Assembly: GCA_021846965.1 (NCBI GenBank) | Contig: JAJZWA010000010.1 | Location: 1 to 64,000, forward strand | Direction: 5' to 3' | From: Pseudomonadota bacterium | GTDB taxonomy: Bacteria; Pseudomonadota; Gammaproteobacteria; Burkholderiales; Burkholderiaceae_C | Length of the DNA stretch: 64,000 bases | In this document: positions 1-64,000 of the stretch, piece by piece | Layout: each line of letters begins with the position of its first letter | Numbering within the stretch: position 1 is the stretch's first letter | The notes under the pieces: model-generated | Databases searched by the model: none | Seen by the model: only the letters and a program-made list of their open reading frames with translations | What the model was told of the DNA's origin: nothing | Position numbers and translations under genes: made by a program

Positions 1-197
1 CCGCCGAGGAGATGAACGCGCAGGCCCAGCAGCTGCTCGAGAGCGTCAGCCGCTTCAAGCTGGCGAGCGAGCAGGCCGGGGGCTTCGTGCCACCCCAGTC
101 GAGCCCGGCGCAGGCGCGCGCGCAGCGCCCGGCACCGCGCCAGGCCGCGGCTTTCGCGACGCCGGCCGGGGCGGACGAGGCCTTCGTCAGGTTCTAG
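1..197 (+). CDS. C-terminal tail of methyl-accepting chemotaxis protein (5' truncated by window)
   Basis: Frame open from window start; EEMNAQAQQLLESVSRFKL is a typical MCP C-terminus with a Pro/Ala-rich linker. Confidence 0.6.
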   Translation, partial: AEEMNAQAQQLLESVSRFKLASEQAGGFVPPQSSPAQARAQRPAPRQAAAFATPAGADEAFVRF

Positions 198-1155
198 GGC
201 CTGCAGCCCTGCGGCGGCCCCCGCGCGCGGCCGCGCGCGAGCCGGCCGCGTCGCCATCCCGCGGCTTCGGAAGGTCCTCGCGCAGGTGTTCGCGCAAGGC
301 CTGGCGCAGCAGGTCCATGGCCGGCGCCTGCGCGCGCCGCGCCAGGGTGACGAGGCCGAAGCTGGCGCTGGCCTGCAGCGGAGGATCCAGCGCCAGCTCC
401 CGCAGTCCCGGCGCCACTGCGCGCACGGCCAGCAGGATGGCATCGCTGTGGGTCGCCACCTCGACCAGGCTGAGCAGGTCGTCGCCGCGCAGGCTCACCC
501 AGGTATCGGGATGGGCCTCGGGCCCGTAGCGCTGCACCAGGGTGCGCGCGATCTCGTCGCTCAGCGGCGAGCAGGCCAGCGGATACTCGCGCAACTGCTC
601 GAAGCGCAGCTTGCGCTGGCGCGCCAGCGCGTGCCCGGGGCGGCACAGGAAGGCCCCACGCATGCTCAGGGGCATCTCGATGTGCAGGTCGCTGGATGGC
701 GGCACGGACAGCAGGTCAACCACCAGCGCGTCCAGGCTCCTGGCGCGCAGGCGCTGCAGCAGCAGGGCAGCGCCGCCGCGGGCGAGTTCCAGGTGCATGG
801 CACGGTCGCGCGCGGCGAAGGAGGCCAGCAGGGGGCGGGTCAGGAAGGCTGCCGGCCCCGAGCCCAGACCCACGGCCAGGCGCCCGGCGCGCCCGACGCG
901 CAGGGCGGGGCCGAGCTCCTGGATGTCGCGGGCGTCGTCGAGCAGGCGGCGCGAGCGCTCGAGCACGTCGCGACCCAGGGGCGTGAGTTCGATGCGATGG
1001 CCGATGCGATCGAACAGCGCGAAGCCCAACTCGTCTTCCAGGGCGCGGATGCTGCGGCTCAGCGCTGGCTGGGTGATGAACAGGCCGCGCGCGGCCCGGC
1101 TGAACGAGCCGGAGTCGGCCAGGCCCACGAAGTGGCGGAGCTGGGTCAGCTGCAT
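187..1155 (-). CDS. LysR-family transcriptional regulator
   Basis: MQLTQLRHFVGLADSGSFSRAARGLFITQPALSRSIRALEDELGFALFDR wHTH; divergent from M20 gene. Confidence 0.93.
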   Translation of the reverse strand: MQLTQLRHFVGLADSGSFSRAARGLFITQPALSRSIRALEDELGFALFDRIGHRIELTPLGRDVLERSRRLLDDARDIQELGPALRVGRAGRLAVGLGSGPAAFLTRPLLASFAARDRAMHLELARGGAALLLQRLRARSLDALVVDLLSVPPSSDLHIEMPLSMRGAFLCRPGHALARQRKLRFEQLREYPLACSPLSDEIARTLVQRYGPEAHPDTWVSLRGDDLLSLVEVATHSDAILLAVRAVAPGLRELALDPPLQASASFGLVTLARRAQAPAMDLLRQALREHLREDLPKPRDGDAAGSRAAARGGRRRAAGPRT

Positions 1156-1174
1156 GGCGTATATCCAAGCCTGG

Positions 1175-1204
1175 AATGCATGGAATCGCTGCCAATTATG
1201 CATT
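1175..1204. promoter_or_regulatory. Inverted repeat AATGCAT-N16-ATGCATT, candidate LysR operator
   Basis: Perfect 7-bp arms in the divergent LysR/M20 intergenic region. Confidence 0.5.
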
Positions 1205-1268
1205 GGACACAAGGTTTGCCCCCGCCTAGATTGGGTGGCGTGTTCCCTTGCAGAGCCTTTGCGCGCCC

Positions 1269-2492
1269 ATGTCGCCTCCCGTCCATGCCTTGCTGCGTTC
1301 CCCCGAGGAGCTGGCCGAGTTCGTCGCGCTGCGGCGTGATTTGCATCGCCACCCTGAATTGGCCTTCGGCGAGCACCGCACGGCGGCGAGGGTGGCGCAA
1401 TGCCTGCGCGAGTGGGGCTACGAGGTCGAAGAGGGCGTGGGCGGCACCGGAGTGGTCGGCCGGCTGCGCCTGGGCGAAGGAACGCGGCGCCTGGGCCTGC
1501 GCGCCGACATGGATGCGCTGCCGATCCAGGAGGCCACCGGCAAGCCCTATGCGAGCTGCCACGAGCACGTGATGCACGCTTGCGGGCACGACGGCCATAC
1601 CGCGATGTTGCTGGCCGCCGCACGCGACATCGTCCGGCGCGGGCGCATCGACGGCACGCTGCACCTGATCTTCCAGCCCGCCGAGGAGGGCGGCGCCGGG
1701 GCGCGGCGCATGATGGACGAGGGGCTGTTCCAGCGCTACCCCTGCGATGCCATCTTCGGCATGCACAACATGCCCGGCATCCGCAGCGGCCGGCTGGTGC
1801 TGCGCGAGGGCGCGGCGATGGCCTCCAGCGACTACGCCAGGGTGACCCTGAGCGGCGTCGGCGGCCATGGCGCGCTGCCGCAGCATGCGCGCGACCCGGT
1901 GGTGGCCGCCGCCAGCATCGTCATGGCGCTGCAGACCATCGTCGCGCGCAACGTGGACCCGCAGGCCATGGCCGTGGTCACGGTCGGGGCCTTGCACGCC
2001 GGGCGCGCCAACAACGTGATCGCCGAGCAGGCGGTGATGGAGATCAGCCTGCGCAGCCTGGACCCGCAGGTGCGCCAGCTGCTGCGCCGCCGCCTGCACG
2101 AGCTGGTGCAGGCGCAGGCTCGCAGCTTCGAGGTGCAGGCGCAGGTCGATTGGCGCGACGGCTACGCGGTGCTGGTCAACGATGCCGCGCAGACCGAGTT
2201 CGCGCGCCGGGTCGCCCTCGAGCTGCTGGGTGCGTCGGGCGTGGAGCCGCAGGGCCCGGCGCTCAGCGGCAGCGAGGACTTCGCCTTCATGCTGGAACAG
2301 GTGCCGGGCAGCTATGTGCTGATCGGCAATGGCGAGGGCGGCATCGACGCCCCCGCCTGCATGGTGCACAACCCCCGCTACGACTTCAACGACGACATCC
2401 TGCCGGTCGGCGCCGCCTACTGGACCCTGCTGGCCGAACGCTATCTGGCGCCGCCGGGCTCGACGGCACCGGCCGGCGCCGGCGCGTGCTGA
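1269..2492 (+). CDS. M20-family amidohydrolase (hippurate hydrolase/aminoacylase-like)
   Basis: LRRDLHRHPELAFGEHRTA, RADMDALPIQE, HACGHDGHTAMLL, FQPAEEGGAGA motifs. Confidence 0.92.
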   Translation: MSPPVHALLRSPEELAEFVALRRDLHRHPELAFGEHRTAARVAQCLREWGYEVEEGVGGTGVVGRLRLGEGTRRLGLRADMDALPIQEATGKPYASCHEHVMHACGHDGHTAMLLAAARDIVRRGRIDGTLHLIFQPAEEGGAGARRMMDEGLFQRYPCDAIFGMHNMPGIRSGRLVLREGAAMASSDYARVTLSGVGGHGALPQHARDPVVAAASIVMALQTIVARNVDPQAMAVVTVGALHAGRANNVIAEQAVMEISLRSLDPQVRQLLRRRLHELVQAQARSFEVQAQVDWRDGYAVLVNDAAQTEFARRVALELLGASGVEPQGPALSGSEDFAFMLEQVPGSYVLIGNGEGGIDAPACMVHNPRYDFNDDILPVGAAYWTLLAERYLAPPGSTAPAGAGAC

Positions 2493-2594
2493 GCCCGCAT
2501 GGCGAGCCCGCATGGCGAGCCCGGACCGCGCCCCTTCATCGCGCCCCTTCATCGCGACCCATCCCCTCGACCCTACAACACAAGGAGACATGTC

Positions 2595-3887
2595 ATGAGC
2601 CACCCCATCGACCGGCAGCCGGCGCACCGCCCGCGCGCGGGCCTGTGCCGCGGCCTCGGCGCGGCTGCGGTGCTGGCCGCCTCGCTCGGCCTCGGCGCGC
2701 CGGGCCAGGCCGCGCCGGCGCCGGTGCCGGCGCCCTCGAGCATCCGCATCGGCACCCTGTACGCCAGCACCGGCCCCTTCGCGGTGCCCTCGCTGGCCCA
2801 GTACGCGGGGCTGCGCTTCTGGGCCGACAGCGTCAACCACTCCGGCGGCGTGTACGTGCAGGCCTTCCACAAGAAGATTCCGGTGCGCATCGTCGCTTAC
2901 GACGACCTGAGCTCCACATCCACGGCCACCGCGCTGTACAACCGCCTGATCACCCAGGACAAGGTGGACCTGCTGGCCGCCGACTTCGGCTCCGTGCTGA
3001 CCTCGGTGGCCGTGCCGCTGGCGGCCGAGCACAAGATGCTGCTGCTGGACCAGAGCGGATCCAGCGAGAAGTTCTTCACCAGCGCGACGCCCTACCTGGC
3101 CGATGTGAGCATCCCCACCACGGCCCCCGAGGGTGTGCTGCTGACCCGCTTCCTGCTCGATCACAAGGTGCGCCGCGTGGCGGTGATGTACGACGCCAAC
3201 GACTTCGACGCGCCGCTGGCGCGCAGCATTCAGGAGTCGCTGGGCAAGGCCGGGGTGCAGCCGGTGTACTACCACGCGGTGCCGACCACGGAATCGAACT
3301 ACAACGTGCTGCTGCACACCATCGCGGCGACCCATCCGCAGGCAGTGCTGGAACTCGGCTACCCGCCCAACGACATCGCCTTCCTGCGCACCCTGGCGCA
3401 GAGCGGCCTGCATTTCGATCTGACCCTGACCGTGTTTCCGGGCCAGATGCTCGGCCTCATCGAACACAACGTCGGTGCCAAGGCGCTGGCCTACACCTAC
3501 ACCTACCCGACGCCGCCGCTGGTGCGCTACGGCAAGGTCAGCTACGGCATGGACACCGCCGGCTTCGCCAAGGCCTTCGAGCAGTCCACGCACAAGGCGC
3601 CGACCTACCTCGATTGCGTGGGCTACAACACGGGCCTGATGGTCGAGGGCGTGCTGGGAACGGCCGAGCATTTCAGCCAGGCCGACTTCCACCAGGCCCT
3701 CACGCGCATGTCGGGCAAGACCCGCACCCTGCTCGGAGCCTTCGCGCTGAGCCCCGAGGGCGCGCAGACCGGCCAGTACTTCCCCATCGGGCAGATCGTG
3801 CCGGAGGGCAAGGAGCTCAAGGTCCAGCTGGTCTATCCCCCGGAAGTGGCGACGGCGCCGGCCGTGATTCCGGCCCTCGCGCACTGA
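2595..3887 (+). CDS. Periplasmic (type I, branched-chain amino acid-like) substrate-binding protein
   Basis: Signal-peptide-like N-terminus; IRIGTLYASTGPFAVPSLAQYAG; downstream of amidohydrolase. Confidence 0.8.
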   Translation: MSHPIDRQPAHRPRAGLCRGLGAAAVLAASLGLGAPGQAAPAPVPAPSSIRIGTLYASTGPFAVPSLAQYAGLRFWADSVNHSGGVYVQAFHKKIPVRIVAYDDLSSTSTATALYNRLITQDKVDLLAADFGSVLTSVAVPLAAEHKMLLLDQSGSSEKFFTSATPYLADVSIPTTAPEGVLLTRFLLDHKVRRVAVMYDANDFDAPLARSIQESLGKAGVQPVYYHAVPTTESNYNVLLHTIAATHPQAVLELGYPPNDIAFLRTLAQSGLHFDLTLTVFPGQMLGLIEHNVGAKALAYTYTYPTPPLVRYGKVSYGMDTAGFAKAFEQSTHKAPTYLDCVGYNTGLMVEGVLGTAEHFSQADFHQALTRMSGKTRTLLGAFALSPEGAQTGQYFPIGQIVPEGKELKVQLVYPPEVATAPAVIPALAH

Positions 3888-3981
3888 GTTCGCGCAGGGG
3901 GTCCGGGCTCGGCCGAATGCCCCGCGCCCCTGCGGGGCGCCCGACGCGCAGCACAATGGCAGGGCCTCGCGGAGGCCCTCG

Positions 3982-6462
3982 ATGCCCTGGCTGGCCTGTG
4001 CAATGCTCGTCGGATGCTGGCTGCACCTGTGCCAGGCCGGGCTGTGGCCGCAGGCCGCCTACGGGGCGATGATCCTGGCGGCTTCGGCCGCGCTGGCGGG
4101 GCTGGCGTGGCTGCGCCTGCAGTTTTCGCCCTCGGGCGCGCGGCTGCGCCGGCTGCGCGCGCTGCTCACGGCCTGCGCCGCCGCCGAGCTGGTGTTCGGC
4201 CTCGCCGGCTGGCGCGCCGTGCCCCGGCTGCGCGACCGGCTGGCGCCCGAGCTGTGGGGCGCCAGCCTGCGCGTCGACGGCGTGGTGCGGGGCCTGCCGG
4301 TGCTGGAAGCCGGCATGGCGCGCTTCGAGTTCTCGCCTGCCCCGGCGCTGCAGGGTCTGCCCTCGCGCCTGCTGGTGTCCTGGAGCGCCGGTGGGGGCCG
4401 CGCGCCGCCGCGCCTGCGGGCCGGGCAGGGCTGGAGTCTGCCGCTGCGCCTGCGCCCCGCGCTGGGCCTGGCCAACCCCGGCGGTGCCGATGCCGAACTG
4501 CGCTGGCTGCGCCAGGGTGTGGGCGGCCTGGCCAGCGTGCGCCACGGGCGCGACGCGCCCCTCATCGAGCGCCGCCCGGCGCTCGACCATGCCGGGGCCT
4601 GGCAGCGCCTGCAGGCACTGCGCGCGAGCCTGCGGGCGCGGCTCCATGCCGCGATGGGCAGCCATCCGCGCGCCGGCACCCTGGCCGCGCTCGCGCTGGG
4701 CGACCAGGCTGCAGTGGGGGAACGTGAATGGCAGATCTATCGCGCCACCGGGGTCGCGCACCTGATGGCCATCTCGGGCTTGCATGTGAGCATGCTGGCA
4801 TGGCTCGCGGGCGCACTCCTCGGCGCGCTCTGGCGGCGCCTGCGCTGGCGCGGCGTGCCACTGCCGCTGCGCCTGCCCGCTCCCTGGCCGGTGGGCGCGG
4901 CGCGGGCGCTGGCGGCGCTCGCCTACGCGGCGCTGTCCGGGCTGGGCGTGCCCGCGCAGCGCGCACTGATCATGCTGGCGGTGGCGCTGGTGCTGCGGCT
5001 CTGGGCCAGGCGCCTGGCCTGGGCGCAGGTGCTGGCCGTGACGCTGTGCGCGGTCTTGCTGTGGGATCCCTGGGCCGTCGCCCAAGCCGGCACCTGGCTG
5101 TCCTTCGGCGCCGTGGCCGCGCTGCTGCTGGCCGAGCCGCGCGGCGGGCGCGGCGAGCGCCCAGGCGCGGGCTCCCTCTGGCGCGCGGCCTGCTCGCGCC
5201 TGCGCTCCGCGGCGCGCGCCCAGTGGGCCGTCAGCGTGGCGCTGGCGCCGCTGACCCTGGTGTTCTTCCAGCAGGTGTCGCTGATCGCGCCGCTGGCCAA
5301 CGCGCTGGGCATCCCGGTCGTCACGCTGGGGGTGCTTCCGCTGGCCGCCGCCGGCTTCGTGCTGCCAGCGCCGCTCGATGGGCTGGCCTGGCATCTGGCC
5401 GCCACCCTGCAGGATGCGCTGCTGCGGCTCCTCGGGCGCATGGCGTCCTGGCCGCTGGCCCAGTGGCAGGCGGCGGCTCCCGGAGGTCCCGTGCTGCTGC
5501 TCGCCCTGCCGGGCGCGCTCGCGCTGCTGCTGCCATGGCCCTGGCGCCTGCGACTGGCCGGAGTCGCCGTGCTGGCGCTGCTGGGGCTGGCGCCGGCCGC
5601 GCGGCCGCGCCCGGGGCACCTGGAAGCCTGCATGGCCGACGTCGGGCAGGGCAGCGCCATCGTGCTGCGCACGCGGCGCCACACCCTCGTATTCGACACC
5701 GGCCCGCCGCTGGGTCGGGGCGCCGAGGCCGGTTCGCGCGTGCTGCTGCCGCTGCTGCGCCAGCTGGGCGAGCGCCGGCTGGACCTCGTGGTGTTGAGCC
5801 ATGCCGATGCCGACCACATCGCGGGCGCGGGCGCTCTGGCCCGCGCCTATCCCGGCACCGCGGCCATCGGCTCGGTCGCGCCGCGGCGCCTGCGGGACCT
5901 GGGCTTCGCCAGCGCCAGGCCTTGCGTGGCCGGGCAGGCCTGGACCTGGGACGGCGTGCGCTTCGAGTTCCTGCACCCCAGGCCCGGAAGCCGGCTGCGC
6001 GAGGACAACGCCGGCTCGTGCGTGCTGCGTGTCGCCTCGGCCCACGGCTCCGTGCTGCTGACGGGCGATCTGGAGCGAAGTCAGGAGCTCGCGCTGCTGC
6101 GTACCCCGGCCGCGCGCGAGCTGCATGCCGACCTGCTCGTGGCCGGCCACCACGGCAGCCGCGGCTCCAGCAGTGAGGAGTTCCTGCGCGCCGTTGCGCC
6201 GGGTGCGGTCGCCGTGCAGGCGGGCCTGCTCAACCGCTACGGCCACCCGCATCCCGAGTTCCTGGCCCGCCTGCGTGAGCATGGTCTGTGTCCCGGACGC
6301 ACCGACCTGGACGGCGCGCTGGCCTGGAGCGACCGGGAACCCCGGCGCCTGCTCGGCTGGCGAGTCGCGCGGAGGCGGTTCTGGCAGATGCCCACGGCAA
6401 TCGACGACCAAGACCCCATGTCGTCCTGCCGCTGGACTCGATCGCTCAAGCCCCGGCCGTGA
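3982..6462 (+). CDS. comEC: ComEC/Rec2 DNA internalization protein
   Basis: Multi-TM competence domain (ATGVAHLMAISGLHVSMLAWLAG) plus C-terminal metallo-beta-lactamase domain (LSHADADHIAGA, AGHHGSRGSSS). Confidence 0.92.
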   Translation: MPWLACAMLVGCWLHLCQAGLWPQAAYGAMILAASAALAGLAWLRLQFSPSGARLRRLRALLTACAAAELVFGLAGWRAVPRLRDRLAPELWGASLRVDGVVRGLPVLEAGMARFEFSPAPALQGLPSRLLVSWSAGGGRAPPRLRAGQGWSLPLRLRPALGLANPGGADAELRWLRQGVGGLASVRHGRDAPLIERRPALDHAGAWQRLQALRASLRARLHAAMGSHPRAGTLAALALGDQAAVGEREWQIYRATGVAHLMAISGLHVSMLAWLAGALLGALWRRLRWRGVPLPLRLPAPWPVGAARALAALAYAALSGLGVPAQRALIMLAVALVLRLWARRLAWAQVLAVTLCAVLLWDPWAVAQAGTWLSFGAVAALLLAEPRGGRGERPGAGSLWRAACSRLRSAARAQWAVSVALAPLTLVFFQQVSLIAPLANALGIPVVTLGVLPLAAAGFVLPAPLDGLAWHLAATLQDALLRLLGRMASWPLAQWQAAAPGGPVLLLALPGALALLLPWPWRLRLAGVAVLALLGLAPAARPRPGHLEACMADVGQGSAIVLRTRRHTLVFDTGPPLGRGAEAGSRVLLPLLRQLGERRLDLVVLSHADADHIAGAGALARAYPGTAAIGSVAPRRLRDLGFASARPCVAGQAWTWDGVRFEFLHPRPGSRLREDNAGSCVLRVASAHGSVLLTGDLERSQELALLRTPAARELHADLLVAGHHGSRGSSSEEFLRAVAPGAVAVQAGLLNRYGHPHPEFLARLREHGLCPGRTDLDGALAWSDREPRRLLGWRVARRRFWQMPTAIDDQDPMSSCRWTRSLKPRP

Positions 6463-6476
6463 GTCGCCATGCCTCC

Positions 6477-7580
6477 TCAGTCGAACACCGGGGTTTCGAC
6501 GCCCAGCACCTTGTGCAGCTTGGGGCTGGTGGTGGTGTACTGCAGGTGCACCTTTTTCTCGGGGAACACGTAGTGTGCGGCGCCGAAGGCGGCCAGCGCG
6601 GCTTCGTGGAATCCCGAGAGGATGAGCTTTTTCTTGCCGGGGTAGGTGTTGATGTCGCCCACGGCGAAGATGCCCGGCACGCTGGTCTCGAACTTCTCGG
6701 TGTCGACCACGATCTGCTTGCGCTCCAGGGCCAGGCCCCAGTCGGCGATGGGCCCCAGCTTGGGGCTCAGGCCGAAGAACACCAGCAGCATGTCCAGGGG
6801 CAGGCGGCGGGTGATGCCGTCGTTGCCGGTGACCTTGATCTCGCTGAGGCGCCCGTCGCGCTCGTCGAAGCCGCTGACCTGGCCGACCAGGAACTGCATC
6901 TCGTGCTGCTCGCACAGCGCGTGCATGCGCGCCACCGAACTGGGGGCGGCGCGGAAGCCGTCGCGCCGGTGCAGCAGCACCACGCTCTCGGCGCGCTGGG
7001 CCGGCTCGGTGGTGGCGAAGTGCAGCGCCCAGTCCAGCGCGGAGTCGCCGCCGCCGACCACCACCAGGTTCCGGCCGGCGAAGGGCGCCGGATCCTTCAC
7101 GCGGTAGAACAGCTGCGAGCCCTCGAAGCGATCGATGCCCTCGACCTTGAGCAGGCGCGGCTGGAAGGATCCCACGCCGGCGGCGATGAACACGGTGCGG
7201 GTGATGAAGCGGGTGCCCTTGCTGGTGGCCACGAAAAAGCGCCCGTCGTCGAGCCGGCGCACTTCGGTGACGTCCTGCCCGAGATGGAAGCTGGGGTGGA
7301 AGGGCTCGATCTGGCGCAGCAGGTTGTCGGTGAGTTCCTTGCCGGTGCACACGGGCACGGCCGGGATGTCGTAGATGGGCTTGTCGGGGTAGAGCTCGAT
7401 GCACTGGCCGCCCAGGTGCGGCAGGCTGTCGATGACGTGGGCCTTGATCTCCAGCAGCCCGAGCTCGAACACCTGGAACAGCCCGACCGGGCCGGCGCCC
7501 ACGATCACGGCATCGGTCTCAATGGGCTGGCCGTGCTGGCCGGCGGCTTCGGGAATCGCGGGGTGCAGATGCAGGTCCAT
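6477..7580 (-). CDS. Type-2 ferredoxin--NADP+ reductase (TrxB-like)
   Basis: [22 protein letters not shown] motif, [17 protein letters not shown] motif, [28 protein letters not shown]. Confidence 0.92.
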
Positions 7581-7786
7581 GGCTGCTGGGGGATCGTGGC
7601 TGGGGAACGGAGCAAATCCTAGGTCCGGGCCCGGCCGATCCCAACGACAGTGTTTTCATGGGCTTAGATGCTTGCGGGCATAAGGCCTTCGCGCGGGCAG
7701 CCGCCGCGCCCACGCGGCGTCCCGGCGGCCCGGCGGGGCGCCATGCATAATCGGGCGCTTTGCTTCGAATCCGAGCGAGGGCTTCC

Positions 7787-8692
7787 ATGCACGCTTCCCC
7801 CCGGCTGACCGCCGGCACCCTGGCCATGCTCACGCTGCCGCCCTTGCTGTGGGCAGGCAATGCCGTGGTCGGACGCCTGATGGTGGGGCAGATCGCGCCT
7901 CTGGCCCTGAGTTTTTTCCGGTGGTTCTTCGCCCTGCTGGCCTTGGCGCCCTTCGCGGCCGCGGGTTTGTGGCGGGGACGCGCATTGCTGCGCCAGCACT
8001 GGCTGGTGCTGGCGCGCCAGGGTTTCCTGGGCGTGGCCTGCTACAACTCCCTGCAGTACGTGGCGCTGCACAGCACCACGCCGCTGAAGGTGTCGCTGAT
8101 CACTTCGGCCGCGCCGGTGTTCGTCACCCTGCTGGGGGCCGCGCTGTACGGTGAGGCCATCGGCGCGGCGGCCTGGGCGGGCAGCGCGCTGTCGGTGGCC
8201 GGCGTGGCGGTGGTGGTCAGCGGCGGGGATCCTCAGCGCCTGGCCGCGCTGCACCTGGCCCGCGGCGACCTGCTGATGCTGCTGGCGGTGTTCCTGTGGG
8301 CCCTGTATACCTGGGACCTGCGGCGCCACCCGGTGCGCCTGCCCAGGTTGTCCCTGCTGGCGGCCCAGGTGGCCTGGGGCACGCTGTTCATCGCCCCGCT
8401 GGCCGCCTGGGAACGCTGGGGCCTGGGGCATGCCACGCACTGGAGCCTGCACGTGGCCTTTGCCGTGGGCTATGTCGCGCTGTTCGCCTCGGTACTGGCC
8501 TACGCCTGCTGGGGTGCCGCGGTGTCGCGGGTGGGCCCCCAGGTGCCGTCCTACTTCGGGAACCTTGCGCCGGTGTTCGCGGCGGCGCTGGCCTACGGCT
8601 TCCTGGGCGAGCGCATCCACGCCTACCACGTGGTGGGTGCGGTGCTGATTTTCGCGGGTATCCACGTCGCGCTGCGCGGCCGGCCGCGCTGA
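7787..8692 (+). CDS. EamA/DMT-superfamily transporter
   Basis: ~10 TM helices, LLWAGNAVVGRLMVGQIAPLALSFFRW, LAPVFAAALAYGFLGERI. Confidence 0.9.
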   Translation: MHASPRLTAGTLAMLTLPPLLWAGNAVVGRLMVGQIAPLALSFFRWFFALLALAPFAAAGLWRGRALLRQHWLVLARQGFLGVACYNSLQYVALHSTTPLKVSLITSAAPVFVTLLGAALYGEAIGAAAWAGSALSVAGVAVVVSGGDPQRLAALHLARGDLLMLLAVFLWALYTWDLRRHPVRLPRLSLLAAQVAWGTLFIAPLAAWERWGLGHATHWSLHVAFAVGYVALFASVLAYACWGAAVSRVGPQVPSYFGNLAPVFAAALAYGFLGERIHAYHVVGAVLIFAGIHVALRGRPR

Positions 8693-8726
8693 GCGCCGGC
8701 CCGGGGGCCGCGCAAGCGGCCGGGGC

Positions 8727-9860
8727 TCACAGGGCGTCTTCGGAGGGGCTCTCGAGCAGGACCCGATGGCCCAGCTGCAGCACGGCCAGGGCGTAGAAGG
8801 CCGAGTGGTTGTAGCGCGTGACGGCGTAGAAGTTGTCGGTGCCCAGCACGTAGTCGGGCGCGCGCCCGGCATTGGGAAGTTGCACCACGGCCAGCTTGCC
8901 CGGGTAGTCGAGCACCTGGGGCAGCAGGGAGATGCCGGCGGCGCGCAGTTCGGCAGCGTGGAAACTGGGCACGATGTCCGGCTCGAGCAGGCGCTGCAGC
9001 ACCCGCGGGTCCAGGGATTCGGGCAGTTGCAGCGGGAACCAGGCCGGCATGTCGCGCACCCAGCCGTGGCCGGCCAGGAAGTTGCCCACGCTGGCGATGG
9101 CGTCCGGCGCGTTGTGGATCAGGTCCACCGAGCCCGCGCCGTCGAAGCGGGTGCCCCAGCGCAGGATGCTTCCGGGCATGAACTGGGGCATGCCGATGGC
9201 GCCGGCGTAGGACCCGCGGATGCTCGCGGGGTCGATGCCGCCCGCGTTGCACCATACGAAATAGTCCCCGAGCTGGGAGGCGAAGTAGTCGCTGCGGTCC
9301 ATCGGCGCCGCGGCGGGGAAGTCCAGGGACAGCGTGGCCAGGCTGTCGATCACCGGGAATTCGCCCATGCTGCGCCCGTAGATGGTCTCCACGCCGAGGA
9401 TGCCCAGCACCACCTCGGGCGGGACACCGAAGCGCTGGCGCCCCTCCTGCAGCCAGGCGTCGTAGGCGCGCTGGAAACGTACCCCCGCGGCGATGCGCGT
9501 GGATTCGATGAAATGGCTGCGGTACAGGGTCCAGTCGCGCTGTTCCGGGCGCCCGGGGATGATCAGGCGCGCCACCTGCGGCTGGAAATAGGCGCGGCCG
9601 ATCTGCTCGCGCAACCAGGCTACCGGCAGCGCCGTCTGGCGTGCCAGCTGCATGGCCAGGCGCAGGGCCTTCTCCGAGTGGGCGTAGCGCAGTGCGGGGG
9701 ACTCGTCCGCGCGCGAGGAGCCGCCGACTGCCAAAAGCGCGCCCGGCATGCCCAGGCCCGCCAGCAAGGCGCCGGCACCGCGCAGCGCGCTGCGCCGCGC
9801 TGGCGACGCGGGCGCGGCGCGCAGATCGACGGTTGCGGCGGGGGTGGCGGGACGGGTCAT
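8727..9860 (-). CDS. mltB: Lytic murein transglycosylase B
   Basis: ILGVETIYGRSMGEFPVIDSLATL, YAGAIGMPQFMPGSILRW, VGNFLAGHGW; Tat/Sec-like N-terminus. Confidence 0.92.
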   Translation of the reverse strand: MTRPATPAATVDLRAAPASPARRSALRGAGALLAGLGMPGALLAVGGSSRADESPALRYAHSEKALRLAMQLARQTALPVAWLREQIGRAYFQPQVARLIIPGRPEQRDWTLYRSHFIESTRIAAGVRFQRAYDAWLQEGRQRFGVPPEVVLGILGVETIYGRSMGEFPVIDSLATLSLDFPAAAPMDRSDYFASQLGDYFVWCNAGGIDPASIRGSYAGAIGMPQFMPGSILRWGTRFDGAGSVDLIHNAPDAIASVGNFLAGHGWVRDMPAWFPLQLPESLDPRVLQRLLEPDIVPSFHAAELRAAGISLLPQVLDYPGKLAVVQLPNAGRAPDYVLGTDNFYAVTRYNHSAFYALAVLQLGHRVLLESPSEDAL

Positions 9861-9907
9861 GCGCGTGGCTTCAGGCGGGGTGCTTCGAGCGGTAGGGTTC
9901 GTGGACG

Positions 9908-9959
9908 TTGAGGCGGACAGGGTGAGGCGTACAGGGTGAGGCGTACAGGGTGAGACGCC
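9908..9959. repeat. Short tandem repeat (14-bp unit gtgaggcgtacagg, ~3.5 copies)
   Basis: ttgaggcggacagg/gtgaggcgtacagg/gtgaggcgtacagg/gtgagacgcc read directly. Confidence 0.85.
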
Positions 9960-10038
9960 GGGGCAGGGGCCGGGGCAGGGACCGGCACATGCACGGACGC
10001 GGACATCGCGGCGCGGGCGGCGTAGCGGCGCCGGGAGC

Positions 10039-10054
10039 TTGCACGAAACTTGCT
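10039..10054 (+). promoter_or_regulatory. Candidate sigma54 promoter upstream of fliO
   Basis: TTGCACG-AAAC-TTGCT vs TGGCACG-N4-TTGCW; one mismatch but in the conserved -24 GG. Confidence 0.4.
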
Positions 10055-10279
10055 GCGCAAGAGCGTGGGCCCCGCGAACCGCCGATTGGACGCCGCGCCG
10101 CCAGACCCTCGCAAGGCGCGTGCCCGTGCGGGCTCGGGTTCCCAGTGTACCTAGTGGAGCGGCAGCGGGGGGCCGAAAGCCCCTGCCGGAGGTGCCGGCA
10201 AGGGCGGGCACCGTCAAGTCCCCGGCGCATCCGCGACGGAATCGTCAAGAAGTCGTCATATCGAAAGGGTTTTCCAGCC

Positions 10280-10639
10280 ATGTCCGATCCCCTGTCCTGG
10301 TCCTCGATGCTGCGCGTGCTCGCGGGCCTGGGCCTGGTGCTGGTGGTGTTCTTCCTGCTGCTGCGCCTGCTCAAGCGCGCGCAGCCGGGACTGGGGGGCG
10401 GGCGGGCAGACCTGCGGGTGGTCGCCTCGCTGGCCCTGTCGCCTCGGGAACGGGTCTTGCTCGTGCAGGTGGGCGAGCAGCAACTGCTGCTGGGCTCCGG
10501 CGCCCAGGGGCTGCGCTGCCTGCACGTGCTGCCGCAGGCGCTGGAGGCCAGGCCGCCGGGCGCTGCCATGCCCGTCGTGCCCTTCGCCGAATGGCTGCGC
10601 AAGGCCGTGAACTCCGGATCCTCGAAAGAATCATCGTGA
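10280..10639 (+). CDS. fliO: Flagellar export protein FliO
   Basis: Single TM near N-terminus, RLLKRAQPG, LSPRERVLLVQVGEQQLLLG; immediately 5' of fliP with ATGA overlap. Confidence 0.88.
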   Translation: MSDPLSWSSMLRVLAGLGLVLVVFFLLLRLLKRAQPGLGGGRADLRVVASLALSPRERVLLVQVGEQQLLLGSGAQGLRCLHVLPQALEARPPGAAMPVVPFAEWLRKAVNSGSSKESS

Positions 10640-11394
10640 TGCCTCGTTCCTCCTCCCGTCCACGCCTGCTGCTGGTCGCGCTGGCCCTGCTGGCGCTGCC
10701 GGCGCTGGCCCATGCGCAGGTGCTGCCGGCGCTGACCAGCACGCCGGCCCCCGGCGGCGGCACCCAGTACAGCCTGAGCCTGCAGACCCTGCTGTTCATG
10801 ACCCTGCTGGTGTTCCTGCCAGCCATGCTGCTGATGATGACCGCCTTCACGCGCATCGTCATCGTGCTGTCCCTGCTCAAGCAGGCGCTGGGAACCACCA
10901 CGGTGCCACCGGCGCAGGTGATCGTGGGGCTGTCGCTGTTCCTCACCCTGTTCGTGATGAGCCCGGTGTTCAACCAGATCAACGACGTGGCGGTCAAACC
11001 GCTGATGAACGACACCCTGTCCCTGACCCAGGCCCTGCAGGCGGGCTCGCAGCCCTTGCGCAAGTTCATGATGGCGCAGACCCGCAAGGACGATCTGGCG
11101 CTGTTCGTGAAGCTCTCGGGCCACAAGCCCCTGGCCAGCCCGCAGGACACGCCCATGACCCTGCTGATCCCGGCCTTCGTGACCTCGGAGCTCAAGACGG
11201 CCTTCCAGATCGGCTTCGTCGTGTTCATCCCCTTCCTGATCATCGACATGGTGGTGGCCGCCGTGCTGATGTCCATGGGCATGATGATGTTGTCGCCGGT
11301 GACGGTTTCGTTTCCGCTGAAGCTGATGCTGTTCGTGCTGGTCAATGGATGGGATCTGGTGATCGGATCATTGGTTCAGAGCTTCGTGCGCTGA
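10639..11394 (+). CDS. fliP: Flagellar export protein FliP
   Basis: SLLKQALGTTTVPPAQVIVGLSLFLTLFVMSPVF; IDMVVAAVLMSMGMMMLSPVTVSFPLKLMLFVLVNGWDLV. Confidence 0.98.
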   Translation: MPRSSSRPRLLLVALALLALPALAHAQVLPALTSTPAPGGGTQYSLSLQTLLFMTLLVFLPAMLLMMTAFTRIVIVLSLLKQALGTTTVPPAQVIVGLSLFLTLFVMSPVFNQINDVAVKPLMNDTLSLTQALQAGSQPLRKFMMAQTRKDDLALFVKLSGHKPLASPQDTPMTLLIPAFVTSELKTAFQIGFVVFIPFLIIDMVVAAVLMSMGMMMLSPVTVSFPLKLMLFVLVNGWDLVIGSLVQSFVR

Positions 11395-11421
11395 GGCGCA
11401 GGATCGTTTGGAGAGTTCGCG

Positions 11422-11694
11422 ATGAGTCCCGAAGCCGTCGTCTCGCTGGGCCAGCAGGCCCTGTGGGTGATGTTCCTGGTGTCCTTGCCGCTGCTGGGGG
11501 TGGCCCTGGTGGTGGGCCTGCTGGTCAGCCTGCTGCAGGCGGCCACGCAGCTCAACGAGATGACCCTGAGTTTCGTGCCCAAGGTGCTGGCCATCGGGCT
11601 GACCGCGGTGCTCGCCGGACCGTGGATGCTGCATGTGATGATGGACTTCACCACCCGCCTGCTGCTGAGCATTCCGCAACTGCTGGGTTCCTGA
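11422..11694 (+). CDS. fliQ: Flagellar export protein FliQ
   Basis: MSPEAVVSLGQQALWVM...LLQAATQLNEMTLSFVPKVLAI. Confidence 0.97.
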   Translation: MSPEAVVSLGQQALWVMFLVSLPLLGVALVVGLLVSLLQAATQLNEMTLSFVPKVLAIGLTAVLAGPWMLHVMMDFTTRLLLSIPQLLGS

Positions 11695-12509
11695 TGATCG
11701 CCTTCTCGTCGCTGCAGCTGGATCAATGGATCGGGGCCTTTTTCTGGCCCTTCCTGCGCGTGATGGCCTTGCTGAGCACGGCGCCGGTGTTCAGCGCGGC
11801 GCAGGTTCCGATCCAGGTGCGCGTGGGCCTGGCCGCGGCCGTCGCGCTGGTGCTGGCGCCGATGCTTCCGGCCATGCCCCCGGTGCAGCTGGACAGCGCC
11901 CTGGGCTGGACCCTGGTGGTGCAGCAGTTGCTGGTGGGCGGTGTCGTGGGCCTGGCCATGTCCCTGATTCTCAGCAGCGTGCAATTGGCCGGCAGCATCG
12001 TCGGGTTGCAGATGGGCCTGGGCTTTTCCACCCTGTTCGATCCCCTGCAGGGGGTCGAGGTCACCAGCCTGGCCAGTTTCCTGAACCTGTTGACCATGTT
12101 GCTGTTCCTGGCGATGAACGGGCACCTGTTGCTGCTGGCGGTGCTGGCGCGCAGTTTCACCCTGTTGCCGGTGGGCGCGGCCGCCGGGCTGGGTGCCGCG
12201 GGCTGGCATGCGCTGGCGCTGGAGGGCGGGGCGCTGTTCTCGCTGGCGCTGGCCATGGCGGCGCCGGCGCTGGGCGTGCTGCTCATCGCCAACCTGGGAC
12301 TGGCCACGCTGAGCAAGCTGGCGCCGCAGCTCAATCTGTTCGCGATCGGCTTTCCCCTGTTCTTCGGCCTGGGCTTCGTGGCCCTGTACCTGCTGATGCC
12401 GGTGATGCAGTCCGTGGTGCATCACCTGGTCGAGTACGGCGTGAACCTGGCCGGCGATCTGCTGCGCCAGGCCGCGCCGGGCGCCGGCGCCATCGAGTCG
12501 GGGAACTGA
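11694..12509 (+). CDS. fliR: Flagellar export protein FliR
   Basis: WPFLRVMALLSTAPVFSAAQVPIQVRVGLAAAVALVLAP; ATG overlaps fliQ stop. Confidence 0.97.
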   Translation: MIAFSSLQLDQWIGAFFWPFLRVMALLSTAPVFSAAQVPIQVRVGLAAAVALVLAPMLPAMPPVQLDSALGWTLVVQQLLVGGVVGLAMSLILSSVQLAGSIVGLQMGLGFSTLFDPLQGVEVTSLASFLNLLTMLLFLAMNGHLLLLAVLARSFTLLPVGAAAGLGAAGWHALALEGGALFSLALAMAAPALGVLLIANLGLATLSKLAPQLNLFAIGFPLFFGLGFVALYLLMPVMQSVVHHLVEYGVNLAGDLLRQAAPGAGAIESGN

Positions 12510-12513
12510 GGCC

Positions 12514-13656
12514 ATGGCCGAGGACAGCGCACAGGATCGCGACTTACCAGCCTCGCTCAAGCGCCGGCAGCAGGCGCGCGAGAAGGGGCAGGTGGCGCGA
12601 TCGAGGGATCTGAGCTCGAGCCTGCTGATGGTGTCCACCGCCGCGGCCCTGTACTACGGCGGCGCCTGGTTCTTCGGACATGGCATGCAGGTCCTGCACG
12701 AGGGCCTGAGCGTGCCGGCTGTCGTCGCGCACGACCCGCGGCGCATGCTGGAGTTCGCAGCCACGGTCGCGCGCGACGGGGTGCTGGTGGCGCTGCCGCT
12801 GCTGTTGCTGAGTGTCGTCGTGTGCATCGCCGGCGGCATGGCGCTGGGTGGCTGGGTGTTCAGCCTGGAGGCGCTGGCGCCCGATTTCACGCGCCTGGAT
12901 CCGGTCGCCGGCATCCAGCGCATGTTCTCCATCAGCGGCCTGGTGGAACTGGGCAAGGCCATGCTCAAGACGGCGGTGATCGGCTCGCTGCTGGCCCTGG
13001 TGCTGTGGTCCCGGCGCGGCGAGCTGCTGAGCCTGCTGGGCGTGGCGCCCAGCCAGGCGCCGGCCCTGCTGGGCAATCTGTGCGGGCACGCCTTCGTCTG
13101 GCTCGCCGCGGCCACGCTGCTGGTGGCCGCGGTGGATGTTCCCTGGCAGATCGTTCAGCTCAACAAGAAGCTGAAGATGTCGCGCCAGGACCTGAAGGAT
13201 GAAATGCGCGAGAGCGAGGGCAACCCCGAGGTGCGTCAGCGCCTGCGCGCCATGCAGCGCGAGCGCGCACGCCGGCGCATGATGGCCGCTGTGCCCAAGG
13301 CCGACGTGGTGGTGACCAACCCCACCCACTTCGCGGTGGCGCTGGGCTACGAGCAGGGCCGCCAGCGCGCGCCGGTGGTGCTGGCCATGGGCGCGGACCG
13401 CGTGGCCGCGCGCATCCGCGAACTGGCCGTCGAGCATGGCGTGGCGGTGGTGGAGGCGCCGCCGCTGGCGCGGGCGCTGTATCGCTACGCGGAGCTGGAG
13501 CAGGAGATCCCGGTGAAGCTGTACAACGCCGTGGCGCTGCTGCTGGCCTACGTCTACCAGCTGCGCGCGCTGCCGCAGCAGGCGCGGGCGCCCGCCGACT
13601 GGGCGATCCCCGCTGATCTCGATACCTCGGCCGACACGGCCATGCCGGTGCACTGA
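12514..13656 (+). CDS. flhB: Flagellar export switch protein FlhB
   Basis: MAEDSAQDRDLPASLKRRQQAREKGQVARSRDLSSS; NPTHFAVALGYEQGRQRAPVVLAMGAD autocleavage motif. Confidence 0.98.
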   Translation: MAEDSAQDRDLPASLKRRQQAREKGQVARSRDLSSSLLMVSTAAALYYGGAWFFGHGMQVLHEGLSVPAVVAHDPRRMLEFAATVARDGVLVALPLLLLSVVVCIAGGMALGGWVFSLEALAPDFTRLDPVAGIQRMFSISGLVELGKAMLKTAVIGSLLALVLWSRRGELLSLLGVAPSQAPALLGNLCGHAFVWLAAATLLVAAVDVPWQIVQLNKKLKMSRQDLKDEMRESEGNPEVRQRLRAMQRERARRRMMAAVPKADVVVTNPTHFAVALGYEQGRQRAPVVLAMGADRVAARIRELAVEHGVAVVEAPPLARALYRYAELEQEIPVKLYNAVALLLAYVYQLRALPQQARAPADWAIPADLDTSADTAMPVH

Positions 13657-13658
13657 CC

Positions 13659-15776
13659 ATGGCGACTTCCGCTTCCCCCGCCGCCGGCGCGAACTCCGCC
13701 GGCGCTTCCCTGCGCGCGCGCCTGATGCGCCTGGACTGGCGCCTGCTGGCGGCGCCGCTGCTGGTGGTGCTGATCCTCATGATGCTGGTGGTGCCGCTGC
13801 CCACCTTCCTGCTGGACGTTCTGTTCACCTTCAACATCACCCTGTCGCTGATCATCCTGCTGGTCACCCTGTACCTGACCCGCCCGCTGGATTTCGCGGC
13901 CTTCCCCACGGCGATCCTGCTGACCACGCTGCTGCGGCTCTCGCTGAACGTGGCGGCGGCGCGGGTGATCCTGCTCAACGGGCAGAGCGGCGGCGGGGCG
14001 GCCGGGCAGGTGATCGAGTCCTTCGGCCAGTTCGTGGTCGGCGGCAACTATGCGGTGGGCATCATCATCTTCGCCATCCTGGTGGTGATCAACTTCGTGG
14101 TGATCACCAAGGGCGCGGGACGCATCGCCGAGGTCAGCGCCCGCTTCACCCTGGATGCGATGCCGGGCAAGCAGATGGCCATCGACGCCGACCTCAACGC
14201 CGGGCTCATCGACCAGGACGAGGCGCGCCGGCGCCGCGCCGACATCGCGCAGGAGGCCGACTTCTTCGGCGCCATGGACGGTGCCAGCAAGTTCGTTCGC
14301 GGCGACGCGGTGGCGGCCATCCTGATCCTGTTCATCGACCTGATCGGCGGCCTGGTGATCGGGGTGCTGATGCACGGGCTGAGCCTGTCGCAGGCGGCGC
14401 AGAACTACACCTTGCTGTCCATCGGCGACGCGCTGGTGGCGCAGATCCCCTCGCTGGTCATTTCCATCGCGGCGGGTATCGTGATCAGCAACGTGTCCAC
14501 CGGACAGGACGTGGGCCTGCAGCTGGTGGGGCAGCTGTTTCGCCACAAGCGCGTGCTGGGCATCGCGGCGGGCATCCTGGGCCTGATCGGCCTGGTCCCG
14601 GGCATGCCGCATGTGTCCTTCCTGCTGGCCGCGGGCGTGCTGGGCGGCGTGCTGTGGCTGCGCGAGCGCCGCGAGCAGCGCGAGGCCGCGGCGCCCGCGG
14701 CGGCGGCGGCGCCGGCGGCCGAGGCCAGCACCGAGCCGGAGGAGGTGAGCTGGTCGCAGATCGAGCCGGTGGACACCCTGGCCCTGGATGTGGGCTATCG
14801 CCTGATCGCCCTGGTCGACCGCACCCAGGGCGGCGAGCTGCTGGCTCGCATCCGCGGGGTGCGGCGCAAGTTCGCGCAGGAACTCGGCTTCCTGGTGGCA
14901 GCCGTGCACATTCGCGACAACCTGGAATTGCGCCCCGGGGGATACCGCATCGCCCTCAAGGGGGTGGAGATCGGTGCCGCCGAGGTGTTCCCGGACATGC
15001 TCATGGCCATCAATCCGGGACAGGTCAGCGGCAACCTGCAGGGCCAGCCCACCACGGATCCGGCCTTCGGCCTGCCGGCGGTATGGATCCAGCCGGGCCA
15101 GCGCGACGCCGCGCTGGCCATGGGCTACACGGTGGTCGATCCGAGCACGGTGATCGCCACGCACCTGCATCACCTGCTGCAGTCGCACGCGGCGGAGTTG
15201 CTCGGGCGCGAGGAGGTCGAAGGCCTGCTGTCGCATCTGTCGGAGCGCTCGCCCAAGCTGGTGGAAGATCTGGTTCCCAAGCTGCTCAGCGCCGACCGCT
15301 TGCGCAAGGTGCTGCAGAACCTGCTGGCCGAGGGGGTGCCGATCCGCGATATGCGCAGCATCGCCGAGGTGCTGGCCGAGCATGCGCAGCAGGTGACGGA
15401 TACCGACGAGCTGACGGCGCGGGTGCGCCAGGCCCTGGGGTCCTTCATCGTGCAGTCGCTCAGCGGAGCCAACCGGGAACTGGCGGCCGCGGTGCTGGAG
15501 CCGCAGCTGGAACAGATCCTGCTTGCCAGCCTGCGCGCGGACCCGGCGCAGGCGGCGGTGGAGCCGGGGCTGGCGCAGCGCCTGATGGATCGCGCGCGGG
15601 ACATGATGCAGCGCATGGAGTCGCAGGGCGCCAGCCCCGTGCTGCTGACCGTCGCCCCGCTGCGCCAGTTCCTGGCGCGCCTGCTGGCGCGCTCGGCGCC
15701 GCGCCTGCGCGTGTTGTCCTATGCCGAAGTGCCTGACCACAAGCAGGTGCGGATCACCCAAACGCTCGGAGCCTAA
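13659..15776 (+). CDS. flhA: Flagellar biosynthesis protein FlhA
   Basis: 705 aa; LPTFLLDVLFTFNITLSLIILLVTLY, FHIPEP region ARFTLDAMPGKQMAIDADLNAGLI. Confidence 0.98.
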   Translation: MATSASPAAGANSAGASLRARLMRLDWRLLAAPLLVVLILMMLVVPLPTFLLDVLFTFNITLSLIILLVTLYLTRPLDFAAFPTAILLTTLLRLSLNVAAARVILLNGQSGGGAAGQVIESFGQFVVGGNYAVGIIIFAILVVINFVVITKGAGRIAEVSARFTLDAMPGKQMAIDADLNAGLIDQDEARRRRADIAQEADFFGAMDGASKFVRGDAVAAILILFIDLIGGLVIGVLMHGLSLSQAAQNYTLLSIGDALVAQIPSLVISIAAGIVISNVSTGQDVGLQLVGQLFRHKRVLGIAAGILGLIGLVPGMPHVSFLLAAGVLGGVLWLRERREQREAAAPAAAAAPAAEASTEPEEVSWSQIEPVDTLALDVGYRLIALVDRTQGGELLARIRGVRRKFAQELGFLVAAVHIRDNLELRPGGYRIALKGVEIGAAEVFPDMLMAINPGQVSGNLQGQPTTDPAFGLPAVWIQPGQRDAALAMGYTVVDPSTVIATHLHHLLQSHAAELLGREEVEGLLSHLSERSPKLVEDLVPKLLSADRLRKVLQNLLAEGVPIRDMRSIAEVLAEHAQQVTDTDELTARVRQALGSFIVQSLSGANRELAAAVLEPQLEQILLASLRADPAQAAVEPGLAQRLMDRARDMMQRMESQGASPVLLTVAPLRQFLARLLARSAPRLRVLSYAEVPDHKQVRITQTLGA

Positions 15777-15779
15777 GTC

Positions 15780-17138
15780 GTGAAAATCAAACGCTACACC
15801 GGGACCAGCACGCGCGAGGTGCTCGCGCGCATCCGCGGCGATCTCGGCCCCGATGCGGTGATCCTGTCGAATCGCGAGATCGTCGGCGGCGTGGAACTGA
15901 TGGCCGCGGTGGACTTCGACGCCTCCAGCCTGCAGCCGGAGCCCGACGGCGATGCGGGGCAGGGCGCGGAGCAGGATCTCGCGCCTCGGGCGCCGATGCG
16001 CGCGCAGCAGCCCGCAACGCCGGCGCCTCGCGCCGCGGCCGCGGGCGCGCGCCCCGCGCCCGGCGTACTCGCACCGGCGGTGTCGGCCGGCGCGCAGCCG
16101 GGGCGCGCCGCCGTCGTGAACCCGTCGCCGCGCCAGCAAACCGTCGCCGGCGCCGCGCCTCGCAGGCCGGGCGCGCCGCCGGCGTCGCCCGCCGCGTCCC
16201 CGGCGCCCGCGGCCGAGGCGCGCGAAGCTGCCGCCCCGGTGTGGGCGGGGGAGATCCGCGATCTGCGCGACGAGCTGGAACAATTGCGGGAATGGGTGCG
16301 CGCCAGCGTGGCGCAGGCTCCGGTGGGTTCTCCCTCGGCCATCGAGCTGCGCCTGCAGGCGCTGGGCCTGGATGCGCGCGCCGCGCGCGAGGCGGCGGCC
16401 GGTGCGAAGGACCTGGAGCAGGCGCTGGACGCCTTTCTGGCCGGGGTGGAACTGCGCGAGGAGCCGATGAGCGAGCCCGGCGTGTACGCGCTGGTCGGCG
16501 CCACCGGGGTGGGCAAGACCACCACCATCGCCAAGATCGCCGCCCGCCTGGTGCTGCGCCACGGCACCGAATCGGTGGCGCTGGTGACCACCGATACCTA
16601 CCGCATCGGCGGCGTCGAGCAGTTGCGCATCTACGGGCGCATCCTCGGCGTGCCGGTGGCCGTGGCGCGCGACGCCGCCGAGCTGCGCGCCCACCTGCAG
16701 GAGTTCGCCGACCGCCGCTTCGTGCTGGTGGATACCATCGGCCTGAGCCCGCGCGATGCGCGCCTGGCCGAGCAGTTGCGCTGGCTGGGCGAGCAGGGCA
16801 CCGCGGTGCGCGCGCTGCTGCTGCTGGGCGCCGGCATGAGCCTGGCCGTGTACGAGCAGGCCTGGCAGACCTACCGCGAGCTGCCGCTGGCGGGTTGCAT
16901 CCTGACCAAGCTGGACGAGACGGGCGCCTTCGGTGCCGCGCTGCAATGGCTGCGCGAGCATGCGCAGCCGCTGTGGTTCTATACGGACGGGCAGCGGGTC
17001 CCGGAAGACCTGCACGCGCCGGAGGTCGCTAAGATGAAGGCCTTGCTGCAAGGCGGGCCGGCCGTGGCGCGCGCGGGACAAGCCGCGCCGCGCCCGGGCC
17101 GGGATGATGCCGCACCTGCCATCGCCAACAGCCGCTGA
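15780..17138 (+). CDS. flhF: SRP-type flagellar GTPase FlhF
   Basis: MKIKRYTGTSTREVLARIRGDLGPDAVILSNREI (GTG start); YALVGATGVGKTTTIAKIAARLVLRHG. Confidence 0.97.
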   Translation: MKIKRYTGTSTREVLARIRGDLGPDAVILSNREIVGGVELMAAVDFDASSLQPEPDGDAGQGAEQDLAPRAPMRAQQPATPAPRAAAAGARPAPGVLAPAVSAGAQPGRAAVVNPSPRQQTVAGAAPRRPGAPPASPAASPAPAAEAREAAAPVWAGEIRDLRDELEQLREWVRASVAQAPVGSPSAIELRLQALGLDARAAREAAAGAKDLEQALDAFLAGVELREEPMSEPGVYALVGATGVGKTTTIAKIAARLVLRHGTESVALVTTDTYRIGGVEQLRIYGRILGVPVAVARDAAELRAHLQEFADRRFVLVDTIGLSPRDARLAEQLRWLGEQGTAVRALLLLGAGMSLAVYEQAWQTYRELPLAGCILTKLDETGAFGAALQWLREHAQPLWFYTDGQRVPEDLHAPEVAKMKALLQGGPAVARAGQAAPRPGRDDAAPAIANSR

Positions 17139-17146
17139 GGGTCGCC

Positions 17147-18004
17147 ATGGATCAAGCCGAAGGATTGCGCCGCCTGAACAGGCGGGCCACCAAGGTGATC
17201 ACGGTCGCCAGCGGCAAGGGTGGGGTGGGCAAGACCAACGTGGTCGCGAACCTGGCCATCAGCCTGGCGCGCAGCGGCAACCGGGTGCTGGTGTTCGACG
17301 CCGACCTGGGCCTGGGCAACATCGACATCCTGCTGGGGCTGACGCCGCGTTTCAACATCTCGCATGTGCTGTCGGGGGAGAAGACCCTGCAGCAGGTGCT
17401 CGTGCGCGGCCCGCAGGACATCTGGGTGCTTCCGGCGTCCAGCGGGGTCAGCTCCATGGCCGCGCTGGACGCGCGCAGCCAGTCGCGTCTGATCGACGCG
17501 GTCAGCGCGCTGGACCTGCAGGTGGATTACCTGCTGGTCGATTGCGCGGCCGGCATCTCGGGCGACGTGTTGACCTTCAGCCGGGCGGCACAGGAGCTGA
17601 TCGTCGTGCTGTCCAACGAGCCTGCCTCGGTGGCCGATGCCTATGCCCTGATCAAGGTGCTGTCCAGGCAGTACGCGCAGCGTCGCTTCCATCTGCTGCC
17701 CAACATGGTGCGCGACGCGCGCGAGGGCCAGGCGCTGTTCGCCAAGATCGCCGGCGTCAGCGATCGCTACCTGGACGTGTCGCTGGACCTGGCGGGCAGC
17801 ATTCCGCTGGACGGCGCGCTGCGCGCGGCGGTGCGCGCGCAGCGCGCCGTGGTGGAGGCGGCGCCGGCCAGCCCGTCGGCGCAGGCCTTCGCGGCCCTGG
17901 CCGAGCGGGTGCAGTCCTGGCCCATGCCCGATGGGCCCAGCGGCCAGCTGGAATTTTTCATGGCCCAGTGGCTGCAGCCCGATGCCGCGGCCTCGTCGAG
18001 CTGA
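17147..18004 (+). CDS. flhG: MinD-like ATPase FlhG/FleN
   Basis: TVASGKGGVGKTNVVANLAISLARSGNRVLVFDADLGLGNIDILLGL; follows flhF. Confidence 0.97.
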   Translation: MDQAEGLRRLNRRATKVITVASGKGGVGKTNVVANLAISLARSGNRVLVFDADLGLGNIDILLGLTPRFNISHVLSGEKTLQQVLVRGPQDIWVLPASSGVSSMAALDARSQSRLIDAVSALDLQVDYLLVDCAAGISGDVLTFSRAAQELIVVLSNEPASVADAYALIKVLSRQYAQRRFHLLPNMVRDAREGQALFAKIAGVSDRYLDVSLDLAGSIPLDGALRAAVRAQRAVVEAAPASPSAQAFAALAERVQSWPMPDGPSGQLEFFMAQWLQPDAAASSS

Positions 18005-18022
18005 AGCGGCGGGTACCAGCCG

Positions 18023-18766
18023 GTGCGCGAAGCCATGAAAGCCGTCGTCTATGCCCCCCAGGAGACGCGCGAGCAGCGTCTCGGGCGGCATCTGCCACTG
18101 GTGCGGCGCATCGCCGCGCAAATGGCCGCGCAGTTGCCGGCTTCGGTGGACATCGCCGACCTGGAGCAGGCGGGCATGATCGGGTTGTGGGACGCCCTCG
18201 AGCGGGGGCAGGACCACGCGCCCGCCCAGTTCGGCGCCTACGCCGCGATCCGCATCCGCGGCGCCATCTACGACGAGCTGCGGCGCCAGGACTGGCTGCC
18301 GCGACGCAGCCGGGCGCAGGAGCGATCCATCCAGCGCGCCATGCAGGCGCTGACCCAGTCCCTGGGGCGCCCGCCGGAGGACGTCGAGGTGGCCTCCCAG
18401 CTGGGGTGGACCCTGGAGCACTACCACTCGGCGCTGGCGCAAAGCAGCCTGCAGCTGGTGTACCTGGACGACCTGGCACCTGCCGAGGGACGCGATTTCT
18501 CGGACCAGCATGCCGATGAATCCATCGCCCGGCCCGATCAGGCGCTGCAGGACGAACAGCTCGAGCGCGACCTGCAGGCGGCCATCGGCAAGCTGCCCGA
18601 GCGCGAACGCCTGATCCTTTCCCTGTATTACCAGGAGGACCTGCAGCTCAAGGAGATCGGCGAAGTGCTCGAGGTCAGCGAGTCGCGCGTGTGCCAGCTG
18701 ATGAAGCAGGCCGTGATGCGCCTGCGCGCCAGCCTGCGCGACCACGGCGCCGCGCCGGCTCGCTGA
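18023..18766 (+). CDS. fliA: Flagellar sigma factor FliA (sigma28)
   Basis: HLPLVRRIAAQMAAQLPASVDIADLEQAGMIGLWDAL; LPERERLILSLYYQEDLQLKEIGEVLEVSESRVCQL; start could be ATG at 18035. Confidence 0.96.
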   Translation: MREAMKAVVYAPQETREQRLGRHLPLVRRIAAQMAAQLPASVDIADLEQAGMIGLWDALERGQDHAPAQFGAYAAIRIRGAIYDELRRQDWLPRRSRAQERSIQRAMQALTQSLGRPPEDVEVASQLGWTLEHYHSALAQSSLQLVYLDDLAPAEGRDFSDQHADESIARPDQALQDEQLERDLQAAIGKLPERERLILSLYYQEDLQLKEIGEVLEVSESRVCQLMKQAVMRLRASLRDHGAAPAR

Positions 18767-18788
18767 ATCCTCCGTTCCTGGGCCCGGC

Positions 18789-19532
18789 ATGGACTTCCTG
18801 AGCATCGTCGGACTGGTGGTGGCGATCGGTTCGATCGTGCTCGGGCAATTGCTCGAGGGCGGTCACCTGGCGTCGATCCTGCAGCCCACGGCGTTCCTGA
18901 TCGTGATCGGAGGCACCGTGGGCGCGGCCATGCTGCAGTATCCGCTGCCCGTGTTCATGCGCTCGATCCGCATGCTGCCCTGGGTCGTGCGCCCGCCGCT
19001 GCTGGACCCCGAGGGGGCCATTCGGGACATCGTGCAGTACAGCGAGCTGGCCCGGCGCAACGGCCTGCTGGCGCTGGAGTCGACCATCGACGACATCGAC
19101 GATCCCTTCCTGCGCCGGGGCCTGCAGCTGCTGGTCGACGGCGCCGACCCGGCGAAGATCCGCGCCACCCTGGAGAACGAGATCCAGGCGGTCGAGCATC
19201 ACGACAGCCAGGCGGCCAAGGTCCTGGAGTCGGCCGGCGGCTATGCGCCCACGGTGGGGATCCTGGGTGCGGTGCTGGGTCTGATCCACGTCATGGAGAA
19301 CCTGGCCGATCCGAGCAAGCTCGGAGCCGGGATCGCGGTGGCCTTCGTCGCCACCATCTACGGGGTGGGGTCTGCCAACTTGTTTTTTCTGCCAGTTGCG
19401 AACAAGATGAAAAACATCGTGCATGAGCGCGCGAAACTGCAGGAATTGGTGGTCGATGGCCTGGTGGCCATCGCCGAGGGGGAGAATCCGCGCATGATCG
19501 AAGGACGACTGCAGGGCTATTTCGCGCATTGA
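18789..19532 (+). CDS. motC: MotA/MotC-family stator subunit
   Basis: MDFLSIVGLVVAIGSIVLGQLLEGGHLASILQPTAFLIVIGGTVGAAMLQYPL; GAVLGLIHVMENLADPSKLGAGIAVAFVATIYGVGSANLFFLPVANKMK. Confidence 0.9.
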   Translation: MDFLSIVGLVVAIGSIVLGQLLEGGHLASILQPTAFLIVIGGTVGAAMLQYPLPVFMRSIRMLPWVVRPPLLDPEGAIRDIVQYSELARRNGLLALESTIDDIDDPFLRRGLQLLVDGADPAKIRATLENEIQAVEHHDSQAAKVLESAGGYAPTVGILGAVLGLIHVMENLADPSKLGAGIAVAFVATIYGVGSANLFFLPVANKMKNIVHERAKLQELVVDGLVAIAEGENPRMIEGRLQGYFAH

Positions 19533-19575
19533 GGGCGCATGCCCAGGCGCGGCGCGGGAGCCGGGAGGACGGGAC

Positions 19576-19800
19576 ATGGTGGCAGCGCAGGATGGAATCG
19601 ACGGCGTCGGACGCATCCAGCCCGGGGGGCCCTTGCGTCCGGTGGGAGGTACGCAGGATTCCGGCTCCCCGGCCGGACGTCGGCGCCCGCCGGGCGAGCA
19701 GCCGCCGCCGGAGCAGGGGGAGCGGGACGCGGGCGAGCCGCCCGCGCAGCCGCCGGGGCCCGACGCCACGCGCGGGCGGCACATCGACGAATTGGCCTGA
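19576..19800 (+). CDS. Small Pro/Gly-rich protein of unknown function
   Basis: 74-aa ORF, SD GGAGG 7 nt upstream of ATG, sits in the slot where motD often follows motC; ends GRHIDELA. Confidence 0.55.
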   Translation: MVAAQDGIDGVGRIQPGGPLRPVGGTQDSGSPAGRRRPPGEQPPPEQGERDAGEPPAQPPGPDATRGRHIDELA

Positions 19801-19866
19801 GCGCATGCGGCGCGAAGGACCGGGGCCGGGGCTCCGGGAGTTCCAACGGGGAAGCGAAACTCGAAC

Positions 19867-20424
19867 ATGATCACCGTATTGCTGGCGCTGGGCCTGTTCA
19901 TCGTGTTGATGCAGATCGGGCTGATGAGCCTGGTGCGCCGCCTGGCGCAGCAGCTCGAGCTCGAACGCTCTCGCATCGACAAGCTCGAGCGGGTGCGCCT
20001 GGGCCGCCGGCCCGAGGCTGCCGACACCGGGGATTTCGCCTCCACGCTGGGCGGCGAGCCCACGCGGCCGGCGCCCGTGCCGATGGTCGCGGCGGCCGCG
20101 CCGCGGCGCGAGCCGGGTTCCGCAGGGGCGGTTGCGGCGGCCTCGCCGGCGCTGGTGCCTTCGAGGCCCGACACGCCCGCGGCTTCCGAGGCCCCCGCCG
20201 CGCCGGCGGGCCCCGTCGCGGCGTCCGCGACCGGCGGCTCGCCGACGCCTGGCGCCGCGGCCCCCGAGCGGGTGGATCCAGCCGAGTTGCGCGGCGAGAT
20301 GCTGGGCCTCATGCGCCAGCTGGTCGACCAGGGCCTGAGCGTGCGCGAGATCGCGGCACGCTGCGGGCTCAGCGAGGCCGAAGCTGAACTGATGCTCAGT
20401 CTGCACGGAGCCGGCCATGCCTGA
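19867..20424 (+). CDS. DUF2802-like protein, N-terminal TM anchor and C-terminal HTH-like segment
   Basis: MITVLLALGLFIVLMQIGLMSL; LRGEMLGLMRQLVDQGLSVREIAARCGLSEAEAELMLSLHG. Confidence 0.75.
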   Translation: MITVLLALGLFIVLMQIGLMSLVRRLAQQLELERSRIDKLERVRLGRRPEAADTGDFASTLGGEPTRPAPVPMVAAAAPRREPGSAGAVAAASPALVPSRPDTPAASEAPAAPAGPVAASATGGSPTPGAAAPERVDPAELRGEMLGLMRQLVDQGLSVREIAARCGLSEAEAELMLSLHGAGHA

Positions 20425-20470
20425 GGCCAGCCCGGCGCCGCGAGCGCCCTGAACCCGCTCGCGCGCCCCC

Positions 20471-21790
20471 ATGGGAACCACCGCCGGCCCCTTGCCACCC
20501 ATGCTGCCGACCCAGGTCGGCAGCGCCGGAGCGTTTCCGGCGCGTCTTGCGCCCCTGGCGGGCAGCCAGAGCGTGCCGCTGGCCCTGCCGCCGGGCGCGC
20601 GGGTGGTGGCCGAGGTGGTGCAGGCACAGACCGACGGGCAGGTGTTGCTGCGCCTGGGGCAGACCTTGCTGGCGGCCACGCTTCCAGGGCAGCACCAGGT
20701 GGGCGAGCAGCTGCCGCTGATCGTGCTCAGTGAGCCGGGGTCGCAGCCCGCCTTGCTGCTGGCTCCGCAGAACGCGGCGCCGGCGACCCAATCGGAGCTG
20801 TCCTCCACGGCCCAGCTGCTGGCGCGCCTGCAGCAGCAGCCGGCGCAGACCGTGCGTGCGGCCGAGCCGCTGTGGCCCCAGCCCACCGGCAGCGCTTCCG
20901 CGGGGCTGGCGCAGGCGCTGGCCGACGGAGTGCGCAACAGCGGGTTGTTCTACGAAAGTCACCTGGCGGCCTGGGTGCAGGGGGATTTGCCGGCACAGGC
21001 CTTGCTGCAGGAGCCCCAGGGCCGCCTTTCCGCGCTGGCCCAGTCCGCGCCGGGCATGCCGCAGGCGGGTGGCGCCGGGGAGGCCCCGGCGGGGGCCCCG
21101 GGGACTGCTCCCGTCCACGTGCCGGGCGCGGGGCCAGGGGCTGCCCCGACGTCGGCGCCGTCCACGGCGGGCGCGGCGGGATCGGCCTTGCCCGGTGCCG
21201 CACAGGGCGCCGATGCCGCCGGCCAGGCCCAGGCCGGCCCCGGCTCGGCGACGGCTTCGAGCCTGGGGGCGATGGCCGCACCGGGCGCGCAGGGCGCGGC
21301 GCTGCCCGCCCATGCGGCGGCCGGACTGTACGCCAGCATGCAGGCGCAGACCGCGGCCGCCCCGGCGCCGGCGCCGGGAGCCACGCTGCAGGCCATGCCC
21401 GCGCAATTGCAGGCCCTGGTGCAGCAGCAACTGGCGACGCTGGCCCAGGGTGCCGTGGTGTGGGCGGGGCAGGCCTGGCCGGGCCAGGAGCTGGAGTGGC
21501 GCATCGAGCCCGACGACTCGCAGGGGCAGCAGCCGGGGGATACGCCGCAGCGCAGCTGGACCTCGGTGCTGCGCCTGGACCTTCCCCACCTGGGGCCGCT
21601 GGTCGCGACCCTGCAGCTGAGCCCGGGCAGCGGCTCGCAGCAGCATCTGCGGGTGCGGGTCGAGCATGCGCGCCAGGCCGGCACGGCCCTGCAGTCCCAG
21701 GGGCTGCAGTTTCGCCAGGCGCTGGAGCAGGCCGGCCTGAGCCTGGACGAGCTGGCCCTGCGCCCGCTGGGAGGGCCCGTGCATGGCTGA
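20471..21790 (+). CDS. fliK: Flagellar hook-length control protein FliK-like
   Basis: Pro/Ala/Gln-rich middle; C-terminal LRLDLPHLGPLVATLQLSPGSGSQQHLRVRVEHARQAGTALQSQGLQFRQALEQAGLSLDELALRPL. Confidence 0.75.
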   Translation: MGTTAGPLPPMLPTQVGSAGAFPARLAPLAGSQSVPLALPPGARVVAEVVQAQTDGQVLLRLGQTLLAATLPGQHQVGEQLPLIVLSEPGSQPALLLAPQNAAPATQSELSSTAQLLARLQQQPAQTVRAAEPLWPQPTGSASAGLAQALADGVRNSGLFYESHLAAWVQGDLPAQALLQEPQGRLSALAQSAPGMPQAGGAGEAPAGAPGTAPVHVPGAGPGAAPTSAPSTAGAAGSALPGAAQGADAAGQAQAGPGSATASSLGAMAAPGAQGAALPAHAAAGLYASMQAQTAAAPAPAPGATLQAMPAQLQALVQQQLATLAQGAVVWAGQAWPGQELEWRIEPDDSQGQQPGDTPQRSWTSVLRLDLPHLGPLVATLQLSPGSGSQQHLRVRVEHARQAGTALQSQGLQFRQALEQAGLSLDELALRPLGGPVHG

Positions 21791-22109
21791 GACCCCCGGG
21801 AACCAGGGCCAGGCGCAGCAGGGCCAGGCGCCGCAGGGTCAGGCGCCGCGCGAGGCCGTTGCGCTGCAGTATCGCAACGACAGCCAGGGCGCCCCGCAGG
21901 TGGTGGCCAAGGGGCGCGGACTGATTGCCGAGGCTATCATTCAACGGGCGCGCGAGGCGGGAGTCTACGTGCACGAATCGCCGCAACTCGTGCAGTTGCT
22001 CATGCAGGTGGACCTGGACGCGCAGATCCCGCCCGCACTGTATGTTGCCGTGGCCGAGTTGCTGGCCTGGTTGTGGCGCCTGGAACACGAAGCGGCGGCG
22101 CCGCGCTGA
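21783..22109 (+). CDS. FlhB C-terminal-like (FhlB/EscU-family) protein lacking NPTH motif
   Basis: AVALQYRNDSQGAPQVVAKGRGLIAEAIIQRAREAGVYVHESPQLVQLLMQVDLDAQIPPALYVAVAELLAWLWRLE; overlaps fliK-like ORF. Confidence 0.9.
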   Translation: MAETPGNQGQAQQGQAPQGQAPREAVALQYRNDSQGAPQVVAKGRGLIAEAIIQRAREAGVYVHESPQLVQLLMQVDLDAQIPPALYVAVAELLAWLWRLEHEAAAPR

Positions 22110-22134
22110 GCCGCATGGGGGGCGAGAAGAGGCG

Positions 22135-23628
22135 ATGAACCAATCGATGTCCGCGGCTTCCGCGGCCGAGCTCGCGCGCTCCGCCTTCCGGCGCCTCGCG
22201 ATGCTGCGCCTGCCTCCCACGCCCGAGAACTATGCACGCATCTGGGCCGAGCTGGCGCAGACCGGCGGCAACGGCCACGCGCTGCCGGACGGGCATGCGC
22301 CCGCGGCCGCCGCTGCCCCGACAGCCGCTCCGACAGCGGTCCCGACAGCGGTCCCGACAGCGGCCCAGGCATCGGCCGCGCAGGGCAGCCTGTCCCCGGC
22401 GCCGGCGGCGCCCGTTTCGGCGGGGGTGTGGCGCCAGATGTGGGAGCAGGGGCTGCACCTGGGCCTGATTCCCGCCAGCAGCGTCGATACCCGGCTGCAG
22501 CAGCGCGCCGCCCAGTTGCTCCAGCTCGCGCAGGGCGCGGCGCAGGCGCAGGTCTTGCTGGGAGACAACCGCGAGCTCTGGCAGCAGTTCGAGCGCGCGC
22601 TGGCGCAGGAGCGCGGCTCGGTGGACGGCATGCTCGAGCTGTTTTCCATGCTGGTCTCGCATGTGAGCGAGGTGTTCGCGGGCGATTCTGCGGCCGCCGC
22701 GGAGTTCGGGACCCTGCAGCAGGTGTGCCGGCGCCCGCTGGACGGCTCGCGCATCGAACTGGCGCGCTCGGTCATGGAGCCCTGGCTGCGCCGCCAGGCG
22801 GCGCTGCAGCGCAGCGCCCTCGAGGCGCGCGCCACGTCGCGCGAGGTGGTGGGGTCGGTGTTGCGCGGCCTCGGGACCTTCCTCGAGCACAACGGGCGCT
22901 TCAACCAGTCCCTGCAGCAGGACCTGGGCAAGCTCGAGAGCGGGCTGGACGAGCAGGCGCTGAAGGCGCTGGCGCAGGAGTTGCTGCAGCGCGGCAGCGA
23001 GCTGCACGAGCATGGCAGCCAACTCGGCCAGAGCCTGCAGCAGGCCCGGCAGCAGGCCGAAATGGCGCTGCACCGCATCCGCCGCCTGGAAAGCGAACTC
23101 GAGCAGGCCAGCCAGCAGTTGCAGCAGGATCCGCTGACCGGCGCGCTGAACCGGCGCGGCCTGGACGTGGCCTTCGTGCGCGACAGCGCGCGCGCCAGCG
23201 AGCAGCAGCGCCCGCTGTCGGTGGCGCTGCTGGACCTGGACCATTTCAAGCAGATCAACGACAGCTACGGGCACGATTTCGGCGACGAGGTGCTGAGGGG
23301 CCTGGTGCAGGTGGCGCGCAAGCTGGTGCGCCCCGGCGACAGCATCGCCCGCATGGGGGGCGAGGAGTTCATGATGCTGTTCCCCGACACCGATGCCGAC
23401 GCCGCGCAGCGCGCCATGGAGCGATTGCTGCAGGGTTTTCGCAACCGGCGGGTCCTGCATCGCAGTACCGGCCAGCGCGTGGAAATGAGTTTCAGCGCCG
23501 GGGTGGCGCAGATCCAGGGTGGCGAGTCCTTCGGAGAGCTCTACGAGCGTGCCGACATGGCCCTGCGCAAGGCCAAGCGGAGCGGGCGCCAGCAGGTCGT
23601 ACTGGCGACTCCAGGCAACGGGGCCTGA
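22135..23628 (+). CDS. GGDEF-domain diguanylate cyclase
   Basis: DPLTGALNRRGLDVAF...LLDLDHFKQINDSYGHDFGDEVLRG...IARMGGEEFMMLFP. Confidence 0.95.
   Translation: MNQSMSAASAAELARSAFRRLAMLRLPPTPENYARIWAELAQTGGNGHALPDGHAPAAAAAPTAAPTAVPTAVPTAAQASAAQGSLSPAPAAPVSAGVWRQMWEQGLHLGLIPASSVDTRLQQRAAQLLQLAQGAAQAQVLLGDNRELWQQFERALAQERGSVDGMLELFSMLVSHVSEVFAGDSAAAAEFGTLQQVCRRPLDGSRIELARSVMEPWLRRQAALQRSALEARATSREVVGSVLRGLGTFLEHNGRFNQSLQQDLGKLESGLDEQALKALAQELLQRGSELHEHGSQLGQSLQQARQQAEMALHRIRRLESELEQASQQLQQDPLTGALNRRGLDVAFVRDSARASEQQRPLSVALLDLDHFKQINDSYGHDFGDEVLRGLVQVARKLVRPGDSIARMGGEEFMMLFPDTDADAAQRAMERLLQGFRNRRVLHRSTGQRVEMSFSAGVAQIQGGESFGELYERADMALRKAKRSGRQQVVLATPGNGA
22318..22365. repeat. 12-bp coding tandem repeat (ccgacagcggtc-like, 4 copies)
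   Basis: Encodes PTAAPTAVPTAVPTA linker of the GGDEF protein. Confidence 0.8.
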
Positions 23629-23633
23629 AGCTG

Positions 23634-23651
23634 CGGCGCCACGTGGCGCCG
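23634..23651. promoter_or_regulatory. 18-bp perfect palindrome CGGCGCCACGTGGCGCCG between two GGDEF genes
   Basis: Read directly; lies after the first GGDEF stop and before the HDOD-GGDEF start. Confidence 0.6.
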
Positions 23652-23709
23652 ACACCGCGCTTGTTCAGGTTGCCGCTGGGATCGGCGAGACTTACCATGG
23701 CTCGCACTT

Positions 23710-25587
23710 ATGCTCGAGCTCCAGGACATCCCCGCGCGTAATGCCAGGATTCTCGCTACCTTGCGGGACAGCCGGGAGCCGCTTCCCTCGCCGAACGCGG
23801 TGGCGCTGGAGCTGATGCGCCTGGTCGAGCGGCGCGATGTGGGCGTGTTCGAGGTCTGTCGCGTCGCCAAGGGCGACCCGGTGCTGGTGGGCAAGGCCGT
23901 GCGCCTGGCCAACTCGGCCCTGTACGCGGGACTGCGCCCGACCGCTGCGCTGGAGGATGCGGTGATGCGCATCGGCGTGGCCGCGCTGGCCCGGCTGGCG
24001 GTGGGGCTGAGCCTGGTGCACAGTCACGGCGCCCGCCTGGGCGGGCTCGAACTCGAGCCCTACTGGCGGCGTTCGCTGGCGCGCGCGTTGCTGTTGCAGC
24101 AGCTGGCGCGCAGGCGCCACGCCTTGCCGGTCTCGGAGGCTTTCAGCCTGGGCCTGCTGGCCGAGATCGGGCAATTGGGCATGCTGGCGGCCCTGGGCGC
24201 GCAGGCCCTGGGGGATGCCCAGGCCGAGCAGGACCTGCCGGGCTGGCAGAGCCGCCGCTGGGGCTTCGACCAGAGCGAGGCCAGCGCCGCCTTGCTGCAG
24301 GCCTGGAATTTCCCGCAACGCCTGTGGCTGGCCCTGCTGCCGCTGGCGCAGGCGCAGGAGGCCCAGGCCGAGCTGACGGCCATGGTGGGGGTCTGTCGCG
24401 GCCTGGCCGCGGCGCTCGAGGGGCAGCGCCGCCTGGAAGACCTGCCCGACCTCTGGATGGCCGCACTGCGTCTCGGCCTGGACGAGGCGGTATTGCTGGG
24501 TCTGCTCGACCAGGTTCGGGCGGATTTCGCGGAACTGGCGGGGGTGCTGGACCTGCCCGTTTCGCAGCGGCACGCGCAGGAGGAATTCCAGCGCCTGCGC
24601 GCATCCCTGTCCAAGGCCTCGCCGCAGGACACGGCGCAGGCGGCCACCGTACTCCTGGCCGGAGCCTTGCCCTGCGGTCGAGCGGACCTGGTGGAGGCGC
24701 TGCGTGACGATGGCTTCCAGGTGCTGCTCGAGCCGGAGCTGGAAGCCGGCTTCGAGCGTGCGCGCAGCAGCCTGCCCGAGGCCGTGGTGCTCGATGCCGA
24801 CCAGCTTCCCGAGGAAGCCGTGGAGCTCTGCCGGCAACTGCGCGAGCACGACAGCGCACGCCTGTACCTGCTGCTGCTCGGCGACAGCCTGGATGCCGAC
24901 GGGCTGCTGCAAGCGCTGCGCGCAGGGGCCAACGATGTGTTGCCGGGCTCGGCACCGGCGGCCATGGTGGCCGCCAAGTTGCACCCCGGGGTGCGCGTGG
25001 TGCGCATGATCAGCGCCCTCGAGCGTGAACGAGCCCAGGCGCATGGACGCCAGCGCGAGCTGGCGGCGCTCAATGCGCGCCTGCGCGAGGCCGCCTACAG
25101 CGACGAGCTCACCGGCCTGCCCAACCGCCGCGCGCTGGATGAATTCCTGGCGCGGGCCTGGGAGGATGCGCTGGCCCACGGTACTCCGCTGAGCTGCGTG
25201 CTGCTCGACCTCGATCACTTCAAGCTGGTCAACGACACCCATGGCCATGAGGTCGGTGATCGCGTGTTGCGCGCCGTGGCCCATACCCTGCAGCGCCACA
25301 GCCGCAGCGACGATCTGCTGGCGCGCTGGGGAGGCGAGGAACTGGTGCTGGCCTGCCCCGGCGTTCAGCCGGAGATGGCCGCGGTGCTGGCCGAGCGCAT
25401 GCGTGCCGCGGTGCAGGCCATGCAGGAGGGGCTTCCGCAAGTCACCCTGTCCGCGGGAGTGGCGCAGGCCTCGGCGAGCGACGCCGACGCGGTGGCCGGG
25501 ATGCTGCGGGCCGCCGATCGCGCCTTGCTGCAGGCCAAGCGCGAGGGGCGCAACCGCATCGTCGTCGACTCCGCGACGCCCCCGTAG
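23710..25587 (+). CDS. HDOD + receiver-like + GGDEF protein
   Basis: N-terminal HDOD (LPSPNAVALELMRLVERRDVGVFEVCRVAKGDPVLVGKAVRLANSALY); REC-like middle; DELTGLPNRRALDEFLA...LARWGGEELVLACP. Confidence 0.9.
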   Translation: MLELQDIPARNARILATLRDSREPLPSPNAVALELMRLVERRDVGVFEVCRVAKGDPVLVGKAVRLANSALYAGLRPTAALEDAVMRIGVAALARLAVGLSLVHSHGARLGGLELEPYWRRSLARALLLQQLARRRHALPVSEAFSLGLLAEIGQLGMLAALGAQALGDAQAEQDLPGWQSRRWGFDQSEASAALLQAWNFPQRLWLALLPLAQAQEAQAELTAMVGVCRGLAAALEGQRRLEDLPDLWMAALRLGLDEAVLLGLLDQVRADFAELAGVLDLPVSQRHAQEEFQRLRASLSKASPQDTAQAATVLLAGALPCGRADLVEALRDDGFQVLLEPELEAGFERARSSLPEAVVLDADQLPEEAVELCRQLREHDSARLYLLLLGDSLDADGLLQALRAGANDVLPGSAPAAMVAAKLHPGVRVVRMISALERERAQAHGRQRELAALNARLREAAYSDELTGLPNRRALDEFLARAWEDALAHGTPLSCVLLDLDHFKLVNDTHGHEVGDRVLRAVAHTLQRHSRSDDLLARWGGEELVLACPGVQPEMAAVLAERMRAAVQAMQEGLPQVTLSAGVAQASASDADAVAGMLRAADRALLQAKREGRNRIVVDSATPP

Positions 25588-25609
25588 TCCGCGTCCGCGG
25601 AGGGCGCGC

Positions 25610-26011
25610 TCAGCGTTCCTGGTGGCGCTGGGCCTGCAGATCGAGCACGTAGAGGGCGCGGCCGGCGTCGTGTTCGCGCGCGCCGCCGCGACAGGACACC
25701 ACGCTGCAGGTCTGCCACGCACCTCCCAGGGCGGCGCCGGGTTCCCGGTTCAGGGAGACGATGCGACCGATGGGCAGCGCCTGGTCGTACAGCAGGCGCA
25801 GCACGCCGTCGGATTCGCCCACCAGCAAGGCGCGACCTTCGGGCCCGCCGCCACCGGCGCCCTGACGCAGGTGCACCGCGCGGGCTCCGTAGCTTCCGCG
25901 CTTGTCCACGCGAAGGGTCTCGGTGGCCTCCAGCAGCTTGCGCACCTCGGGGGCTTCCCAGTCGACATGGGTCATGTTGCCCAAGGTCGGGTCCTTGTCG
26001 CTGCGGTTCAT
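25610..26011 (-). CDS. Hypothetical protein, last gene of che operon
   Basis: 133-aa ORF MNRSDKDPTLGNMTHVDWEAPEVRKLLEATETLRVDKRG; co-oriented with upstream che genes. Confidence 0.6.
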   Translation of the reverse strand: MNRSDKDPTLGNMTHVDWEAPEVRKLLEATETLRVDKRGSYGARAVHLRQGAGGGGPEGRALLVGESDGVLRLLYDQALPIGRIVSLNREPGAALGGAWQTCSVVSCRGGAREHDAGRALYVLDLQAQRHQER

Positions 26012-26034
26012 GGGCGCGGCTCCCGCTGGGGGTT

Positions 26035-26811
26035 TCAGTCCAGGTAGGCGATGAACACGCCCTGGTCCTGCGCCCCGCGCTGCCCCGGGCGACACATGCG
26101 GACCTTGTAGGCGCGCGGGGCCTGGTCGGGGCGATCGCTGTGGCGCACCTGCACGAGGGTGGAGGCTTCCAGCATGCGCTCGAGGGACACGGTCAGCTCG
26201 CGCGCGGATTCGCCTTCACGCAGCAGCGCGGCATCGATCCATTCGGCCGAGCCCTCGAGGCGCAATTGCAATCCCATGGGTTCGCGCTGCAGCCAAAGGG
26301 CCTCGAGAAGCTGATTCACCCGACGCGCCGCGTAGCTCCAGGAACCCCGCCCGGGCTTCAGGGCGTCGAGCACCGGGCCGCGCTGGCCCTGGTTGGCCAG
26401 GTCGATGAGCCGTGCCAGTTCCTGGTGCCAGTGGTCGTGCCACATGCGCAGGTCGTCCAGCGTATCGGCCATGCCGGGCAGGTCGACGAAGCGCAGCCAG
26501 ACGCCCACGTCGCAGGCGAAGGAGCCGGCCGCCTGGCTGGGGTCCCCGTAGTCGGTGATGCCGTCGATGATCTCCTGCAGATGGCGCTTGGCGCGCAGGC
26601 GCTCGCGCGCCCACATCTCGGCGACCTCGTAGTAGCTCTTGCCCTGCTGGTCGCCGATCATGGGCAGCATGATCGTGCGCCGGTCGATGCCCCCGGCGTC
26701 CGCGAAGCCGCTTCGGTCCACCGTGGGCCGGTGGAACAGGCCCCGCAGGCGGGCCAGCAGGCCGCCGAGCAGGGAGGGGCGGGTCGGAGCGGAAGGGGCG
26801 GGGCGGCTCAT
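26035..26811 (-). CDS. Hypothetical protein with CZB-like segment
   Basis: FACDVGVWLRFVDLPGMADTLDDLRMWHDHWHQELARL resembles the CxxGxW...HxxxH core of chemoreceptor zinc-binding domains. Confidence 0.55.
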   Translation of the reverse strand: MSRPAPSAPTRPSLLGGLLARLRGLFHRPTVDRSGFADAGGIDRRTIMLPMIGDQQGKSYYEVAEMWARERLRAKRHLQEIIDGITDYGDPSQAAGSFACDVGVWLRFVDLPGMADTLDDLRMWHDHWHQELARLIDLANQGQRGPVLDALKPGRGSWSYAARRVNQLLEALWLQREPMGLQLRLEGSAEWIDAALLREGESARELTVSLERMLEASTLVQVRHSDRPDQAPRAYKVRMCRPGQRGAQDQGVFIAYLD

Positions 26812-26862
26812 GGCACAAGCATACGCAATCCCGAAGGCTTTGCGAACGCGGCCGGCGCGGGC

Positions 26863-28359
26863 TCAGCGAAAACCCAGGCGCACCGCTCCCCAATGCCGCG
26901 AGCCGAGGCGCACCGGGCGCGAAAGCTCGCGCATGATTTCCCCGGTATCCCGGGCGTAGACCTGCAGCAGGACCTCGCTGGTATTGCGGGCCGAGGCCAG
27001 ACCCACCGGGTCGTTGAACAGGCGCCTGGAGCGATTGCCGGCCAGGTCGCGCTGGGGATCGCCGGTCAAGGGCTGGTCGAACTTCGAATTGTGCGCTGCC
27101 GCATAGCCATTGCGGTCGACCAGCAGCACGAACACGTATTGCTCGGAAAGCGCGACGTAGCGATCCTCGATGGGCTGGATCTCCCGCTTGAACCAGTCGG
27201 TGAATCGGGTGTTGTATTTTTGCGGATCGGTGCCCGCGACGGGCTGGTACTGCTCGTCGAACAGATCGCCTTCGGAGATCTCCCCGCGCTGCACGGCCTG
27301 CGCCAGGCGTTGCTCGAATTCGGCGGTGACCTGTTCGAGCGCGCCGATCACGCGGCTGGTCGGCGAGTTGGTGCGGAACTGGGTGGCCGAGCTGAACAGG
27401 CGCTGGCTCTTGTCCAGCGCCAGGTCCAGCGCCTCGGCGATGCGCGCGCCGCGCTCGACCGCGGATTTCGCGTCATCGCGCACGCGTTGCGCCATGGACT
27501 GGAAATGCGCATCCACCGTATGCAACTGTTCGGACTGCGCCGAGAGCTGGGCCGTGGCCTCGCTGCTCTGGCGCGCCACCTGGCTGACGCCGCCGGCGAT
27601 GTCGTGGAAGTGCTCGGCGATCTCGTGCACCCGGCCCTGGCTGGCGTCCATGCGGGAGGAGAAGTCCTCGGTGCCGCGGCCCACGGTATGCAGGGCCTTG
27701 TCGATGGCCGACACCGATTCGCCGATGCGCGCCACCGATTTCTCGGAGGTTTGCGCCAGCTTGCGGATCTCCTCGGCGACGACGGCGAAGCCGCGCCCGG
27801 CGTCGCCGACCCGCGCGGCCTCGATGGCCGCGTTCAGGGCGAGCAGGTTGGTGCGCTGCGCGATGTCGCGGATCACCGCCATATGCTGCACGATCTCGCT
27901 GAACTGCTTGCGCAGCTTGTCGACCTCGGAGCGGTTGTGGGCGTTCTGCGCCACCAGTTCGCCGAACAGCTCGCGCATGGACTGGGTCTTGCGCGCGCCA
28001 TCCGCGGCGAGCGTGTCGATGCGCCCGGATTCGGCGTCGACCTCGTGCAGCTTGCCCAGCAGGTCCTCGGTGCCGCGCACGATCTGGCCGAAGCCGTCGC
28101 CGACCTCCGCCAGCTGCGCGGTGTGCTGCTGCGCCTGTTGCTGGCTCTCGCTGAGGGCCCCGCGGGAGTCGAAGCGCACGCGCGCGATGGCGTAGGCCAC
28201 CTCGGTGGCCCCATCCGTGACCACGTCGACGAAATCGCGTTGCAGCTCGACCAGCTGGCGTTCGGCGGGAGCGAGCCCGCCCAGCGCCGGCTCGCGCAGG
28301 TCCAGAGGGCGCCTGCCCAGCCAGGCTTGCAGTTCCGAGTCCGGGACGGGAGCGTTCAT
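26863..28359 (-). CDS. Soluble methyl-accepting chemotaxis protein with C-terminal sensor region
   Basis: [38 protein letters not shown]; no obvious TM; C-terminal [22 protein letters not shown]...[16 protein letters not shown]. Confidence 0.92.
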
Positions 28360-28386
28360 GACGTACCTTTCGGGAACCGGGGGCGC

Positions 28387-29352
28387 TCAGTCGCGATTGG
28401 CGGCGACGGCCACCGCCTTGCGGATCGCCGAGCCGAGTTCCTCGGCGGCGAACTTGGCGACGTAGCCCTCGGCACCGACGTTGCGCGCATGGTCCTCGTT
28501 GGCCTGGCCGGTCAGCGAGGAGTGGATGACCACCGGAACGTGACGCAGGCGCTCGTCCTGCTTGATCTGGCGCGTCAGGGTGAAGCCGTCCATCTCGGGC
28601 ATCTCCAGGTCGCTAAGCACCACGGCGACCTTGTCGGTGACCGGCTTGCCCTCGACCTGGGCTTCGTGCGCCAGCGCGCGCAGGCGCTCCCAGGCCTCCT
28701 TGCCGGTCTTGGTCATGATGTAGGGAGCGTTCAGCGCCTGCAGCACCTTTTCGATCTGGCTGCGCGCGACGAAGGAGTCGTCGGCCGCCAGCACGACCGA
28801 GCCTGGCGGCAGGTCCAGGCGCGCGCCCACGCGGGCGGCGTCGACCTCGGCCACGCGCGAGGGCAGGACGTCGCGCAGCACCTTCTCGACGTCGAGCACC
28901 AGGGCCAGGCGGCTCTTGTCGGTTTCGGTGTCCAGGCGGGCGATGCTGGTGACCATGCCGCCCACGGCGTTGGCTTCGGCCGACAGCACGCGGCTCCATT
29001 CCAGGCGCGTGATCTCCTCGACCTCCTCGACCGCGAAACCCTGCACAGAGCGCTCATATTCGGTGACGATGAGAATGCTCAGGCCCTTGGGCTTGCATCC
29101 CACCACCGCCGGCAGATCGATCACCGGCACGATCTGACCGCGGATGTTGGCCACCCCCAGCACATGCTGGGGCGCTCCCGGCATCGCGGTGACGGTGGGC
29201 ATCACCAGGGCCTCGCGGACCTTGAACACGTTGATGCCGAAGATCTCGCGGCGTCCGCCAGGGTCCTGCCCGAGGCGGAACAGCAGCAGCTCGAACTTGT
29301 TGGTACCGGCCAGGCGGGAACGTTCGTCGACTTCCTGCAGCACACTGGTCAT
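28387..29352 (-). CDS. cheV: CheV-type coupling protein (CheW-REC)
   Basis: KFELLLFRLG...FGINVFKVREAL...GVANIRGQIVPVIDL; C-terminal receiver VLAADDSFVARSQIEKVL...VVLSDLEMPEMDGFTLTRQI. Confidence 0.95.
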   Translation of the reverse strand: MTSVLQEVDERSRLAGTNKFELLLFRLGQDPGGRREIFGINVFKVREALVMPTVTAMPGAPQHVLGVANIRGQIVPVIDLPAVVGCKPKGLSILIVTEYERSVQGFAVEEVEEITRLEWSRVLSAEANAVGGMVTSIARLDTETDKSRLALVLDVEKVLRDVLPSRVAEVDAARVGARLDLPPGSVVLAADDSFVARSQIEKVLQALNAPYIMTKTGKEAWERLRALAHEAQVEGKPVTDKVAVVLSDLEMPEMDGFTLTRQIKQDERLRHVPVVIHSSLTGQANEDHARNVGAEGYVAKFAAEELGSAIRKAVAVAANRD

Positions 29353-29371
29353 GATGGATTCTCCGTGGGGA

Positions 29372-30550
29372 TCAGGCCGTGGGCAGGTCGCGGCGCGCCT
29401 GCTCCAGATCGTGGGTCAGGCGCTGCAGCAAGCCGGAAATCTCGGACAGCGCGGCCTGTGCCGCCTGCTCGCCTGCATGGCGCTGCTGCGCCTGCTGGTC
29501 CAGCTGCGACAGGCTGGCGGCCTGGGCCTCGGCGGTGTCGACCGTGGTCTGCAGCGCGCGCCGGGCATCGCTCACCGCGCCCTGCGCATGGGCCAGCAGC
29601 GTGGACAGGCGCTCGACCTGCTGCACGGCGGTCTGCATGTCGCGCCCCAGGCTTCCCGAGTTCTCGCGGATGACCAGGGTCAGGTCCTCGATGCGCCCGG
29701 TGATCGACGCCGTCTTGCGCGCCAGGTTGCGCACCTCGTCGGCCACCACCGCGAAGCCGCGCCCGGCCTCGCCGGCGCGCGCCGCCTCGATGGCGGCATT
29801 CAGCGCCAGCAGATTGGTCTGACTGGCCACTTCCTGGATACCCGCCGTCAGTTGCTCGACCGTGTTCACGGATTCGACGAAGGAGGCGAGCTTGCCCTGC
29901 GTGTTGCCGATGAAGCCGCTGACCTCGCGTGCCTCGGCTTCGACGCTGAGCAGCGCATCGCCACTGCGGCCCACCGCCTGCGCGCCTTCGCCAGCGCGCG
30001 CCTGCAGCTGCGCGCTGGCCTGCAGCGCGCGCTGCGCGGCCTGCACCGCCTGCGCCCCGGCCGTCTCGTCGTCGCGCAGGCGCTGGGCCGCGGCCTCGAA
30101 GGCGCGCAGGCAGGCGTTCGCGCCACCCTCGGCCGTGCCGAGGCGCTCGTGGGCCTCGCGCAGCTTGCCCGAGGCCGCGCCGGCCAGTGCCGCGCGCAGA
30201 TCCTCGAAACGCCTTGCCCAGGCGGCGCCATCGATCAGGCTGAGATTGCGCAGTGCATGATCCTGCCCGTCCTGCAAGAGGCTCAGGACGGCCGCGAGCA
30301 CGCTCTCGCGGTCGGATTTGAGCCGGGCCAGCAGGCCGGCCTGCGCGCCGCCCCCGAAGGCCGGCGCGGCCGCCTCGGCGCCGGCTGCCGGCGCGCCTTG
30401 CGCGGACGCCTCGGACGCCTCGGAGTCGACCAGGGCGCCGAGTTCGCCCGCCTCCGATGCGGCGCCGGGCGGGGTGTCGGTGGTGGGGGGCTCGCCGGCT
30501 TCGGCGACCGGATCCTGCGGGGGCATGTCGCCCGGATTCGATGCGTTCAT
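29372..30550 (-). CDS. Soluble methyl-accepting chemotaxis protein
   Basis: [47 protein letters not shown]; no TM segments. Confidence 0.92.
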
Positions 30551-30556
30551 GGGAAA

Positions 30557-31315
30557 TCAGCGAGAGTGCACGGCCGAGCCGACGTCGAGTGCGGCGAACC
30601 AGTCGATGAAGCGCTTCACGTTGGCACCGCTGTAGATGGCGCCGTGCTGCGGGCAGAGAAAGTCGATGTCCAGCCGCGACACGCGCTCGCACCAGTCACG
30701 CTTGGCCTCGTTGCTGGGCATCCAGCGCTTGTGGAAATACTCGGCGTGGCGGATATGCTCGTCGAAGGCCTTGGGAGAGTCGACCTCGCGGCGATCCACG
30801 AAGGCGTCATGGCCCGGAGGCAGCAGCGCCGCGCCCACGTCGCCGCTGAACAGGACCTTGGCCTGCGGGTCGTACAGATGGAAATTGGCCGAGGAATGCA
30901 GGTAGTGCGCAGGGATCGCCTGCAGGCGCGCGGAGCCCAGCGTGAGCTCCCCGCCATCGTCGGGGATGCCCTGGATGGTGGCGTCGAGGGCGCCGTAATG
31001 GCGGATGAATCCGACCCACAGGCGCGAGGTATGCCAGGTGATGCCCTTGTTGCAGGCGTTCCACAGCGGCAGGCTGGAGGCGATGTCGGGGTCCTGGTGG
31101 CTCACGAAGGCCTGCTCGACGCTGGACGGCGGCAGCACGTCCACCAGCGAGGCGAACACCTGCGGGAACACCTCGAATCCGCCTGGGTCGCACAGCAGCG
31201 TGTGCCCGTCCACCTGGCAGGCATAGACGTTCGAGTCGATGACCCGCGTCTCGTCCTGGTCGTAGATGACGTACCAGTGGTGCGACCCCTCGGAGTAGAA
31301 CTTGTGCGCTTTCAC
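30557..31315 (-). CDS. Metallo-beta-lactamase-fold protein, ODP (oxygen-binding diiron)-like
   Basis: FVSHQDPDIASSLPLW (HxDPD), IPAHYLHSSANFHLYDPQAKVLFSGDVG, LCPQHGAIY metal-ligand motifs. Confidence 0.8.
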   Translation of the reverse strand: MKAHKFYSEGSHHWYVIYDQDETRVIDSNVYACQVDGHTLLCDPGGFEVFPQVFASLVDVLPPSSVEQAFVSHQDPDIASSLPLWNACNKGITWHTSRLWVGFIRHYGALDATIQGIPDDGGELTLGSARLQAIPAHYLHSSANFHLYDPQAKVLFSGDVGAALLPPGHDAFVDRREVDSPKAFDEHIRHAEYFHKRWMPSNEAKRDWCERVSRLDIDFLCPQHGAIYSGANVKRFIDWFAALDVGSAVHSR

Positions 31316-31980
31316 GGCAGAACCTTCTCGATGTGTTCGACATACTGGCGCAGCAGATCGCGTACCTGCGCCACCGCGTTGTCCATGTCGGACGATACCT
31401 GCGCCAGCTGCGCGCGTGCGTCGCCCTTGAGCGCGGCCTCGATGCGGCCGTTGACCACCACGTACTCCAGTTCGGAAACCACGTTCTCGAAACGCGCAAG
31501 CGCCTGACGCAGGCGCTTGCCCGCATGCCGGCTCTGCTCGGCGCGCAGTTCGAAGTCCGCACGATGGCGCTGGATGGTCTGCTCCAGCGCCGGCGCATGG
31601 CGGCGCAGTTGCGCCGGCAGACTCAGCAGCTTGTCGACGTGGTTGGTGTCGCGCAGGGTCTGCATGAAACCCAGCATCAGGGGATGGATCGCGTGCTGCA
31701 CGTTGGCGGCCGCATCCTGCAGCTGCTGCGCGCCTTCGCGAAAGGACTGCGCGACCACGCCGTAGCCGGCGAGGTCCTTGCCGTGGCGCTTGACCAGCAC
31801 CTGCGCGTTCAGCGCCTTGCGGTCGATTTCGCGCAGCCTTCGTTGCAACTGGCCCTGGAAGGCGAAGGTGGCGTCGGCCACGCCGAGGAAGCTGTCGCGC
31901 ATGTCCTCCACCGGCAAGTGCTCCACCGGCATGCCGAGCGGGGCCGCGTGCTCGACGGAAGAATCGGGGTTGGTGCTCAT
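31312..31980 (-). CDS. Helical protein with degenerate MCP signalling-tip motif
   Basis: RKALNAQVLVKRHGKDLAGYGVVAQSFREGAQQL aligns gaplessly with [29 protein letters not shown]; stop overlaps ODP-like start. Confidence 0.7.
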   Translation of the reverse strand: MSTNPDSSVEHAAPLGMPVEHLPVEDMRDSFLGVADATFAFQGQLQRRLREIDRKALNAQVLVKRHGKDLAGYGVVAQSFREGAQQLQDAAANVQHAIHPLMLGFMQTLRDTNHVDKLLSLPAQLRRHAPALEQTIQRHRADFELRAEQSRHAGKRLRQALARFENVVSELEYVVVNGRIEAALKGDARAQLAQVSSDMDNAVAQVRDLLRQYVEHIEKVLP

Positions 31981-31992
31981 CGCATGCTCGAT

Positions 31993-33948
31993 TCAGGCCG
32001 CCTGCGGAGCGCGCATGGCACGCGTCAGCGCGGCGATGTCCAGGATCAGCACCACGTCGCCACCGCCGGATATGGTGGCGCCCTGGTACCAGGAGGTCTG
32101 GGAGGAGATGTCCAGCGGCTTGACCACCGAGTCCTCCGTGCCCAGCGCTTCGGACACGACCAGCAGGCCGTGCTCGGTGAGAATGCCCTCGCAGGGGTCG
32201 TGACCCACGCGCAGTTCCACGCCCTGCAACTGCATGCCGAGGTCGATGAAGGGCACGATGCGATCCTGGCCGACCTGCGCCATCAGGCGCCCGGAGATGC
32301 TGTGCACCTGCTCGGGGTCGATCTCCATCAGGTTGTCCACCACCGACACGGGAAGGGCGTAGGTCTCGCGGCGCAGCTTGAAGTACAGCACCGGCAGCAC
32401 CGCCAGGGTCAGGGGCAGTTCGAGGGACAGCTGGGTCCCCTGGTTGGGGCGGGTGGTGATGTCCACCCGACCGCGCAGGCCCTGCACGGCCGAGCGCACC
32501 ACATCCATGCCCACGCCCCGCCCGGAGAGTTCGCTGACCTGTTCCTTGGTGGAGAAACCGGGCAGGAAGATCAGATCCAGCATCTCGCGCTCGGACAGCC
32601 GCGCCGCGTCCGACTCGGTGATCAAGCCCTTGGACAGCGCCGACTGCACGATACGGTGGCCGTCCATGCCGCGCCCGTCGTCGCTGACGTGGATCTGCAC
32701 CTTGTCGCCCAGGTGCACCGCCTGCACACGCAGCACGCCTTCCTCGGGCTTGCCGGTCTGCACGCGCTGCTCGGGGGGTTCCAGCCCGTGGTCCAGGGCA
32801 TTGCGCACCAGGTGGATCAGCGGGCCCGAGAGCGCGTCGATCACCGTCTTGTCGATCTCCACGTCCTCGCCGCTGAGCTCCAGGCGCACCTTCTTGCCCA
32901 GGCTGCGGCTGGCGTCGCGCACCACGCGGGGCAGGCTCTGGAACAGGCGCTTGCAGGGCTGCATGCGCAGGCGCATCACGGTGTTCTGCAGGTCGTTGAC
33001 CGCCAGGTCGGTCTCGCGCGCCAGACGGGCCAGGGTCTCGTCGGAGGCTCCCAGGCGCGAGACCGCGGCGGACAGCCGGTTGCGCAGCAGGACGAGCTCG
33101 CCGACCTGATTCATGGCCTGGTCCAGGCGAGCCGAATCCACGCGGATGGTCGTGTCGGCCGCGTCCGGCACCGCGCCGCCGGCGGGTGCGGCCTGCGCGC
33201 CGCGAGCGGGAGGCGCCGCGGCGCCGGCGCCACCGCTGTTCGCGGGGAGCTGCGCCGAGCTGGCCTCGTCGGCCAGCGGATCGCGCAGCGCGGAAGCGCC
33301 GGCCGCGACGGCCACGACGCTGCCGGGAGCCACGCCCTTGCCGTACACGCTGTCGAGCATGCGCTCGAATTCCGCTTCCAGGTCTTCCGCGCCGCCGCCC
33401 GCTTCGGCTGCCGGCGCGGTTTCGGTTGTCTTCTTCTGCACGTACACCCCCGGTTCGCCGCTGGCCTGCGCGCGGGTCTCCGCCCAGGTGCCGTCGACCG
33501 GCTCCGCGGGGTCGAGCGCTTCCACGGCCTCCAGCGACTCATCGTGCCGCCGGCTCTGCGCCGCCGGCTGCTGGCCGCTGGCGTAGGCCTGCACCAGCGC
33601 GCCCAGTTCGACCGGGCCCGGCGCGGGATTCTCGCCCTGGGCCATTTCTCCGAGCATGCGCTCGATCACGTCGGTGGAGCGCAGGATCGCATCGATCATG
33701 CCGCCTTCGGCCTGCAACTTGCCCGCGCGCAGCTTGTCCAGCAGGTCTTCCAGGTGATGGCACCAGTCGACCATATTGGCGGCCTCGAGGAAGCCGGCCC
33801 CGCCCTTGAGGGTGTGGAAGGCGCGGAAGATCGCCCCCAGCACCGCTGCGTCGCCGGGCGCGGCCTCCAGGCGCAGCAATTGCGCCTGCGCATCGGCCAG
33901 CAGCTCGCGCGATTCGGCGAGGAATTCCTGCAGGATGTCGTTGTCCAT
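31993..33948 (-). CDS. cheA: Chemotaxis histidine kinase CheA
   Basis: FHTLKGGAGFLEAANMVDWCHHLEDLL P1; LIHLVRNALDHGLE, DDGRGMDG, GRGVGMDVVRSAVQGLRG P4; CheW-like P5. Confidence 0.97.
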   Translation of the reverse strand: MDNDILQEFLAESRELLADAQAQLLRLEAAPGDAAVLGAIFRAFHTLKGGAGFLEAANMVDWCHHLEDLLDKLRAGKLQAEGGMIDAILRSTDVIERMLGEMAQGENPAPGPVELGALVQAYASGQQPAAQSRRHDESLEAVEALDPAEPVDGTWAETRAQASGEPGVYVQKKTTETAPAAEAGGGAEDLEAEFERMLDSVYGKGVAPGSVVAVAAGASALRDPLADEASSAQLPANSGGAGAAAPPARGAQAAPAGGAVPDAADTTIRVDSARLDQAMNQVGELVLLRNRLSAAVSRLGASDETLARLARETDLAVNDLQNTVMRLRMQPCKRLFQSLPRVVRDASRSLGKKVRLELSGEDVEIDKTVIDALSGPLIHLVRNALDHGLEPPEQRVQTGKPEEGVLRVQAVHLGDKVQIHVSDDGRGMDGHRIVQSALSKGLITESDAARLSEREMLDLIFLPGFSTKEQVSELSGRGVGMDVVRSAVQGLRGRVDITTRPNQGTQLSLELPLTLAVLPVLYFKLRRETYALPVSVVDNLMEIDPEQVHSISGRLMAQVGQDRIVPFIDLGMQLQGVELRVGHDPCEGILTEHGLLVVSEALGTEDSVVKPLDISSQTSWYQGATISGGGDVVLILDIAALTRAMRAPQAA

Positions 33949-34029
33949 CGCGCTATGGCTCGATTGTTCGTTCAGTCGGGTGGCTGGCTGGTGCGCGCAT
34001 CGTCCACATGGCTCGTTCGCCGTCGGTTC

Positions 34030-34542
34030 TCAGATACCCAGCTGCGCCAGCAGCTCGTCGACGTTGTCCTGGTCCAGGCGCCCGGCGCCGAAGGTGTCGC
34101 CCTGGGGGTCGGCCTCGGCCGGAGCCGGCACGGTCTCGAAGCCGGCCATGCGCAGTTGCGCCAGGGCCTCCTGGATGCGCGATTCCACGGCCTGCAGCAG
34201 CGCGATGGTCTTCTTCAGGCGCTGGCCGGCCAGGTCCTGGCCCTGCTGCGTGGTCAGGATGGTCTGCAGGTGGCCGTCCAGGCGCTGCAGGCGCTGGTCG
34301 ATGAAGCCGCCGTTGGTGGCGCGGATGGCCTGCAGCTCGGCCTGCGCGGCCTCCACCGCTTCCAGGGTCAGCATGGCCTGCTGCTCGCTCAGTCGCAGCA
34401 CCTCCTGCAGCGGGTGGCTGGCCCCGGGCAGGTCGCTGGAGGCGTGCAGGATGCGTTGCACGCCCTGGGTGAGCAGCGCATCGGCCTCGCGCAGGTTGTG
34501 CAGGGCCTGGCCCGAGGCCTGGGGGTCCAGGGGCGTGCTCAT
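34030..34542 (-). CDS. cheZ: Short protein phosphatase CheZ
   Basis: [24 protein letters not shown] and C-terminal [14 protein letters not shown] CheY-binding tail; stop/start overlap with cheY. Confidence 0.9.
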
Positions 34543-34952
34543 GCCGAAGTCCCTCCATGCGAGCCGGCGTTGTGCAGGCGCTGCAGGATGCCGTCGATCT
34601 TGGCCTTGAGCGCGTCGGCGGGGAAGGGCTTGACGATGTAGCCGTTGACCCCCGCCTGCGCGGCCGCCAGGATGTTCTCCTTCTTGGCCTCGGCGGTCAC
34701 CATCAGCACCGGCAGGCCGCGGATGGCGGGATCCGAGCTGGCGCGGATCTCGCGCAGCAGGTCGATGCCCTGCATGTTGGGCATGTTCCAGTCGGTCACG
34801 ACGAACTCGATGCCGCCGGCCTGGATGCGCCGCAGGGCCTGCACCCCGTCCTCGGCCTCGTCGATCGTGCCCGTCACGTGCCCGGTCTGCAGCAGCAGGC
34901 CGCGCACGATGCGTCGCATGGTCGGGAAATCGTCAACAACCAGGAATTTCAA
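34539..34952 (-). CDS. cheY: Response regulator CheY (TTG start)
   Basis: [24 protein letters not shown]...[21 protein letters not shown]...[33 protein letters not shown] 6 nt before TTG. Confidence 0.95.
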
Positions 34953-34996
34953 GGAATGCTCCGGCAGGCAGAAACGGTTCGGGGCCCGCGTTTGGA

Positions 34997-35023
34997 TTGA
35001 CGGCACGGACGGCGCCAACTTGA
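34997..35023 (-). promoter_or_regulatory. Candidate FliA (sigma28) promoter for cheY operon
   Basis: Minus strand TCAAGTT...N15 spacing...GCCGTCAA, ~45 nt upstream of cheY start. Confidence 0.65.
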
Positions 35024-35292
35024 ATCCCTTGCGGGGCGGGGAGAGCGCGGCTTGTGCCGCGAGCCCGACCTGCAATTGTGCCCCGCCGCCATGACGGGGT
35101 ACCACGCGGGCATCCCCGATGTCGCAAGAATGCCGCAAGCCTGCGGCGCCCCGGATCGCAGTCGCGCAGGCTTCGCGCCCTGGGCTCGGCGCTGCCAGTA
35201 CCATCGCGGATGGACAAGCCCCATCCTGAACTCGATCGGGGCCGCGCGCCCCCGGCTCGCGACCCCGATCCGCTTACTCGCATGCATTCCCC

Positions 35293-36153
35293 ATGTTCCT
35301 CCTGATCGGATATGTGCTGTCGCTGGCGGCGATCTTCGGCGGCTACGTCGCCGAGGGCGGGCACGTCGGCGCCCTGTTCCAGCCCTTCGAGCTGCTGATG
35401 ATCGGCGGGGGCGCCTTCGGCGCCTTCTTCGCCTCCACCTTCCCCAAGTCGTTCAAGGCCACGCTCAAGGCCCTGCCGACGGCGATGAAGGGCTCGACCT
35501 ACTCGAAGGCCGCCTACATGGAGTTGCTGTCGCTGCTCAACGAGTTGTTCACGCGCATGCGCCAGAACGGCCTGATGGCCATCGAGGGCGACGTGGAGGA
35601 GCCTCACAACAGCGAGATCTTCAAGAAGTACCCCCACATCGCGGCCGACCACCATGTGCTGGAGTTCATCACCGATTACCTGCGCCTGATGATCGGCGGC
35701 AACCTCGGGGTGATGGAGATGGAAAACCTGATGGATGTCAATATCGAGACCCATCACCGCGAAGCCGAGATTCCCGTGCATGCGATGACCCGCACCGCCG
35801 ACAGCATGCCGGCCTTCGGCATCGTCGCCGCGGTGATGGGCGTGGTCCACACCATGGCCTCGGTGACCCAGCCGCCCGCGGTGCTGGGCGAGCTGGTGGG
35901 CGCGGCGCTGGTGGGGACCTTCCTCGGTATCCTGATCGGCTACGCCATCCTGGCGCCGGTGGCGGCGCGCATGGAGGACCGCGCGCACGAGGCGACCAAG
36001 ATGCTCGAGTGCATCAAGGTCGCGCTGCTGGCGACCATGAACGCCTACCCCCCGCAGGTGGCGGTGGAGTTCGCGCGCAAGGTGCTGTTCACCAACGAGC
36101 GCCCCAGCTTCACCGAGCTGGAAAGCCACCTGCGCGACGCGAAGGGGAAGTAA
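35293..36153 (+). CDS. motA: Flagellar motor stator protein MotA
   Basis: MFLLIGYVLSLAAIFGGYVAEGGHVGALFQPFELLMIGGGAFGAFFAS; PAFGIVAAVMGVVHTMASV. Confidence 0.97.
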   Translation: MFLLIGYVLSLAAIFGGYVAEGGHVGALFQPFELLMIGGGAFGAFFASTFPKSFKATLKALPTAMKGSTYSKAAYMELLSLLNELFTRMRQNGLMAIEGDVEEPHNSEIFKKYPHIAADHHVLEFITDYLRLMIGGNLGVMEMENLMDVNIETHHREAEIPVHAMTRTADSMPAFGIVAAVMGVVHTMASVTQPPAVLGELVGAALVGTFLGILIGYAILAPVAARMEDRAHEATKMLECIKVALLATMNAYPPQVAVEFARKVLFTNERPSFTELESHLRDAKGK

Positions 36154-36156
36154 GCC

Positions 36157-37290
36157 ATGGTCGACGGCAAGGCGCAGCCGATCGTCATCAAGAAGGTCAA
36201 GAAGGTCGTCGCGGGCGGCCACGGGGCGGCGTGGAAAATCGCCTACGCGGACTTCGTGACCGCGATGATGGCCTTTTTCCTGCTCATGTGGCTGCTCGGC
36301 TCGTCCACGAAGGCGCAACTGGAGGGCATTGCCAAATATTTCCAGCAGCCGCTCAAGGTGGCGCTGCAGGGCGGGCCGGGCGCGGGCGCGGCGACCTCGG
36401 TGCTCAACGGCGGCGGCACCGACCTCACGCGCACCGTGGGGCAGGTGCGCAACGGTGCCACGCCGGGCCAGACGGTCAAGCCGAACGCCACCACCGTGGT
36501 CGTGCGCCAGGAGCAGATCGACAGGGCCAACCTGGAGGCCCTGAAGAAGGCCCTGGACGAGCAGATCCGGGTGAACCCCCAGCTCAGCGCCTTCCGCAAC
36601 CAGCTGCTGATCGACATCACCCGCGACGGACTGCGCATCCAGGTGGTCGACAGCGACAAGCGTCCCATGTTCGGCCTGGGCGGCGCGCAGCTGCAAAGCT
36701 ACGCCCAGGCCATCTTCCACGACATCGCGCCCACCCTCAACAGCCTGCCCAACTCGATCAGCATCACCGGCCACACCGATGCGCTGAACTACCAGAACCA
36801 GGGCAAGGGCTACAGCAACTACAATCTGTCCGCCGATCGCGCCAACGCGGTGCGGCAGGTGCTGGTGCAGTCCGGGCTGGACGAGGCCAAGGTGCTGCGT
36901 GTGGTCGGCATGGGCTCCGCGGCTCCTTTCGACCCCGCGAACCCGAATTCCCCGCTCAACCGGCGTGTGAGCATCCTGGTGCTGACCAAGGCGGCCAGCG
37001 CGCGCATCCTCCGGGAGCAGGGCGCCGAGCAGACGGCCTCGAGCTCCGGCCAGGCGAATGCCCAGTTGGGCGCCGCCAGCCAGCCGGGGGCGGCGTCTGC
37101 GGCGGCTTCGGGCGGGCAGGGGCCGGTCGGAGCCGCCTCGAAGCCGGCAGCTGGCGCGGGCCCGGCAGCTCCGGGGGCTCCCGGGCCGAAGGGGGCGGCG
37201 CCCGCGGCCTTGTCGGGGCCGCCGCCGTTGCATGTGGGTCCGGCCTTGCTTCCGCAAGGGGCTTTGCCGAAAATTTCCTCCAAACCGTGA
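36157..37290 (+). CDS. motB: Flagellar motor stator protein MotB
   Basis: WKIAYADFVTAMMAFFLLMWLLGS; OmpA-like SITGHTDALNYQ...NYNLSADRANAVRQVL. Confidence 0.97.
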   Translation: MVDGKAQPIVIKKVKKVVAGGHGAAWKIAYADFVTAMMAFFLLMWLLGSSTKAQLEGIAKYFQQPLKVALQGGPGAGAATSVLNGGGTDLTRTVGQVRNGATPGQTVKPNATTVVVRQEQIDRANLEALKKALDEQIRVNPQLSAFRNQLLIDITRDGLRIQVVDSDKRPMFGLGGAQLQSYAQAIFHDIAPTLNSLPNSISITGHTDALNYQNQGKGYSNYNLSADRANAVRQVLVQSGLDEAKVLRVVGMGSAAPFDPANPNSPLNRRVSILVLTKAASARILREQGAEQTASSSGQANAQLGAASQPGAASAAASGGQGPVGAASKPAAGAGPAAPGAPGPKGAAPAALSGPPPLHVGPALLPQGALPKISSKP

Positions 37291-37299
37291 ATTTGTTCC

Positions 37300-37326
37300 T
37301 CAAGTTCTCGCACTGCGTGCCGTAAC
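37300..37326 (+). promoter_or_regulatory. Candidate FliA (sigma28) promoter for flgM
   Basis: TCAAGTTCTCGCACTGCGTGCCGTAAC: TCAA-N15-GCCGTAAC, 29 nt before flgM ATG. Confidence 0.65.
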
Positions 37327-37355
37327 ACCTTCCAGCAGGAGAGAATCTGGCGATC

Positions 37356-37706
37356 ATGAACCCGATCCAGCACACCTACACCCCGACGACGGGCGACAGC
37401 GCGCAGCGCGTCGAACTGCCGGCCCAGCAGGTGCAGGCCGGCCGCAGCCCCTCGTCTTCGCAGGGACCGGCCGCTTCGGGCGCCGGCGCGGGGGACACGG
37501 TGTCGATTTCCCAATCCGCGCGCCAGTTGCTGCAAACGGGAGCCCCCCAGGGGGCCTCGGCCTCCGCGCAGCGCCTGAGTTCGCTGCGCCAGGCCATCGC
37601 CTCGGGCAGCTACACGGTGGACGCGCGCCAGATCGCCCAGGGCCTGCTGCGCGACAGCCGCGCCCTGGCCCAGGCCGGCGTCGGTTCCTCCGGCGGCGGC
37701 GCCTGA
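37356..37706 (+). CDS. flgM: Anti-sigma28 factor FlgM
   Basis: DTVSISQSARQLLQ...RLSSLRQAIASGSYTVDARQIAQGLLRDSRAL. Confidence 0.93.
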   Translation: MNPIQHTYTPTTGDSAQRVELPAQQVQAGRSPSSSQGPAASGAGAGDTVSISQSARQLLQTGAPQGASASAQRLSSLRQAIASGSYTVDARQIAQGLLRDSRALAQAGVGSSGGGA

Positions 37707-37717
37707 ATCCCTACGCG

Positions 37718-38137
37718 ATGAACTCCGCGCAGCCGGATCGCGCGGTTCCCGAGGGGGCCGGCGCGCAACTTCCCGTGCTGCTGGAGCAGCTCGGCGAACT
37801 CCTGCAAGCCGAACTCGACACGCTGGTGCAGTCCCACGATCCCTCGCGTATCGAGCAGATGGCCGCGCGCAAGAGCGAGTTGTGCGCGCGCATCGAAAGC
37901 CTGCAGCGCGAGCTTCCCGAGCCGGATCCGGCGCGGGCGCAGCGCCTGCGCGAACTGGCGCTGGCGGTCGCGCAGGCCAACCAGCGCAATGGCGCCGTGG
38001 TGGCCGCGCTGATCCGCAACACGCGAGGCGCGCTGGACATCCTGCGTTCGATTCCGCCCGGCGAATCCGCGGCGGTGTACGGCCCCCGGGGGCAGACCCT
38101 CGGTGCCGGCAAGGCCAAGCCCCTGGGCAGCGCCTGA
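37718..38137 (+). CDS. flgN: Flagellar export chaperone FlgN
   Basis: LPVLLEQLGELLQAELDTLVQSHDPSRIEQMAARKSELCARIESL...AVYGPRGQT; follows flgM. Confidence 0.85.
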   Translation: MNSAQPDRAVPEGAGAQLPVLLEQLGELLQAELDTLVQSHDPSRIEQMAARKSELCARIESLQRELPEPDPARAQRLRELALAVAQANQRNGAVVAALIRNTRGALDILRSIPPGESAAVYGPRGQTLGAGKAKPLGSA

Positions 38138-38167
38138 GGCGCCCGGCGGCCAGGCGAACCATCGCAC

Positions 38168-38413
38168 ATGCTCATCCTCAGCCGTCGCAGCGGGGAGGCC
38201 ATCCGGATCGGCACGGACATCCGCATCGTGGTCGTGCAACTCGGGGGGGGCAAGGTCCGCCTGGGCATCGATGGCCCGCGCGAATTGCGCATCCTGCGCG
38301 AGGAACTCTACGAGATGGTGGCCGGCCTGAACCAGGAGGCCCAGGCGGCCGACCCGGGTGCCTTGGAGCGGTGGCTGGAGCAGCCGCCGGCGGCTCCGAA
38401 GGAGTCCACCTGA
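38168..38413 (+). CDS. csrA: Carbon storage/translational regulator CsrA
   Basis: MLILSRRSGEAIRIGTDIRIVVVQLGGGKVRLGIDGPRELRILREELYE. Confidence 0.97.
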   Translation: MLILSRRSGEAIRIGTDIRIVVVQLGGGKVRLGIDGPRELRILREELYEMVAGLNQEAQAADPGALERWLEQPPAAPKEST

Positions 38414-38880
38414 TGGCCGTGCACGCGACCCGGCTGGGCCTGGTCGAGGTCGCCGACTCGCAACGCTGGACCTGCTCCCTTCCCCTGGCAGGCTTCGAGG
38501 ATCTGCGCGAATTCGTGCTCATGCACGTTCCGGCGCAGGGGCCTTTCCTGTGGCTGCAATCCCTGGAACTGCCCGAGCTGGCCTTCGTGCTGTGCGACGC
38601 GGCGTGTTTCGGCTTGCGCTATGCGGCGGGCGCGGAATACGAGCCGGAACTGTTCCTGGCGCCGCCCTGCGTGCTGGTGATGTTGCCGCAGCAGCCTGGC
38701 GAGCCTCTGCGCGTGCACCGGCAGGCGCCGGTGCTGTTCGACGTGCATGCCGGCACCCTGCGTCAACAGGTGTTCGAGCCCGAGCATGTGCAGGGCGAGG
38801 GAGCCTGGGTGGGCCCGGCCGCCTGCGCGCCGGTGAACGCTGCCTGGGCCGAGCGCATCATCTCGGTGCAGCCGCGTTGA
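38413..38880 (+). CDS. fliW: Flagellar assembly factor FliW
   Basis: LGLVEVADSQRWTCSLPLAGFEDLREFVLMHVPAQGPFLWLQSLELPELAFVL; ATG overlaps csrA stop. Confidence 0.9.
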   Translation: MAVHATRLGLVEVADSQRWTCSLPLAGFEDLREFVLMHVPAQGPFLWLQSLELPELAFVLCDAACFGLRYAAGAEYEPELFLAPPCVLVMLPQQPGEPLRVHRQAPVLFDVHAGTLRQQVFEPEHVQGEGAWVGPAACAPVNAAWAERIISVQPR

Positions 38881-38917
38881 TCGGGCGGGACGGGCGCGCG
38901 CGACGGCGCGCCCGGCC

Positions 38918-39649
38918 TCAGAGCCGGCCGTCGCGCAGCAGTTCGCGGTCGCGACGCTGCACGTAGCGCTGCAGCAGGCGCTGCTGGGGCATCGACAGAT
39001 GCTGCAGCGACAGGCCGACCAGGCGGGCAGCAGCCTCGCCCGCGGTGGAGCGCAGCACGCGCACGAAACGAAGTTGGGCGGCGCACTCGATAAGCTGGCC
39101 CTCCAGCTCGAATTGCAGGCGCTCGATCCACTCATTGCCCGCCAGGTCGAAGTCGCCAGGCGCCGGGGCGCGCAGGCGCATGCCGCTTGCGCTCAGGTCC
39201 AGGCACTCGGCCTGCAGGCTGCGTGCGCCGCGGCGGAAGAGTTCCAGTCCCGACACGTCGCCGGGCCGCACCGGCACGCGATAGTTGGCGCGGCGCTGCA
39301 ATTGGTACAAGGCATGCGGCCAGCGCAGGCGCAAGGCACCGTAGCCCTCCCAGTCCTGCAGGCGCTCGAGGGTGCAGCGCAGGCCGACGAACATTCCGCC
39401 GGCGCGACCCAGGCACAGCAGTTCCTCCCCGGCCCGCAGGGAGGCGAGGCGCGCCGGGTTGAGCTCGTCGATGATCAGGAACTGCTCGTCGGGGTCGACG
39501 TGCAGCAGCATGGACATGTGCTCGTGTTCCTCGCCGGGCACGATCACGCCCAGGATCTCGCGCCCGCGCTGCAGGCGCTCGAGGGTATGGTGGGCGCGCG
39601 CGGCCACGCGGAACCCGTCCTGGAACAGGGTGTTGACGATCTCTCGCAT
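38918..39649 (-). CDS. ycgR: Flagellar brake protein YcgR (YcgR-N + PilZ)
   Basis: Two-domain layout: YcgR-N-like HMSMLLHVDPDEQFLIIDELNPA, then PilZ-like ANYRVPVRPGDVSGLELFRRGARSLQAECLDLSASGMRLRAP. Confidence 0.88.
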   Translation of the reverse strand: MREIVNTLFQDGFRVAARAHHTLERLQRGREILGVIVPGEEHEHMSMLLHVDPDEQFLIIDELNPARLASLRAGEELLCLGRAGGMFVGLRCTLERLQDWEGYGALRLRWPHALYQLQRRANYRVPVRPGDVSGLELFRRGARSLQAECLDLSASGMRLRAPAPGDFDLAGNEWIERLQFELEGQLIECAAQLRFVRVLRSTAGEAAARLVGLSLQHLSMPQQRLLQRYVQRRDRELLRDGRL

Positions 39650-39715
39650 GCGCTGTCGGGTCCTTGTCGGCCGGCCGCCTTCGCGGCCGGACGCGCGCTG
39701 GCGCCCGCCCCGATC

Positions 39716-40993
39716 TCAGAGCCCCAGGTTCTCCGCCCAGGCCAGGGCTTCCAGGTGGGCGAGGGCGATCGCGCGCTGGCTCAGGCCCAGCAGGCCCGCA
39801 TGCTGGTCGATCTCGTCCCAGTCCTCGCGCTCACAGGCCAGCACGATGCGCAGGTAGGGGCCGAAGGGGCCCTGCCGGTCGCGCAAGGCCTGCATCACCG
39901 GTTCGGCCAGCGAGATCTCCTGCAGCGCGCGCTCCAGAGGCACCCCCAGCATGGCGTCGAGCATGGAGAACACGCCGACCACGAAGGCGTTGTCGCAGTC
40001 CGCGGCGGACATCTGCGCCTGCGCCAGCAGTTCCAGCATGCGGCCGCGGGTGATGGCCACGCGCGCCTGGCTCGACGCCGCGCTGCTGCCCGGGGTGATC
40101 GCCAGCAGCAGCACCAGCCAGCGCAGCAGTTTCTTGTAGCCCAGGATCACCACCGCATGGCGGAAGGAGGTGATCTCGGTCATGAGGCCGAAGCCCGAGG
40201 AATTGATGTAGCGCAGCAGCTTGAACGACAGCGTGGGGTCCTGCTTGAGCACCTCCTCGATGGCCGGCACCTCCGCATGCTTGTTGACCAGGTCGATGAG
40301 GCGCAGCACGGTCGCGTAGGCGGGGTTGACCACCTTCGCGCTGACCGTCTGCGGCCGTGCGAAGTAGTAGCCCTGGAACAGGTGCAGGCCGGCGTCGAAG
40401 TACTCCTTGAAGTTCTCCGGGGTCTCCACCTTCTCGGCGAGCATCAGCAGCTTGGGAAAGGCGCCCATGCGCTTGACCAGCATCGGCAGCACGCCTGCCG
40501 GCAAGGCCTGCACGTCGATCTGCACGTAGCTCAGCAGCGGCAGCCAGGCCGTGTAGGGGGCCGTCAGCGCGTGCACGCCGGCGGCCAGGCGGAAGCCCTT
40601 TTCGCGCAGCGACTGCATGGCGGTGGCGGCCTCGGCGATCAGCGCCGCATCGTCGCCCGCGGCGCGCGGGAGCTCCAGCACGATGCGCTCGGGGAACACG
40701 ATCTCCAGGTGCTCCCCGTCCAGGTCCTCCAGGCGCACGTTGATGAACGCCAGCTTGTCGCCGAACAGATTCTCGGTGGAGATGCTCGACAGCGCGTGGA
40801 ACAGCAGCGCGGTGTCGGATGCGCGGGTGTGCTGGGTCGGTGCCTGCGTGCTGGTGGCGCTGTCGCGCGCCAGCAGTTCGTAGCCGATGATGTGCTGCTG
40901 ACGGTCCAGGATCGGCTGGCGGGCGATATGCGCGTAGTTCTCGCTGCGCGCGGCATCGGCGGCCGGGGATGCGGGAGTCGTGGTGGATTCCAT
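39716..40993 (-). CDS. EAL/HDOD (YuxH-type) protein, EAL probably degenerate
   Basis: ARQPILDRQQHIIGYELLARDSA with YELL replacing EAL core; HDOD segment IEEVLKQDPTLSFKLLRYINSSGFG. Confidence 0.9.
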   Translation of the reverse strand: MESTTTPASPAADAARSENYAHIARQPILDRQQHIIGYELLARDSATSTQAPTQHTRASDTALLFHALSSISTENLFGDKLAFINVRLEDLDGEHLEIVFPERIVLELPRAAGDDAALIAEAATAMQSLREKGFRLAAGVHALTAPYTAWLPLLSYVQIDVQALPAGVLPMLVKRMGAFPKLLMLAEKVETPENFKEYFDAGLHLFQGYYFARPQTVSAKVVNPAYATVLRLIDLVNKHAEVPAIEEVLKQDPTLSFKLLRYINSSGFGLMTEITSFRHAVVILGYKKLLRWLVLLLAITPGSSAASSQARVAITRGRMLELLAQAQMSAADCDNAFVVGVFSMLDAMLGVPLERALQEISLAEPVMQALRDRQGPFGPYLRIVLACEREDWDEIDQHAGLLGLSQRAIALAHLEALAWAENLGL

Positions 40994-41109
40994 CGGGGAT
41001 TGCTGGCTGGACAGGCTGCTCGTGCGGCGCGCCGCGGATGCTCCGGGATGCTAGCAGGCCCGGGGCCCGGCGACTCGTGCGTCGGTCTCGATTCGCCGAT
41101 CTCCGCGCC

Positions 41110-44100
41110 TCAACGCGTCCAGGCGCGCATCCAGGTGTCCAGGTGGTCCTCGAGCATCCAGTTGGCGAGCACCTTTTCACGCAGCGCGTCGCCCTGGGCG
41201 CGCAGCGCCTGGGGCTCGCCCACTGCGTCCTGGATGGCGCGCACCCAGTCGCGGAAACGATTGGCCACGCGCACGACAGGGAAATCCCCCTGGTAGGGCG
41301 TGATGTCCGAGCAGATCACCGGATAGCCGAGCACTCCGTATTCGAGCAGGCGCAGGTGGCTCTTGGCCTCGTTGAAGGCATTGTGTTCCAGCGGGGCCAC
41401 CGCCAGGTCCAGGTCCAGCTCGGCCAGCTTGGGCGCGTATTGGTCCAGCGGGATGCCGGGATGGAATTCCCGCACCACGTCCTTCAGCTCGGGGGGGCAC
41501 AGGCCGAAGAACACCCAGTCCACCTGCGCAGCGGTCTCGCGCACCACCTCCACGATGAGTTCCAGGTCCCCGCTGTGGCCCACGCCGCCGGCCCAGCCCA
41601 CCCGCAGGCGCTTGCGCTCGGCGCGGGCGGGTCGCAGCCCGCCCCAGCGGGCCCGCTCCAGGTAATTGGGGCACACCAGCACCTCGTCGCTGAATCCGGC
41701 ATAGGCCTTGGCCAGCGGCTCGGTGGCCACGACCAGGCGGTGGCACAGGCCCGCGGCCTTGCGGAAGCGCTTGGCGATGTCCTTGTGGATATGTGCGCGG
41801 TGCACGCTCTTGACCGGCAGGTTGGTGATCAGGTCGTCGATCTCGAACACCCGGAAGGCGCGCATCAGGCGTGCATTGCGCTCCAGGGCCTCGATCTGAG
41901 GCCATTCCATCTGGCGCTGCACCACCAGGCTGTCGGCGTCGATGCGTTGCATTTCGGGCGCCTGGAACAGACGCATGGTTTCCCAGCCCTGTGCCAGTCC
42001 GGCCCGGTTGAGCGCACGCAACGGGGAAATGATGCGGTACTCGCCGCAGCCCTCGCGATCGGCCGGGTGCACCAGGATGCGCGGACGCGGGCGCCATTCG
42101 GGGTCCCAGGCCAGCGGCGCCTGGTCATCGAGCAGGAATTCGGTGGTGGCCAGGCTGAGGTGCCGGTTGTAGGCCGGGTCGCGGGCCAGCACCGGGAGCC
42201 ACTTGTCGTACATGGCGTCGCGCTCGGAGGCGAAGCGTTTCTGCTTGGCCTCGTCGGGCTTCTCCTCGACCTTGCCGCGCTGGCTGGCCGACCCCTCGTG
42301 CATCAGCAGCGCGTAGGGCGTGAATACCACGCGCAGGCCGGCGGCTCGCACGCGCAGGCACAGGTCGATGTCGTTGTAGGAGACCTTGAAGGCCTTCTCG
42401 TCCAGGCCGCCGAGCTGCTCGTACAGGCTCTTGCGCACCAGCAGGCAGGCTCCGGTGACGGCGCTGAGATCCTGCACCAGCTGTGCCCGTCCGAAGTAGC
42501 CGCGATCCTCCGGGGCTCGTCCCAGGAAGGGGTGCTCGGCGGGCCCGCGCACGCCCAGGATCACCCCGGCGTGCTGGATCTTGCCGTCCGGGAACAGCAG
42601 CTTGGCGCCCACCGCGCCCACGTCGGGGCGCACCGCCTGGGCCATCATCTCGTCCAGCCAGTCCTCGTGCAGCGCGGCGGTGTCGTTGTTGAGCAGCAGC
42701 AGGAACTCGCCGCGCGCGTTGCGGGCGGCGAGGTTGTTCATGGCGGAGAAATTGAACTCCCCCGGCGCCCGCACCACCCGCAGGCGTCCGCCCAGCTCGG
42801 CCTCGCGCGACTCCACCGTGGCGAGGTAGCGCATCGCGTCGTCGGCCCGGCTGTCGTTGTCGATGATCAGGATCTCATAGGCCGGGTAGCGGGTCTTCTC
42901 GATCACCGATTCGATACAGCGCTGCAGCATGGGCAGCTGGTCGCGCGTGGGAATCAGGATCGACACCAGCGGACGCGGCTCGGGAAGCGGCCAGCGCACG
43001 CGGAACGCGGGCGGGAAGGGGCCACCCTGCACCTGCGCGGAGATGCCCAGCCGGTCGAAATGCGCCTGCAGCACCGCCTGCCCCATGCTCAGGATCTCGG
43101 GCACGCTCTTGCGCGTGTGCCCCGAGCCGGCGCGTCGGTGGTACAGCACTTCCGGCACATGGCCGATGGCCGACTCGGCGATGCCCTCGGCCTGCAGTCG
43201 CTCCCAGGCCCGCAGCGCGAGGTCGTAATCCTCGGCCCCCTCGCGGGCCGCATCGAAGCCCCCGAGGGCCTCGAACAGGTCGCGGCGCACCAGCATCAGG
43301 CCTCCGATGTAGGGCAGGCTGCGCAGGAAATCCAGGTTGAAGTCCGGCTTGCAATGCGGGTTGAGGTGCTGGCCGTCGGCGGTGATCCCGTCCTCGTCGG
43401 TATACACCAGGCGCCACTCCGGGTGCAGGCGAAGCGCATGCTGGATCCGGAACAGCGCGTCGGGGGCGATCATGTCCTCGGCGTCGATCAGGCCCAGCCA
43501 GGACTCGCCGGAGTCGAGCAGGGCGCGGTCGGCAGCCCGGATGGCCTCGGCGGCGCCGCCGGAGCCGTCGATGCGCAGCAGGCGCATCGGCTTGCCGGTG
43601 GGCCACTGGCCGGCCACCGCCTGTTGCGTGCTCCTGCCGGGCATGTCCTCGCGCGTGGCGATCATGGCCAGTGCCACGCCGGGCGTGTGGGCGGGTTCCC
43701 ACGCGGCGCAGCATTCCTGGGCCCAGGTGAATTCCTGGGGCAGCAGGCGGTGCGAGGGCAGCCAGGGTTGCAGCGCAGGCGCCGCGGGCGCGGGGGCCGG
43801 GGGAGCCGGCGCCGCCTGTGCCGTGCTGAGGTGGGCGACCGTGATCGGGGCCTTGTACGGCGTGTCCGCCGCGATGCGCTGGGTTCGGGCGACGAAGTCG
43901 CGCAATTGCTCCTCGAAACGCTGCAGCAGCGAGGCATAGCGTTGTCGAACCCGGTGCACGGTGCTGCGTGCATGCTCGAGGGCCTCGGGCGAGGTGCCCC
44001 AGGCGATGCCGTCGTCGCCGAACTCGTCGCCGGCGAAACTCGATTTGAGATGGGGGTTCGGCAGGAATACCACCGGACAGCCGCACAAAAGCGCCTCGAG

Positions 44101-44799
44101 TGCGAGGGAGGAGTTCTCGTAGCAATAGAACGCCTCGCTGCGCTGAAACAGCGCGATGATCTGTTCCCGGGTCTGGATCGGGCGATCGAGCTTGAAGGTG
44201 CCGCCCAGATCGCTGAGGATTTCCGTGCTGTCCCTGGTGACGTCCAGCAGCTTGCCCCGGTGCAGCAATTGGTATTTGCTGGCGTAGAAGCAGGTGCCCT
44301 GGCGCCGGACCGAGGGATCGGGCCGGAACTGGTTCGGGTCGGACACCGGCAGGTACAGGGTGCACAGCGCCTTGGGGACCGAGCGGCTCAGGATGTCGGT
44401 GTGGCCCACGCAGTATTCGGAGGGCGGGAACTGGGCGTCGCCGCCGAGGGCCCCGGGCAGGTTGAGCAGGTAGCGAACCACCAGCGGCGCCGCGAAGGGG
44501 TTGCCGCGCAGGGTCTCGGGATAGACGGTGACGGGCGTGCGCCCGGCCGCGAAGTCCGCCGCGATCTGCTCCCGGGTGAGCAGGGGGGTGCGCAGATCGG
44601 GGTTGACGCCCGCGCCGGGCGGGACCGCCGCGGGCAGAATCAGGTAGGCCCTCTCCCCGCTCTCGTTGAGACTGTGGCAGAGATGGTGCAGGACGCGCAC
44701 ACCCGCCGAGGTGCGTGAATAAAACGGCGCGAAGATGTAGTAGGGATGCCGAAGACGCGGAAAGATGAGGCTGTGGATGTCGTCATTCGTCGAAGTCAT
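41110..44799 (-). CDS. 1229-aa multidomain glycosyltransferase, candidate flagellin glycosyltransferase
   Basis: N-terminal FAPFYSRTSAGVRVLHHLCHSLN; GT2 segment VSILIPTRDQLPMLQRCIESVIEKTRYPAYEILIIDNDS...LLLLNNDTAAL; C-terminal GT-B-like part WAGGVGHSGDLELI...SHLRLLEYGVLGYPVICSD. Confidence 0.85.
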   Translation of the reverse strand: MTSTNDDIHSLIFPRLRHPYYIFAPFYSRTSAGVRVLHHLCHSLNESGERAYLILPAAVPPGAGVNPDLRTPLLTREQIAADFAAGRTPVTVYPETLRGNPFAAPLVVRYLLNLPGALGGDAQFPPSEYCVGHTDILSRSVPKALCTLYLPVSDPNQFRPDPSVRRQGTCFYASKYQLLHRGKLLDVTRDSTEILSDLGGTFKLDRPIQTREQIIALFQRSEAFYCYENSSLALEALLCGCPVVFLPNPHLKSSFAGDEFGDDGIAWGTSPEALEHARSTVHRVRQRYASLLQRFEEQLRDFVARTQRIAADTPYKAPITVAHLSTAQAAPAPPAPAPAAPALQPWLPSHRLLPQEFTWAQECCAAWEPAHTPGVALAMIATREDMPGRSTQQAVAGQWPTGKPMRLLRIDGSGGAAEAIRAADRALLDSGESWLGLIDAEDMIAPDALFRIQHALRLHPEWRLVYTDEDGITADGQHLNPHCKPDFNLDFLRSLPYIGGLMLVRRDLFEALGGFDAAREGAEDYDLALRAWERLQAEGIAESAIGHVPEVLYHRRAGSGHTRKSVPEILSMGQAVLQAHFDRLGISAQVQGGPFPPAFRVRWPLPEPRPLVSILIPTRDQLPMLQRCIESVIEKTRYPAYEILIIDNDSRADDAMRYLATVESREAELGGRLRVVRAPGEFNFSAMNNLAARNARGEFLLLLNNDTAALHEDWLDEMMAQAVRPDVGAVGAKLLFPDGKIQHAGVILGVRGPAEHPFLGRAPEDRGYFGRAQLVQDLSAVTGACLLVRKSLYEQLGGLDEKAFKVSYNDIDLCLRVRAAGLRVVFTPYALLMHEGSASQRGKVEEKPDEAKQKRFASERDAMYDKWLPVLARDPAYNRHLSLATTEFLLDDQAPLAWDPEWRPRPRILVHPADREGCGEYRIISPLRALNRAGLAQGWETMRLFQAPEMQRIDADSLVVQRQMEWPQIEALERNARLMRAFRVFEIDDLITNLPVKSVHRAHIHKDIAKRFRKAAGLCHRLVVATEPLAKAYAGFSDEVLVCPNYLERARWGGLRPARAERKRLRVGWAGGVGHSGDLELIVEVVRETAAQVDWVFFGLCPPELKDVVREFHPGIPLDQYAPKLAELDLDLAVAPLEHNAFNEAKSHLRLLEYGVLGYPVICSDITPYQGDFPVVRVANRFRDWVRAIQDAVGEPQALRAQGDALREKVLANWMLEDHLDTWMRAWTR

Positions 44800-44940
44800 G
44801 GCGTTCCCATCGAAAGACCGCGCGCAGCCGCGGTCACGGTCGCGTTCCCGGAAGGGACGATCATAGTGGAGCCCCCGACCCGCCCGAGGCGTGGGGGATC
44901 GAGGGCGAGTACCCCTGCCGGGCGGCGGGGCGGCAGGCGC

Positions 44941-46206
44941 TCAGAGGTACTTGAACAGGCTCAATCCCTGCAACTGCGAGAAGGCGCTTTCCGAAGCCTG
45001 CAGGGCCGTCAGGCTCTGCTCGTACTGCGAGATGGTCGCCGGATAGTTGATGCTGGCGATGGTGGTCTGCTGGGTCTGCAGTTGCAGGGTCACGCTGGAA
45101 TTCTGGCTTTGCACGGCCTGCACCTGCTGCAGTCGACTGCCGATCGCCGACTGCGTGCCCAGCAGCACCGTCTGCGCCTGATCCAGGCTGGCGAGGGTGT
45201 CGGAGATGGCCTGCGCGCGGCGCGCGCTGGAACCGCTGCTCGCTCCGCTGCCGCTGAAGGCCTGCTGCAGGTCCAGGAAACTGGCGAACAGGCTCTGGGG
45301 CTTCGAGCCGGCGATGGTGAAACTGTCGCCGGCGGCCGGAGCCCCCAGGATCGGCACCTCGATGGCCGGGTTCGCCCCCGGTGGCAGCCCGATGCTCATG
45401 CCCGAGCTGAAGCTCCCGCTGGACACCACGCCCGAGGCCGAGAAGGCCGCGCCGCTGCCGCTGCTCACCGAGTACACCAGCCCGCCTCCGCTGGGCGCGG
45501 CGCTGAAGCTGATCTGGTATTCGGTGCCGCCCACGGTGAGCAATTGCTGGGCCAGCGAGGGGTTGTTCACCGTGCCGGGGCCGGCGGTGGCGCCGCCGGC
45601 ATTGCTCCCGCTGGCCGATACGCTGAACGTGCCGTTGCCTCCGGGGATGTTCATGAACACCGCATTGCCGGGATCGCCGATGGCCGTGCTCAGGCTGGGG
45701 CCCAGCGCGAGCTGGTTCTGGGCGCCGTCGCCCTGGTAGAGCACCTGGCCGTCGGACTGCAGCACGAAGGGCTGGGTCTGGGTCTGGCTGCCGGCGAACA
45801 CGTAGTTGCCCTGGCCGTCCTGCGTGTTGCCGTACTGCACCAGCTGCTGCAGATAGCCCTGCATGGTGGTGGCGGCGTTCTGCAGCTGTTGCGGGTCGAC
45901 GGTGCCGTTGTTCATCTGCAGCGCCAGCTGACGCACCTGCTGCACCAGGGTGCCCACGCTTTGCAGCGTGGAGCTTTCCAGTTGCAGCGACTGCTGCGCG
46001 TTGCTGCCGTTCTGGCTGAAACCCGCAAGCTGCCCGATCTGCGCCGTCAGCGACACGTTCTGCGCCACGGCCACCGGTTGCGCCGAGGGGTTGACCAGGG
46101 CATTGCCCGTGGACAGCTGCTGGCTCAGGGTGGTGAGCAAGGTCTGCTGTTGCAGGATGCCGCCCAGGCTGGCGGCGTAGAACTGGTTGCTGCTGATGAT
46201 CTGCAT
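44941..46206 (-). CDS. flgL: Flagellar hook-associated protein FlgL
   Basis: Starts MQIISSNQFYAASLGGILQQQTLLTTLSQQLSTGNALVNPSAQPVAVAQN; flagellin-like ends; next to flgK. Confidence 0.93.
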   Translation of the reverse strand: MQIISSNQFYAASLGGILQQQTLLTTLSQQLSTGNALVNPSAQPVAVAQNVSLTAQIGQLAGFSQNGSNAQQSLQLESSTLQSVGTLVQQVRQLALQMNNGTVDPQQLQNAATTMQGYLQQLVQYGNTQDGQGNYVFAGSQTQTQPFVLQSDGQVLYQGDGAQNQLALGPSLSTAIGDPGNAVFMNIPGGNGTFSVSASGSNAGGATAGPGTVNNPSLAQQLLTVGGTEYQISFSAAPSGGGLVYSVSSGSGAAFSASGVVSSGSFSSGMSIGLPPGANPAIEVPILGAPAAGDSFTIAGSKPQSLFASFLDLQQAFSGSGASSGSSARRAQAISDTLASLDQAQTVLLGTQSAIGSRLQQVQAVQSQNSSVTLQLQTQQTTIASINYPATISQYEQSLTALQASESAFSQLQGLSLFKYL

Positions 46207-46228
46207 CGAATGCTCCCGCGATCGCCGC

Positions 46229-48232
46229 TCAGGCGGACTGCACCGCCGTGATCAGCGATTGGAACAGGCTGCCGCCGATCTGGATCGCCGTGGCCGCTGC
46301 CTGGTAGGCCTGCTGGTATTGCATCAGGCGCGCGGCCTCCTGGTCCAGGTTCACCCCCGACACCGACTGCTGGGCGCTGCCCGCCTGCTGGGCCACGGCG
46401 GTGGCCGCGCTGAGCGCGCTTTGCGCCTGGTTGCCCTGGGAGGCGACCTGGCCCACCAGCTGGGTGTAGGCGCCCTGCAGCGACAGCGTGCCGTTGCTCA
46501 GGGTGTCTGCGCTCTGCAGCGCCGCCATGGCGCTGGCGTTGCCGCCGTTGCCGGGGCCTCCCGGGCTGAGGCTGAAGGCATCGCCCGACACCGCGACGTT
46601 GCCGCTCAGGTTCACGCTCCAGTAGCCTCCCGGCGGGTTCGAGCCGTAGGCCACGTCGATGGTCGTGCCGCTTCCGCCCAGCGAGACGCTGCCGCTGGCC
46701 AGCACCGTGCTCGAGCCCGGTTGCGTGACGATGAATCCGACGCTGGAGCCGCTGGTGCCTCCGCTGCTGAGGGTGATCTGCAGCGCGGTGGGCACGCTGA
46801 CCCCGGAGACCACGATCGCGCCGGCGCTTCCCGAGGCGTACTGCCCGCCGGAAAGCGCGAGGTTGCCCAGGTTGTTGTCCTGCAGGCTGCCTGAGACCAT
46901 CTGCCCGGCGCTGCTGACGTAGGGGGCGGCCGCGGCGATGGACTTCGGGTCGGTCAGCAGGGAACGGAAATTCACCGCGCCCAGGCGCGTGGGCAGCACT
47001 TCGAAGGTGTTGCCCGCGGCGGCCCCGCTGACGGCAACCTGCACGCCCGCGAAGCTCAGCGTGGTGACGCCTCCCGAGGTGCTCTGGGTCAGGCTCGTGG
47101 CCTGTCCGGTCGTCAGGTCGGTGGCGCTCCAGCTGGTGCCGTCGAACTTGATCTGGTAGTTGTCCCCGCTGAGCTGGTTGGCGCTGACGATGGTTCCGCT
47201 GACGCTGGCCGTGCCCGTGTTGGCGCTGTTGGCCAGCACCTGCACCGGACCGGAGGCGAACATCGCGCTGCCCAGCTTGCCGTTCAGGTCCAGCCCCTGC
47301 GCCTGTTGCTGGTTCATCGCTTGCGCCAGGGCATCGGCGATGCGCCCGAGGTTGTCCTGCGCGGGCTGCAGCACCTGGCTGCGGAACTGCAGCAGCCCGC
47401 CCAGCGCGCCGCCCTGCAGGCTTTGCGACAGGATGGCACCGTTGCTGGCATAGGCCACCTCGGTCTGCGAGGGGTCGTAGGGATTGCTGGCCGTGGTCAG
47501 CGCGTAGGACTGGCTGCCTGCCACCAGGACCTGCCCGCTGTTGGTGAACACGTTGAGCGAGTTGCCCTGCTGCAGCACGCTGACGCCGAGCTGCCCCGAC
47601 AACTGCGTGATCAGCTGGTCGCGCTGGTCGAGCAGGGTGTTCGGGTTGTTGTTGCTCGAGGTCATCGAGTTGATCTGCACGTTGAGCTGTGCGATCTGCT
47701 GGGTCAGCGAGTTGATGCTGACGATGCTTTGCCCGATCTGCTGGTTCACCCCGCTGGACTCGGCCTGCAGCTGGGCGCCGGCGTTGCCCAGGGTCTGTGC
47801 CAGGGTCTGCGCCTGGCTGATCAGGGCCTGGCGCGAGGGGATGTCGGAGGGATTGGCCGCCACCTGGGCGACTCCGCTGGCGAAGAACTGGTTGATCGAG
47901 GTGCTGAGGCCGGACTGGTTGCCGCTGACCAGGTTCACCAGGGACTGCAGTTCGCTGTTCAGCGTGCTCGCCCCGCTGAGGCTGGAGGTGGTGCTCCACA
48001 CCTGGGTCTGCACGTAGTTGCTGTAGCTGCGCGTGACCGTGGTCAGGTCCGTGCCGTTGCCCAGGTACAGCCCGCCGTAGGTGCTGGCCGGCTGCGTGGT
48101 CTGCACCACCTGCTCGCGGCTGTAGCCCGGCGTGTTGACGTTGGAAATATTGTTGCCCGTCACCTGCAGGGCGTTGAGCGCCGCCTCCAGCCCGGTGAGG
48201 GCGTTGCTGACCAGACCGCTGACTCCTGACAT
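46229..48232 (-). CDS. flgK: Flagellar hook-associated protein FlgK
   Basis: GLEAALNALQVTGNNISNVNTPGYSREQ; C-terminal VSGVNLDQEAARLMQYQQAYQAAATAIQIGGSLFQSLI. Confidence 0.97.
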   Translation of the reverse strand: MSGVSGLVSNALTGLEAALNALQVTGNNISNVNTPGYSREQVVQTTQPASTYGGLYLGNGTDLTTVTRSYSNYVQTQVWSTTSSLSGASTLNSELQSLVNLVSGNQSGLSTSINQFFASGVAQVAANPSDIPSRQALISQAQTLAQTLGNAGAQLQAESSGVNQQIGQSIVSINSLTQQIAQLNVQINSMTSSNNNPNTLLDQRDQLITQLSGQLGVSVLQQGNSLNVFTNSGQVLVAGSQSYALTTASNPYDPSQTEVAYASNGAILSQSLQGGALGGLLQFRSQVLQPAQDNLGRIADALAQAMNQQQAQGLDLNGKLGSAMFASGPVQVLANSANTGTASVSGTIVSANQLSGDNYQIKFDGTSWSATDLTTGQATSLTQSTSGGVTTLSFAGVQVAVSGAAAGNTFEVLPTRLGAVNFRSLLTDPKSIAAAAPYVSSAGQMVSGSLQDNNLGNLALSGGQYASGSAGAIVVSGVSVPTALQITLSSGGTSGSSVGFIVTQPGSSTVLASGSVSLGGSGTTIDVAYGSNPPGGYWSVNLSGNVAVSGDAFSLSPGGPGNGGNASAMAALQSADTLSNGTLSLQGAYTQLVGQVASQGNQAQSALSAATAVAQQAGSAQQSVSGVNLDQEAARLMQYQQAYQAAATAIQIGGSLFQSLITAVQSA

Positions 48233-48235
48233 GGC

Positions 48236-48643
48236 TCAACCCCTTCCCAGACTGCCGCGCGCGTGGCCGGACTGCGCTTGCCCGTACACGGGCTCGGCGC
48301 CCCGGCGGGCCGATTTGTCGCGAGCCGCGCGCAGCGCCTCGCTCCACAGCAGCAGCGTGTGCTGCAGGCCGTCGTATTCCTGCCGCAAGGCCTCGGCCTG
48401 CGCCTGCAACTGCGCGTCCGGCTGGCCGGCGCGGCCTTCGGCGCGTCGCGCGGTGAAGGGCGCCAGACGGTCGAGCAGGGGCTGCCACAGGGGCAGCATG
48501 GCCTGCGGGGACATGTCCCCCTCCATGAGCGTGCGGCGCTTGTCGCGCAGCATCGACGTCAGCGCTCCGAGCAGGGCGAGTTCATCGCCGTCGGCGCCCG
48601 GCGCATCGTGCCGGGTCAGGGGAGGGGTCGCGCGCGCGAACAT
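48236..48643 (-). CDS. Small helical protein, candidate FlgN-like export chaperone
   Basis: 135-aa ORF between flgJ and flgK; coiled-coil-like with EPVYGQAQSG tail resembling FlgN AVYGPRGQT. Confidence 0.55.
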   Translation of the reverse strand: MFARATPPLTRHDAPGADGDELALLGALTSMLRDKRRTLMEGDMSPQAMLPLWQPLLDRLAPFTARRAEGRAGQPDAQLQAQAEALRQEYDGLQHTLLLWSEALRAARDKSARRGAEPVYGQAQSGHARGSLGRG

Positions 48644-48680
48644 GATGGTCTGGGATCAACGCAATTCAGGAGTTTCAACG

Positions 48681-49712
48681 TCACGGAAGCGCGAAACTTG
48701 AGCCCGCCGCGCCCGGGCCCAGCGCCGCCAGGGCGTCGCGCATGATCGGGCTGTCGGCGACCTGCAGCAGTTTGTGCGCGTAGTCGGGATCGGTCGCGTA
48801 CCCCGCTCTCTGCAGGCCCTGCGCGAAGGCTCCGAGATCGCTGCCATGGCCGCGCACCGGAGCGTAGCGAGGCGACTCCAGCAGGGAGGCGTAATCGTGC
48901 ACGCTGGCGGCCGCGCTGCGGTAGGCGCGAAAAGCCGCCTCGCCCAGCGAGCGCACGCCCTGCGAGACCTCGGCGCTGAACTCGCGCAGGCTCGCGCCAT
49001 GCCAGTCCGTCCCCGCCTTGATGCCGAACAGGTTGTTGCCCGGCGCGTGGCGTCCCCAGCCCGTCTCCAGCGCGGCCTGCGCCAGGATGCCCACGGGACT
49101 CACGCCCAGGGCGCGGGCGGCCGCGCGCGCGCTGGGCGCGATGGCGGCGATGAAGGCGCGGGCCCGGCTGCGCAAGGAGGGATCCTCGAGCCCGTCCGCG
49201 CCGGCCGGGGCCGTGTCCGCGGCGGCATGCGAGGAGGTGGTGCCGGCGCCGCCGGGCAGCGCGGCCGCCTCGGCGGCCGTGGCTGCGCGTGGGCTCCGCG
49301 CGGGCGTCGCGCCGGATGTGGGGGCGAATGCGGAGGCGGCCGACGAAGCCGTGCCGGCGACGCCGTCGCCGGCATGCGCGCCGGCGCCGTAGCGGGTCGC
49401 CAGCTCGCGCGCGAGAAAGCTGCCCAGGCCGATGCCCGAGCCCTGACTGACGACGTCGGCCACCTGCTGGCTGAACATCGACTCGAACATCGGGCCGCCG
49501 CTGTCGCCCAGCAGATCGGGCCCCAGCTTGACGGTGTTGGCGCTTTTCAGCAGCTGCTGCACCAGCAGGGCCTCGAATTGACGACTCACCGCGCGAATGG
49601 TCGCGGGGTCCTGCGGGTGGGCCTGGGCCAGCGCCTGCAGCTGGTTGAGTCCCTGGAAGGACAGGCTGTCGGCGGCCCGCGCGGTGGCCGAGCCCAGGAG
49701 TGGCGAGCTCAT
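48681..49712 (-). CDS. flgJ: Flagellar rod assembly protein/muramidase FlgJ
   Basis: FEALLVQQLLKSAN rod-cap N-terminus; GILAQAALETGWGRHAPGNNLFGIKAGTDWHG glucosaminidase domain. Confidence 0.95.
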   Translation of the reverse strand: MSSPLLGSATARAADSLSFQGLNQLQALAQAHPQDPATIRAVSRQFEALLVQQLLKSANTVKLGPDLLGDSGGPMFESMFSQQVADVVSQGSGIGLGSFLARELATRYGAGAHAGDGVAGTASSAASAFAPTSGATPARSPRAATAAEAAALPGGAGTTSSHAAADTAPAGADGLEDPSLRSRARAFIAAIAPSARAAARALGVSPVGILAQAALETGWGRHAPGNNLFGIKAGTDWHGASLREFSAEVSQGVRSLGEAAFRAYRSAAASVHDYASLLESPRYAPVRGHGSDLGAFAQGLQRAGYATDPDYAHKLLQVADSPIMRDALAALGPGAAGSSFALP

Positions 49713-49722
49713 GCGAGGGTCC

Positions 49723-50850
49723 TCAGATCACGTCGAGCTGGGCGTGCAGAGCGCCAGCCTGTTTCATCGCCTGCACGATGGCGATCAGGTCCTGCGGCGA
49801 GGCGCCCACGGCGTTCAGCGCGCGCACCACGGCGTCCAGGGTCACGCCGGGGCGGAACATGAGCAGGTCGGCCTTGCCGGCCTTGGCCTGCACGGAGGTC
49901 TTCGGGACCACCGTGGTCTGGCCCGCGCCCAGGGGGTTGGGCTGGCTGACCTCGTACTTGGTGCTGATGCTCACCGACAGATTGCCGTGGGCCACGGCGC
50001 AGGCGCCCAGGGTCACGTTCTGGCCGAGCACCACCGTGCCGCTGCGCGCGTCGATGACCACCTTGGCCGGAGGCTCGGACGGATCCACCTGCAGCGCCTG
50101 CATGCGCCCGAGGAAGGAGGTGCGCGCGCCGGGGGCTCCGGGAGCCTGCACCTGGATGGTGCCGGCGTTGAGCGCCACGGCGGTGTTGGCGCCGAAGGAC
50201 TCGTTGATGCGCTCGGCGATGCGCGAGGCCGTGCCGAAGCTCGGGGTGTCCAGCGCCAGGGTCAGCGTGGGGCCCTGGTTGAAGGCGTCGGGCACGCTGC
50301 GCTCGACCGTGGCACCATTGGCCACGGTGCCCGCGGTGAGGAAATTGACCTGGGTGCTGCTGCCTCCCGACGAGGCCCCGTAGCCGCTGACCACGACGCT
50401 GCCCTGGGCCACCGCGTAGGTCTGGCCGTCCGCGCCCTTGAGTGGGGTCATCAGCAGGGTGCCGCCGGCCAGGCTGGAGGCGTTGCCCACCGCCGACACC
50501 GTGATGTTGATCTTCTGGCCCGGCAGCGCGAAGGCCGGCAGGTCGGCGGTGACCATCACCGCCGCCAGGTCCTTGGGCTGCAGGTTCTGCGCCACGCTGG
50601 CCGGCAGGTTGATGCCCAGGCGCTGGAACATGTTCAGCAGGGACTGCGTGGTGTACGGCACCTGCGTGGCCTGGTCGCCGGTGCCCGACAGGCCCACCAC
50701 CAGGCCGTAGCCCACCAGCTGGTTGCTGCGCACACCCTCGATGCTGACCAGGTCGCGGATGGCCATCGCGCGTGCCGGCGCGGCCCATGCGCCGAGGCCG
50801 GCGAGCAGAGCGGCCAGCAGCAGGACGGGAAGACGCGGGAGTCGGAACAT
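49723..50850 (-). CDS. flgI: Flagellar P-ring protein FlgI
   Basis: IRDLVSIEGVRSNQLVGYGLVVGLSGTGDQ...ALNAVGASPQDLIAIVQAMKQAGALHAQLDVI. Confidence 0.97.
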   Translation of the reverse strand: MFRLPRLPVLLLAALLAGLGAWAAPARAMAIRDLVSIEGVRSNQLVGYGLVVGLSGTGDQATQVPYTTQSLLNMFQRLGINLPASVAQNLQPKDLAAVMVTADLPAFALPGQKINITVSAVGNASSLAGGTLLMTPLKGADGQTYAVAQGSVVVSGYGASSGGSSTQVNFLTAGTVANGATVERSVPDAFNQGPTLTLALDTPSFGTASRIAERINESFGANTAVALNAGTIQVQAPGAPGARTSFLGRMQALQVDPSEPPAKVVIDARSGTVVLGQNVTLGACAVAHGNLSVSISTKYEVSQPNPLGAGQTTVVPKTSVQAKAGKADLLMFRPGVTLDAVVRALNAVGASPQDLIAIVQAMKQAGALHAQLDVI

Positions 50851-50882
50851 GGGCAGGGAACCGGGAATGGGCTTGGAAAGGC

Positions 50883-51590
50883 TCAGAAGGGCCACAGGGA
50901 GAGGAAGAACTTGGTCAGCCAGGGCACCTTCGCCGCGTCGTACACGCTGCCGTTGCCGCTGTATTCGACCCGCGCGTCGGCGATCTGCGTGCTCGAGACC
51001 GTGTTCTGGGGGGTCACGTCGGCGGCACGCACCACGCCCACGACGCGAATGAACTCGTGGCCGCCGTTGAGCATGACTTCCTTCTGCCCGGAAAGCTCCA
51101 GGTTGCCATTGCTCATGACCTGCACCACCGTGGCCTGCAGCGTGGTGGTGAAGGTGTTGCTCTGCGTGGTGGCTCCGTTGCCGCCGAACTTCTGCGCGGA
51201 GGTCGCCCCGAGGCTGGGGCTGTACGCGCCCAGCGTGGGCTGCACGCCGAACAGGCTGGACAGCCCGGCGCTCACCGTGTCCGACTTGGCGATGGTGGTG
51301 TTGGTCGACTTGCTGGCGTTGGCGTTCTCGGCGATCAGGATCGTGATCAGGTCGCCCACGCGGTGCGCGCGCGAGTCCTCGAACAGCGCGACGTTGGTGC
51401 CATCCTGCCAGATGGCGCCGTTGGCCGGATGCGCGTTCATCGGCTGCGGCTGGGCGGGAATGCTCAGCGGCTCGAGTTTCTGCAAGGCCATCTTGTCCGT
51501 GGGCGAGGCCGCGCAGCCGGCCAGCAGCAGGGCCGCCGCCGTCAGCAGGGGCGCGCCGGCGCGGCGCAGGATGGTGGCAAGCGGGCTCAT
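50883..51590 (-). CDS. flgH: Flagellar L-ring lipoprotein FlgH
   Basis: Lipobox LLLAGCAAS; VGDLITILIAENANASKSTNTTIAKSD; ITPQNTVSSTQIADARVEYSGNG-like C-terminus. Confidence 0.97.
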   Translation of the reverse strand: MSPLATILRRAGAPLLTAAALLLAGCAASPTDKMALQKLEPLSIPAQPQPMNAHPANGAIWQDGTNVALFEDSRAHRVGDLITILIAENANASKSTNTTIAKSDTVSAGLSSLFGVQPTLGAYSPSLGATSAQKFGGNGATTQSNTFTTTLQATVVQVMSNGNLELSGQKEVMLNGGHEFIRVVGVVRAADVTPQNTVSSTQIADARVEYSGNGSVYDAAKVPWLTKFFLSLWPF

Positions 51591-52375
51591 CAGATGTTCT
51601 GCTCCACGTACTGGAGCATCTGGTCGGAGGTCTGCACGGCCTTGCTGTTGATCTCGTAGGCGCGCTGGGTGGAAATCATGTCCACCAGCGCCGAGACCAC
51701 GTTCACGTTGGAGGACTCGAGATAGTTCTGCTGCACCGCGCCCAGGCCGTTGAGCGTGGGCTGGCCGGTGTTGGGGCTGCCCGAGGAACCGGTCTGCAGG
51801 TACAGGTTGCCGCCGATGCTCTGCAGGCCGGCCGGGTTGATGAAATTGGCCAGCTGCAGGGTTCCCACCTGTTGCGCGGCGGCCTGGCCGGGCAGGGTCA
51901 CGGAGACCGTGCCGTCCTCGCCGATGGTGATGGTCTGCGCGCTGGACGGGATGGTGATGGTCGGCTGTACCAGATAGCCGCTGGCCGTGGTGAGCTGGCC
52001 CTGGTTGTTGAGCTGGAAGGTGCCGTCGCGCGTGTAGGCGATGGTCCCGTTGGGCTGCAGGATCTGGAAGAAGCCGGCGCCGTTGATGGCCACGTCCAGC
52101 GAGTTGCCCGTCTGCGTCAGGTTGCCTTCGGTGAACAGGCGCTCGGTGGCCACCGGCGTGACCCCCGTGCCCAGCTGCAGGCCCGAGGGGTACATGGTGG
52201 TCTGCGAGGATTGCGCGCCCGGCTGGGTCAGGTTCTGGTACAGCAGGTCCTGGAACACGGTGCGCGCGCTCTTGAACCCGGTCGTGTTGACGTTGGCCAG
52301 GTTGTTCGAAATCACGTCCATGTTGGTCTGCTGGGCTTGCAGACCGGTGGCGGCGACGTACAGGGATCGGATCAT
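51590..52375 (-). CDS. flgG: Flagellar distal rod protein FlgG
   Basis: [47 protein letters not shown]. Confidence 0.98.
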
Positions 52376-52394
52376 GATGGTCTGGAGCGGGATC

Positions 52395-53132
52395 TCAGCT
52401 GACGTTCAGCAATTGCTGCGCCGCCTGGTGGTTCTGGTCGATGTTCTGCATCAGCTTGGTCTGCATCTCGAAGGCGCGGGTGTTCTCGAGCATCTGCACC
52501 ATGGCACGCACCGGATTGACATTGCTGCCCTCGAGCACGCCGCTGGCCAGTTGCACCCTCGGATCGGGCTGAGCCGGGCCCTGGGTGTCGCGAAACAGCC
52601 CGTCGGCCCCGCGCTGCAATTGGGTGCTGGGCGGATTGACCAGCTGGATCGTGCCCAGCACCACCGGCGTGCTGGGCGAGGAGCCCGCGGGCACTCCGGA
52701 GATGGTGCCGTCCACGCCGATCTGGATCGAGGTGAGCTGGGGCACCGAGATCGGCGCGCCGGACTGTCCCAGCACGGGGTGTCCGTCACTGGTCGTGAGC
52801 ACGCCGCTGGAGGAAATGCGCAGGTCGCCGTTGCGCGTGTAGGCGGGGCTGCCGTCGGCCGACTGCACGGCGATCCAGCCGGGTCCCTGCACGGCCACGT
52901 CCAGGTTGCGCCCGGTGTGGACCATCGAGCCCTGCTGGAAATCCGTGCCCTCGCTCTGCGTGGCCACGTAGGCATTGCTGGGCAGCGGTTCGCCGTACAC
53001 CGGAAGCGCGCGGAACTGGGGCGTGGCCGCGCGATAGCCCGTGGTGCTGGCGTTGGCCAGGTTGTTGGTGACCACGTCCTGGCGCTGCAGCACGGCGCGC
53101 GCGCCGGTGGCGGCAATCCACAGGGAATCCAT
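52395..53132 (-). CDS. flgF: Flagellar rod protein FlgF
   Basis: [40 protein letters not shown]. Confidence 0.96.
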
Positions 53133-53171
53133 CGCGTGCTTCCTGGTTCAGGGTCGGGTGGGCATCCGGGC

Positions 53172-54407
53172 TCAGAGCGCCAGCAGGGTCTGCAGCACCT
53201 GGTTCTGGGTCTTGATGGTCTGCGCGTTGGCCTGGTAGGACTGCTGGGCCACGATGAGGTCGACCAGCTGGGTCGACAGGTCGACGTTGGAGCCCTCGAT
53301 GGCGCTGGACTGCAGCGTGCCCAGCGAGCCGGAGCTGGGCGAGCCGGTCAGGGGCGGTCCCGACTGGTAGGTCTCGATGAAGTAGTTGTTGCCGGCCCGC
53401 TGCAGGAACTGCGGCGCCGCGAAATTGGTCAGCGTCACCTGGCCGAGGACGGAGGACTGGCCGTTGCTGTACTGCCCGTAGACCGTGCCGTCGGGGTTGA
53501 TCGCCAGGTTGGTCAGCCCGCCGGCCGCGTAGCCGTTGTTGCCGATGCTGTTGACCGCCGAGGCTGTGGCGTAATTGGTGGATCCCGAGAAACCCACGCT
53601 GAGGGTGCTCGAGTTGGCGCCGTCGGCCCAGGTCAGGGCGCCGGTGGACAGCGCCACGGTGCCGCTGACGGTGCCGGTGGAGGTGAAGGGCAGGGTGCCC
53701 AGCGCACCCGAGGTCATGCCGCTGGCTCCCGTGGTGCCGTTGACCGAGTAGTAGACGTTCCAGTTGGTGCCGGCGCCCGAGACCAGCTGGTAGTACGTGG
53801 TCAGCAGGTGCGGCGATCCGAGGCTGTCGTAGACCGTGGTGCTGGTGGAGTAGGTGTAGCTCGCGGGGTCGCTGGTGGAGAAGGCCGTGCCGCTGGCCAC
53901 CGGGGTCGCGGCCGAGTTCAGGTTCATGGAGAACACCAGGCCCGAGGTGGCCTGCGGCGCCAGCATGCCCTCGGTGATCTGCAGCGGCCCGGAGCCCCCG
54001 GTGAGCACGCCGTTGACCGCGGGAATGCCGATCAGCTTGCCGCCGTGGGAGTCGATGACGTAGCCGTTGGAGTCCAGCTGGAACTGGCCGTTGCGTCCGT
54101 AGACCGTCGAGCCGTTGTAGTCGAACTGGAAAAAGCCGTTGCCGTTGATCGCCACGTCCAGCGGATTGCTGGTGCTCTGGATGTTGCCCTGGGAGAACTG
54201 CTGCGCCACCGTCGACACCGAGGTGCCGATGCCGATCTGCCCGTTCGTCGGCGCGTTGCCGGCGATGGCCGCGGCGTAGGCATCCGAGAACTCGGCGTTG
54301 GACTGCTTGAAGCCGGCGGTGTTGGCGTTGGAAATGTTGTTGCCCAGCACCTGCAGGTCGGTGGAGGCGGCCTGCAGGCCGGAGATCGCGGTCTGGAACG
54401 TGCTCAT
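53172..54407 (-). CDS. flgE: Flagellar hook protein FlgE
   Basis: MSTFQTAISGLQAASTDLQVLGNNISNANTAGFKQSNAEFSDAYA; C-terminal VDLSTQLVDLIVAQQSYQANAQTIKTQNQVLQTLLAL. Confidence 0.97.
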   Translation of the reverse strand: MSTFQTAISGLQAASTDLQVLGNNISNANTAGFKQSNAEFSDAYAAAIAGNAPTNGQIGIGTSVSTVAQQFSQGNIQSTSNPLDVAINGNGFFQFDYNGSTVYGRNGQFQLDSNGYVIDSHGGKLIGIPAVNGVLTGGSGPLQITEGMLAPQATSGLVFSMNLNSAATPVASGTAFSTSDPASYTYSTSTTVYDSLGSPHLLTTYYQLVSGAGTNWNVYYSVNGTTGASGMTSGALGTLPFTSTGTVSGTVALSTGALTWADGANSSTLSVGFSGSTNYATASAVNSIGNNGYAAGGLTNLAINPDGTVYGQYSNGQSSVLGQVTLTNFAAPQFLQRAGNNYFIETYQSGPPLTGSPSSGSLGTLQSSAIEGSNVDLSTQLVDLIVAQQSYQANAQTIKTQNQVLQTLLAL

Positions 54408-54453
54408 GGCGCGGCGTGATGGACGGGGAGTTGGGGGAGCGCGGGCGTGGGTC

Positions 54454-55146
54454 TCACATGACCCCGACGACGCCGGACAGGGGAATCGAGCCGCTCTGGC
54501 CCTGGATCTGCAAGGTGGGCGAGGAGCCCGCGTTGAGCATCACCGACACCACCTGGCCGCTGCCGAAGGGGGCCGCGCCCACGCTGGCGCCGTTGCCGTC
54601 GGTGGCCTGCACCGCGAAGCTGTAGTTGCCCGGCGCGGCGGCGGCGCCCGAGGCGTTGGTGCCGTTCCACTGGAAGGACTGCACGCCCGCGGCCATCGAA
54701 CCCAGGTCCAGGGTGTTGACGACCTGGCCGGCCGCGTTGCTGATCTGCACCTGCACGTCCCGCGCGCCGCTGGCGAGCGTGAAGCCGCCGGCGCTGCCTC
54801 CGCTGGCGCCCAGGCTGAGCGAGTTGTCGTCGAACACCACGTTGCGACCGACCAGCGAGGCGGCCTGCAGGCTCTGGCTCTGGGCCAGTTGCGAGGTCAA
54901 TGCGGCCAGCGACTGCTGCATGGCCTGCACTCCACTGGCGGTGCTGAACTGCGCCAGCTGCGCCGACAGGTCGGTGTTGCTCATGGGATTGAGCGGATCC
55001 TGGTTGGTCAACTGGGTGACCAGCAGGTTGTAGAAGGTGCTCGCATTGCCCAGCGCGGAGGCGCCGCTGGCGCCCGAGCTGCTGGAACTGCCGGTCGACT
55101 CCAGCGAGGAGAGAAAGGGGTTGCTGCCGATCGGGGAGGTGGACAT
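54454..55146 (-). CDS. flgD: Flagellar hook capping protein FlgD
   Basis: FYNLLVTQLTNQDPLNPMSNTDLSAQLAQFSTASGVQ. Confidence 0.96.
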   Translation of the reverse strand: MSTSPIGSNPFLSSLESTGSSSSSGASGASALGNASTFYNLLVTQLTNQDPLNPMSNTDLSAQLAQFSTASGVQAMQQSLAALTSQLAQSQSLQAASLVGRNVVFDDNSLSLGASGGSAGGFTLASGARDVQVQISNAAGQVVNTLDLGSMAAGVQSFQWNGTNASGAAAAPGNYSFAVQATDGNGASVGAAPFGSGQVVSVMLNAGSSPTLQIQGQSGSIPLSGVVGVM

Positions 55147-55165
55147 GGGGGAATTCCTCGGGGGT

Positions 55166-55582
55166 TCACTGGCCCAGCGTGAGGGTCTTGAGCAAGAGGT
55201 TCTTGGCGGTGTCGGCGACGTTCACGTCCGCCTGGTACGAGCGAGAGGCGGAGATCATGTTGACCATCTCGTCCACCGGGTTGACGTTCGGGTAGGCGAC
55301 ATAGCCCTGCTTGTCGGCCAGGGGGTTGCCGGGCTGGTACACCATGCGCATCGGGCCGGGCTTTTGCACCACGCCGGCCACCTGCACGCCGTCCACGCCC
55401 GCGCCGGCACCCGGCGCGCTCAGGGGTTGCGCCGCGAACACCACTTCGCGGGCGCGGTAGGGCTGGCCGTTGGAACTGGTGGCGGAGTCGGCGTTGGCCA
55501 GGTTGCTGGCGACCACGTTGAGCCGGTAGCTCTGCGCGTTCAGGCCGGTGCTGGCGACGTCCAGGGCGGTGAACAGGGACAT
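55166..55582 (-). CDS. flgC: Flagellar rod protein FlgC
   Basis: [75 protein letters not shown]. Confidence 0.97.
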
Positions 55583-55604
55583 GGGGCTGTTCCTTCGTCG
55601 GGGC

Positions 55605-56015
55605 TCAGCCGGTGATGGCCGAGTTGAGGATCTTGATGCGCTGGGTGAGGAAGGTGAGATCCGATTCGTACTGGATCGAGTTCTTGGCGAAGGCCGACTG
55701 TTCGCGGTTCATGTCCACCGTGTTGCCGTCCAGGCGTTCGGTGTTGCCCTGCTGGTAGGCGATGAAGCCGGCGCCCGGCAGGCCGGCACCCGGGGCCTGC
55801 ATCTGCCCGGCCTGATCGGTCTTCAGGCCCAGGTTCGGGGCCTCGCCCGACACCGCGCTGCGCAGGGCCTTGGCGAAGTCCATGTCCACCGCCTTGTAGC
55901 CCGGCGTGTCCGCGTTCACGATGTTCGCGGCCAGCAGCTGCTGGCGCGAGGCGCGCAGGTCCAGCGCATCTTGCAGCGGCGCGAAGGCTCGGTCGAGGAC
56001 GGAGGGTTGGGACAT
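55605..56015 (-). CDS. flgB: Flagellar rod protein FlgB
   Basis: [57 protein letters not shown]. Confidence 0.96.
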
Positions 56016-56091
56016 GGACTTGCAGGGTGGCGGCAATCGAGGCGGCAGGGCGGCAGGAGGGTGGCAGCAGGGTGGCTCGTGCCCCATCGGT

Positions 56092-56107
56092 AGCAGAAAC
56101 CATGCCA
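56092..56107 (-). promoter_or_regulatory. Candidate sigma54 promoter for flgB operon
   Basis: Minus strand TGGCATGGTTTCTGCT: GG-N10-GC spacing, ~77 nt upstream of flgB. Confidence 0.5.
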
Positions 56108-56298
56108 CGCATCCCGCCGGCCCGCGCGAAACCGTGAATCCGCGCCCGCTTCCCTCGGAGCGCCTGCCGTCGCGCGCAGCGGCGCGGGGTGGGCGCCGCG
56201 CCCGTGGGCCCCTGCCTGGCGCCTTGCCGCCAGGCTCCGGGCGGCAAGGCCTTGCCGCTTTGCGGCCGTCTGCGGCATCTCGGCAGCCTGCCGGGGGG

Positions 56299-56314
56299 TG
56301 GTACGGAGCTTGCA
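56299..56314 (+). promoter_or_regulatory. Candidate sigma54 promoter for flgA
   Basis: TGGTACG-GAGC-TTGCA, one mismatch to TGGCACG-N4-TTGCW; 68 nt upstream of ATG at 56382. Confidence 0.7.
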
Positions 56315-56381
56315 TTCCTCCGGGGTGGAGCGCGGCGGTCGCGCTTCCCGGATCGAGGCGCGACGACGCAGGCGGGGCAGG

Positions 56382-57209
56382 ATGATGGAATGGCAGAAGG
56401 CGGTTCGCGGGATGCAGGGCGGGGCGCCGGGTCCTCGGAGGCCGCGCGCGCTGGCTTGCGCGAGCCGCGCAATGGGCGTCGCGGCGCTGATGCTGGGCGC
56501 AGCCCTGGCTTCGCCGGTCCGGGCCATGCCTGCTGCCGCGCCCGTCGCCGCGAGCGCCGATGCGTCGCGCTGGGAGTCTCCCCAGGCCATGAGCCGCGCG
56601 GCCGAGGAGTTCGTGCGCTCGCACCTGCCCGCGGGCGCGGCGGCCGACCATGTGCGGGTGCATGCGAGCCGCGTGGCCGCGCGTTTCCCGGCCTGCGCAC
56701 CGCGGCGCCTGCTGGCGCTGCCTTTCGGCAATCCCAGTCCCTACGGCGCGCAGACCGTGCAGTTGCGCTGCGAGGGGCCGCAGACCTGGTCCGTGTACCT
56801 GCAGGTCAGCGTCGACTGGCCGCAGCAGGTGGTGGTGGCGGCCCATGCGATCGCTCCGGGCCACACCCTGCAGCCCTCGGACCTGCAGGTCCTGCAGCGC
56901 GATCGCGCCGGCCTGCCTCCCGGGGCCCTGCAAAGCGAGTCCCAGGCCGAGGGGCGCGTGCTGCGCTTCGGCGTGGCGGCCGGGCAGAGCCTCACCGAAT
57001 CCATGCTTTCCGGCCCCCGCTTGATCCACTACGGTCAGGCGGTATCCCTGATCGCGCAGGGCGATGGCGTGCGCCTGGTGGCCCTGGGCATCGCGCTGCA
57101 GGATGGCAGTCAGGGGCAGACCGTGCTGGTGCGCAACGCCCAGTCGGGCAAGGTGGTCAGCGGCGTGGTCGACGCCCGCGGGGACGTGGTGGCCGCGCTG
57201 TTTCACTGA
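56382..57209 (+). CDS. flgA: Flagellar P-ring chaperone FlgA
   Basis: VVVAAHAIAPGHTLQPSDLQVLQRDRAGLPPG...RFGVAAGQSLTESMLSGPRLIHYGQAVSLIAQGDGVRL. Confidence 0.93.
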   Translation: MMEWQKAVRGMQGGAPGPRRPRALACASRAMGVAALMLGAALASPVRAMPAAAPVAASADASRWESPQAMSRAAEEFVRSHLPAGAAADHVRVHASRVAARFPACAPRRLLALPFGNPSPYGAQTVQLRCEGPQTWSVYLQVSVDWPQQVVVAAHAIAPGHTLQPSDLQVLQRDRAGLPPGALQSESQAEGRVLRFGVAAGQSLTESMLSGPRLIHYGQAVSLIAQGDGVRLVALGIALQDGSQGQTVLVRNAQSGKVVSGVVDARGDVVAALFH

Positions 57210-57252
57210 AGCACCCCGGCGCGCGTCAAAACCCTGACGCAGACTCGATTCT

Positions 57253-57275
57253 CGGGGATTCCTACGCGATCCCCG
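57253..57275. terminator. Hairpin CGGGGAT-N9-ATCCCCG after flgA (no U-tract)
   Basis: Perfect 7-bp inverted repeat 3' of flgA. Confidence 0.35.
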
Positions 57276-57350
57276 GTGCCGCGCGGGAGTCCGGTTTCGC
57301 GCGCTTTCTCCCTCTGGGAGCGCAAGTTTTCACGGCCCTGCGGCCTGTGC

Positions 57351-57366
57351 TGGCATCAGGCTTGCT
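57351..57366 (+). promoter_or_regulatory. Candidate sigma54 promoter for GGDEF/CheW-like operon
   Basis: TGGCATC-AGGC-TTGCT; GG-N10-GC, 33 nt upstream of ATG. Confidence 0.65.
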
Positions 57367-57398
57367 AGGGCCACGTCAAGCACAGGGAGGGTGACGCC

Positions 57399-58322
57399 AT
57401 GGGGGCGTGGGCATTCGACGAGATCTACGGCAGCAGCGCGGGGGAGGTGTCGGCGGCGCCGGGCATGGCGGCAGCGCCGACCCACCGGGCGCGGGAGCTC
57501 GCGCTGAACGAGGCGCAGTTGCAGTTGCCTGCCGGAGTGCTGCGCCAGGGGCGCCAGAGCCTCTCGCACTGGCTCGACGGGGTGCTGGAAGCGAACGCCC
57601 AGGCGCGACCCGTGGCCTTGCCCGCGCAGGTGGTGCAGGGGCTGGCGCAGGCGCTGCAGGCGGCCAGTCACGGCTCCTCCCTGCTGCCCGGGCTGGCCGA
57701 TGCATTGCAGCAGGCGCAGGCGCTGCAGCGCATGAGCACGGGAGCCACGCCGCCGCGCACCCTGGTGCGCGAAGGCCTCGGGCTGCTCATGCGCCTGGCC
57801 GACCTGGAATCGGACTGGGCCGCGCAGCAGGCCTGGCTGGACCCGCTGACCGGCCTGCCGGGCCGGCGTGCGCTGCTGCAACGTCTGCAGTCGGAGCTCA
57901 GCCGGCTTCGGCGCCAGGGCGACGACTGCTGTGTGGCGCTCATCGACCTGGACCGCTTCAAGCCGGTCAACGACCAGTTCGGGCACCTGGTGGGTGACCG
58001 CTACCTGGCGGCCTTCGCGGGCGCCCTCAGCTCGCGCCTGCGCAGCTACGACGCGGCCTTTCGCTTCGGTGGCGACGAATTCGTGCTGTGCCTGCCGCAG
58101 GCCAGCGAACGGCAGGCCTGCGGCGTGGTCGAGCGACTTCGGCGGGGCCTGGCCGAACAGCCCCTGTTGAAGGCCGAGGGGCGCGAGCTGTATGCCGCCT
58201 TTTCCGCCGGGGTGGCTGCGCTGGATCCGCACAAATCCCTGGGCCAAGTCCTCGGCGAGGCGGATTCCCGGCTGTACGCCGCGAAACGTGCCGGCGGGCT
58301 TCATCCCGTCGGCGTGGCCTGA
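57399..58322 (+). CDS. GGDEF-domain diguanylate cyclase
   Basis: DPLTGLPGRRALLQRLQ...LIDLDRFKPVNDQFGHLVGDRYLAAFA...RFGGDEFVLCLPQ. Confidence 0.94.
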   Translation: MGAWAFDEIYGSSAGEVSAAPGMAAAPTHRARELALNEAQLQLPAGVLRQGRQSLSHWLDGVLEANAQARPVALPAQVVQGLAQALQAASHGSSLLPGLADALQQAQALQRMSTGATPPRTLVREGLGLLMRLADLESDWAAQQAWLDPLTGLPGRRALLQRLQSELSRLRRQGDDCCVALIDLDRFKPVNDQFGHLVGDRYLAAFAGALSSRLRSYDAAFRFGGDEFVLCLPQASERQACGVVERLRRGLAEQPLLKAEGRELYAAFSAGVAALDPHKSLGQVLGEADSRLYAAKRAGGLHPVGVA

Positions 58323-58357
58323 GCCCCCACGGCCCCCGCGGACCCGGAGTGTCCTGC

Positions 58358-60316
58358 GTGAACCTCGCCCAAGCCAGCCCCGGGGATCTGCGCGCGGCCT
58401 TCGGCCTCGATGCGCGCGAGTTCCTGGCGCGTTTCGATGACGCCGTGCGGGAGGCCTGCGAGCGGCGCGACCAGCAGGCCCTGGGCGCCGCCGCCGAGGC
58501 CCTGCGGGGCATTCGCATCGGGGCCGAGTTCCTCGGCCTGGAGGCCCTGTCGGAGGCCTGTCGCGAAGTCGAGCGCGAGTTGCTGGTGCAGTTGCCGCAT
58601 CTGGACGCGCAGGCCGGATCCGAGCGTGCCCGCATGCATCGTCTGGCCCGTGCCCTGCACGAGGCCATGGAGCAGTTCCTGCGCGAAGCCCCGGCCGCGG
58701 ATGCGATGCCGCCGCGGTCTGCCGAGCCGCAGGCACAGGACAGCGGCGCCCTGGCGCCTCGGCTGAGCCTGGTCGCGGCCCAGCCGGCGTCACGGGAAGC
58801 CCTGGCGCAGCCGAGGGGGGTGGGCGAGGCGCGGGCGACGGGCGCCGAGCCGTTCCTGCCCGCGACGCAGCCTGTATCCCTGGCGGCAGCGGCGCCCGGG
58901 GCGCAAGCCTTGCCCGAACCGGACGCGGCGCCCGAGGCGGAAGTCGTGCCCGAGGCGGAAGTCGTGCCCGAGGCGGAAGTCGTGCCCGAGGCGCAAGCGG
59001 CACCCGAGGCCGAAGCCGTGCCCGAGGCCGAAGCCGCGGCCGAGGCGCAAGCTGCGCCCGAGGCGAGGGCGGCCCCGGCGGGGGAGGTTGCGGCCCAGGC
59101 CGTGGTCGAGGGCGGTCTGGCGGGCCGGCCGCAGGATGCCGACGAACAAGCTGCCGAGGCCGGGAGCGACGCGCGGCCGGATTCGTCCTGGAACGCCCGG
59201 GACCTGGCGACCTGCCTGCAGCAGGCGGTGGAACCCTTGCGCGAAAGCCTGGCGCAGACCAACGAGCTCCTGCGGGGGCAGGTGCAGGGCTGGGAGGGGC
59301 TGCGCGAGATCCTGTCGCAGGCACTGGCAGCGGCGGCCGAGCAGGCCCGCTGCCTGGCGAGCGAGGCTGCGGGCGAGGCGGCCTCGCGGGCAGCTGCGGA
59401 GGCGGCCTCGCGGGCAGCTGCGGAGGCGGCCTCGCAGGCGGCTGCGGAGGCGGCCTCGCGGGCGGCTGCGGAGGCCGCGTCGCAGGCTGCCACGGAGGCG
59501 GTATCGCGGGCGGCCACGGAGGCGGCATCCCAGGCAGCCTCGGCGGCCTCGGCGGCCGCGGCGGCGGCTACGCAGGCTGCGTCGGAGGCCGCAGGGCAGA
59601 TCGCAGCGCAGTGGGCGTCGCAGGTGGCGTCGCAGGTGACGTCGCAGGTCGTCGAGGCGCTGCGCGAGCAGGCCGCGTCGATGCCCGCCGCTCCGGCCGA
59701 GCCTGCCACGGTGCGCGACCCTGCCTCCTTGCCCATGGCGCAGGGCAGATCCGGGGAGGAGGGGCCCGGCGTGGAACCGGATGGTGAGGCGGCGGGCGAG
59801 GTGTCGAGCGAGGTGTCGAATTGGCACGGCGTATTGCAGGTGCAGCTGGCGCGCCTGGGGCCCTGGACCCTGGCCTTGCCGGCCGAACAGGTGCTCGGTC
59901 AGCTCGCGGCGCCGGCGCGCCTGCTGCAACTGCCCCAGGGCGATACCCTGGTGCTGACCGAGCATGGTGCGCTGCCCGAGGTGGGGCTGGAGTCCTGCTG
60001 GGGCCTGCCCGCCGGGCCGGACGCCAGCGATTACCTGCTGCTGCGCGACGGGCAGATCGGCTATGCGCTGCGTGTGCAGGAGTTGCTGCCGCGGCAGGCC
60101 CTGCATTTCTGGGCCCTGCCTGCGCAGTTGGGGGCTCCGCTGGGCCTGGCCGCGGCGGCGGTGCTGAACGATGCGCCCCAGGTCCCCGGGCTACAGCCCG
60201 CGGCCTCCGAGCTGGCCCTGCTGCTGGACCCGGGCTTCGTCGCCTGGGAGCATGCACGCTCGCAACGCGCTCGGCAGGCTGCCGGGTGCACGACCCTGGA
60301 GCAGGGGGAGTCATGA
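58358..60316 (+). CDS. HPt-like / Ala-rich repeat / CheW-like fusion protein (GTG start)
   Basis: N-terminal helical HPt-like segment, PEAEVV and EAASRAAA repeats, C-terminal CheW-like WHGVLQVQLARLGPWTLALPAEQVLGQL...; stop overlaps next ATG. Confidence 0.7.
   Translation: MNLAQASPGDLRAAFGLDAREFLARFDDAVREACERRDQQALGAAAEALRGIRIGAEFLGLEALSEACREVERELLVQLPHLDAQAGSERARMHRLARALHEAMEQFLREAPAADAMPPRSAEPQAQDSGALAPRLSLVAAQPASREALAQPRGVGEARATGAEPFLPATQPVSLAAAAPGAQALPEPDAAPEAEVVPEAEVVPEAEVVPEAQAAPEAEAVPEAEAAAEAQAAPEARAAPAGEVAAQAVVEGGLAGRPQDADEQAAEAGSDARPDSSWNARDLATCLQQAVEPLRESLAQTNELLRGQVQGWEGLREILSQALAAAAEQARCLASEAAGEAASRAAAEAASRAAAEAASQAAAEAASRAAAEAASQAATEAVSRAATEAASQAASAASAAAAAATQAASEAAGQIAAQWASQVASQVTSQVVEALREQAASMPAAPAEPATVRDPASLPMAQGRSGEEGPGVEPDGEAAGEVSSEVSNWHGVLQVQLARLGPWTLALPAEQVLGQLAAPARLLQLPQGDTLVLTEHGALPEVGLESCWGLPAGPDASDYLLLRDGQIGYALRVQELLPRQALHFWALPAQLGAPLGLAAAAVLNDAPQVPGLQPAASELALLLDPGFVAWEHARSQRARQAAGCTTLEQGES
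58931..59065. repeat. 18-bp coding tandem repeat (cccgaggcggaagtcgtg-like, ~7.5 copies)
   Basis: Encodes PEAEVVPEAEVVPEAEVVPEAQAAPEAEAVPEAEAAAEAQAAPEA. Confidence 0.85.
59375..59542. repeat. 24-bp coding tandem repeat (gaggcggcctcgcgggcagctgcg-like, ~7 copies)
   Basis: Encodes 8-residue EAAS(R/Q)AA(A/T) repeats. Confidence 0.85.
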
Positions 60317-60972
60317 GCGACGCCGCCGACAGCGACACGAGCGTCAAGATCCCGTCGCAGCCCCTGGGGGCATCGGCGCAGGGCGGCTCCACGGAGCCGC
60401 GCGACGCAGCCTCGGGGAGCCCCGCGCGGGCAGGCGGCTCGGGCCAGCAGCCCCTGCCGGCGATGGGATTCGCCCCGGCGCTGGCCGGCAGCTGGCTGTT
60501 GTTCGAGGTCGATGGCCAGGTCTGCGCCGTCGACAGCCGCCAGTTGCGCCAGATCGCGCTGGCCTCGAGTCTCGTCGAGCTTCCGGGACAGCGCCGGCGC
60601 GACTGGCCCGGGGTGATCGCCTGGCAGCACAGGGTGCTGGCCGTGCTGGACTGCGGCGCCGCGATGGGGCGGCGCGCGAGCCTGGGCCGCGAAGGCGCCC
60701 GCGTGCTGCTGGTGCAGGACGATGCCCGCCTGTGGGCCTTGCTGGTGGATCAGGTGCGTGGCGTCCACCAGGCGCCACCCGAGCAGTGGATCGAGGTGCA
60801 GGCCGGCCTGCCGGCGCCGTGGAACTCGGTGCGGGCCTTGCTGCCCCTGCCCGCGGAGTCGGGCGGCGAGGTCTGTCCCGTGCTGCACGTGCCCACTTTG
60901 TGCAAGGGTTGCCTGGAGGCGCCGAGCGATACGCCGTCTCCACGCGCCGAGCCACCGGAGTTCCGAGCGTGA
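60313..60972 (+). CDS. CheW-like protein
   Basis: SWLLFEVDGQVCAVDSRQLRQIALASSLVELPG...RVLAVLDCGAAMG...VLLVQDDARLWALLVDQVRGVHQAPPEQWIEV. Confidence 0.8.
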   Translation: MSDAADSDTSVKIPSQPLGASAQGGSTEPRDAASGSPARAGGSGQQPLPAMGFAPALAGSWLLFEVDGQVCAVDSRQLRQIALASSLVELPGQRRRDWPGVIAWQHRVLAVLDCGAAMGRRASLGREGARVLLVQDDARLWALLVDQVRGVHQAPPEQWIEVQAGLPAPWNSVRALLPLPAESGGEVCPVLHVPTLCKGCLEAPSDTPSPRAEPPEFRA

Positions 60973-61988
60973 GAATCACACCGACCCGAGCCATCGTCGC
61001 GATGGGCCTGCTGTGCGCCGCATGGCTGCCCGGCATCTGGTGGCTGCAAGGCCTGTTGCCGGCGCATGGGGGCGGCGGGTTGCCCTCGGCTCCCGCCGTG
61101 CTGGGCGGAGGCTGGCTGCTGCTGGTGCTGGCCGCCCTGTTCCTGAGCCTGAGCATGCGCATCGAGCAGGCGCGCCTGCGCGTGGCCGTGCGCGCCGTGC
61201 TGCGCGGCGACTCCGTCGCGGATCCCGCGCCCGAGTGGCGGGGCCTGCTGGACGACTTGCGCCTGGCCATGCGTCGGGCAGGACTGGAGCGTGAGCGCCT
61301 GGCGCTGCGCGCGCAACAGGCCGAGGATGCCCTGCGCGAGCAGGGCGAGCGTTCGCTGCAGGCGGCGCGAAGCGCCCAGGATTCGCTGCTGCAGGTCCAG
61401 GAGGAATGGAGACGCCTGTTGCCGGCACTGCCGTCGGCGCGCGACGGCCAGTCCCGCCTGCAGGCCCTGCGCGAGTCGGTCCGGGTGCTGGACGGTGCCG
61501 CCGAGCAGGCCCTGCAACTGGCCGACGGGGTGGAGCATGCGCAAGCCAGCCTGCTCCAGGTGCGCGAGGCGCTGGGTGGAATCGGCGCGGAGGTGGAGCG
61601 CGAATTCCTGCAGCGCGCGCGCCGCCTGGCCGAGGCGCTGCAATTGCTGAGCCTGAACTTCCGACTCGCCCTGGAACGTCTGGAACTCATCCCCGGGGTG
61701 CATGGCGAGACCCTGGACACGGTGGTGCAGGACCTGGAGCCGCTGTGCCTGCAGGCCACCGCGCTGGTGGAGGCCCTGCCCTCGACGGACAGGGGCGGCA
61801 GCCAGGCCGCCGCCTTGCTGCAGCCGGCGGAGCAGGCGTTGCAGCTTCTGCCCGGCGAGCTGGAGAAGGTGCGCGACGCGCTGCGGCAGGGGCGCGCGGC
61901 GCTGGAGCCCCTGCTGGACGAAGCGCAGGCCGCGGCCTCGCGCGACCTGCGCGCCGTGGTCGAGCAGGCCCTGGAGGAGATGAATTAA
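60969..61988 (+). CDS. Two-TM coiled-coil protein with degenerate MCP-like tip (GTG start)
   Basis: Two N-terminal TM helices, long coiled coil, LLSLNFRLALERLELIPGVHGETLDTVVQDLEPL resembling [29 protein letters not shown]. Confidence 0.65.
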   Translation: MRITPTRAIVAMGLLCAAWLPGIWWLQGLLPAHGGGGLPSAPAVLGGGWLLLVLAALFLSLSMRIEQARLRVAVRAVLRGDSVADPAPEWRGLLDDLRLAMRRAGLERERLALRAQQAEDALREQGERSLQAARSAQDSLLQVQEEWRRLLPALPSARDGQSRLQALRESVRVLDGAAEQALQLADGVEHAQASLLQVREALGGIGAEVEREFLQRARRLAEALQLLSLNFRLALERLELIPGVHGETLDTVVQDLEPLCLQATALVEALPSTDRGGSQAAALLQPAEQALQLLPGELEKVRDALRQGRAALEPLLDEAQAAASRDLRAVVEQALEEMN

Positions 61989-61989
61989 C

Positions 61990-62004
61990 GGAACAAATCG
62001 TTCC
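61990..62004. promoter_or_regulatory. Inverted repeat GGAAC-N5-GTTCC upstream of fliC promoter
   Basis: Read directly just after the receptor-like stop. Confidence 0.3.
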
Positions 62005-62094
62005 ATGAAGTGATAAAAACCCCTGTGGAGCCTGCACGCGCCATTCCCGAGCCACCCCGGAGGTGGGCGCGGTCGCCGCGTGCGCGACAAAGCC

Positions 62095-62121
62095 TAAAGT
62101 CCGCCGCGCCTGTGTCGTTGA
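62095..62121 (+). promoter_or_regulatory. Candidate FliA (sigma28) promoter for fliC
   Basis: TAAAGTCC...TAAA-N15-GTCGTTGA; 71 nt before fliC ATG. Confidence 0.6.
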
Positions 62122-62146
62122 GCCAGCTGCGGACAGGTTTGCCCGC

Positions 62147-62166
62147 GTCCGGCAGGGAAGCCGGAC
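62147..62166 (+). promoter_or_regulatory. fliC 5'UTR hairpin with GGA in loop, candidate CsrA site
   Basis: GTCCGGC-AGGGAA-GCCGGAC, perfect 7-bp stem. Confidence 0.5.
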
Positions 62167-62191
62167 CATGTCTCTCCCCAGGAGCTTTGTC

Positions 62192-63802
62192 ATGGCCATT
62201 TCCGGCATCATCAACACCAATATCAACGCGTTGAACACCCTGAACGCGTTGGGCAACACCACCAGCAGTCTCAGCACCTACATCCAGCAGCTGTCCACGG
62301 GCAAGCAGATCAACGGCCCCGCCGACAACCCTGCCGGCTATTCGATCGCGCAACGCTTCCAGACCCAGATCAACGGTCTGAACCAGGCCGTTTCCAACGG
62401 CAACCAGGCGGTGTCCCTGGTGCAGACCGCCACCGGCGCGCTGCAGAATGAAACCAACCTGCTGCAACAGATCCGCACCATCGCGGTGCAGTCGGCCAAC
62501 GGCTCCAACACCACGCAGGATCGTCAGTCCCTGCAGAGCGTGGTGACCCAGCTGCTGGCGCAGGTGCAGACCATCGCCACGCAGACCCAGTTCAACGGCC
62601 AGAACCTGCTCGACGGCACCTTCGCCGGCTCGCAGTTCCAGGTCGGCGCGAACTCCAACCAGATCATCAACGTCTCGGTGGGCAACGCGCAGACCAGCGC
62701 GCTGGGCAACTACACCACGACCACCTCGGGCGCGGTGTACACCACCTCGGGCGCGTACTCGGTCGACGGCTACCTGGGCGGCGGCGCCTTCACCATCACC
62801 TCCGGCGGCACGGCGGGCAATGGTGGCGCGGGCAATTTCAGCATCGGCACGCTGGGGGTTTCCGGCTCCGTCGGTTCGGCCGCGGTGTCGATCTCCAGCA
62901 AGGACGAATCGGCTGCCTCGATCGCCACCAGCGTCAACGCGGTGTCCTCGCAGACCGGCGTGACCGCCCAGGCCTACACCAGCGTGGCCTTCACCGTCGC
63001 CGCCTCGGGCAGCATCAGCTTCTCGCTGAGCAACGGCACCTCCGGCACCCCGACCAATGCGGTCAACATCTCCGCGACCATCACCGGCAGCTCCGGCAGC
63101 TACGACCTGAGCTCGCTGGTCTCGGCGATCAACAACCAGGCCGCCACCACCGGCGTGTCCGCCGACACCCAGGTGGTCAACGGCACCCAGGAGATCGTGC
63201 TGACCCAGAGCCAGGGCCAGAACGTGGTGATCCAGGCCAGCAGCGGCAGCGCCGCCTCCGGCCTGGCCTCGGGTTCGACGGCTTCGCTCAATGTCGTGGC
63301 CAACACGGTCAACAGCGACGGCAGCCAGTCCGAGTCCTCCATCGGCGGCGCGCTGTCCAGCGGCTCCGGCAGCCTGCTGGTGCAAGGCGTGGTGCAGTTC
63401 GAGTCGGCCAGCTCCTACGCCGTGGGCAACGCTTCCGGCATCGGCTTCAGCAGCGCCGCGGCGACGCTGTCGTCGGGTTCGGGCGGCTCGCAGGTGGCCA
63501 GCGTGGACGTGAGCACGGTGGCGGGTGCCAACCATGCCATCGCGATCCTGGACCAGGCCATCAATGCGCTGAACGCGCAGGGCGGCGCGTTGGGTGCGGT
63601 GCAGCAGCGGGTGCAGGCCTCGGTGAGCAACGCGCAGACCGCGGCGACCAATCTGCAGTCGGCGCAGTCGGTGGTGCAGGACGCGAACATCGCCTCCGCC
63701 ACGACCCAGCTGTCGAAGTTCCAGATCCTGCAACAGGCCGGCATCTCGACCCTGGCGCAGGCGAACGCGCTGCAGCAAAGCTACCTCAAGCTCCTGCCCT
63801 GA
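62192..63802 (+). CDS. fliC: Flagellin
   Basis: MAISGIINTNINALNTLNALGNTTSSLSTYIQQLSTGKQINGPADNPAGYSIAQRFQ; C-terminal D0 helix; SD AGGAG. Confidence 0.97.
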   Translation: MAISGIINTNINALNTLNALGNTTSSLSTYIQQLSTGKQINGPADNPAGYSIAQRFQTQINGLNQAVSNGNQAVSLVQTATGALQNETNLLQQIRTIAVQSANGSNTTQDRQSLQSVVTQLLAQVQTIATQTQFNGQNLLDGTFAGSQFQVGANSNQIINVSVGNAQTSALGNYTTTTSGAVYTTSGAYSVDGYLGGGAFTITSGGTAGNGGAGNFSIGTLGVSGSVGSAAVSISSKDESAASIATSVNAVSSQTGVTAQAYTSVAFTVAASGSISFSLSNGTSGTPTNAVNISATITGSSGSYDLSSLVSAINNQAATTGVSADTQVVNGTQEIVLTQSQGQNVVIQASSGSAASGLASGSTASLNVVANTVNSDGSQSESSIGGALSSGSGSLLVQGVVQFESASSYAVGNASGIGFSSAAATLSSGSGGSQVASVDVSTVAGANHAIAILDQAINALNAQGGALGAVQQRVQASVSNAQTAATNLQSAQSVVQDANIASATTQLSKFQILQQAGISTLAQANALQQSYLKLLP

Positions 63803-63825
63803 TCGTGGGAGACTGAGGTCTCGGA

Positions 63826-63856
63826 CCACGGGGGGCCCGACGCGGGCTCCCCGTGG
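63826..63856 (+). terminator. GC-rich hairpin downstream of fliC
   Basis: CCACGGGGGGCCCG-ACG-CGGGCTCCCCGTGG, 14-bp stem with one G-U; no strong U-tract. Confidence 0.65.
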
Positions 63857-63882
63857 CCAGGATCCTGGAGACGAGCTCCGTC

Positions 63883-64000
63883 ATGGACATCTCGAATCTT
63901 CGTACCACCGTCGACCCTGGCGTTCCGGCGGTGTCCGCCGCCGCCCCCTCGGGCGGCGTCGGTTCATCCGCGGCCGGCGCGGGCTCCGTCCCGGCGGCGG
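63883..64000 (+). CDS. Start of FlaG-like protein (truncated by window end)
   Basis: MDISNLRTTVDPGVPAVSAAAPSGGVGSSAAGAG; position directly after fliC. Confidence 0.4.
   Translation, partial: MDISNLRTTVDPGVPAVSAAAPSGGVGSSAAGAGSVPAA

Follow-up and report, generated by a model that had tools for sequence, protein, structure and literature searches.

A large glycosyltransferase gene embedded in a flagellar gene cluster raises two questions: what does the enzyme modify, and how did it come to keep one end constant among relatives while the other differs? The gene lies in a stretch of 64,000 nucleotides (hereafter, the window), whose host was assigned to Thiomonas based on the close relatives of that name in the genome collection. 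An earlier note on this DNA had proposed a three-part enzyme, encoded right after flgL, that builds an O-glycan on flagellin as a single polypeptide.

A four-domain glycosyltransferase encoded next to flgL

The ORF call and translation bore out the 1229-aa reading frame, and flgL was indeed found directly upstream in the same orientation, across a gap of 141 bp. Orthologues in two other genomes (G006 and G008) match the protein at 95% over its full length, and a third (G003) holds a homologue as two contig-edge pieces. Among these genomes and the source genome (G000), which share one type of N-terminal module, dN/dS is 0.09-0.12 in this module and 0.13-0.22 in the first GT-A domain; it is 0.04-0.07 in the rest of the gene. 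The end-to-end conservation and low dN/dS, N-terminal module included, indicate that the gene is genuine and constrained, and not a product of chance or misassembly. A promoter scan at the locus found no sigma-70-like site and a terminator scan gave matches at chance level only; both were uninformative.

Pfam together with AlphaFold2/Foldseek revealed four glycosyltransferase folds rather than three, in the order GT-B, GT-A, GT-A and GT-B.

41110-44799, minus strand: multi-domain glycosyltransferase gene, 1229 aa (ORF and translation, full-length orthologues, dN/dS well below 1)
43825-44799, minus strand: N-terminal module, residues 1-325, GT-B fold, exchangeable (AlphaFold2 and Foldseek)
43771-43824, minus strand: Pro/Ala-rich join, residues 326-343, before the conserved PWLP..R start of the core (junction comparison across alleles)
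43027-43680, minus strand: first GT-A domain (GT2a), residues 374-591, with YTDEDG and EDYDL motifs (AlphaFold2, Foldseek, alignment)
42172-42972, minus strand: second GT-A domain (GT2b), residues 610-876, with NND and NDID motifs (Pfam PF13641/PF00535, alignment)
41113-42099, minus strand: C-terminal GT-B domain, residues 901-1229, with the FNEAKSHLRLLEYG motif (PF13524 and Foldseek)

Structure prediction, which had been suggested as a check, recovered the expected N-terminal GT fold, GT-A and C-terminal GT-B, and added a further GT-A that brings the count to four. The central GT2 domain that had been read from the segment VSILIPTRDQLPM...LLNNDTAALHEDWLDEMM is present as a GT-A, and this segment is the second of the two. 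Pfam on the full protein gave a strong GT2 match (residues 610-835), faint signs of another GT2 around residues 496-534 and a GT-B-like match at 1109-1224, and the PF13524 score for the C-terminal GT-B fell just under the cut-off. The N-terminal module had no Pfam match; its AlphaFold2 model (pLDDT 81.9, pTM 0.82) matched GT-B enzymes in Foldseek. The model of the core (residues 342-1229) reached a pLDDT of 74.7 and a pTM of 0.47, so the mutual placement of its domains is uncertain. A PDB sequence search with the protein returned weak chondroitin synthase matches only, and the folds were therefore compared instead: in Foldseek, the tandem GT-A part of the core resembles the chondroitin polymerase K4CP and the GT-B part resembles GlgM, with the C-terminal GT-B matching the GT-B enzymes 7qsg and 6tvp. 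No NCBIfam family scored above its cut-off, and neither a Maf (MAF_flag10) domain in Pfam nor a phosphotransferase family was found in the protein, the N-terminal module being a GT-B fold.

The GT2 catalytic motifs are intact (DED/ED in GT2a, NND/NDID in GT2b). Within the genus, the C-terminal GT-B shares 77-88% identity and has an unbroken FNEAKSHLRLLEYG motif in all alleles, and GT2a is the least conserved core domain (55-65%). The same architecture was also found in Pseudomonas duriflava, P. peli and one betaproteobacterial MAG, and in Xylophilus with an N-terminal extension, so it is not unique to this locus. At two homologous loci (L028 and L038) the NND motif of GT2b has decayed (LLMLDGAAA and LLLDSRTAA) with the rest of the core kept, which suggests from the alignment that an inactive domain may be retained in the chain.

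Flagellar association and proposed function

The gene is flanked on both sides by genes with constant positions in the genus, and the proposed acceptor is encoded in the same window.

44941-46206, minus strand: flgL, left homology arm (Flagellin_N match; relatives have a FlgL of 61-97% immediately before the island)
39716-40993, minus strand: EAL/HDOD-domain gene, constant right neighbour (Pfam and synteny)
38918-39649, minus strand: PilZ/YcgR flagellar brake-type gene (Pfam and synteny)
62192-63802, plus strand: fliC, proposed acceptor, 536 aa (Flagellin_N match; Ser/Thr composition)

Beyond the EAL/HDOD and PilZ/YcgR genes downstream, fliW and csrA lie on the opposite strand. The fliC gene is about 17 kb from the glycosyltransferase gene and not adjacent to it. 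Near fliC, a 652-aa ORF of unusual composition (58358-60316, plus strand) has ends that look Hpt-like and CheW-like and, between them, a long heptad-like repeat rich in Ala (SRAAAEAASQAA...). Elsewhere in the window, a metallo-beta-lactamase-like protein (30557-31315, minus strand) is encoded next to cheA and the gene for a chemotaxis receptor (29372-30550); together they may form a diiron oxygen-sensing chemotaxis module.

Among 25 Thiomonas genomes, the core and flagellin were both present in 19 and both absent from 4, with 2 discordant (Fisher p=0.0019). The 19 include one genome (G009) known only by a contig-edge fragment, the exclusion of which gives p=0.0023; both discordant genomes (G007 and G015) are draft assemblies. 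At Thiomonas loci with readable flanks the gene follows flgL and precedes the EAL/HDOD-YcgR pair within the flagellar cluster. In a sample of 80 named homologous loci, 53 had FlgE/I/J/K/L, FliC or FliD in the flank, 4 were truncated Thiomonas contigs showing the EAL/HDOD-YcgR side, and 5 had FlhB-like or MotAB genes nearby. By all criteria, about 62 of the 80 (from Pseudomonas, Dyella, Acidithiobacillus and others) had a flagellar neighbour. The glycosyltransferase gene is followed at once by fliC-fliD in Pseudomonas, Methylophaga and Andreprevotia, and two Pseudomonas loci (L132 and L135) have the order flgL, Fgt1-like GT, Fgt2-like GT and sugar genes.

About 18 of the 80 loci had no recognised flagellar neighbour, so the family of this core may have a role in other glycans too. 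This fraction fits a transferase for LPS, capsule or exopolysaccharide that happens to sit in a flagellar operon, as do the resemblance of the tandem GT-A folds to chondroitin and heparosan polymerases and the occurrence of a close, stand-alone relative of the N-terminal module (54%) in what appears to be a polysaccharide cluster of the source genome. Such a role is nevertheless unlikely, given the genus-wide position between flgL and the EAL/HDOD-YcgR genes, the absence of the core from flagellin-less Thiomonas, and the fliC-adjacent homologues in other genera.

The middle regions of FliC, FlgK and FlgL had been described as Ser/Thr-rich, and the composition agreed: Ser and Thr make up 32% of FliC residues 171-440, 26% of the FlgK middle and 21% of the FlgL middle, versus 8-10% in the glycosyltransferase and CheA. 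This richness is consistent with glycosylation and is not diagnostic of it. Since the gene adjoins flgL/flgK and both products are enriched over the comparison proteins, they could be targets besides or instead of FliC; we consider this improbable, as FliC is the highest in Ser/Thr and the characterised relatives modify flagellin. The proposal of the earlier note that flagellin is the target is well supported, short of proof, by position, co-occurrence and homology to islands of the Fgt1 kind.

We conclude, with a probability of about 0.8, that the protein is a flagellin O-glycosyltransferase akin to Pseudomonas Fgt1/FgtA, with several domains and a cytoplasmic site of action. With four GT folds in one chain, the building of an O-glycan by one polypeptide is plausible, and we infer which domain adds which sugar as follows. 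The enzyme would act in the cytoplasm, its four domains working one after another on Ser/Thr in the middle of FliC ahead of its export. It is the constant C-terminal end that would dock flagellin and attach the first sugar, with the GT-B domain as the leading candidate for this step at roughly even odds; this domain is constant and has an intact motif in every allele, and the fgt2-like gene, which has no GT-B, matches by layout the pv. tabaci gene whose loss does no more than make the glycan shorter. GT2b was set aside as the priming domain, its NND motif being lost at the two loci mentioned above. The first sugar would probably be rhamnose from dTDP-Rha; a gene of this donor pathway (rmlD) is present in the source genome. 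The GT-A domains would lengthen the chain, and the N-terminal GT-B module would add or cap a distal sugar. No sugar-related genes lie between flgL and the glycosyltransferase gene in the source-genome allele; many other alleles have them.

Exchange of the front part of the gene

Comparison of the Thiomonas alleles showed, at the sequence level, that the front part of the gene has been exchanged between lineages. The C-terminal GT-A/GT-B part is constant among relatives, and a cassette that begins at the flgL stop codon and ends midway through the first GT-A domain is swapped. The gene is a mosaic, which the earlier note could not have seen in one sequence, and its N-terminal third is one of many interchangeable modules.

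43490-44940, minus strand: exchange cassette, flgL stop codon to about mid-GT2a (DNA homology to other alleles stops, then resumes)

The core is common to all Thiomonas alleles: a variable join, in many cases rich in Pro/Ala, gives way abruptly to PWLPxxRxLPxE, where the core begins. DNA homology between alleles stops at the flgL stop codon and returns near core residue 86-96 (~43,490-43,500), a border seen in G000/G004, G004/G012, G021/G002 and contig C19 of the source bin; between G004 and contig C102 of G008 it returns at about residue 129. The clearest pair is G021/G002, with 94% for FlgL, 96% for EAL/HDOD, 96% for GT2b and 97% for GT-B, 71% for GT2a, and unrelated N-terminal modules. T. 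delicata and G013 have dS values of 0.25 in the N-terminal module, 0.32 in GT2a and 0.63 in GT2b plus GT-B, a reverse footprint, which would fit the entry of one common cassette into backgrounds that had already diverged. GC content did not mark the cassette off from its surroundings, and a GC skew raised over about 43,500-45,000 was given no weight.

By our own count, Thiomonas has about 13 cassette types, often with sugar-nucleotide genes. They include GT-B (the source allele), GT-B with RgpF, methyltransferase with RgpF, methyltransferase, a different methyltransferase, two GT2, two GT2 with RgpF, GT-B with GT2, GT2, and others. The GT-B module of the source type was found within the genus only in G000, G003, G006 and G008, and has relatives in Pseudomonas and Xylophilus. 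One relative (54%), the free-standing gene in the polysaccharide cluster of the source genome (L026; G000:C48:22501-23406), may be where the module came from. Outside Thiomonas, 73 named homologues fell into 36 N-terminal clusters, with domains including GT9, GT92, GT61, GT2, RgpF, methyltransferase, sulfotransferase-like and CDP-glycerol phosphotransferase-like.

A 9.6-kb contig of the source bin (L025; G000:C19:1-9578) seems to carry another allele of the flgL-GT interval, with ATP-grasp-like, oxidoreductase-like, FkbM-like, FdtA-like, radical-SAM-like and aminotransferase-like genes followed by a glycosyltransferase with RgpF. Its exchange boundaries are the same as those of the source allele. 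Neither end of the contig has an exact 20-mer in common with the window, which rules out a simple assembly branch of the same strain. The allele on the contig has diverged and comes either from a second locus or from a co-resident Thiomonas; we do not claim two copies in the source genome. Another Thiomonas genome has two flgK-flgL-GT loci with different cassettes (G011:C8 and G011:C68; L027 and L028), which points either to a pair of flagellar systems or to a bin of mixed origin.

MAGs make up many of the genomes, C19 may be a mis-binned contig of another Thiomonas, and divergence is faster in the first half of GT2a than in the remainder; the apparent exchange might thus reflect chimeric contigs, mis-binned species or fast divergence. 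This explanation is very improbable: G021 consists of 6 contigs, T. delicata DSM 16361 is a named strain, the module of G002 was found again in G020, and the dS contrast between T. delicata and G013 argues against it. Moreover, the modules belong to different Pfam families, so divergence cannot have produced them.

In terms of mechanism, a flgL-to-mid-GT2a cassette would be replaced via homologous recombination, and therefore the distal glycan would change with the flagellin-docking part kept. On balance, we favor reading the flgL-GT interval as a dedicated flagellar-glycan diversification locus, a principle that would hold across many Proteobacteria. The fixed C-terminal docking and priming unit would double as a recombination arm onto which GT-B, GT2, GT9, GT61, GT92, RgpF, methyltransferase and sulfotransferase-like N-terminal modules are swapped; upstream sugar genes would travel along, and one exchange would yield a new chimeric enzyme. 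If true, nature has provided a series of chimeric transferases with one flagellin-docking end that differ only in the front module. With these, one could test directly which domain selects the protein acceptor and which determines the sugar, a question that work on O-linked flagellin glycosylation has left open. It would also explain quick changes of flagellar surface glycans in environmental bacteria, and help to annotate many large genes next to fliC that are labelled 'glycosyltransferase'.

Comparison with known glycosylation systems

Variable flagellin glycosylation islands are already known (PMC4875605, PMC3927599). Our searches of the open-access literature turned up no account of cassettes being exchanged within a flagellin transferase gene; the exchange border inside the transferase gene is the new part, and the earlier note is right in outline. 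The enterobacterial islands vary between strains and some of their transferases contain methyltransferase domains (PMC4875605). They share with Thiomonas the variable gene content at the flagellar locus and the GT-methyltransferase fusions, but have different core enzymes (GT41, GT25 and other GT2), and no description of a border inside the transferase gene was found for them. The K4 chondroitin polymerase (KfoC/K4CP) shares the tandem GT-A arrangement (Foldseek E=4e-15) at about 13% identity, whereas the Thiomonas enzyme has a GT-B at both ends and a flagellar setting.

In P. aeruginosa PAO1, PA1091/FgtA is a transferase fused to a phosphotransferase, and flagellin of the mutant is nonglycosylated (PMC11833859). 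Like the Thiomonas enzyme, it is a large GT2-family transferase in a flagellar cluster with a fused second decorating activity, but carries a phosphotransferase domain where the Thiomonas enzyme has the GT-B module. In P. syringae, fgt1 and fgt2 precede fliC, and the fgt1 product adds rhamnose to Ser (PMC3927599); deletion of fgt1 leaves flagellin unglycosylated (PMC3402453, PMC12915359) and deletion of fgt2 leaves it partially glycosylated (PMC12915359). The likeness to Fgt1/Fgt2 of P. syringae/amygdali pv. tabaci was drawn via Pseudomonas loci of the same layout, not from the Fgt1 sequence itself. At one of these (L132), the protein in the Fgt1 position has ~1200 aa and the order GT2a-GT2b-GT-B, with 34-49% per domain to the Thiomonas enzyme. 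The N-terminal module is GT2 in the Pseudomonas loci and GT-B in Thiomonas. The flagellar-cluster setting is shared, although the Thiomonas gene adjoins flgL with fliC 17 kb off, and the Fgt1/Fgt2 island has a second GT, sugar genes and a nearby fliC, unlike the source locus. By kinship and probable function, the Thiomonas enzyme very probably belongs to the Fgt1 group of flagellin transferases and, as the phosphotransferase is absent, is not FgtA proper.
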